This document shows, in pieces, positions 1 to 42,534 of a DNA stretch of 42,534 bases. Numbering within the stretch: position 1 is the first letter of the stretch; each line of letters opens with the position of its first letter. The stretch covers positions 1 through 42,534 of the forward strand of contig JACMPX010000033.1 of assembly GCA_014377245.1 (NCBI GenBank), read 5' to 3'. Source of the stretch: Candidatus Altimarinota bacterium. Its GTDB lineage: Bacteria > Patescibacteriota > Gracilibacteria > BD1-5 > UBA2023. A program made the translations under genes and the position numbers. The notes under the pieces are model-generated. The model saw only the letters and a list, made by a program, of their open reading frames with translations, did no database searches and was not told where the DNA came from.

Positions 1-1733
<1,733 letters not shown>

Positions 1734-1773
1734 ATACAAAAACTCTCTCGAATAATCGGGAGAGTTTTTGTAT
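1734..1773. terminator. Bidirectional intrinsic terminator between leuS and yvcK
   Basis: A 17-bp inverted repeat with a 6-nt loop (aataat). The arms are A-rich on the left and T-rich on the right, so either transcript gets a U tract. It begins at the leuS stop and touches the yvcK stop on the other strand, so one element serves both converging genes. Confidence 0.85.
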
Positions 1774-2771
1774 TATTTGATCCATCCACTCACGATATCC
1801 TCGAGTACCTTTGCGAGCTTCAGTGGCTCATGACGTACGATATCATCCCCATTCACCATATCCCATTCGATCATTTTGTATGACTTATTTTCGAAGAGTG
1901 AGTGGTCTTTGATCTTGACAGGATTCTTGCTCTCTTCTCGTTTGTACTTGAGTAGGATGTCCTCATCGATATGTCAGTTGTTTACAATCACATAATCGAG
2001 AGTAGCAGGGCTGATATACTTCTCGATCGTATCGATGAAGTCTATCACCTCCATATTGGTTGTCTCTCCACGCTTGGTCATCGCATTGCAGATATAGATG
2101 ATCTTCGCTGTACTCTCGGTGAGGGTCTCACGCATTCATTTGGATAGTAGATTCGGTACTATACTCGTATAGAGATCTCCAGGCCCGATAATGATAAAGT
2201 CAGCATTGAGGAGAGCCTCTCTGGCATGGGGATTGATATTGCCATCTGCTCCTATGAGCCATGCATCAGTGATATCTTGATCGATATCGTGCGTACGCTC
2301 ACCAGGATTCTTATCAGAGACGTCTATATTTTTCTCACCTATGACCTCTGTGCCATCTGCGAACCTGACAGCGAGGTGTACATCCTCCATTGTTACTGGG
2401 ATCACGCGACCTCGTACATCGAACATCTCCTCCATCTCATGGATCGCACTCTCAAAGTCACCACCACATATATCTGTGAGAGCCGTCAGGAGTATATTGC
2501 CAATTTTGTTGGATCCGATGACTCATTCCTCATTTTTAAAGCTATATTCGAACAGTTTTCGAACCATATTTGTATTATTTGCGAGTGCAGCAATAGCCCG
2601 ACGCATATCTCCCGGAGGCAGTATTCCATATTTATCACGTATTGCACCTGTAGTTCCACCATTGTCTGCGACTGATATGATGGCTGATATATTGTAGTCG
2701 AGATTGCGTTTGATTCCGAACAATACATTGAATGTACCAGCTCCTCCACCGATACAGGCTATATTTGGCAT
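1773..2771 (-). CDS. yvcK: YvcK/CofD-family protein (UDP-sugar-binding gluconeogenesis factor)
   Basis: 332 aa, close to the usual 310-330 aa. The N-terminal nucleotide-binding loop IGGGAGTFN (residues 7-15) and the signature SVADNGGTTGAIRD (33-46) followed by LPPGDMRRA are typical of YvcK. Relatives bind UDP-GlcNAc and couple carbon metabolism to peptidoglycan synthesis and cell shape. TGA occurs in frame at least twice (complement of 2520-2522 and near 2135). The start ATG at 2771 is preceded by a TATAAT-type promoter. The gene diverges from the SPFH gene and is functionally in keeping with the murA, murD and murI genes elsewhere in the window. Confidence 0.93.
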
Positions 2772-2806
2772 AATTATCTTTTGATTTTTGAGATGAAAAC
2801 CATACG

Positions 2807-2833
2807 ATTATAGTGGTTTTATTATTTTAGCAA
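2807..2833 (-). promoter_or_regulatory. Candidate promoter for yvcK
   Basis: On the minus strand a perfect TATAAT (complement of 2807-2812) follows TTGCTA (complement of 2828-2833) with a 15-nt spacer, 36 nt upstream of the yvcK ATG. It lies in the short divergent region shared with the SPFH gene. Confidence 0.55.
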
Positions 2834-2842
2834 CCCTTGTTT

Positions 2843-3712
2843 ATGAATATATTCTACCTTCTTATTGTCCTCGCAGTACTTATACCGTTTTTCGTACGCA
2901 AGATCACGCAGGGCGAGGTCGGACTCAGAGAATTCCTCGGGAGATATACAGATACCGTTGGTCCTGGTATATTTTTCCTCATACCTGGTGTGCAATCCGT
3001 CCGCAAGGTCGATATCCGCGAACAGGTGATCAACGTCCCAGAACAACAGATCATCACCAAGGATAATGTAGCTGTGACTGTAGATGGTATTGTCTACGCT
3101 CAGATAACCGATCCATACAAGGCGACATACGATATCAACAACGTGTTCGTAGCGGTTGTGTCACTCGCCCAGACCAATCTACGTAGTGTCCTCGGGACTA
3201 TGGAGCTCAATGATACACTCTCGAATCGTGATATGATCAATGCCAAGCTCCTCGAATCACTCGATCGTGAGACGGCGAAGTGGTGAGTCAAGGTAATGCG
3301 TGTAGAAATCCGCAAGCTCGAACCTCCTGCGAGCGTACAAGAGATGATGAACATGATCAAAAATGCACAGAGTGAAAAAAGTGCCCAAATCACAGCAGCT
3401 GAAGGCTATAAGGTAGCAAAAATCACACAAGCTGAGGCAGATAAACAAGAGCAAATTCTGAAAGCTGAATGACAAAGAGAATCGCAAATCCTCCAGGCTC
3501 AAGGAGAAGCAAGTGCAACAGTAGCTATTGCAGAGGCAAATGCGAAGGCACTTGAACTCGATGCAGTTGCCGCTCAGCAGTTTTTCACGGGCAACGCAGT
3601 CGTCAAGGCTCAACTCCAGACTATCCAAGTAGCACTCGGGAATAATACCAAGTTCATCCTCGATTCAGATATTCTTGCTGGAGTTTCGAAGATATTCGGT
3701 GGAGGCAAATAA
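2843..3712 (+). CDS. SPFH/band-7 (stomatin-like) membrane protein
   Basis: 289 aa. One N-terminal transmembrane segment (about residues 1-20) leads into the SPFH domain (TVGPGIFFLIPGVQSVRKVD, then VDIREQVINVPEQQIITKDN), and then an Ala/Glu/Gln-rich coiled-coil region (about 185-240). SPFH proteins oligomerise at membranes, organise microdomains and often work with NfeD-type partners, which fits the gene 122 nt downstream. TGA is read as Gly after ETAKW (3284-3286) and again in the coiled coil. A TTG at 2837 could add two residues, but ATG 2843 is preferred. The family is certain; the cellular role is not. Confidence 0.92.
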
Positions 3713-3782
3713 TCCAATATATATCTGTCATTGCGTGGTACCTCAGCAAGGAATCTATATCCTGATCTCTAAAAACCTCAGG

Positions 3783-3812
3783 ATGACTAAAAAGAAACAT
3801 ATAGCCTATAAT
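3783..3812 (+). promoter_or_regulatory. Candidate promoter for nfeD-hrcA
   Basis: TATAAT at 3807-3812 lies 22 nt before the nfeD ATG. A poor -35 match (ATGACT, 3783-3788) sits 18 nt upstream. Two more TATAAT-like hexamers follow in the AT-rich stretch, so the exact start site is uncertain. Confidence 0.35.
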
Positions 3813-3834
3813 TATAATTTATAATCTCTCTACT

Positions 3835-4251
3835 ATGACTTCACTTGTACTTTTCTGGATCGGTATAGGTATTGGATTCCTCATTATAGAGATGATCACC
3901 GTTACATTCTATGGTCTTGCTATATCACTCGCAGGGTTCATCACAGCACTCTACGTCTGGTATAGTGGATTCACAGGTCTCACGATCTCTCAAGGTGTCA
4001 TATTCGCACTGATCACGCTCCTCACCTCATACTACCTCCCGAAAATTCTCATATCGAATATTGTCGAGCAAGCACAGTGACTCGACACCTATCTCGGAGA
4101 AACTCGCAAGGTCAAAAAAGTCTGAGAAGACTATAAAGTAGTCCTTGACGGGATCGACTATATAATCGAGATCGATGGAGTCAAGTCAGGAGATCGAGCA
4201 CAACTCATGAGTCGCAAGGGATCGATATTTCGCGGTAAGATCACAGAGTAA
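3835..4251 (+). CDS. NfeD-like membrane protein
   Basis: 138 aa. It has three closely spaced hydrophobic segments (about residues 5-75) with the NfeD-type start FWIGIGIGFLIIEMIT, then a soluble beta-rich C-terminal domain (YLGETRKVKK...VLDGIDYIIEIDG...GDRAQLM) with the pattern of the NfeD OB fold. Short NfeD proteins are the usual neighbours of stomatin-like SPFH proteins and act with them at the membrane. TGA codes Gly at the TM/OB boundary (4078-4080). The stop is one nucleotide from the hrcA start, so the two genes are almost certainly cotranscribed. Confidence 0.88.
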
Positions 4252-4252
4252 T

Positions 4253-4951
4253 ATGTCCAAAATCCAAAACCGAAAAGTACAAGTACTCAAGCATATCATA
4301 GAGGAGTATCTCAAGACTGGTGAAGTCATGTGATCTAAAAATCTCCTCTCCAAATATGATCTCCAGGTTTCGAGTGCTACAGTCCGTAATGATATGGCAT
4401 CACTCGAGGATATGTGACTCATATTCCAACCATATAACTCAGCAGGGAGACTGCCAACCAATAGGGGACTACGGGTTTTTGTTGACTATCTGATGGAGAC
4501 GATGCCAGCAGTATTTATTGAGGCCGAGCAACAATATGATGACAAAATCGAACAAAACCGAATAGATGATACTCTCTATGGACTGGTGGCACGACTGACT
4601 AAGATAACATGAGAGATTACTTTTGCCTGTATTCCCTCACTTGGCACCTCCTATTATCTTGGACTATCGAATTATCTTGAGCGTCACCATGGAGCACTGG
4701 GTGAGGAGATGTACCAGGTTATCAAGTGTCTGGAGAACAAGTATCAGTTCATCGATTTTCTTGAATCGCTTGATATATCGACTCGCGTATCAGCATTTAT
4801 AGGAGAAGAGAGTGTCATTCCTGAACTCGAGTCAAGTACGATGATAGTCAAAAAAATTGAAATTAATGGATATACAGGATATCTTGGTATCCTTGGTTCG
4901 ACGATGATGGACTATGCGTTCAATATTACAGCACTAAGACAGATACTATAA
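4253..4951 (+). CDS. hrcA: HrcA, heat-inducible transcription repressor (short form)
   Basis: 232 aa, against about 340 aa in Bacillus. The N-terminal winged helix-turn-helix is intact: SSATVRNDMASLEDMGLI (residues 40-57) and then the HrcA signature PYNSAGRLPTNRGLRVFVD. The ending GYLGILGSTMMDYAF corresponds to the family's conserved C-terminal GPtRMdY-like motif, so the missing part is the middle of the GAF-like and insertion domains. HrcA represses groE and similar operons by binding CIRCE. TGA is Gly in EVMGSK and EDMGLI. It is coupled to nfeD. No canonical CIRCE inverted repeat was seen upstream of groES or groEL in this window. Confidence 0.92.
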
Positions 4952-5231
4952 TCAAATCATATTAGTAATCATCAATTGAATTGTATTCATAATACTTCAT
5001 CCTCCAGTAAGCGCTATTTCAGGGTTCATCGTCTGTATTGGCATTATTCCAAGATAGTAGAATAAATGAATCTGAACAGCTAAGACAATTAGGAGTCAAA
5101 TGGTGAAGGCTCGAACATTGTGTTTGATATGAAAATAGTGCAAATGTTTTTTTGTATGATGGTAGCCATGGTGCAGATGAGTGATCATAAAGTGAGATTA
5201 GAGATTATACCATGATACTGTATCATAATGT
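4952..5231. other. Non-genic stretch, possible decayed coding remnant
   Basis: No complete gene was found between hrcA and the rpsO promoter. On the plus strand a frame from about 5010 to the TAA near 5189 reads like protein after TGA=Gly (for example NESEQLRQLGVKWGRLEH, then NVFLYDGSHGADEGS). It has no ATG or GTG start and follows an in-frame TAA. The antisense frame is also open, which weakens the case. This is either a decayed gene fragment or chance. Confidence 0.3.
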
Positions 5232-5272
5232 TTGGGCATGAAGCAAATTCTCATATCTAAAATTAAAATCTT

Positions 5273-5300
5273 TTGCTTTTCGCCTCATTTTCTCTATACT
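5273..5300 (+). promoter_or_regulatory. Promoter of rpsO
   Basis: TTGCTT (5273-5278), a 16-nt spacer and TATACT (5295-5300) lie 69 nt upstream of the rpsO ATG. The architecture matches other promoters in the window (clpC, secD). Confidence 0.6.
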
Positions 5301-5369
5301 TCATCTGTCTCTACTCGTGTATCTGCGGGTCTGGCACAATTTATTCTCAGATACTTTTCTCCACATACT

Positions 5370-5633
5370 ATGGAACACTCAGAAAAAAAAGCTCTCATGG
5401 AGCAATTCGCAACAAAAAAAGGTGATACTGGTTCGCCAGAAGTCCAAGTTGCTATACTCACATCTCGTATCGAATCACTCAAGAATCATCTCGAAATCCA
5501 TAAGCAAGATAATCACTCTCGTCGCGGTATTGTAATGATGGTAGCAAAACGACGTAAACTCCTCGACTATCTCAAGCGAAAAGATGAAGCTCGTTACAAT
5601 GAACTCATAGGCAAGCTCGATCTCCGAAAATAA
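5370..5633 (+). CDS. rpsO: 30S ribosomal protein S15
   Basis: 87 aa, the standard length. The family pattern is clear: [20 protein letters not shown], then H(L)[12 protein letters not shown] and the basic [17 protein letters not shown]15 binds the 16S rRNA three-way junction early in 30S assembly. ATG 5370 is chosen because it matches the family N-terminus; an upstream in-frame extension to 5232 is open but crosses the promoter. No TGA codons occur, so this is one of the few genes intact under the standard code. It is a single-gene transcript bounded by its own promoter and terminator. Confidence 0.97.
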
Positions 5634-5650
5634 TTGCTAAATTAAAAAAT

Positions 5651-5695
5651 AATCATAAAATCTCAAGTATATATTCTTGAGATTTTTTTATGATT
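5651..5695 (+). terminator. Intrinsic terminator after rpsO
   Basis: Inverted repeat AATCATAAAATCTCAAG, a loop, then CTTGAGATTTTTTTATGATT with a run of seven T. Its 3' arm contains the ATG of the following rhomboid gene at 5690. Confidence 0.8.
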
Positions 5696-6241
5696 CCATT
5701 TTTCCCTCAGCGGTCGCTCTCACATCTTCTGATACTGATATGTCTGATTATTACCAGCCTCGGATTCATATTCCCTGAGCTCATCGGCCGATATGGTATG
5801 AACTCGCAATACTATAGGTCTGGCGACTATCTCTCACTATTAGTACAAGTTATGTTATTTCAATTTTTCCATGGTGGTATACTCCATCTCCTCGCCAATA
5901 GTTATTTCCTCTATATAGCATGACCAGATGTAGAAGCACGCATGTCATGAGACCGTTATACCTGGTTATTCATCACGTCTACTCTATTCGTAGCCATTGC
6001 ACTCTTGATATTTACTCCACAGAGTCTGACTATTGGTATTTCTGGATTCTGTATGGCCATACTATCCTATCTTTGGCTCGATCTCTATACGACTCATCAT
6101 CCGATGGCACCTCAGATTTTCGCTATGCTCGCGATCAATATCGGTATCGGTCTCATCCCTGGGATATCTCTCGTAGGACACCTCTCAGGTGCTATATGGT
6201 GACTCGTATGGTGGGCAATATTTCAGAATTGGAAGAAGTAG
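5690..6241 (+). CDS. Rhomboid-family intramembrane serine protease
   Basis: 183 aa with about six hydrophobic segments. Catalytic signatures are present: HLLAN (66-70) in the second segment, the GxSG nucleophile motif GISGF (Ser118), and GHLSGAIWG with the catalytic His at about 164. Rhomboids cleave membrane proteins within the bilayer. Two TGA codons (5921-5923 and 6200-6202) split the gene under the standard code, and the second supplies the glycine of AIWGLVWW. The start lies within the rpsO terminator hairpin. The last 50 nt overlap the end of the opposing 208-aa gene. The substrate cannot be told from the sequence. Confidence 0.88.
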
Positions 6242-6818
6242 ATGATCAGAAGGAATCTATATTCTGAGTATAATATGGATCTGTTAATTCAAGGAGGCAA
6301 TCACGAAAGATAGGCCAATTTTCTCGTATATATCTTAGAGCAACTGAAAGAAGTTGAGAATTTTTTAAGCTAAATTTAGATGATCTGGGTAAATTATCCT
6401 CGATTCTTCACTTTTTTTGGCTAAAAATATACTTTTGGTATTGCTGTAATCAGCGAAATACATCTTCATATAATAATCAATTATTCATTCTTTTTCGAGG
6501 AGCATTATTTTTTTCTCTCATGATATCTGACCATTTTTCATCTATTCTATGATAGAATAGATTGCAGGCATCATTAATATTTTGTTGTGCTACCAAAATA
6601 TTTGGATCAATAACTGCTATGAGTTCTTCTCTAGGAATGAGAAAAAATAGTCTCATAAAATCTATAAGATCATAAGAAATATTAGCTTTTACATTGAGCA
6701 TGATATCATGTATAGATTTTTGAGTAGTAGTGAAATGTATTGCTCAGTCTTGTTTATCTTCTCCTGATATATCATAAAATGCATCACAGGAGATATATTT
6801 ATTTCGAATGTGTTGCAT
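6192..6818 (-). CDS. Hypothetical protein (208 aa)
   Basis: Not recognised. With TGA as Gly the frame is open from ATG 6818 to TAG (complement of 6192-6194); under the standard code only the middle third is seen. The protein is soluble, charged and probably helical, with YDLIDFMRLFFLIPREELI, then QQNINDACNLFYHRIDEKW and a basic stretch REKNNAPRKRMNNG. TGA codons encode Gly near residues 25, 114, 123 and 137. It lies 53 nt downstream of the helicase-nuclease gene on the same strand, so it may be cotranscribed with it. Its C-terminus overlaps the rhomboid gene antisense by 50 nt, so the last 17 residues are less certain. Confidence 0.6.
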
Positions 6819-6871
6819 AATAAGAATATTGTAAATTAATATTTAATATATTTATATTTATATTTTATTAA

Positions 6872-9800
6872 TTAAATTTGTCAATTTAAAAGATCCTCCT
6901 CAAATAACCTGATCCCATCGATAGTAGTTGGATACTTGCTGATATCAGGAAAATTGAGTGTACGAATACAATCTGTCACGACTCTGATAAGGGATTTCGT
7001 CCGCTCGATCTCTCCTTCGTGAATATACTCTGTCACTCGATGAAACCTATCTTCGTCGTGATTTTTTTCTATAAAAAAGAGCTCGAATTGCCGACGAGGG
7101 AATGCCCTATAGCGGGGCGAGAACTCGAACAAGACTGCATAAAAAGCAAGTTGGAGTCTATATTTCCATTGCTTTACTTTCGCATAGTCGGCTCACTTAC
7201 CATCAAAGCTATCAAATCCGCCACCCGTCTTGTAATCAGTGATAATGAGTATATCATCGCTAAGTGTTTCGATACGATCTATCTTACCAGTGAGTTGTAT
7301 ATCACCTAGCCATACTCCACCTCACTCACTTCGAAAGTCTTTTTCCAAGTCTATTTTTCCATACTTCTTTCAGACGAGTTCAGAGTAGAGTGCTTCGAGA
7401 TTTTCCCGTCACTTGGAGAGCCAAGTATTCTCGATTGCAGGATCAAACCCCTCTTTTTTTAGACTTGCCTCAAATGATGTATAGAGGATTTCTTTTTTAT
7501 AGGCATTATTATTCTTGTAATCGGTGAAAAAGTCTTCTAGAGCCTTGTGCATCGCAGAACCGTATGATCCTGCTATATTCTTGGCTCCGGGGAATCTGAG
7601 GATATTATTAGCTACGAAGTGAGTCGGACCGCCACTCGTGATATCGAGGAAGTTCTGGAGAGCAGTCGCACTCATGATGAACTGTTTCTCTATACGATCT
7701 CTAAGAAATGTCTCTTCCTGAGTATCATATGGTAGATTCCAGAGTGATTGACTCGCATTTTCTAGATTTGTGGCAAGACTCAGTGAAGTGATATCTGTTT
7801 TTTCGATCCATTCACTCTGTTCAGGCCCAATACACGAGAGGGGCTCATTGGTTCTCTCATCCATACTCATAGTTGAATAGCTCACGGTCAGAGTTTTTCG
7901 AGCTCGTGTATATCCTGTGTAGACAAGCCTTTCGATATCCGCATCATCATCCTTATCGGCTTCGAGAGGGAGATTTTTTGGCAATGTAGCTCCAGAGATC
8001 TTTCCGAGCTTGTATTCACGCTTGGTGAGAAAAGGCACATATACATGATCCCACTCGAGTCACTTCGCCTTGTGGACGGTTATGAGATTGACCGCAGCAT
8101 GCTCATTGCCGATGAGATGCGATGTCTCGATGCGGATATCATACTTCTCGATCATAGAGATAAGCAAAGTAGCATCCGCGAGCATAAGGAGTGGTTTTTG
8201 TTTCTTATAGTTTCGGATCTCATTTATCAGCTTTGCTATATTGGCGAGAGATCTTGCTTTGAGTTGATATAGCTTTGATATTGTACTATTATTATTCGAT
8301 AATTGTCCGAAAAAGTGAGTATAAAGAGGTGAAGTGAAATCTTTTTTCTCTCATCAGAGCATCGATATCTGTATCGGATTCGACTTGCTATCTTCATTGT
8401 ATTCATCAGGGAGCTTGAGTGATGATGCACCTGTAATCGCATCGATGAGATCCTCAAGTCTAGTATATTTACTCATATTCGAGAGCTCCTTTAGGAAGTA
8501 TCCGAGATCTCGGATCTCAGGCGTTTCATGGTGTGATAATTGTTCTATCCAACTCTTGTTTTCAGTTTTGCGTCAGTGATAGATGTCTCGCGATATCTGC
8601 CAGAGCATGAGACGAGGAATATTCCAACAAGGATGAGAGATAATATCTACGAGTACTTCCTTCAGCTCTTGATTCGTGTTGAGTGAGTTAAGGTACTTGA
8701 GTATATTCAAGATAAGCACGATGATCTCATCTTCCCAGATAGACTCAGATTTACTCATACTGACAGAGATACCGACTGATAGGAGTCACTTTGCGAATAT
8801 CTCGAGTGATTTATTTTTCTTCACTATTATTGCGATATCCTGGGATTGTATCCCTAACGCAATCTTCTTCTCTATATCAGACACAATAGCGCTTAACTCA
8901 TGGAGTTCAGTGTCATATTTACATTGTAGTACTCATTCTCATTGTCCAATATACGAGTGGAATTCTTTGATAGTTCATGGGAATATAGTCGATATATTGG
9001 ACTGTTCTGATACTATAACTGCACGAGATGAAAAGATGATATCACTCGTAGATCGATAGTTGGTATCCAGTATTATCAGCTTCGTATCATTGTATTTGTC
9101 ATGGAAATCTCGGATATTCTTCACATTTGCTCACTGGAACTTGTAGATAGACTGATCATCATCACCAACAGCGAATATATTTGGGTTACCAGTGTCTACC
9201 GAGAGTATCGAGTTGACGAGTCTCATCTGTGCCTCGTTGGTATCCTGGAACTCATCTATTAGGATAAATTGGTATTGCTCTGCGAGATTCGCTTGGATCA
9301 TCGGATCTCGTTCTACGAGCTCGATAGCTCTGAGTATCATATCAGAGAAGTCCACGAGTCACTCTGACTCGAGTCTTGATTGATACGTCTCATATATGTT
9401 TGCGAGAGAGAGTTGTTTTTTGAGTTTTTCTCTTTCCTTCCAGATGCGTTCTCACTGGTAATTCTTAGCTGTCCAGCTATCTTTCCAAGCTGTGAGGAAC
9501 TTGGTACTTGCATCGTTATCATACTCTGCCCAGGCTTCATCGAGTCAGATTTGTATAGTTCGTAGTAAGGTATCATATCATCCAATATTCTCATTTTCGG
9601 ACATTTGTTGAATTATTTCTGTCATTTTATGGAATATGGCGATCTTCTGGATTTTTTCATCTTTTTTTTGTCCGAGTTCGTCTATTAGTCTAAAATACTC
9701 CTCTAGGATAGGGGCAAGTGACTCGATCGTTCGTTGGTTCATCTCGAGGATCATGCGGTAGAGTATTGGGGTGATGCCTCACTTCTTCATATCTCCGATA

Positions 9801-10258
9801 CGACCGAGGATATCCTGGATAGTTTCTCCGGCTCGCATTCCAGGCTTGTATGGATCGTTCCAGGCGAGAGGTGCGAGTATCTCATCGAGGATTCGAGATG
9901 CTGTTACGGTATCTATTGTACCTGAGTCGCTATATTCACGAAATAAATATCGATAGCGAGCAAGTATTTCATTACCAAAACTATGAAATGTGTGGATCGC
10001 CACTCGATACGCATCCTGTCCGATCATATGGGCGAGACGATCACGCATGTTGCGAGCTGCATTGTCTGTGAATGTGAGGCAGAGTATGTTTGATGGGAGA
10101 TAGTCAGTCTTGGTGAGGATATTAGCTATACGGGCTCCGAGGATCTGCGTCTTACCACTACCAGGTCCTGCAATCACGAGGACTGGTCAGTATATGGTTT
10201 CTACGGCTTCTCTTTGGCGAGCATTGAGTGATGCGAGGATATCAGCAAAAGGAGTCAT
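6872..10258 (-). CDS. UvrD/PcrA-type superfamily 1 helicase fused to a RecB-like PD-(D/E)XK nuclease domain
   Basis: 1128 aa. All SF1A helicase motifs are visible in order: Walker A AGPGSGKT (30-37), Ia TFTDNAARNMRDRL, II IDEFQDTN (about 333-340), III GDDDQSIYKFQGA, IV TNYRST, V ITVHKAKGLEWDHV and VI YTGYTRARKTL. The C-terminal 250 residues carry a RecB/AddB-type nuclease: GSYGSAMHKALEDFF, then GKIDRIE and IITDYKTGG, where D...DYK are the metal-binding and catalytic residues. The likely role is DNA end processing or recombinational repair, comparable to AddAB/AdnAB-type nucleases. Under the standard code it breaks into about ten pieces. The true end is TAA at the complement of 6872-6874, after DLLNGQI. 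Neither an AddB-like partner nor a recC gene is present in the window. Confidence 0.92.
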
Positions 10259-10349
10259 TATATAGTATTATATTCGTTTGAATTCTATGAAAAAATATCA
10301 ATAAGTCGAGCAAATTAGGTAAATTGTTCTATTCCTATACAATCAGAAT

Positions 10350-11447
10350 ATGCAAAAAATCAACTGAATCACAGGACTTCGTGGCATCATTGCACTTATC
10401 ATCATAGTCTATCATCTCCAACAGATCAGACCTGTTACTGCACTTGCAGATTGGGATTGGGCACTCTATCAGTTTATCAATATGCTCCCAGTTGTTGTCG
10501 CAGTATTTTTTATTCTCACGGGATTGTTGCGTTCTCTCGGATATTGGGATCATATTATCTATGGTAAAAAGAAACCCGATACTCGAAAGGTGATAATAGA
10601 TCGTTGGTGGCGCATAGCTCCAGTATACTACACCGTCTTGATTGTTTCATTCATTTGGAGTATGTATATTTCCGGTTTTTCGGTAATAAATTTGTGGTCA
10701 CTCTTTTCTGGATTCACATTTATGAATTGGGCTTCTCCTACTACCTTTTTCCCAAGTACTGTGAATGGACCACTCTGGTTCATTGGGTACGATATGATTG
10801 GGTATATATTCACCATTCTCATGATGATATGATTGACTCGAATAAATAAAAAATACATATATAGTTCAATAATTGCCTATATTTTTATATTTTTTATTTT
10901 TCATGCTATATGGATATCGCTCCCATGGATACCATGACAGGGAATTGTGAGTGTCTGGTTTCCTTATTATAGCCCATTTATATTCGCACTGTACTCTATC
11001 ATGGGAATCATCATAGGTGGGATTGTAACACGGTATCGTGATTTATCCAAGAGCCTAATATGGGATTTTATTTTTTTTGTTTCGATAGTGTCTATTTGTG
11101 CCTACCTATGGATCATCCGGTGAGCAAGCGACCTCGCATATTCCTATCCAATGAGCCCATATCGATTTCCAATTATACCAGGACTATTTGCGATTTTGGT
11201 ATTTTCTCTTATATATTCGAGATATGTAGGTGTTTTCATAGATAATCGACTCTTTATCTGGCTAGCTGGTATCTCATATAGCCTCTACCTCTGGCATGGA
11301 CTCATTATCACTATACTGCTCACAACAGTATTTCACTATGTTTCGACATCATTTATAGAGTGGGTCATATTTAGTATTGTAGTATTAGCTATTTCATTAC
11401 TCGTTGCTCTATCGAGTTCGAAATATATAGAGAACATCAGAAAATAG
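10350..11447 (+). CDS. Acyltransferase-3 family membrane protein
   Basis: 365 aa with about ten transmembrane segments. The N-terminus shows the family signature GLRGIIALIIIVYH, with the conserved R and the catalytic-type His of the OafA/YrhL group, followed by DRWWRIAPVYYTVL and the C-terminal GISYSLYLWHGLII. Relatives transfer acetyl or other acyl groups to cell-surface polysaccharide or peptidoglycan. TGA is Gly in KINGITG (near the start), MMIGLTR (10829-10831) and IIRGASD. It diverges from the helicase gene. The acceptor is unknown, but the flippase and glycosyltransferase elsewhere in the window imply a surface glycan. Confidence 0.88.
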
Positions 11448-11489
11448 AAAATGTACTTGACAATATATTTTTATGATTATCATATGTAT

Positions 11490-11933
11490 ATGAAAAATTA
11501 TAATACATCTAAAATACTCAGTATAGCAATGCTAGCAACGAATATTTTTTTATGAACTAGTTGTACTAAAATCTCCACAGAAGAGCAAAAGCAAATAGCA
11601 ATACAAAATATCAGAATCCACACTATTCGGTGGTATTTCGAACATAAGTGTATAGGAATATTGGATGCAGAGGCATCATCTATATCAGTCATCATGTCAA
11701 ATACCGATGATTATCTACCAAAGCAGTATAAAGACTCTCTAATGATAGAAGTACAAAATAATGTATATGGTAGTATTAGACAGATAATAAACTGAAAACG
11801 TATGCCAGGAAAGAATTGTTTGGAAAAAACTGATATCTGAGGGGTCTCTCTATGAAAGGTTATTGGAGATGCCAAGACTCTTACACAAATACAAAAGACG
11901 GATCTCCTGAGTATGGCTGGCTTAAAAGAATAA
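11490..11933 (+). CDS. Putative small lipoprotein, unknown function
   Basis: 147 aa, not recognised. The start MKNYNTSKILSIAMLATNIF followed by LGTSC resembles a signal peptide with a lipobox cysteine at about residue 25, although Gly at -3 is atypical. The mature part is hydrophilic (EEQKQIAIQNIR; KRMPGKNCLEKTD) with two further cysteines. An ATG two codons upstream (11484) is an alternative start. TGA encodes Gly three or more times, including the lipobox Gly. It follows the acyltransferase gene by 42 nt on the same strand. Its last 12 nt overlap the end of the small ORF on the other strand. Confidence 0.6.
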
Positions 11934-12113
11934 TTTCAATTTTTTCTCCGCCTCACTCTGCACCGCCTTTTGTTCTTTTTCTTCGATATTTTTGACTGAT
12001 TCGTATATGACTCCAGCAGCTTTATATATCTGTTGGAGTTTTTTCATCTGTGCTTTTGTGAGTGACTTTTTATGGTGTTACCCTCCTGATGGAGTATAGT
12101 CTCAGTATCACAT
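11922..12113 (-). pseudogene. Small ORF downstream of murA, interrupted by an in-frame TAA
   Basis: From ATG 12113, 10 nt after the murA stop, the frame reads MGYGDYTPSGG, then TAA (complement of 12078-12080). It continues in the same frame as HHKKSLTKAQMKKLQQIY...VKNIEEKEQKAVQSEAEKK to a second TAA at 11922. The downstream half has the composition of a charged helical protein and could start at ATG 12047 (41 aa). The single stop is one transition away from TGA (Gly), so this is either a point nonsense mutation or two separate minimal ORFs. An AGGAGGG just before the TAA is not spaced to serve the 12047 ATG. No family was recognised. Confidence 0.45.
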
Positions 12114-12123
12114 AGAGTTGTTC

Positions 12124-13380
12124 TTATATTACTTCGATCTTTCCGCCAAGCTTCGCTATCTTACCGAGTATACCCTCATATCCACGGTCTATATACTCTA
12201 CATTAGTTATCGTAGTCTCACCTCTCGCGATCATCCCAGCGAGGATCATCGTCACTCCAGCTCTGAGATCCCATGATGACACAGTAGATCATTTGAGATG
12301 TGTTTTCCCGAATATGAGAGCCTCATGAGGGTTCATGATAGCGATGTGTCACTTCATCTTCTCGATCTCGACTAACCAATTGAGTCGTCACTCGAATAGT
12401 ACCTCATGTACTCTTGATACTCACTCGGCTTGTGTGAGTAGAAGTGAAAATGGGGACTGCAGATCAGTTGGAAAACCTGGATAAATATTAGTCTGGAAGT
12501 TCACAGCACGCAGAGATGATCGAGAGTTATATACCGTGATTGTGTCAGTTTGTTCATTGAGGTCGAATCTGACACCCGCTTCTCGACATTTAGAGAGAAA
12601 AAATCTTAGATCATTGATTCTCGCATTTTTGATCTCTACACTTGGCATAGCTGTGAGTGCACCCAGTACGAGGAATGTGCCACTTTCGATATAATCATGT
12701 ATCACACTTGTCTCTGCTCGCTTGGGTGGATATTTGATACCATCGATGATCATCATATGATCATGAGACACAGTGATCACTATATCGAGAGATCTGAGGA
12801 ACTCTACGAGATTCATCACGTGTGGCTCTATAGCAGCGAGTTCTATAGTAGTTCGTCCAGATCGGAACGCTGCAATCATGAGCATATTCTCAGTAGCTGT
12901 CACTGCGAATCCTGCTGATATTCGTACATCATTGGTATTATAATTGCCCGAAAATTGTAACATATCATCAGATCATTCATTGATGTATCCGAATGCTTCA
13001 AATCCTCGTATATGCTCATCGATAGGACGTTTCCCGATATTGCATCCTCAAGGGAAAGGCAGAGTGAGAGTATGAAATCGTTTGAGAAGTGCAGGAAAGA
13101 GAAATATTCCAACTCGGATTTTTTTCACGAGCTCCGTATCTAGATTCTCAATGCTCATATTCGTAGTATCGAGCGTTAGCGTATTGCCGATAAAGCTGAC
13201 ATCTACGCCGAGTGATGATATAATTTCGAGAAATGTCATCACATCACCAATACGAGGAACATTGTGCAGAGTAAATTGTTCGAAAAATAATCCACAAGCA
13301 ATCAATGGTAGTGCAGCGTTCTTGGATCCTGAGATATCTACTATACCAGATAGATCCTGAGGTCAGCATAGAGAGAGCAT
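12124..13380 (-). CDS. murA: UDP-N-acetylglucosamine 1-carboxyvinyltransferase
   Basis: 418 aa, the family's normal length. It performs the first committed step of peptidoglycan synthesis, transferring enolpyruvyl from PEP to UDP-GlcNAc. Diagnostic stretches are VDISGSKNAALPLIA near the N-terminus, [20 protein letters not shown] with the catalytic, fosfomycin-target Cys at about residue 114, and YPGFPTDLQSPFS and SSWDLRAGVTMILAG near the end. ATG 13380 gives the canonical length, but an in-frame ATG at 13407 would add nine residues. TGA encodes Gly at the loop before GCNIG and elsewhere. It lies 106 nt downstream of the response regulator on the same strand. Confidence 0.95.
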
Positions 13381-13486
13381 ATTGTATATATAAAAAATAT
13401 CCTGCATTCTATCCGAATGGATGAGACTTGCAAATAAAAGTATATTAAATATAAAAATATACAGTTATATATCAATAAATGGTATA

Positions 13487-14161
13487 TTAAACAATATGGA
13501 TCCGATAACCGATACCTCGGATAGTCTCGATCTCTACACTGTTACCGATTTTTTTTCTGAGATTTTTGACGTGAGTATCGATCGTTCGATCGTAGACGTA
13601 GTTATCATATCCGATGATATCCTTCATGAGTGATTCTCTCTTGATAACGCTGTCTATATTTTTGGCGAAATATTCTAGTATTGCGAACTCTGTTTTTGTG
13701 AGTTTTATACCTATACCAGCAATCTCCACAGTGAAATTTTTTACATCTATTGTTATATTACCAAGAGTGAGTATTTTGCTTATTTTTATTTTTTTGCGAC
13801 TCTCAATTCGCTTGAGGATTGTAGCTATACGAGCCATCAGTTCTCGAGGCGAAAATGGTTTGGATACATAGTCATCGGCTCAGAGACCGAGGAGCATCAC
13901 CTTATCATCTTCACTCTCGCGAGCTGATAGTATTATTATAGGTGTCTCTGAGATCGCTCTGATTTCTTCACAGATTTCTATACCATTTTTACCTGGTAGA
14001 TTGATATCGAGGACTACGAGAGTCGGTTTCTCTGTTGTGAAGAGCTCAAGTGCTGTCGCACCACTCTGACATACAACAATAGTATAACCAGACTGTTCGA
14101 TGTAGAGTGATAGTGGAGTTATTATTCCAGTATCATCTTCTATGAGAAGTATTTTTTGCAT
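13487..14161 (-). CDS. OmpR/PhoB-family DNA-binding response regulator
   Basis: 224 aa. Receiver domain: acidic pocket IEDD (7-10), phospho-acceptor Asp52 in VVLDINLPGKNG, and SKPF with Lys101. The C-terminal winged helix is of OmpR type (KLTKTEFAILEYF, then YDRTIDTHVKNLRKKIG and TIRGIGYRI). It should act as a dimeric transcription factor switched by phosphorylation. No sensor kinase lies beside it in this window, so it looks orphaned or is served by a kinase elsewhere. TGA gives the Gly in GLGADDY. murA lies downstream on the same strand, a possible but unproven target. Confidence 0.94.
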
Positions 14162-14265
14162 GAGAGACAGTTGATTGAGAAGTATAGCATATACAGTGTA
14201 GTCATCTCAGTACAAAAGTAAATTATACTATCTCATTATTTCAGATATTTCGCAAGGAAAAATTG

Positions 14266-14294
14266 TTTCACTTTTGCTTATATACTGCTATAAT
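14266..14294 (+). promoter_or_regulatory. Promoter of clpC
   Basis: TTTCAC (14266-14271), a 17-nt spacer and a perfect TATAAT (14289-14294) preceded by TGC (extended -10). The ATG of clpC is 70 nt downstream. No CIRCE-like or CtsR-like repeat is evident nearby. Confidence 0.6.
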
Positions 14295-14363
14295 AAGCCA
14301 ATAGATACAGTTGATTTTTTCTTTTTTTTCTATAATCTTCACACGAAATTTACAAATATTTTT

Positions 14364-16955
14364 ATGCTCAATCAGTTTACCGAAGAATATCGCAACATCA
14401 TGCTCGCAGCCGAACAACGAGCCAAAAAATTTGGTTATAGAGAAATACTCCCTGAGGATGTTCTCATACAGGCAGCCAAGATCCAAAATGGGAATATTTA
14501 TGATCTATTTGGGAGTTTTGGAATCAATGATACTATTTTGATAGATCTCTTCTCACGACCTCCATTTCTCCTCGAAGGTGGCAATAGGGGTGGTGAGTAT
14601 AGTGGTATATCTCCACGACTTAAGAAAGTTATAGTTGATTCGATGCGTGTAGCTGCCAAGTTCCAGAAGGGTCAAGCAGGACTCGAGGATTTTCTTCTGG
14701 CAATGTTGCAATCTGATTGAGATAAATGGTTCATACAGATTCTGGATTTCATAGGTATTGACGCCAAGATCCTAGAGATAGAAATAATCGAAATCAATAC
14801 ACTCATTGCATGAGCGGGATGAGCGAGCCTAGAGAATGGAGGTATGTTTGGACCGATTGATGATCTGATGCATCTGATCGAAGATACTTTCGGTAACTCC
14901 AAAAATGATAATAAGGATGAAAACAAATGAAACTCCGAAAGTAAAAAATGAGCGCCATTTGATCAAAATACTCCTCAAGATAAAAAAGAATCCATGACAC
15001 CAGCACTTGATTTTTTTGGTACCGATCTCACGCTTGAAGCGAGAAATAAAAAAATTGATCCAATATTCGGTCGAGATACCGAGATCGATCGCCTCATCTC
15101 GATTCTCAATCGCAAAACCAAAAATAATCCTTGTCTTGTAGGAGATCCATGAGTTGGTAAGACCGCTGTTGTTGAGGGACTTGCTCGTCGTATTGTCGAA
15201 GGAACAGTTCCATTTGCTATGCAAAACAAGCGTATCATCTCACTCAACCTCTCTCAGATGGTCGCAGGAACCAAGTATCGGGGCGAGTTTGAACAGCGGA
15301 TCAAGCTCGTCATCGATGAAGCATCTCGGCTCGAGAACGAGGTGATCATATTTATAGATGAGATCCATACTATTATTGGTGCAGGTTCTGGAGAGGGCTC
15401 ACTCGACGCTGCGAATATATTGAAACCGGCTATGGCAAGGGGTAAGATATGTCTTATTGGTGCTACGACTCTCACTGAATATCAGAAATATATCGAAAAA
15501 GACTCAGCCCTCGAGCGCCGTTTCCAGAAGATCGATGTAGCAGAACCAACCAAGGAGGTCTCGAATCTTATCATCACTGGCCTGAGATCCAGTTTCGAAG
15601 AGTTCCACAATCTCATCATCGATGATGATGCCATCACTGATGCTGTTGAGCTTTCGACTCGATATATCACTGATAGGTTCCTTCCAGATAAGGCGATAGA
15701 CCTCATCGATGAGGCATGTAGTACCAAGAGTATGACATACAACTTCGATACGAGTGAAGTTAGCAAGCTAAAAGAAAAAACACAATGAATAGAAAAAGAA
15801 ATGGCTGAACTCCTTATGTCTCAGCAATACCAAAAAGCGCTCAAAAAAAGAAAAATGATCGAAGCGATCAATATCGAAATAGATGAGAAGAAAAAAAAGA
15901 GAACTATTCCTCGCAAAGATAGACTCCATATTACTGGATCAGATATACAGCGTGTGATCCATCAGGTCAGTGGCGTACCACTCAAGAATCTCGAGAAAGA
16001 AGATATGTCTCGTCTCAGATCTCTCGATGCATCTCTGAAAAAAAGAATCCTCGGACAATCAGATGCGATCAATGCTATCACAAGCTCTCTCAAGAGATCA
16101 TCAGTTGGTATTTCAAATCCCAATCGCCCGATAGGATCATTCCTCTTCCTTGGTCCTACAGGAGTCGGTAAAACAGAACTCGTGAAGGTACTTGCCGAGG
16201 AGTTCTTCTCAGATACCAAAGCTCTCATAAAAATCGATATGAGCGAGTTCCAGGACAAGTCGAGTGCTTCGAAACTCATCGGAACAACGGCAGGCTATAT
16301 TGGCTATGAAGAAGGTGGTATGCTCACTGAGAAGGTCAGGCGAAAACCATACTCTATAGTTCTTCTCGATGAGATTGAGAAGGGAAATGCAGATGTATAT
16401 AATCTCCTCCTTCAGATACTCGAAGACTGATCTGTGACTGATGGCAAGGGGCGATCTATCAACTTCAAGAATACGATTATCATAATGACCTCCAATATTG
16501 GATCAGATGAGTTCAATGAAAAAGCAGCACAGATAGGTTTCTCAACAGGAGAAAAAGAAGAAGAAAAAATAATTGCGGATTATACTGATATCAAAGAAAA
16601 AGTTCTCAAGCAGCTTCCAGATTTTTTTGCACCAGAGTTCCTTAACCGCATCGATAAAACTATCGTATTCTCGCCTCTCGATAAAAAAGTACTCAAAAAT
16701 ATAGTAATTCTCCAGCTCGATGAGCTCCTATCACGACTCAACAATATCGGAGTTACTTGTATCTATGATACAAGGGCTGTGAATGCCATACTCAAATCAA
16801 CATACAATCCTGAATACGGAGCTCGTCCAGTCAGACGATATATCCAGGATAAGATCGAGGATATCATCGCGGATATGATGATCACAGCAGGAAGAAAGAA
16901 AAACCACCTTACATTATCTGCCAAGTGAGATACGCTCGTTTTCAATTGGCAGTAA
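14364..16955 (+). CDS. clpC: ClpC-type AAA+ chaperone/unfoldase
   Basis: 863 aa. It has a Clp N-domain (residues about 1-150, FTEEYRNIMLAAEQRAKKFG), a first AAA module with Walker A GDPGVGKT (about 259-266) and Walker B IIFIDEIHT, a short middle helix with a UVR-like stretch (about 475-500), then a second AAA module with Walker A GPTGVGKT (about 594) and C-terminal FAPEFLNRIDKTIVF and YNPEYGARPVRRYI. The short M-domain favours ClpC over ClpB. ClpC unfolds proteins for ClpP or acts as a chaperone; clpP is not in the window. TGA supplies Gly in the Walker A loop GDPG and in LEDGSVTDGKG. The tail after 16928 (GDTLVFNWQ) is only seen with table 25. Confidence 0.93.
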
Positions 16956-16960
16956 AAAAT

Positions 16961-16989
16961 TTGCGATTTTCACTTAGATATGCTATACT
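16961..16989 (+). promoter_or_regulatory. Promoter of the CNBD gene
   Basis: TTGCGA (16961-16966), a 17-nt spacer, and TATACT (16984-16989) with an extended TGC. It starts 5 nt after the clpC stop and lies 23 nt before the next ATG. Confidence 0.6.
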
Positions 16990-17012
16990 AGTTTTATATT
17001 TATATAGAAATT

Positions 17013-17411
17013 ATGTCTCAAAATATCGAAAGTCTTTACATATTTGATGGTTTCTCAAAAGAAGTGATCGCTTTTTTTCTAATGATGAGTCAGACTCAGT
17101 ATAGGAAAAAATGAGAAATAGTGATACAAAAAGGTGAGGTATCAAATGGCTGTGCCTACTATATCAATTCTGGAAAAGTAAGTGTACATAACTGATCAAA
17201 AGAGATTGCAGTACTGAGTGAAGGTTGATTTTTTGGGGAGATGGCACTCATAACAGATGAGCCTCACAATGCTACTATCGAAGTTGTAGAGGACGCTGAG
17301 CTGCAGTTATTTCTCAAGGATGACTTCTTGACACTACTCCAGCAGTCGGCTCATAGTGCTGTGATGAAGGAAGAGATCCGTAGACGAATTATCGAAAATA
17401 GCAAAAAATAA
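17013..17411 (+). CDS. Stand-alone cyclic-nucleotide-binding-fold protein
   Basis: 132 aa consisting of one CNB (Crp/PKA-type) beta-roll: KKGEIVIQKGEVSNGCAYYI, SGKVSVH, then FFGEMALITDEPHNATIEVV and a C-terminal helix. No helix-turn-helix, kinase or channel domain follows. In the phosphate-binding cassette the usual Arg of PRxAT is His (PHNAT), so classical cAMP binding is doubtful. It may be a protein-interaction module or sense another ligand. TGA codes Gly four times, including the Gly before FFGEM. It has its own promoter behind clpC and ends at the hairpin shared with groEL. Confidence 0.82.
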
Positions 17412-17412
17412 C

Positions 17413-17456
17413 ATAAAAAAACTCCATATCGAATATACGTTATGGAGTTTTTTATA
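17413..17456. terminator. Bidirectional terminator between the CNBD gene and groEL
   Basis: Inverted repeat ATAAAAAAACTCCATA, a loop, then TATGGAGTTTTTTAT, with A and T tracts on either side. It sits between the converging stops at 17411 and 17458. Confidence 0.8.
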
Positions 17457-17457
17457 A

Positions 17458-19080
17458 TTATGAGTACATTCATCAGCCTGGTGGCATCATTGGTTCTTTT
17501 TTCTCTCCTGGAGTATCGACGATGAGGGCCTCAGTCGTGAGAAACATCCCAGCAATAGAGATTGCATTCTCGAGAGCTGACCGAGCCACCTTGGTTGGGT
17601 CGATGATACCTGCTTTCACGAGATCCTTGTATTCGTCACGAGCTGCATCATATCAGTAGTGTGGATCTAGATTTTTCATCACTTCTGATGCGATCACTGC
17701 TCATTCCTTACCTGCATTGTCAGCGATCTGACGTACTGGGTAGGAGAGAGCTCGCATGACGATATCGGCTCCGACCTTCTCTTCTTTTGAGAAAGAGGTT
17801 GTTTCCAATACTCGACCAGCTTTCAAGAGTGCGACTCCACCACCTGCGACGATCCCTTCATCGACAGCGGCCTTGGTTGCATTGAGTGCATCTTCGATTC
17901 GAAGTTTTTTCTCTCGCATCTCGACTTCTGAGGCGGCTCCGACCTTGATCACGGCTATCCCTCCTGCGAGTTTCGCGATGCGTTCTGCGAGTTTTTCTCT
18001 ATCGTAGTTAGATTTCGAAGCGTCGAGCTCAGCTCCGAGTTCACGTACTCGTGCCTCTATGAGGTGTGAGTCGCCACCGCCTGAGATAATTGTTGTCGAG
18101 TCTTTGGTCGAGATTACCGCCTTCGCACGACCGAGATGCTCTATATGGGCGTTCTCGAGCTTGTATCCTGTCTGATCCGTGATGAGCGTCGCACCCGTGA
18201 GGATGGCGAGATCCCTGAGCATCTCACGCTTCTTATCGCCGAATCCTGGAGCCTTGATCCCGAGAACCGTCAGAACTCACTTGAGCTTGTTCAGGATGAT
18301 GCCCGTGAGAGCCTCACCATCGATATCATCCGCGATGATGACGAGTTCGCGTGATCCACTGCTCGCGAGTGACTCGAGGACTCCGAGGATATCCTTGAGT
18401 GATGAGATCTTCTTATCTGTAATGAGAATATGAGCATCACTGATGCGAGCCTCCATCTTCTCACCATCGGTGATCATGTATGGCGAGATATAGCCATTAT
18501 CGAACTGCATACCTTCAGTCACTTCGACCTCTAGGCCAAATGTCCGCCCCTCTTCCACTGTAATCACCCCATCCTTACCGACTTTTTCCATTGCATCGGC
18601 AATTATTTTTCCCACTTCGACATCTTGAGCCGAGATCGTCGCGACTTGCTCGATCTCTTCGCTTGTATTAAGTGGTGTAGACATCCTCGCCAGTTCGGCG
18701 ATGACGAGGGATCCTGCTTTTTTCATACCGTTCTTCAGCTCGATAGCATTTATCCCAGAGCGGATCTCACGCAACCCCTCCTTCACCATTGCATAGGTGA
18801 GGAGCGTCGCTGTCGATGTCCCATCACCCGCAGCATCGTTGGTACGGCTCGCAGCTTCTTTGATGAGCTCGGCTCCCATGTTCTCGATCTTGTCCTCGAG
18901 CTCGATCTCGCGAGCGATCGTGACACCATCGTTGGTCACCTGTGGCGCACCATATCCTTTGCTGAATATGACATTGCGTCATTTTGGTCCGATGGTCGCA
19001 GATACGACCTTAGCGACCTTTTCCATACCGATGAACATCTGGAGGCGAGCCTCGTCACCGAAGTGAATTTGTTTTGACAT
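17458..19080 (-). CDS. groEL: 60 kDa chaperonin GroEL
   Basis: 540 aa, full length. It forms the double-ring folding chamber with GroES. ATP-site motifs include IGPKG (its last Gly is TGA) and [14 protein letters not shown]. Central motifs are [20 protein letters not shown] and [13 protein letters not shown], and the tail is the GGM-like PGGGMYS. The end is found only with TGA as Gly (two consecutive TGA codons in the tail), giving TAA at the complement of 17458-17460. It is downstream of groES on the same strand, but 357 nt separate them, unlike the usual tight groESL operon. It is presumably under HrcA control, although no CIRCE was identified. Confidence 0.97.
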
Positions 19081-19437
19081 AAGTATTTTTATAGTTAAAG
19101 TAAGAAAGTATTTTTATAATTTATAGAAATTACAATTATGGCTGGATAAAATCCAGAGTCTTCTATATTTCATTCTAGCTTATGTATTAAGAGGAAAAAA
19201 ATATTACCAAGAAATGCTAAAAAAAGAGTTTATTATGTAATAATTTTACTACCAAAATAGCAAAGAGAAGATTTTTGGAATTTGTATAAATGTGGTTACA
19301 CATCAGTTTATCAATATAAAATATAAATCAAAGATGATATATGATCTTACTTCGATAGAAATTTTCACCTGAACAATTTAAATTTGTTTACTTACAAACT
19401 TCTAGAGTTAGGGAAGTAACAAAGGGAGTAAGAGTTA
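19081..19437. other. groES-groEL spacer containing a frame with three stops
   Basis: On the plus strand, frame 19138-19419 begins with ATG and ends at TAA. It reads like protein except for TAA at codon 4, TAG near 19255 and TAA near 19315. Segments such as KRKKILPRNAKKRVYYVIIL, REDFWNLYKCGYTSVYQYKI and SYFDRNFHLNNLNLF have a plausible amino-acid mix (one TGA read as Gly). It could be a decayed small gene inserted between groES and groEL, or chance in AT-rich DNA. No family was recognised and no clear terminator or CIRCE was seen here. Confidence 0.3.
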
Positions 19438-19752
19438 TTATGAACTAATTTTCGCCAGTATATAATCAGTTCAAACAAGCTTGTAGGTCGTATCTCCCAC
19501 TTTTACATCATCTCAGGAATACTGTCCTGATATTACTCGATCTCCTTTTTGGAGGTCGATTTTTTGTAGAGTGCCATCTTTGTCAGTCTTGCCTGGTCAT
19601 ACTGTGATTACCTCATAGAGTGATGGTCGCTCTTTGTTCGCAGAATCTGGGATGATGATGCCTGAGGCAGTCACCTTGTCTGCGTCGATGGGGCGGAGTA
19701 GGACTCGATCAGAGAGGGGAGTGATCCGCTCGATCATGTCGTGAGTGATCAT
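19438..19752 (-). CDS. groES: 10 kDa co-chaperonin GroES
   Basis: 104 aa. It is missed under the standard code because of TGA codons (in ITVGPGK, QYSGDD and KLVGTD). The core shows [16 protein letters not shown], the mobile loop region [13 protein letters not shown] that contacts GroEL, LYEVITVGPGK, and the ending YILAKISS. GroES caps the GroEL chamber. ATG 19752 is used; an internal ATG five codons later ([11 protein letters not shown]) would give a more typical length of 99 aa. groEL follows 357 nt downstream, past a non-genic spacer. Confidence 0.93.
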
Positions 19753-19784
19753 ATAGTGTGAGAATTATAGAAATCTAGAACTCG

Positions 19785-19815
19785 ATAATACTATGAAAAC
19801 TAAACAAAAAGTCAA
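19785..19815 (-). promoter_or_regulatory. Candidate promoter of groES
   Basis: On the minus strand, TTGACT (complement of 19810-19815) and TATTAT (complement of 19785-19790) are separated by 19 nt, and the groES ATG is about 33 nt further. The spacer is long and no TTAGCACTC-type CIRCE half-sites were found around it, so HrcA control here is not supported by sequence. Confidence 0.35.
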
Positions 19816-20038
19816 AAAAGACATATTTAACCAAATAAGGATCAATTACTCAAAAAAGTATTGTAATCTGCAAAAATAATGTAAAATGAATTTGTTTCAT
19901 ATTTTCTATCTTTTTTCAATATGTTTTAAGGTGATGATTCGATTTCAGGGATTCTAAAATAATCCATGCAAAGATACTATCCACATGTATACTGCTTAAT
20001 ATCACTTCATTTTAATATCACTTCTAACCCCCTATATT
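19816..20038. other. AT-rich intergenic DNA, nothing recognised
   Basis: The divergent region between groES and the small membrane protein holds only very short frames (for example a 28-codon ATG frame at 19794). There is no convincing RNA or gene. Confidence 0.5.
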
Positions 20039-20224
20039 ATGTTAATTTCTCTTGTTCTCACGCTCATCGTAGTAGGAATCCTCCTTTATTTGATGGAAAG
20101 ATATATTCCCATGGATGCACAAATAAAAAATATCATTCGTATTGTGGTTATTATAGTTGTCATAATTTGGTTATTGCAACAATTTGGACTTCTCGGTTCA
20201 CTCAACAATATTTGAATTAAGTAA
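20039..20224 (+). CDS. Small hydrophobic membrane protein (61 aa)
   Basis: MLISLVLTLIVVGILLYLME forms the first transmembrane helix. The polar connector ERYIPMDAQIKNIIR and a second helix IVVIIVVIIWLLQQFGLLG follow. The pattern hydrophobic, IPMDxxIKxII, hydrophobic, WLLxxFG is that of a widespread two-helix bacterial membrane protein family of unknown function. TGA is Gly near the end (20213-20215), and the real stop is TAA 20222. It appears to be transcribed alone, with a bidirectional hairpin 200 nt downstream. The bases between carry only short open frames. Confidence 0.75.
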
Positions 20225-20430
20225 ATACAAATAGGAGCATAAACGATATTTTCGTATATCCATACTCACCAAATATATCAGTTTGGGTAGCTTTTGGGTA
20301 TACTGTCCAAGTAAGTAAACTCAGATAATCAGTATGAAAGAAACTACAATTTTCAAAATGAACTACCATTCTGTCCTTCCTATAAATAAACCAGAAATGA
20401 GTTGAGCGACTTAAATCAAAGAGTATAGTA

Positions 20431-20465
20431 TATATAAACTCCTCAAAAATGGGGAGTTTTTATAT
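20431..20465. terminator. Bidirectional terminator before the HD-domain gene
   Basis: TATAAACTCCTC, loop AAAAAT, then GGGGAGTTTTTATA with a T run. It is located just before the TAG of the opposing HD-domain gene. Confidence 0.75.
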
Positions 20466-20466
20466 T

Positions 20467-21102
20467 CTATACCTCATGCATACTGTCAGGCTCGACATGT
20501 GGGATCTCGCAACCGATCATCGTGAGATACTTCTCCATGTGTTCGACATCACGGATCTGTTGCTCGTGTCGCTCAGATTTGGCTGTATCAGTATGGAATT
20601 TATACTTGGTCAGGAGCTTATAAACGAATTGCCAATAGGCACACTCGGATATATCTTTACCACCAACACTTCGCAGCTCATTGAGATATCGTTGTGAATA
20701 TATGAATTCTGACTTAGTACCGATATTATCTAGATCTGCATCTTGTATGATACTCTCGAGATGCGTATGAGGAGTAGAAAATAGTACCGTCGCCATGATG
20801 ATCTTCTCGATTTTCGATATTCGTTCATAGGGATGTCAATTCTCTTCGAGCCATTTACGAGCTATCCTCGCCCCGACATGTTCATTTTTCTCATATTGCT
20901 CTGTGAATCCTGTATCGTGGAATAGGCTCGCGATCTGTAGGTCCTCTAGATCAATATTGTCTATATCCTCGGCGAGGGCGATATAGGTCGCTCGATCGAG
21001 TACACTGAGGCTGTGAGCTGGATTGTGGTAGGGATAGTCGCGACAGACTGCGAGGAGATCTTGCGTGTATATCTTTGCTGATTCGACGAGTGAGTGTGGC
21101 AT
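20467..21102 (-). CDS. HD-domain phosphohydrolase-like protein
   Basis: 211 aa. The N-terminal half contains YHNPAHSLSVLDRA (His26 and His30) and ASLFHDTGF with the HD doublet at 62-63, the metal-binding pattern of HD and predicted metal-dependent phosphohydrolases. The C-terminal half continues helical (IIQDADLDNIGTKSEFIYSQ) and includes the later Asp expected of HD folds. The substrate is unknown; relatives act on nucleotides or cyclic nucleotides. TGA gives one Gly (complement of 20836-20838), splitting the gene under the standard code. It diverges from secD. Confidence 0.82.
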
Positions 21103-21173
21103 ATTCGGTATAGATAGAACAATAAATGTAGTTAGATTGTATCATACATTATATATATTTGCAAAAAGTCGCC

Positions 21174-21201
21174 TTGCAAAAAGCAAAACTTTTTCTATAA
21201 T
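21174..21201 (+). promoter_or_regulatory. Promoter of secD
   Basis: TTGCAA (21174-21179), a 16-nt spacer and TATAAT (21196-21201), 43 nt before the secD ATG. It is one of the best promoter matches in the window. Confidence 0.65.
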
Positions 21202-21243
21202 CTTGCTCAAAGTAGCATATTATACTCTCACTCCACACCTACA

Positions 21244-22944
21244 ATGAATATCACACATCGTGTCCTCATCATAGTTGCTCTCATTATACTCTCTGGACTC
21301 TATATTGTCCCATGGAACCAATATGGTGTCGACAATGCGTTTCTCAACAAGCCGTATACACTCGGTCTCGATCTCCAGGGAGGTGTCGAGCTCGACTACA
21401 AGGTAGATCTCGATACGGTGAGATCACAATCTGGTACAAATACAGAACAAAATATTGTAGAGGGCATCAAGTCTGTCATAGACAAGCGAGTCAATTCTCT
21501 CGGTCTCGCTGAACCAACCATCCAAACAGCAAAATACGGATCAGATAATCATATCATCGTCCAGATACCAACTCAGGCCCACGCTGATCTCTCGGATACA
21601 GAACGCAAAATCAAAAATGCAGAGGATATCAAAAAAGCAAAAGAAACAATCGGTAAAGTCGTCCAACTCGAATTCCGTGAGGAGAAAACTGGAGTCACAG
21701 AGGCAGATCGTGCAGAGCGTCGCTCCCTTGCCGAGAAGGCACTCGTAGAGTTAAAGACGACACCATTTGCAACAATAGGTCAGAAATATCGAGATAGCTA
21801 TGAGAACGTTGCATACAGTGCTGGAACTGGTGCACTCCCAAAGGAAGTATCATTCTCAGGTATTGAGGCTATTACTACATTCCCATATGTGACTCCCGTA
21901 TTCGTGGCTCAGGGTGAGCAGAGCTATACTAAGAACGCGAGTGGAGAGATAGTGGCAACGAGCAATCCTGGATACGCGATTGTCGAACTCCAGTCTAAAA
22001 ATGCTGTAGGGACAGGAGCAACCTATAATTATTCATTTATATTCATAGATCAGCGACCGAGTCCATGGCAAGCGGCCAAGACTGCTGATGGTAAAGTGCT
22101 CAATGATAAATATCTTATCAATTCTGGAGTCTGATTTACTCAAGTAGGTCAGCCACAGGTCGAGCTCCTATTTAATGAAGAAGGTAAAAAGATATTCGGT
22201 GAACTCACCAAACGTCTCATCGGCAAGCAGATAGCGATCTTCGTCGGTGGACAGCTCCTCACGGCCCCAACCGTACAGGCTGTCATCACAGATGGTAAGG
22301 CTGTTATCACAGGTGAATACACTATCAAGGGTGCTCAGACTCTTGCTAACGATATCAATACTGGTATCGTCCCAGCTCCGATATATCTCACGAGTGAGCG
22401 TACGATCGATGCGAAGATCTGATCAGAGTCACTTCGCCAGATTCTCATGGCTGGTGCTATCGGTCTTTTCGTGATTATAATATTTCTCACTGTATCCTAC
22501 CGAGTGAGTGGACTCCTTGCAGGTCTAGCACTCATCACCTATACGCTCATACTCATCGCCCTCGTGAAAATGACAGGAGTAGTACTCACTCTTGCCTCTA
22601 TAGCAGGTGTAATACTCTCTATAGGTCTCGCGATCGATGCCAATATCCTCATATTCGAGCGTATGCGAGAGGCACTCTGAGATGGTAAGACGATGGATCA
22701 ATCAATCACCCTCGGATTCGAGAAGTCCTGGACTGCGATATGGGATTCTCATATCACATCATTGACATCTGCAGTTATTCTCTATATATTTGGTATTTCA
22801 TTGATTAAGGGATTCGGATTCATGCTCGGACTCGGTATCATTCTCTCACTCTTCACCGCTATGTGGGTCTCTCGTATTCTCATCATCGCTGTTGGTCGAA
22901 AAATAGGAAAAAACTCACAAGCATTCATAGGATTCAAGAAATAG
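21244..22944 (+). CDS. secD: Protein translocase subunit SecD
   Basis: 566 aa. The N-terminal TM segment (residues 7-21) is followed by the SecD signature YTLGLDLQGGVELDYKVD and INKRVNSLGLAEP-type first periplasmic region. Next come the P1 base (QPQVELLFNEEGKKIFGELT, IVPAPIYLTSERTI) and five TM helices in the RND-like permease domain (GLAIDANILIFERMRE, then MLGLGIILSLFTAMWVSRI). SecD uses the proton gradient to pull proteins out of SecYEG. TGA gives Gly at three sites (22132-22134, 22420-22422 and 22678-22680). No secF follows; a terminator comes immediately after. Confidence 0.94.
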
Positions 22945-22966
22945 TTGATAAAAATCATATAACATA

Positions 22967-22999
22967 TAAAATCAAGAGAGTAATTTCTTGATTTTTTTA
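22967..22999 (+). terminator. Intrinsic terminator after secD
   Basis: AAATCAAG, a loop AGAGTAATTT, CTTGATTTTTTTA with a T run, 23 nt after the secD stop and ending just before the next ATG at 23002. Confidence 0.75.
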
Positions 23000-23001
23000 T
23001 T

Positions 23002-23382
23002 ATGGTATCACCACAATCAGACTCGTGATGAAGTCCAAACTATCTAGTATGAGCAGATACTCTAAAGAGGGAGATAGCTAATATTATACGCGAAAGAGCT
23101 AAAATAATTAGTTCAAGTGATGATATACATCCTGCAATTCTAGAGATCCTAATCTCCATAGTATACCTCGTAAAGTCTAATACGAAATGATCTCAAAACT
23201 GGAATCAATTAGGGGAGATGCGATTTCAATATCTTCGAAGATTAATATCATCTATTTTTGGAAGTTACGAAATCAATAAAAAAATAGTATATCAGTCATA
23301 CTTCACAGATGAGGAGTGGCAGAGATACTATAACTGGATTGGTGTAGGGATTCAGGATAGGGTAATGTCTAACTTATGCTAA
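23002..23382 (+). CDS. Hypothetical protein (126 aa)
   Basis: Not recognised. It is soluble and mostly helical, with a glycine/serine-rich N-terminus (MVSPQSDSGGSPNYLVG) and then TLKREIANIIRERAKIISS, HPAILEILISIVYLVKS, LGEMRFQYLRRLISSIFG and an aromatic-rich end FTDEEWQRYYNWIGVGIQD. TGA encodes Gly four times, so no long frame exists under the standard code. The TAA stop is one nucleotide from the murI start, which implies cotranscription. No promoter was identified after the secD terminator, and nothing in it links it to racemase function. Confidence 0.65.
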
Positions 23383-23383
23383 T

Positions 23384-24067
23384 ATGCTTGTCTGATTCTT
23401 TGACTCATGACTCGGTGGACAAGTGGTGATGGAGGCGTTCCGACGCGAGCATCCAGATATAGAGATGATACTCGAGATGGATCGTGAGAATGCTCCGTAT
23501 GGACATCGGAGCTGAGATGAGATACGTGCTCTCACAGAGAGATGAGTCACTAGACTCCATAATAGGTGAGCTGATGTTGTCATACTAGCCTGCAATACCG
23601 CATCGGTACATGCACTTCGCTGGTTCCAGACTGAGATATTCCCAGGTCGACATATCCTCGGTGTGACTGTACCGTGAGCCGAGGCAGTAGTAGCAGGATG
23701 ATATCATAGAATATGAGTCCTCGCCACTGATGCAACAGTCAGGAGTCGTATGTATAAGGAGCGGGTGCATATCCTCGATGATAGTATCATCGTCGAAGAG
23801 ATAGCAGCTCCAGGACTCGTCCCATTGATTGAACAGGGGATCACAGAGTGACCTGAAATCGATATATTGCTCAGAGATTATTTATCTCAGTTCTCACTAG
23901 ATATAGAGGCACTTGTTCTCGGATGTACTCACTATCCGCTCATCCGTGACTCTATAGGGCGTATATGGATGGAACTCTACAACCAAAAAACCCCAGATCT
24001 TATAGATCCAGGAGAGGAATCTGCGAAGAGATTTGGGAGTTGGATGGGGAGAAAATTCCTACAGTAG
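23384..24067 (+). CDS. murI: Glutamate racemase
   Basis: 227 aa, slightly short of the usual 250-270. It supplies D-Glu for peptidoglycan. All signature blocks are present: FDSGLGG (7-12), ENAPYG, the first catalytic Cys in ILACNTAS (Cys70) and the second in VLGCTHYPLI (Cys181). At least nine TGA codons are read as Gly, so under the standard code the gene is invisible apart from its last third. This is one of the clearest proofs of the code change. It sits with the 126-aa gene and one gene away from murD. Its last 68 nt overlap antisense the end of the unknown 516-aa gene. Confidence 0.94.
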
Positions 24068-25550
24068 GCTGATTTTCATTCATATAGTTCAAACTTTGAG
24101 TGCTATCATGCCATACTTTATATGGTATTTTATTTCTTCTTATCTGTACAGCACGACCCGTGAAGTCTCTATTTGTAAAAAAATCAGCATGTTTCGGGTT
24201 TGGAGCAATATTTCTTCATTTACTATCCTTTTTCAGAGAAGTACTTTCAGGATATAGTGGTATTATTTTGTTTTCTATACTGAGAAACTGATCAAATATT
24301 TTTTTTTCATCTAAATCAGATGAAAGTCCATATTTTTCTAAATCAGAAAGTCGTCTGTTTATATGGTATAATATTCTTTTTTTATCTATATATCCCTGTC
24401 TTAGGGTTATTTCTTCATCTATATCAGCCTTCATCTTATAGAAAGGACTTGCATTCCATCACTTCTCATTAGTACTACCTGTGAGTACAATTTGTACCTC
24501 AAATGAAGGATGATTTGATACTAATTTCAATTCTTGTCTATCAGGAGTATTTCATTTTATTTTCTCAGTCGGTAATGAGGACAATAATTTTTTGACTGTA
24601 TCATCTTCTATAGTATTTAGGTATGAATCTTGGAATTTGATCCAGTCAGCTGACTCGCTTGTAAAGAATTGTCATTTTTGCTCCCAAGATAATCATTTCC
24701 CAAATAAACCTGATGTAGCGAGTACGAGTCACATCTTTAGCATATCTACCGGACTTTTCACCTCTATTCTCATTCTATTTCTATCTTTCATTGACTCAGC
24801 CGCATCGTATGAGTTCTGACTAATTGTTTTTTGTACTTGAGAATCAAGAGTTTTAGAATCAAAGTTAGCAATAAAATCTACATCTGTTCCATTTTTCTTA
24901 GTTCGTCATTTTGCAATTCCACTTTTTTTCGAAAAACGAGTTGAACGATCTGTATCATAATCAAAAAAATCAGAATTATTGAAAAATTCTATAATACTGT
25001 CGATATATTTTTTATCTTTATTTCTCATTTCACCAGTGAGAGTATCGAACATCATATCTCATTGAACATCGATAATGAGTATATTTTTATAAAAGGCTCG
25101 TATCACTTTTAGTAAAATAACATAAGATCGTATATCTTGGGATTTTGTAAGCTTGCTAGCACTTCTCATGAACTGAGTTATCTCATTTATGGTACGTAGG
25201 GTTTCTTTTTGTATACTTGTTGGGAGGTAATATCCCTTTGATTGCATATAGGTTCGTGCCATTTCCATACAACGTCAGAGAGTTAGTCAGAGCACTCTCT
25301 CATCATCTAGCGGAATCAATCCTACTATATGCATCCATTTTTTTATATCAGAGACTGTATCTAATTTTGGTATTCAATACCAATCATTTGGATTATGTCA
25401 AAGAGACTTACTGACTCCATCTATAGTATTATTTTTACTTATAGCAGTCATTGCTGCTCTTGAATACTGTCGAATAACTAAATCGGATGTTTTTTCGTGG
25501 AATTTTTCAGGGAAAGGACTAGCATGTAATGGAGAATCTAATTTTGTCAT
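24000..25550 (-). CDS. Hypothetical protein (516 aa)
   Basis: Not recognised. The frame runs from ATG 25550 to TAA (complement of 24000-24002) with about ten TGA-Gly codons. It has no signal peptide or membrane segment. Regions of note are an N-terminal helical part (ETLRTINEITQFMRSASKLT), a basic/acidic centre (RSTRFSKKSGIAKGRTKKNG then TDVDFIANFD), RNRMRIEVKSPVDMLKMG, a strand-like FEVQIVLTGSTNEKGWN, and a coiled-coil stretch (EEITLRQGYIDKKRILYHIN). The arrangement loosely recalls nucleotidyltransferase folds, but no motif settles it. It diverges from murD (36 nt between starts) and its tail overlaps murI by 68 nt, so the last 22 residues are uncertain. Confidence 0.65.
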
Positions 25551-25585
25551 ATTGATATTTATCAAAAAAATATATAATAGATATT

Positions 25586-26860
25586 ATGTATCTTATATTC
25601 TGAACATGAAAGGTTGGATCTGCCGTCATGGCACTCTGTCTGAGACAAAATATCTCCTATGAGATCTGCGATGACGAGACTCCACCGAATAGCTACGACG
25701 ACTATGAGTTCATCATACCATCCCCGTGAATTCCCGAGACCCATCCTATCTATGCGACCGGACGAGTGATGTGTGAGCTCGATTTTGCCTACCAGTTTTT
25801 GCCTCGTGATTTCCAGATTATATCAGTCACGGGTACTGATGGCAAATCAACTACTTCTTGGATCATGTACAGTATACTCGAAAGAGAGTTTTCTGTCAAA
25901 AAATCGGTATATCTCTCTGGTAATTTTGATATTCCATTTTCTGCGACAGTACTAGGTATCCTCGAGAAATGAGAAAAAGAATGAATAATTATTGTCGAAA
26001 TATCGAGTTTCATGGCCTATGCGATCGAGAAATATGAGTCAGACTACTCCATATTCACTAATCTCAAACCTGATCATCTCAATTGGCATACGAGTCTCCA
26101 GGGATATGTAGATGCCAAAATGAATCTCATGAAACATACAACTAAAAGATCAATAATAAACAAACAAGTGATCGAATTTGTTAGGGTGAATAGATTGATG
26201 ATGCAGTTACCAGAAAATATTCGAATCTTTTCAATTGACTCCTCTCTCCAGGATTCGACTGATTGAGAAGATCTCTGAGTTGCTGGACAGAGAGAGTATC
26301 AATTAACTGAAACAAATTTCTCAGGAGTACATAATGCGATGAATATCCTCGCTTGTACTATAGTAGCAGATGAGATATGAATTCCTCATGAGAATACACG
26401 AAAGTATCTCAAAGACGTAGAGTGACTCCCTCATAGGCTCGAGATAGTGTGAACGAGATGATGAATAACAATAGTAGAAGACTCAAAGTCGACAAGCTCT
26501 CAGAGTCTTGCTGCTGCACTCGGCTCATTTGGCACCACTCGCAACCTCCTTCTCATCGTCGGATGATCAGACAAGTGAGATAACTTCACTTCACTTACCC
26601 CACTTTTTTCTACAAGAGTTAGAGCACTCGTTTGTATCTGAGCGACTAAGCAAGCGTTCATTGATATTGCTCAGCAAGAAGATATAACATATCTTGCTAC
26701 AGATATACTCGAGGATGGAGTCGATTGGCTCTACGCTCAAAGATGTCAGGGAGATGTATTGATGATGTCACCAGGTTGTGCGAGCTTCGGGTTATTTCGA
26801 GACTATCTCGATCGTGCAGAGCAATTCCGCCATACTATACAAAAACTCCCTATCAATTAG
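25586..26860 (+). CDS. murD: UDP-N-acetylmuramoyl-L-alanine--D-glutamate ligase
   Basis: 424 aa. It adds D-Glu to UDP-MurNAc-L-Ala with ATP. The N-terminal Rossmann-like domain starts YLIFGTGKVGSAVMALCLRQ and contains IIPSPGIP. The central ATPase has GTDGKSTTSW, IVEISSF and LKPDHLNWHTSLQGYVDAK, and the C-terminal domain has EDSKSTSSQSLAAAL, VGGSDKG and SPGCASFGLFRDYLDRAEQF. ATG 25586 is the right start because the Rossmann loop lies immediately after it; under the standard code only fragments from 25766 on appear. The glutamate racemase gene murI, which makes its substrate, lies 1.5 kb upstream. Confidence 0.94.
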
Positions 26861-26879
26861 TTGATAGGGAGTTTTTGTA
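26838..26879. terminator. Bidirectional terminator between murD and the GT-C-like gene
   Basis: A perfect 19-bp inverted repeat (TACAAAAACTCCCTATCAA and its complement) around a 4-nt loop that contains the murD TAG. The opposing gene stops at 26880, directly beside it. Confidence 0.9.
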
Positions 26880-29800
26880 CTATCGTAACTTGCCAGTAAA
26901 TGTGGTGCTACTGATTGTCACAGGAGTAACTGTACCTGTATTTACCTGAGCTTGAGAAACAGGTATGTCTATAATCTCAAAGAGGGCAAAGTAACTCTGT
27001 CCGAGTGCTTGAGTGAGCACATTCTGCTGTTCGGATTGAGTCTTGGCACTTGTGAGGCTAGATTGTACTGGGATAAGGTAATCCGGAAGGGTAGCTCAAC
27101 TTTGTGAAGCGGTGTTGAGCATATTGACTATATAGTTTGCACATTTTGTTTGCTTCTCGTTTCTGTAGACGACCTTCATCTCTGGTCCACGATAGCTCTC
27201 ATAGTTGACTCCTGCTATATCGATGAACTCATTATCTGTTTTGAGTTTTCAGGCCTTGTATTCACCGATTGCTACTCGGAGACAGAGATTATCAGTATCG
27301 ACGAGATTGAGATTCGACGCTCGCATCGTGAGGAGGAGATGCTCGAATCTGGTTGTGAGAGCTCGACGAGGGTCACGATCTATTGTTGCGGCATTGAGGT
27401 CTGTCAGGAGATAGCCGAGTCATACTTTTTTCATTCGGGTCACAGTCGTCTCAGGAGATGGATCATAGAAGAATGTCTCAAATTCAAAAATGAGACTATC
27501 ATCAAGATATCGTTTCCTGTTTTCATTTATCAGATACGTCATGAAGGTTCCAATTCGATAAATTCCTTTCATATTTATATCAGCTCATTTTGGGGAGAGT
27601 ATACTTGTATAGAGTTCATTACCGATGTTTTGTAAATCTTTCTCTACATTTTTTATATCGTCTATTTTTTTGCCACTCTCAATCTGAGTAATGAAGTAGA
27701 GAAGTACTTGATGGAGATCAGCAGCCTTCATATTCTTTAGTCGCTCTGGGGTCAGTATTTTCCTTATTGCTACACTGCTCGCGAGTGCACCAGCTCGCTT
27801 GATTACTGCCTGAGGATCGACCACATTCATAGTTGCTATAGGAGTGATATAATCACTTCGATAGGTGAATATACTCTCGTTCTGATCAAGTTTATTATAC
27901 TTATATTCATTCATCCCTGCACTAGAGAGATTATTCCATCCATGAGGGAATGCAGAACGAATGATATAGATAACAATAAATAAGAAAAATAAAAGAGAGA
28001 GAGTGACTTTCATTCATATGAGGTCTTCATCCTCAACGTCAGTGTACGATACAAATGCGAGTGAAGCAAACCCGATGAGTGCTAGAAATAGGAAGTATAC
28101 AAATACTCAATACCAGACAATCCCGAAAGCACTAATCAAGAATAAAAATCAATAAACTATTAGCGCTATTATAATATTCTGAATTCGTGATCCTATTTCA
28201 TCATTTTCGATGAAAAAATGTGCTATCAAGATCACCATGAGTAACCCTCAAACAATGAATGCATAACCTATAGGTAGGACTATACTGCCCAAGAGATTCG
28301 TGAGGTACAACCCTGTCGATCCAACAAAATAGTACGCCAAAGAAAGGAGTAAAAGCAAGGCAACTAAAGTCGGAAATAGTGAACGACTCCATTTATATCG
28401 GCCCAATTGTCTACCTCTAACAAACAAGAGAAGAGCAGGCAAGAAGGCGAGGAAAATGTAGGTAATATCTGTGAATTCGCCAGATTGATTTTTCTGGAAT
28501 GTGAGGTTAGCAGGGAGCTTGAGATAATTGTTGAGACCACTTTCTTGCCCAAAATATCGAGAGAAGTCTTCATTTTGTGATTTTCCATCACTCGTTATAC
28601 TGGATGCTTGTTGAGCCTTTTTTTTAGTACTATAATCTAATGGTGAGTATATTGCGGTGTAGTTACCAAATCATCCATCACTATATCCTCATAGAAGTCA
28701 ATCAATAACTCATAATTTTTGTTCACTTGTGAATACTTTTGCCTCGATTCCATTTTTGATAAACCATGGTAAGAGCGCAAGAGCAAATCATAGTATAAAT
28801 ACTAGACTACTCATAGTCCATATTTTGAACCTATCAACTCATTCTCGCCATACTCATGCAACTATAGAGATGATACCAATTGCTCAGCAAGAGAGTGCTA
28901 TATTCCTGATCAGATCTATATTCTCAGTAGGCATCCATACGTTCATCTTTGCCCAGAGATTGGCCCCTGTGAATATAGAAATGAAAATAAAAAAGAATCA
29001 TATAAATCAAAAAATCCCAAAAGTACGATATGCTACAAGTGCTAGTGCAGCTATAATAAGCATCAGAGTAGTGAACTTGATGCCAAAGGCTACTCCTACG
29101 ATGAATCCAGCAAGTGCTATGAGTAGGTAGTATTTATTTTTCTCGATGTTTTCTCGTAGCGAATACCAGAGCACTCCGAATGCACTCACGCTCACCATCA
29201 TGAGTGCAGGATCGAGTTTCATATCTTTTGCTTGTTGGAATATAGTCATTGGCATGATATAGTATATTCCAGCCAAGAGTATAGGAAGTGATATGAGATA
29301 TTTTCGATCTTTCTGCTCTAGCATTACAGAGAGCAAACTCGTCATCACTATCATCGATAGTATACCTCAGAGTTGATTCACATAAAATGCATTTGCAGCA
29401 ATCTGATCCCAGAGAAAACCACTACCAGTGATGAGCTGCCATGTATAGGTGCCAGATCATTCTAGAGCAGTTCCTGTGATCGCCATAATACGAGGAAAAT
29501 TCATATATACTCCCAGATCATCCCAGCCGATTGGCATAGGACGGATTGCATTGATGAGTGATACTGATATCAGGAAACTGATAACTATAAAAGCAAATTC
29601 AGCCGTAAGAAGACGAGGTGAGAGCATATCTAACGTAGAATCATTGCCCAATCGGTGCTGATCGAATTCTACTGACCGATTTCTGATATCTCTATATGTA
29701 GCAATCCAACCAGGAATTCATACGAGTATCAGTACTCAACAGAGAAAGAGGAGTCACGTGAGTGTGAAAAAATGAAATACTCAAAGAATGAGAAGTCCTG

Positions 29801-30287
29801 TGGCGAACAGTGCAAGTCCGACTGATAACTCAGCACCGATTCGTATACGAAGAATTGTATCTGTCCAATTTGGTATCCATCTTAGTACACTATATCCGAC
29901 TGCTCTCCAGAGGAATGCAAGAAATATAGGATAAACAAGGAGCGACATGATATGACTGAAGAGAACTATACTTGAGGCTCATCCAGTACCAAAAAATGGT
30001 GATCCTGTTGTTTTTTGCATGGCAGTATATGCGATAGTGACTATCAGGAGATGAAGTAGAGAAAATCCCGTAAGGTGCCAGAAGGAAAACCGTACCTTTC
30101 GCTCACTCATCATCATAGAGGTCACCTTATAGATGAGATAGATGAGGCCAATTCCAGCCAGATATCCACCATAGCCTGATGTAGATTCGATATGATCAAT
30201 TTTACTGAATGAAGTAGAGTAATACGTCAGGATAATGTATATCACCCATGGGACAAAGCCGATTGATGCGAGGAGGAGTTGGAGCAT
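26880..30287 (-). CDS. Large GT-C-like membrane glycosyltransferase
   Basis: 1135 aa. About 14-16 transmembrane helices occupy residues 1-760. An extracytoplasmic loop after an early helix carries the acidic motif GWDDLGVYM, typical of GT-C enzymes that use lipid-linked sugars. The soluble C-terminal region is helical and includes VGLGYLLTDLNAATIDRDPR and the Leu-rich ALTTRFEHLLLTMRASNLNL. ATG 30287 is preceded by an in-frame TAA five codons upstream. Internal ATGs (28013, 28442) are not starts because the frame is continuous through TGA. The likely role is glycosylation of surface polymers or proteins. It is downstream of the flippase on the same strand, 117 nt after that gene's stop. Confidence 0.75.
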
Positions 30288-30403
30288 AATAGACGAAGAT
30301 TATAGATGATGATGAAGAGGGACGAGGAGGAAACTGAGATAAATGAGAAGGTAAATACAAGAAGATGCCTATGGATAGCCTTGGGTACATCCTATTTTAG
30401 TTT

Positions 30404-31912
30404 TTACCTATTTTTTTGGATGACTTGCCAAGCGCCTCTGAGCAATTTTATATTTCCAATGCCAAATATAGCCAGATTTACGATCATTGCAATAAAAATT
30501 ATCTCAAAGGCTCAAAATCGAGTTGTATCTGACATGTGCAAAATTGTTTCGAGCGTAAACATACTTGCTGCAGCAATACTAACGAGACCTACATTCTGTA
30601 AAAATGGAACCCAGTTAAAGCCACTATTGTGGATATGGGTAGCCCGATAGGAGAGATACCAGAGTGGTACCCATGTGAGTCAGACTGCGAGAGCAGATCC
30701 CTCGACACCATACATCTGTATGAGGATATAGTTGAGTACTATATTAATCGGTAGTACGATCCCCAGTATACGGGCTCGATCTCTGATCTTGCCTGTACCA
30801 GCTAAGAATTGAAAATTGATCTGGATCAAAAGGAGAAAAGTGAGAAAAAATGCTGAATATCCAAGAATAGTTCCTGAAGTTCGGAATTTTTCTCAGAAAA
30901 ATAAAATAGCTAGGGGTTCACCAAACTGGTAGAGAAATACTGATAACCAAATCCCGATTACTGAAAAATAGAGCGAGAATTCACGATGTATCATTTGCAT
31001 CTTCGTTGTATCTGTCCGTCCATGAAGCTCAGAAATCACGGGAAAGAGGAATGCAAAAAGTGGCGAGATAAAGATGAATGGAATATTGAGGAGAGAGAGA
31101 TAGTTGGAGTAATATCCCGTTGCCTCAGGTCCGAGTAGTAAAATGATGAGTTGCATATCTACTTGTGACAGTAGTACTCCTATATTTGCTGTGAGCAATG
31201 TTGCGAGAGCATATTTGAAAAAATGATTACGTTCTCAAATATCTCTCTCGATTTTTATTCATCTGAAATATCTCGTGTAGTATCTCGTATAAGAGAAGTA
31301 GAGTGAAAAAATAAATCCAATCAGAGTACCGCTTACCCATGCCCACATATAAGATTCTACAGTTCATAATTCAAATACAAAAAGTGAAAGTGTTCATAGA
31401 CATGTTATTATCAGCTTCACAAGCTCAGCTCACTTGAGTAACTTGGTATCCTGAGATACAGAGAAGAGTACCGTCGTAATATGAAATAGATTGATCCCGA
31501 TGAAATAGAGTCATGAGATACGCAATATTTCTATAATGCGAGGCTCATGGAAATAGATATTTGCGAGCCAGGGAGCTATGACAAATAGTATTACAGCTAT
31601 CAGGAGGCTAGAACATATCTGGAGTATGAGAGTGAGTCTGAGGAGATATTTCGCTTTCCCGTATTCGTTTTTGATGATATACTTCGGTAGAAAATAGTTC
31701 AGACTCTCGGTACATCCCAGATCGTTGAATGCTCAAAGGAGAGTGACGAAACTAATAACACCATAGATCATACCCACTCATCACACAGAGAGATCATTTG
31801 ATATAATTATCTTGATCAGATAGCCTATTGGTCAGATAATAAGCGTGAAAAAATAAAGCCAAAATCATTTTTTGACAAATTTTTGTGCCAGCGTTTCTTC
31901 AGGATTGAGCAT
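30404..31912 (-). CDS. Polysaccharide flippase (Wzx/PST family, MOP superfamily)
   Basis: 502 aa with 12-14 transmembrane helices. The start MLNPEETLAQKFVKKGFWLY leads to a first helix and GMIYGVISFVTLLGAFNDLG, characteristic of Wzx/PST exporters. The central VLLSQVDMQLIILLLGPEAT and GYYSNYLSLLNIPFIFISPL match the seventh helix region. It would translocate undecaprenyl-linked oligosaccharide units, or possibly lipid II, across the membrane. TGA encodes Gly more than ten times, and only a 101-codon piece is seen with the standard code. It stands between ftsE and the GT-C-like gene, which supports a surface-glycan pathway. The exact cargo is unknown. Confidence 0.88.
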
Positions 31913-32028
31913 AAATAGTAGGGTAGCGGGGTAGTATAATATGGAGGAGGGACAGAGAATGACAAGAACTTTCTAGGCGAGGTAGCTATGACAGAAATGC
32001 AATGAAATACTGTTAAAAAACATAGAAA

Positions 32029-32706
32029 CTACAGGCAATAAGTTCCTTCTCAAGTATCGGATATGATATTACCATCAGCAAAAGCAATAACACGTTTTTT
32101 CATAGTATTCACAATATGTTCATCATGAGTTGCCATAATTATTGTCTTGCCATTCTGATGGAGCTCTTCGAGAAGAGACATGATCTCATTAGCATTGTTG
32201 CGATCGAGATTCCCAGTAGGCTCATCGCCAATGATGATGCTAGGATCGTGTATTAAGGCTCTTGCTATACATGTTCGCTGTACTTCTCCACCTGAGAGAG
32301 TCTCGATAAATTTTTCTTTTTTCGCAAGTAGTCCGACTTTTGCGAGTACTTCTGGGACTCTTCTTGTGATCTCGTCTCTCCCATAGCCACAGACCTCCAT
32401 TGCGAATGCAACATTTTCTTTGACAGTTTTGCGTGGTAATAATTTGAAGTCCTGAAATATAGTTCAGAGTCATCTCCGATATTTTAGGAGCTCTTTTGGT
32501 GTAAAAAGAGCAATATTGATTCAATTATCATCAAGTATTTTTCACTTTTTCAGTTTCTTAGCTCATAAGATAGATCGAATAAAACTCGTTTTTCAGCTAC
32601 CGGATGCGCCGATGAGAAATACAAATTCACCAGGAGCTATCGTGAGTGTAATATCTCTGAGTATAGTTCGCTCACCATAAGAGAGGGTAATATTTTGGAA
32701 TTGCAT
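32029..32706 (-). CDS. ftsE: Cell-division ABC ATPase FtsE
   Basis: 225 aa, the normal FtsE length. It has Walker A GASGSGKT, the FtsE-specific block YRRGLGTIFQDFKLLPRKTV then KENVAFAMEVCGYG, signature LSGGEVQR, Walker B SIIIGDEPTGNLD and the His switch ATHDEHIV. FtsE with FtsX controls peptidoglycan hydrolases at the septum. It begins 3 nt after the PBP stop, so translation is probably coupled. No ftsX follows; the next gene downstream is a flippase, so the membrane partner is encoded elsewhere or replaced. LolD-type assignment is a less likely alternative. TGA gives Gly near the C-terminus (ISDTGEGTYCL). Confidence 0.88.
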
Positions 32707-32709
32707 AGA

Positions 32710-35700
32710 CTATCTTGGTAATATATTGAGTATGAATGATTTTTCTACTGATTGAAAATTAGCATCAGTGGCCATTATTTTGACTGTATGTTTGCCTATA
32801 TCGAGTCCAGCAGCACTAACTGGGAATACAAATATCTCACCATCTGTAGCATTCTGTATGATTTTACCATCTAGTGTTACACTAATCTCTCGTACAATAC
32901 TTGATATTTTTGTCTGGAAACGAAGATTGAAGATATCTCATAGATAGAGATTGAGTGAGTCTCATTTTGGATTTATCATTGTTATGACTGGAGGACTTTT
33001 ATCCACTACTATTGGTGTTGCAGGATCAATGATCGGGATAATATCGGTACCTGGTAATGTTGCTAGAGAATCACTATAGGTATATCCATAGACGTCAATC
33101 GCTATGATAGTAACGCTATATTCTCCACCCAGATTAATCCGAGTCGTACCCGAGGTTGAGCCACTACTACCATAAGATATTTCCTTGAGTATTTTTCCAT
33201 TTGCTACAGCTCGTATTTTATCTACGATTCTATCTCCAGCCCATTTGACCTCTACGAGATTATCCTTACCTGCTCATACAGACTTCACATTGACCACAAT
33301 ATTACCAGGAGTACCAGGACGGACACATGGTTCTGACTGTATATTGGTGATGTTCGTAGTACCATATTGTTTTTTTGAGGCAGCCACAAATCCTGAGAAC
33401 CACTCAGGATCATATCCATCCACTATAGGTTTGGAAATAGGGGTATATATTGTCAAACGTGACTCGATAGGCGTATCAGGGGTAGCTGCTGCATTACAGA
33501 GTATATCTATATCTGTACCATTGAGTCATGCATCATAGGAGTCGAATTTGACAGCCATAAGAGTCTCGCGTACCATATTCTCTGGAGTATCTTTGGTTGC
33601 GAGGAGTCCTGATAGTTTAGATATCTTATAACTATAGACATCTTTTGGTTTTTTGAATTCTTCTTTTGGGAGTCATGCAAGTGCGAATGTCATATAGCTT
33701 TTCCATATTGTTGCAGCACAGTTGAGTCCATCACACGATCATTTTGTTTCCTTACCATCGACATTTCATGCCCATACGACTGTTGTTATCTGTGGGGTAT
33801 ATCAGATAGTCCAGAGATCTCTCGGTAGGATTTTTTTCTCACCTCATTTGCTGACATCTTTATTCGATGTTCCTGTTTTTGCTGCAACAGTACGACCTGA
33901 TATCGTGAGTGCATTTCGCCAGAATGTTGACTCTGGGCGGGCATCATTGTTCGATAGAATACGAGATATGATATACGCTGCAGCTGGATTCATGACTTCT
34001 TCACCAGGCTGATCCTTGTGTTGTTCGATGATATTGCCATCATTATCTTCGATTTTTTCTATTGCATAGAGTTGTTTCTTGGCCCCATTATTCGCAAATA
34101 CAGAGTATGCTTGCATCATGTCAATTGGTTTTGCTTCCGCTGTTCCTATTGCTAGAGGCGCTCAGTAACCGAAATTCTCTTTCAAACTCGAGAGTCCAAG
34201 GGTCTTAGCATACTTGATAATGGCCTCTTCTTGTCCTGCTAGATAGTACATCTTGATAGCAGGAATATTGCGTGAATAATCGAGTGCTGTCTCGAGTGAC
34301 ATCACTCACTTGAATTGTCGATCATAGTTATCAGGTTTCCATTTACCAAAAGATATCGGACCATCTGTCACTGGACTGCCTGGACCAATTGGATTCTTCG
34401 CAATAGCAAGGGAATATACTATCGGTTTAAACGATGAACCAGGCTGACGTATTGCTGTGGTCATATTATTGTTGCCTCCATGCTCAGCATCAAAGTAATC
34501 AGGGCCACCCACCATAGAGAGGAGTCTACCACTTACATTATCCATACTCACGAGAGCCGCACTACTCGCCCCATATTGACTCACATTGATTGCGACCTGT
34601 TTTCTCACAGCTTCTTCTGCATAGACCTGTAGCTTGGGATCTATTGTTGTGTATACCTTGAGACCGCTCGTCACATCGATATCTTTGCTGTATTTTGTTT
34701 CCAGATACTCCTTTATATACATGACAAAATATGGGAACTTGATATTTTCACTATATTTTTTGAATTCGAATTCTATCCCATCTGAGAGTATCTTTTTGAA
34801 TATATCACCTGTGATCTTACCATCCTCGAGCATCTGTACAGCGACAAAATCCTTGCGTCCGATTGTATACTCTATCGTGTGTAGACCAGTGAGTTCGCCA
34901 GAGCTGATATTGCCCGTAATTGCAATATTACCAATAAAATCCAGTACCGTATCGAAACTCAACACTAGACAACCTTGGCTATCAGGAGTGAAGGAATTAT
35001 TCTTGATAGCATCCGCTCTGACACCACAAACCTTCAGTCCATTATCGATACGCTCCATAGTCATAGCAGAAAGATATGATTTGAATCAGTTATAGATAGT
35101 TGCATATGTCTTGCGATCATCGAGCGTGATTATCATTTTACTATTTGTAGGATCTTCTTGAGGATATACCTCGAGTTTGCCCATGAGACGATCCCGGTGG
35201 AGGTATGGGGAGTAATATGTAGGTCACTTTGGTAATGAGGCGAGTATCGTTGCTCAGAGTGGACCGACATCTTTAGCACTTTTACCGAAATAGGTACGAG
35301 AGGCTTCCTCGATACCATTTGCATTGTAGCCAAAAGAAAATGCATTGAAATACATTTCCAGAATCTTATCCTTGGAATAGGTTTTGTTGAGCTGATATGA
35401 GAGGTACATCTCTTGTATCTTTCTCTTGAGAGAGCGTTCATTGGTCAATAGTGTATTCTTTATCAGTTGTTGTGAGATAGTAGAGGTTCATTTCACTGTT
35501 TCATTTGATCCCATGGCGTATTTGGTGCCAGCACGCATGAGCCCCATCATGTCTATACCAGGATTGTCGAAAAATGTCCGATCTTCCGTACTCACAATCG
35601 CGTCCTTGAGCGACTGAGAGATTGCATCCGATGCAACATAGGTACGCTTACCATCCTTGAAAAGGCTATAAATAATACCACCATCTTTATCATATATCGT

Positions 35701-35949
35701 AGTACTTTCCCTGAAGTAGTCGCCGCTCTCAAGAGTCTCGATAGCAGGAGCTCCATTGAGAAAAAATCCCCATATTATGATCAATCCCAATGCACTCACT
35801 AATAGTAAAATACCAAAAAGTCTTAGTACAATGCTCCAAAAAGTGAGACTTTTGAAAAATTTTTGGATTTTTTGTACTTTTGAGTAATCAGATGTAACTT
35901 GATCTCATCGAGATCGAGATGGTATGTGGGATATTCGTGGATTTTGCAT
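32710..35949 (-). CDS. Class A penicillin-binding protein (PBP1A-type) with C-terminal extension
   Basis: 1079 aa. The cytoplasmic N-tail and one TM helix (about residues 42-65) precede the GT51 glycosyltransferase domain: catalytic Glu about 122 in STEDRTFF and [12 protein letters not shown]. The transpeptidase domain has active Ser about 505 in GSSFKP, SRN in [11 protein letters not shown] and AAKTGTS (Lys about 691). Roughly 250 further residues after the transpeptidase contain beta-sandwich-like modules ([31 protein letters not shown]) that may bind cell wall. It polymerises and crosslinks peptidoglycan. It begins 24 nt after the LCP gene and ends 3 nt before ftsE, forming a tight operon. 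ATG 35949 is the first start that includes the TM helix. Confidence 0.93.
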
Positions 35950-35972
35950 TTGCAACAGTTAATGAATTGAAT

Positions 35973-37601
35973 CTAGAGTTGTTCCCACTCTCCTGGAGTT
36001 GGCAACTGAGAATTGGGTGAGAGTATTTTGGATGGTTTAGGTAGGAGTATTGCTGGAGGTGTAATTTGTTTTTTTTCTCATGAAACGGTTGTTCCAGATA
36101 GACTCGGCATTTCGATTTTTGGGAGATATTGGGCAGGAATTGCAAATGTGAAAAAATCTTTGTAATCCTGTCAGAGAACAATCTCGATTTTTGGTCCATT
36201 GTTCGTCACATATTCGTTGCTTGTAACTATATTGACAGGAATTTGCATGTCGAGCATCTTCAATGCTTCTACGATAGTCGAAGTTGGATCTATTCATATT
36301 TTATACTCGCTGTTCCAGTATATATTGATATGTGACTGGGCTATTGTACCAGTTGCTGTTGCGAGCGAGTGCTTTTCATCAAAATTGATCCCGATTTTTC
36401 GCATCTCCATGAGGAGATTTTTGGAGTGTGCAAGTGTAGAAGGACTATGAACAACAACAATTGGCTGTTCGATCATGTGAATACCAGGGAATCTGAACAC
36501 AAAATCCACAAATCTATGGATTCGATCATAATAGCTCAGCTTGTTGATTCGAGCTCACTCAGGGATGAGTGACCATGCTCCTCCGAAATACGCCATCGAT
36601 GGACTATAGAGGTATGATCCTACAGTACAATTTGTATATGCGATACAATTATCTCCAATATTGTATAGATGGATATTCGAGTTTCCTATACTGGCAAAGG
36701 TCGAACCAATAGACACGACATCTGCTACTGTGAGATCCGTATTGATATTAAGACGAATAGCATCGATTATATTCGTTATCTTTGCTGGATTCATGATCAC
36801 TCATGCTGTGAGTGATTTTGTTTTGATCGCGTTGATAATCTGTTGTTGTCGACGAGACCTGTCCATATCGTTCGTGGAGTGACGGGAGCGAGCATATCGT
36901 AGTGCAGTCTCACCATTGAAAATTTGTAGTCACTTTTTCACAGAGAAAACAGTATAGCCATAGTTATAGTCTGGATATTCTTTGTCATAGAGGTTCTGAG
37001 TAACATCGATCTCAATGCCATCAAGTGCATCTACAATATAGCGAAATGCTGTAAAATCTATCACCATATAATGATGTATTGATTGTCCAGTTATTTCAGA
37101 TACTTTATTCGCGAGTGGAGTGATTCATTCTTTGCGACTGAGCCCAATTGGATAGAGTGAGTTGATCTTGCCAGCTCAGGCTCCTGTACCATAGCTCACA
37201 TAGAGATCACGAGGAATAGATATCATGGTTATAGATTGACGTTCTGTATCGAGTGATGCAAGCATGATAGAATCAGCGAGAGTACCGGCCTGATGCCCAG
37301 CTCAGCCTATGCCAACAATGAGAATATTTTGTATTCATTTTTTTTCAGTGCTAGCAGTTCCAGATGATCCGAAGATCACACCTGAAAACGAGCTATTATC
37401 ATCAGCAATACCAACTCGTATACTTCCGACACCCTGAACAACGTAGTTGATACCAAAAATAAGACTAAGTACTACTAGTGTTATTGCGATAATTTTCCGA
37501 GTATATTTCTTGTGAGTGTCGATATGTGGAGTTGAGGTTGCCGGATTTTTTGCTTTTTTGACAGCACTATGAGGGAGTTTTTTGACAGTAAAATTGGACA
37601 T
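35973..37601 (-). CDS. LytR-CpsA-Psr (LCP) family protein
   Basis: 542 aa. A basic cytoplasmic tail and one TM helix (about 36-58) precede the LCP domain: ADSIMLASLDTERQSITMIS, IPRDLYV, and later ALRYARSRHSTNDMDRSRRQ with the Arg residues that bind pyrophosphate lipids. The C-terminal part (about residues 300-540) contains a LytR_C-like domain and a Pro-rich tail (PSKILSPNSQLPTPGEW). LCP enzymes attach glycopolymers from lipid carriers to peptidoglycan. As first gene of the LCP-PBP-ftsE run, with flippase and GT-C genes after it, it fits a wall-glycopolymer pathway. TGA splits it into at least four pieces under the standard code. Confidence 0.9.
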
Positions 37602-37607
37602 AACAAG

Positions 37608-37635
37608 AGTATAGAAAAAAAATGATTTTTTTCAA
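37608..37635 (-). promoter_or_regulatory. Promoter of the LCP-PBP-ftsE operon
   Basis: On the minus strand, TTGAAA (complement of 37630-37635), a 16-nt spacer and TATACT (complement of 37608-37613), 6 nt before the LCP ATG. A start site this close suggests a very short or leaderless mRNA. Confidence 0.6.
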
Positions 37636-37670
37636 TAGTAAATACGAGGATTTCGTGTGGAGATTTTCCC

Positions 37671-37698
37671 TTGACAGAAAGGCAAAATAGACTACATT
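37671..37698 (+). promoter_or_regulatory. Promoter of rsmH-ftsL-recR
   Basis: A perfect TTGACA (37671-37676), a 16-nt spacer and TACATT (37693-37698). It lies about 49 nt upstream of the rsmH start and diverges from the LCP operon promoter. Confidence 0.55.
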
Positions 37699-37746
37699 TT
37701 GCATGTATTCTCTTCATAGAAACGCCTATCACTTGACATACTACTC

Positions 37747-38655
37747 TTGCATCATGATCCTGTCCTCATCAGTGAGATAGAGACGATATTCCTTGCTCGT
37801 TCGCTCCATCATGTTGTGGTGGATGCAACTCTCGGACTCGGTGGACATGCGAGTATGTTCGCCTCACATATGTCACCAGGAGATATGCTGATCGGGATCG
37901 ACCGAGATAGTGACAACCTCGCTATTGCCAGATCCAAGATACCATATTCTAGTTGTGATCTCCATCTCGTCCACTCTAGTTTCTCAGATATCGATACAAT
38001 TCTCGATGAAAAATGAATCGAAACCATCGACTTCATTCTCTATGATCTCGGTGTGAGCAGTGCACACTATGATGATGGAGAGAGAGGATTCTCCATCAGA
38101 TATGATGCTCCGCTCGATATGCGATTCGACCGCACCAGTGGGCGTACTGCTCGAGATCTTGTGATGACTGCATCTGAGTATGATCTCCGTGATCTCATGT
38201 TTCGCTTTGCTGATGAGAAAAAATCAGTCCATATAGCGAGAGCTATAGTCGAGGCTCGCAAAACAAAATCTATCAATACTACATTTGAGCTACTCGAGAT
38301 TATCAGATGATCGAGCTATGACAAGGATTCTCCGAAGCGGGTATTCCAAGCTCTCCGTATCGCCATCAACTCTGAATTCGAGCATATTGAGATAAGTATA
38401 GCCAAGGCAATAGCCAAACTTGCAATAGGAGGACAGATCGCTATAATCAGTTTTCACTCGATTGAGGATCGCATCGTGAAAAATCTCGTCATGCCATACC
38501 TCACTGGAACTATCGATGAATATACTGGACAGACGATCGTCCCAGCTCGACTGACCAAATATAATAAAAAACTAATCCTACCAACAGAACTCGAGATAGA
38601 TCATAATCCTCGCAGTAGATCAGCAAAGCTCCGTGTACTCACTCGAATAAACTAA
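37747..38655 (+). CDS. rsmH: 16S rRNA (cytosine-1402-N4)-methyltransferase RsmH
   Basis: 302 aa. The N-terminus HHDPVLISE is diagnostic. The SAM-binding loop is DATLGLGGHAS, followed by GIDRDSDNLAIARS, ILYDLGVSSAHYDDGERGFS and the C-terminal IISFHSIEDRIVKN. It methylates C1402 in the decoding centre. No ATG is available in frame: TTG at 37747 is the only start compatible with the family N-terminus, since a TAG lies ten codons upstream. TGA encodes two glycines (after DEK and before SSYDKDS). The next gene is FtsL-like, the standard mraW-ftsL order of dcw clusters. mraZ and ftsI are missing. Confidence 0.95.
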
Positions 38656-38666
38656 TTTTCCTCCTC

Positions 38667-39032
38667 GTGAATGCAAATGTCCTGGTAGCCAAAAAATGAC
38701 ATCTCTCATTTTTCTCAGAACGCAAAGTCGCTCGTGAGAATTTTCGTCTATCATTCACTCAGGCATATATCCTGGCTATGGTCCTCATCGCTTGTCTCGG
38801 TATCTACTATATCTGGATCCTCAATCAGAATGCAACCAAATGATACCAGATACGAGAGCTCCAGGGACAATATCGTGAGCTCACATTCCAGGAGAACCTT
38901 CTCGATATCCGTATCGCAGAGGGGAAGTCTATTGATGCTATTGCCACGGCACCAATCATGTCGAATATGCAGGTCGTAGATGTATCATCATTCATAGTGA
39001 TGCGAGATCCTCAGTTCTCACTCAAAAATTAA
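38667..39032 (+). CDS. ftsL: FtsL-like septum protein (bitopic, coiled coil)
   Basis: 121 aa. A basic cytoplasmic N-tail (SFFSERKVARENFRLSF), one TM helix (QAYILAMVLIACLGIYYIWI, about 37-56), then a heptad-like stretch QIRELQGQYRELTFQENLLD as in FtsL/DivIC, and a short periplasmic end. It would recruit divisome components. Sequence alone is weak evidence; the topology and position directly after rsmH make it likely. The start is taken as GTG 38667, with no ATG in frame before the TM helix. TGA gives Gly twice (KKGHLS, TKGYQI). recR starts 7 nt downstream, so all three genes are probably one transcript. Confidence 0.68.
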
Positions 39033-39039
39033 TTATCAA

Positions 39040-39630
39040 ATGCCAGAAGCCCTGAAACGCATCATCGATATGATACATTATCTACCAGGAATAGGTGAGA
39101 AGACAGCAGCCAAGCTCGCATTCTTTCTCCTCAAAGCGAACGCTACCTATGTGTCGAATTTTGCCAAGGCACTCTCTGATCTCCATGAGAAGGTCCGAGA
39201 ATGTGAGGTATGTCATGGGATGACTGATAGAGATCATCCGACTTGCCCGATCTGTAGTGATCCGAGACGAGATGAGACGGCACTCTGTGTGGTAGAGGAC
39301 TATCTCGATATGCTCTCGATCGATCGCACAGGTGTATGGCGAGGACGCTATCATGTCCTCGGTGGTGTGATCTCACCAATTCAGGGAACAACCCCAGATC
39401 AGCTCCACTACGACTCACTATTTGCTCGTATCCTCGAATATCCTCAGATCACAGAGATCATCCTAGCGATGAATCCCAATATCGAGTGAGAGGCTACGGC
39501 TCTCTATGCTATCGGACATATGCCACGAGAAGTGAAAATAAGCCGCCTCTCGAAGTGACTCCCACATGCGGGATCTATCGAGTATGCTGATGAGATTACT
39601 TTGCTCAGTGCGTTTCGGGGGAGAGGGTAA
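39040..39630 (+). CDS. recR: Recombination mediator protein RecR
   Basis: 196 aa, standard length. It has a helix-hairpin-helix (LPGIGEKTAAKLAFFLL), a four-Cys zinc finger (Cys55, Cys58, Cys69, Cys72 in CEVCHG and CPIC), a Toprim domain (VVEDYLDMLSIDRTG, VLGGVISPIQG) and a C-terminal Walker-B-like region (EIILAMNPNIEGEATALYAI; LPHAGSIEYADEITL). With RecO/RecF it loads RecA at gaps. TGA supplies the Gly in NIEGEAT and SKGLPHAG. It is cotranscribed with rsmH and the FtsL-like gene, an unusual neighbour for a repair gene but common enough in reduced genomes. Confidence 0.95.
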
Positions 39631-39635
39631 AATAT

Positions 39636-39675
39636 TATATAATCCCCCTCAAATTTCTTTGAAGGGGATTATATT
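39636..39675. terminator. Bidirectional terminator between recR and rplA
   Basis: TATATAATCCCCCTCAAA, a short loop, then TTTGAAGGGGATTATAT with a following T run. It is positioned just after the recR TAA and before the opposing rplA TAG at 39695. Confidence 0.85.
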
Positions 39676-39694
39676 TTTTGTATTATTGTGAGGA

Positions 39695-40393
39695 CTAGAT
39701 GCTGTTTGCATCGAGGCGGATACCAGGCCCCATAGCGTTACAGAGAAATACGGTATTCATGAATGCTACAGATCCCTTCACACCTGATGGACGAGCTGCC
39801 TTCATCGCTTTTACGAAGAATGTTATATTATCCTTGAGTTTTGCATTACCAAATGAGAGCTTACCAACAATAGAGTGGATATTCCCTTGTTTATCATTTT
39901 TGAACTCGAATCGTCCAGCCATGAGCTCTCGGACAATAGCCTCGAGATTCTCACCGACGGTTCCAGCTTTTGGATTCGGCATAAGGCCCTTTGGTCCGAG
40001 GACTTTGGCAACCTTACCCATTTTCTTCATCATACCTGGACTCGCGATCGCAATGTCAAAGTCTACATGACCCTGAAGAACTGAGTCAATGAGATCATCA
40101 CCACCTGCTACAGTCACTCCCATAGCTTTGAGCTCTGCCTCATTACCGATATCGGTGAAGGCAGCAATACGCTTGGTTTTACCAGTTCCGTGAGGAAGAG
40201 AGAGAGTTGACCTGACAAGCTGATCTGCTTGTCGTGGATCGATCGAGAGATTGAAGTGTATCTCAATCGTAGGATCGAACTTCACAGTATTGGTGCGTTC
40301 CAGAAGATCTACTGCTTCGTCGAGGGTATAGAGTCGATCAGTTTCGATGAGACTCGCCGCTTGGTTGTACTTTTTTCCGTGTACTTTTGCCAT
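39695..40393 (-). CDS. rplA: 50S ribosomal protein L1
   Basis: 232 aa, standard length. It starts MAKVHGKKYNQA and shows the L1 pattern: TVKFDPTIEIHFNLSIDPRQ, VRSTLSLPHGTGK, VLGPKGLMPNPKAGTVGENL and MGPGIRLDANSI at the end. L1 forms the mobile stalk at the ribosomal E site and in many bacteria represses its own mRNA. No TGA codons occur, like rpsO. rplK, its usual upstream partner, is absent; upstream is the GlmU-like gene, and rplA has its own promoter and a 120-nt leader. Confidence 0.96.
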   Translation of the reverse strand: MAKVHGKKYNQAASLIETDRLYTLDEAVDLLERTNTVKFDPTIEIHFNLSIDPRQADQLVRSTLSLPHGTGKTKRIAAFTDIGNEAELKAMGVTVAGGDDLIDSVLQGHVDFDIAIASPGMMKKMGKVAKVLGPKGLMPNPKAGTVGENLEAIVRELMAGRFEFKNDKQGNIHSIVGKLSFGNAKLKDNITFFVKAMKAARPSGVKGSVAFMNTVFLCNAMGPGIRLDANSI

Positions 40394-40510
40394 AATATAA
40401 AATGATGAAAGAATAAATTGGTTCTAGCGTTTCTTGTAGTGTATTGAATTGCTTTGTTTCCTCACAATTACTATATCAAGAGACTCCCACTTTTCCAGAA
40501 GAAAAGAACC
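40394..40510 (-). promoter_or_regulatory. rplA 5' leader with a possible hairpin
   Basis: The predicted transcript runs about 120 nt before the ATG. Near its 5' end CTTTTC, loop TTCT, GAAAAG can pair, followed by GTGGGAGTCTC. A structured leader before rplA would be the expected place for L1 autoregulation, but no specific L1-site match is claimed. Confidence 0.35.
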
Positions 40511-40515
40511 CACAT

Positions 40516-40542
40516 AGTATAGCGATTTTTCTTTTATTGCAA
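40516..40542 (-). promoter_or_regulatory. Promoter of rplA
   Basis: On the minus strand, TTGCAA (complement of 40537-40542), a 15-nt spacer and TATACT (complement of 40516-40521). It starts 3 nt after the stop of the GlmU-like gene. Confidence 0.5.
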
Positions 40543-40544
40543 GT

Positions 40545-41735
40545 TTATTTCACTATCTCACCAGGAAGAGTAGTACCGTTGGTTGAGATAACTCTGCCTG
40601 GATATATCAGAGTACCAATACCGATATGAGCACCATCTCCGATGATTGTACCGAGTTTGTATCGTCCGCTATCGATGAGTTTGTCTTTTACCATGACTCG
40701 GATATTTGCTCCATCATGCCTGAGATTGGCGACTTTGGATCACCCTCCTATATTGACGTGGTTGCCTATTACAGAGTCTCAGAAGTAGGAGAGATGTGGT
40801 ACGGCAGAGGACTCACCAATATATGAGTTCTTGATTTCGACGAATGCTCCGATCTTGGAATGATTACCGATACTCGTATTGCCACGAATATACGAATTTG
40901 GTCATATAACTGTTCATTTTCAGAAGTATACATTCCCTTCGATATAGGTTCCTGATTTGAGTATTACTCACTCTTCGAGATAAATATTTCACTTTATGGT
41001 CACATTTGGTTCGATAATTGCTCATTTATCAACTATTGTAGTATATCACCCGATGATTGCATCGTTGGCTCTGAGGAGATCCCACGGATAGCCGATAGAG
41101 ATCCATCGACCAATAGCCACGACGACACTATAGAGTCACTCGCGTATATAGATATGGATGAGATCTGTGATCTCGAGTTCTCATCTGGAAGAGAGGGGGA
41201 GTGCCCTGAGTATCTCGAATATCTGATCATCGAACTTGTGATTGCCAATATTGGCGAGGCTACCGATACTCGCATCTGTTGGTTTCTCGATGATTCCAGT
41301 TGCCCTTCATTCTACATCTGTTGTGAATATCCCAAATAGTTCAGGGTTGCTCACTCTCTTGCAAAGGGTAGCATACCCTGGTTGTTTCATCAGACTGACT
41401 ATATCATCACTCTCGTAGAGATCATCTCACGATATGACGATGAATTCTCAGGTAATACTTCACTCTAGTCCGAGGATTGCGGCACCCGTTCCAGCTTGCT
41501 CTCATTGTTCGATATAGTGTATTTTTTTCCCCTGATACATATCTCCAAAGTATTCCCTGAAACATTCTGATTTATACTTCACAATCATAAAAATCTCATC
41601 GAAATGTTCGATGATCGGCTCGATATTGTGTTCGATGATAGTCTTTCCACAGATCCGTAGAAGTGGCTTCGGAGTATTATCCGTGAGTGGTCTCATACGA
41701 GATCACTCTCAGGCTGCCATGATAACAAGGTGCAT
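40545..41735 (-). CDS. GlmU-like bifunctional nucleotidyltransferase / left-handed beta-helix acyltransferase
   Basis: 396 aa. The N-terminal nucleotidyltransferase has [20 protein letters not shown] (residues 4-22) with the Gly-rich loop partly encoded by TGA, then [14 protein letters not shown] and VISGDDLYE. The C-terminal half shows hexapeptide repeats of a left-handed beta-helix ([63 protein letters not shown]). This is the layout of GlmU, which makes UDP-GlcNAc for peptidoglycan, in the short form also seen in archaea. Other sugar-1-phosphate nucleotidyltransferases with a helix (GMP or dTDP-glucose type) cannot be excluded. UDP-GlcNAc would feed MurA and be sensed by YvcK. Confidence 0.82.
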
Positions 41736-41847
41736 AGTATGTAGAACTTAGAGCTTAGAAATTGAGAGTTGAGAAAAATTCTCAATATCAGATTCTGAAG
41801 CAAATATAATTGTATATAAGTCTATGAAATATGCTCTTTTTGTAAAG

Positions 41848-41883
41848 AAAAATCCCTCCTTAGAACTCGGGACGGATTTTTTA
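41848..41883 (-). terminator. Terminator after the repeat-protein gene
   Basis: On the minus strand, AAATCCGTCCC, a loop, then GGAGGGATTTTT with a T run, overlapping the TAA of the repeat protein. It separates that gene from the GlmU-like gene, whose start is about 110 nt away. Confidence 0.7.
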
Positions 41884-42534
41884 TTTATCATATCCTCGTC
41901 TATACCGTATGAGAATCTTATCTTGAGCTATAGGCGATAGAATAGAACTAATTATTTTCTTTTTCTCCTCAGTACCGTATTTTACTTTTACTTCTTTAGA
42001 TTTTTGTATCAGCTCTTTTATAGTTTTTAGATTTGGATGTTCGATATTTGCAAGGACTACAGATTCTAAATTCTGACTGAGGAGTTGAGATACTCTCGCT
42101 TTGATCTTGATATCATCCCACGACTTTGTGGATAGTATACGTACTAGTACCCATATCTTATCACGTTTGGAACAAAAAAATAGATCATTTGATTCCATAA
42201 GAGATACTGCCGTATATCAGAGATTATACTTTTGTATCATCTTGATGAGTAAGACAAGTTTTGGTTTTATATTTTTCTCGATATTGTAGCCCAAAATCGG
42301 TGGAAAGGATACAATCATTTTTACAGGATCTAGAAATCCGAATTTCTTGAGAGCTTCTATTTTATCTCAAATGCTCTCGATATTGTAGCCCAAAATCGGT
42401 GGCAAGGATACAATCATTTTTATAGGATCTAGAAATCCGAATTTCTTGAGAGCTTCTATTTTATCTCAAATGCTGTCGATATTGAGTCCCAAAATCGGTG
42501 GAAAGGATACAATCATTTTTACAGGATCTAGAAA
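41881..42534 (-). CDS. mTERF-like helical-repeat protein (N-terminal part outside window)
   Basis: At least 217 residues, continuing beyond the window edge. The visible N-terminal part consists of tandem 33-residue repeats of the form DPVKMIVSFPPILGYNIE and SIGDKIEALKKFGFL, nearly identical to each other. The last repeat runs into YNIEKNIKPKLVLLIKMIQK, then a divergent helical region to the C-terminus (IKELIQKSKEVKVKYGTEEK). Each unit predicts helices with a central Pro-Pro, as in the mTERF repeat (xxFPxILGYSIExNIKPKxxxL) of eukaryotic organellar nucleic-acid-binding proteins. TGA encodes the Gly in SIGDK. I infer an mTERF-like superhelix; binding to DNA or RNA is possible but not shown. Confidence 0.7.
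42277..42534 (-). repeat. 99-bp tandem repeat inside the mTERF-like gene
   Basis: Two complete 99-bp units (42277-42375 and 42376-42474) differ at about two positions, and a third unit starts at 42475 and runs off the window. The period is a multiple of three, so the frame is kept and the copies translate to nearly the same 33 residues. The near-identity points to recent duplication or gene conversion. Confidence 0.92.

Follow-up and report, generated by a model that had tools for sequence, protein, structure and literature searches.

Among the closest described relatives of the proteins analyzed here are human MTERF1 (3MVA/3MVB), MTERF3 (3M66), and MTERF4 (4FP9), which share a 33-residue three-helix motif, a superhelix, and a proline capping the middle helix (PMC4705650). 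MTERF1 comprises eight such motifs of three helices each; each central helix is capped by a conserved proline, these prolines lie along the major groove of the DNA, and the bases are read by R162, R202, R251, R350, and R387 (PMC4705650). Plant and algal organellar mTERFs belong to the same modular PF02536 repeat family and bind DNA or RNA. They are described as eukaryotic, nuclear-encoded proteins sent to organelles, and a review presents mTERFs in general as modular eukaryotic proteins (PMC7909791). No reports of bacterial or phage mTERFs were found in the open-access library searched; UniProt/InterPro may contain automatically annotated PF02536 proteins from bacteria.

A second point of comparison is provided by TAL effectors and BurrH, superhelical DNA binders composed of tandem units of similar length that are near-identical except at clustered positions. 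TAL-like repeats have also been described on Mycoplasma hominis ICEs (PMC6813540), that is, like some of the repeats reported below, on mobile elements. TAL units consist of two helices with a di-residue in the loop, whereas mTERF-type units consist of three helices. Here we describe an mTERF repeat gene of a code-25 bacterium, its patescibacterial and phage homologs, and the variability of their repeat units.

The mTERF repeat gene and its second version

The window analyzed spans the entire contig C15 (42,534 bp), one of 54 that make up a 779-kb genome (G000) of 80% completeness. The last ORF of the contig, open at its 5' end where the contig ends, contains three in-frame TGA codons, read as glycine under code 25. 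Its product comprises the last 18 residues of one unit, two full 33-residue units, and a C-terminal region, as follows:

41881..42534, minus strand: mTERF repeat protein gene, 3' part, 217 aa, code 25 (ORF; PF02536 57 bits; model matches MTERF chains)
42481..42534, minus strand: repeat unit, last 18 residues (FLDPVKMIVSFPPILGLN) (repeat register)
42382..42480, minus strand: complete 33-residue repeat unit (IDSIGDKIEALKKFGFLDPIKMIVSLPPILGYN) (register; 99-bp period)
42283..42381, minus strand: complete 33-residue repeat unit, the final one of the array (IESIGDKIEALKKFGFLDPVKMIVSFPPILGYN) (register; 99-bp period)
41884..42282, minus strand: C-terminal region, 133 aa, net charge +13, terminus DKILIRYRRGYDK (ending common to homologs)
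40545..41735, minus strand: nucleotidyltransferase with hexapeptide repeats (GlmU-like), downstream neighbor on the same strand

The GlmU-like neighbor is outside the mTERF system, and conserved linkage with it was not seen. Tandem Repeats Finder reported a 99-bp period with 2.6 copies and 95% matches in the ORF. An earlier note on this DNA had recognized 33-residue mTERF-like repeats; all the motifs that it named (FPPILGYNIE, DKIEALKKFGF, and IEKNIKPKLVLL) were found, and mTERF (PF02536) was the sole Pfam family above its cut-off in the window protein (57 bits, E=2e-15), well above the curated threshold of 23.1 bits.

The same genome has a second mTERF locus, terminal on contig C38 (17258-17698, E=2.9e-19), which encodes an N-terminal part and three repeats followed by the beginning of a tail. 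The final 58 bases of C38 are found exactly in C15, and a whole-genome search with a 24-base repeat piece, allowing up to three mismatches, found copies at the C38 and C15 ends only. An N-terminal part, which the earlier note had suggested recovering from the adjoining contig, is thus present on C38, but the two sequences were kept separate because their arrays differ. With different units, C38 and C15 represent two versions of the array, which are either paralogs or a single gene that varies between strains. In the C38 version, codon 15 is an in-frame TAG, which follows a plausible ATG and precedes the conserved N-cap (ATG at L001 1429, TAG at L001 1471-1473; C38 17186-17230); this version may be truncated or silenced, may use a different start, or may contain an error. 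The gene upstream of this version (L003:16005-17162) encodes a DUF4143 domain (PF13635, 2e-21) with a P-loop-like N-terminus.

Homologs in Patescibacteriota

The table-25 CPR host proposed in the earlier note was borne out by a full-length homolog from the same genus, the 452-aa protein of Candidatus Gracilibacteria bacterium WB-IL-23 (G001). Further homologs were identified in the same family (G008, 450 aa), in another patescibacterial lineage that uses the standard code (G240, 518 aa), and in the same class, where the G691 and G587 genes are full or nearly full and G685 is cut by a contig end. The window's own genome counted, matches above the Pfam cut-off occurred in 3 of the 77 genomes of the order, in 8/353 genomes of the class, Gracilibacteria, where the earlier note had suggested searching for homologs, and in 2/380 genomes of a phylum-wide draw; one of ten genomes of the order of G240 also had a match, and none of the 14 control genomes did. 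The bacterial and phage mTERF family is sporadic.

PF02536 was also the top Pfam family of the homologs, most of which scored between 30 and 122 bits (threshold 23.1); E-values were 1e-30 to 2e-30 in G008 and G001 and reached 3e-35 in G240, and two-repeat members fell marginally below the threshold (G587, 22.3 bits; phage L031, 21.6 bits). Three more matches of the class (G466, G487, and G477; L050:1803-3062, L051:963-2825, and L052:922-3030), from one other family, are divergent mTERF-like proteins lacking the YxRGY tail; in the L051 protein, the repeats lie at the end of 620 aa. A basic C-terminal tail terminating near YxRGY is common to most patescibacterial members. Most members are basic, above all in their tails, and the repeats are near neutral; the G240 protein is not basic (pI 6.6).

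At the loci examined, no conserved gene neighbor pointing to a pathway was seen. Near the G240 gene, a 712-aa protein (L019:3075-5213) carries a run of approximately 20-residue repeats (LPEIVGGSLYLNGLTSAEGLK-like) and has no Pfam match. Weak matches in G381, G338, G302, and G683, falling on an IS30-type transposase region, an ABC transporter, and RuvA, were inspected and judged to be due to chance. A plasmid search gave no match, and PHROGs, PADLOC, and NCBIfam yielded no family worth naming.

Phage members

The same repeats were found on five GC-rich IMG/VR contigs of phage or prophage origin, which are open under the standard code; two of the genes are complete (L027, 246 aa; L031, 216 aa) and three are cut. 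Their surroundings include a large terminase, an MT-A70 methylase, an AAA ATPase, and a NusG-like protein (L027), an ERF recombinase (L031), and a weak integrase match (L025). The NusG-like gene (L027:12983-13753; PF02357, 1e-9) lies near the large terminase gene. On L030, the mTERF stop codon and the start codon (ATG) of a C5-cytosine DNA methylase gene overlap (339-342), which suggests co-translation of the two proteins. Alphaproteobacterial hosts are likely, because the best DNA matches of the L027 region among annotated phages are Rhodobacter phages.

The tail of the phage L031 protein ends in DKLTLAYRRYRP..., resembling the ending of the window protein, and both G587 repeats are almost identical to phage repeats. 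On these grounds, the genes of phages and Patescibacteria are homologs, with a homology that probably extends past the repeat, and horizontal transfer between them would be the simplest account. One phage record gave a weak tape-measure match (E 6e-4, 23% identity), which was set aside. A scan of viral contigs with the G240 protein alone found nothing, and a viral structure library gave no match at E 0.001.

Predicted fold

A six-member profile compared with PDB sequences matched human MTERF3 (5e-5), MTERF1 (2e-4), and MTERF4 (5e-4). The PDB sequence searches also returned the 'CAP REPEAT' protein 8vd6, a repeat-on-repeat match that was not used as evidence. In the AlphaFold model of the G001 protein (pLDDT about 75-95 in the repeat part and under 50 in the tail), each unit forms three helices (13+7+5 residues). 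The best 14 Foldseek matches of this model were MTERF1, MTERF3, and MTERF4 chains, and VIA-align ranked MTERF1 first (Z 15.7 over 293 residues), followed by MTERF3, MTERF4, and mitoribosomal mTERFs; TAL-type proteins were a far weaker structural match, appearing from Z 8.5 downward. No TAL family was found in Pfam for eight homologs at E up to 10, a search in which HMMER filters drop most very weak matches, or for the window protein at E up to 1.

For the window protein, whose model has a pLDDT of about 70-89 in the repeat part, the structural comparison gave 19 entries with Z of at least 6, every one of them an mTERF protein; the entry after these had Z 2.9. The Foldseek E-values of this short model were weak (0.09 and up); therefore, the evidence for the window protein consists of profile, rank, and homologs taken together. 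The C-terminal tail was modeled with low confidence. Both models agree with the mTERF superhelix; neither outcome that the earlier note had named as refuting it, a missing mTERF profile match or a different predicted fold, was obtained. By sequence and predicted fold the window protein is a member of the mTERF repeat superfamily (PF02536). It is not filed among the organellar mTERF factors, as the genes lie on bacterial code-25 and phage contigs and are not nuclear-encoded.

Variability within the repeat arrays

Units were numbered in the register IDSIRDKIEDLKALGFADPVKMITSLPAILGYN (positions 1-33), in which Pro27 is present in every window unit and in nearly every unit of the family. Some arrays consist of near-identical units, up to 100% at the DNA level. 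The units of G000, G240, and the phages group within their own arrays, which points to recent amplification or exchange, and those of G001 and G008 pair 1:1, which points to a stable array.

The analysis of variability covered few and short arrays. The variable sites were 2, 9, 20, 25, 26, 28, 31, and 32 in G000, 26, 28, 32, and 33 in L027, and 26, 28, 29, 32, and 33 in L025. A set of six positions (25, 26, 28, 31, 32, and 33) was fixed after these three arrays had been viewed, and their P values are descriptive only. The arrays fetched later (G691, G685, and G587) fit this set, with a mean variability of 0.56 compared to 0.33 overall (random-position P=3.7e-3), and the unshifted set was the best of 33 circular shifts. 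In seven arrays taken together, variability was highest at positions 26 (0.77) and 28 (0.60), which flank Pro27, and in several arrays it was clustered at 26, 28, and 31-33, where a target may be read. Neither this clustering nor the occurrence in phages had been anticipated by the earlier note.

By minimum count, G000 units differ by 12 amino-acid and 2 silent changes. Between orthologous units of G001 and G008, identity was 77% at the six positions and 74% elsewhere; the six positions are thus conserved like the rest, which argues against a mere lack of constraint. Final units may lie partly beyond the duplicated segment, so that variability of the last unit could partly mark its border, and in phage L025 silent changes also cluster in the last unit.

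The sites at which the bacterial arrays vary match, in the sequence register, positions of MTERF1 that face DNA. In the MTERF1 chain sequence (numbering 73-396), R202, F243, and R350 directly follow the proline (position 28), F322 occupies position 31, and R251 and Y288 occupy position 3; the numbering was checked by P277 in the 'GPG' loop, in agreement with PMC4705650. In contrast to MTERF1, the bacterial and phage units listed carry A, S, P, T, N, Q, G, or V at position 28, never the base-reading arginine; therefore, the reading chemistry, if any, would be unlike that of MTERF1. Compared with MTERF1, MTERF3, and MTERF4, the genes described here are bacterial and phage genes, some with arrays of near-identical units, and have their own basic C-terminal tail, with the YxRGY ending in most patescibacterial members.

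Discussion

We propose, with a probability of roughly 0.55, that the family forms an mTERF superhelix which binds nucleic acid and diversifies its target preference in the manner of TAL effectors. The 33-residue three-helix units would stack into a superhelix capped at its N-terminus and extended by a basic tail at its C-terminus; this superhelix, aided by the tail, would bind nucleic acid, presumably double-stranded DNA rather than RNA. As the variability of these sites leads us to infer, residues beside the proline may face the target and set sequence preference, and gain, loss, or exchange of units may change the target, recalling TAL effectors. Once bound, the protein could serve as a roadblock to transcription or replication, or as their regulator, in a sequence-specific manner. 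The position of the phage copies among methylation and recombination genes suggests a role in phage-host or mobile-element interplay and a route of spread. The points that weigh against this proposal are the missing arginine at position 28, the near-neutral repeats, the G240 pI, the lack of a conserved neighbor, the possible border effect in last units, and the low-confidence tail.

Fairly unlikely, although it survives best among the alternatives, is an RNA-binding or ribosome-assembly factor resembling MTERF4, whose superhelix would hold rRNA or a partner methyltransferase and whose variability would reflect drift of the partner. The best structural matches include MTERF4 and several mitoribosomal mTERFs, and two of the five phage copies adjoin DNA methyltransferase genes (MT-A70 in L027 and C5-cytosine in L030); however, the C5 methylase is of the DNA type, phages rarely need a ribosome factor, and the sporadic presence within the order is ill-suited to a ribosome factor in a small genome. 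Repurposing toward protein binding is common in helical repeat families, and the near-neutral repeats without base-reading arginines would fit an mTERF-derived scaffold for a protein partner, with the variable positions forming a changing protein interface. We regard this as unlikely, as those positions correspond to the site that faces the groove in MTERF1, and the tails are basic.

Recent gain of the gene from a eukaryote, to serve as an effector on host organelles, appears very unlikely. It would accord with the description of mTERFs as eukaryotic (PMC7909791), with the patchy distribution, and with the life of CPR bacteria alongside other cells, but the closest repeats found for G587 among the bacterial and viral sequences compared are the GC-rich phage repeats, and the near-identical units contrast with the degenerate repeats of MTERF1, MTERF3, and MTERF4. 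Assembly artefact or bin contamination, brought to mind by the two halves at contig ends and their differing arrays, has a negligible probability given in-frame TGA codons that fit code 25, and is refuted for the family by full-length homologs in other assemblies, one of them of the same genus, and by the IMG/VR records.

The nucleic-acid-binding superhelix remains our preferred reading, and a wider one can be offered tentatively, with the odds against it: the family may comprise modular, recombining mTERF arrays of bacteria and phages that read nucleic acid beside a groove-lining proline as a counterpart of TAL effectors, and phage-borne mTERFs may be relatives of the source of organellar mTERFs. 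Phages are thought to be the donors of mitochondrial RNA polymerase.

The mTERF repeat superfamily itself was already known; what appears to be new are its bacterial and phage members and their clustered variability. mTERFs have been presented as eukaryotic proteins that serve gene expression in organelles; these members add a prokaryotic branch to the family, the place of which, as ancestor or as gift from eukaryotes, is now open to phylogenetic testing. Near-identical repeats that differ mainly where human MTERF1 touches DNA suggest evolvable target recognition, and units varying at few sites offer a natural experiment on whether mTERF repeats follow a recognition code, a question that is hard to address with the degenerate repeats of MTERF1-4. 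If such a code holds true, these arrays would provide a new modular scaffold for nucleic-acid targeting.
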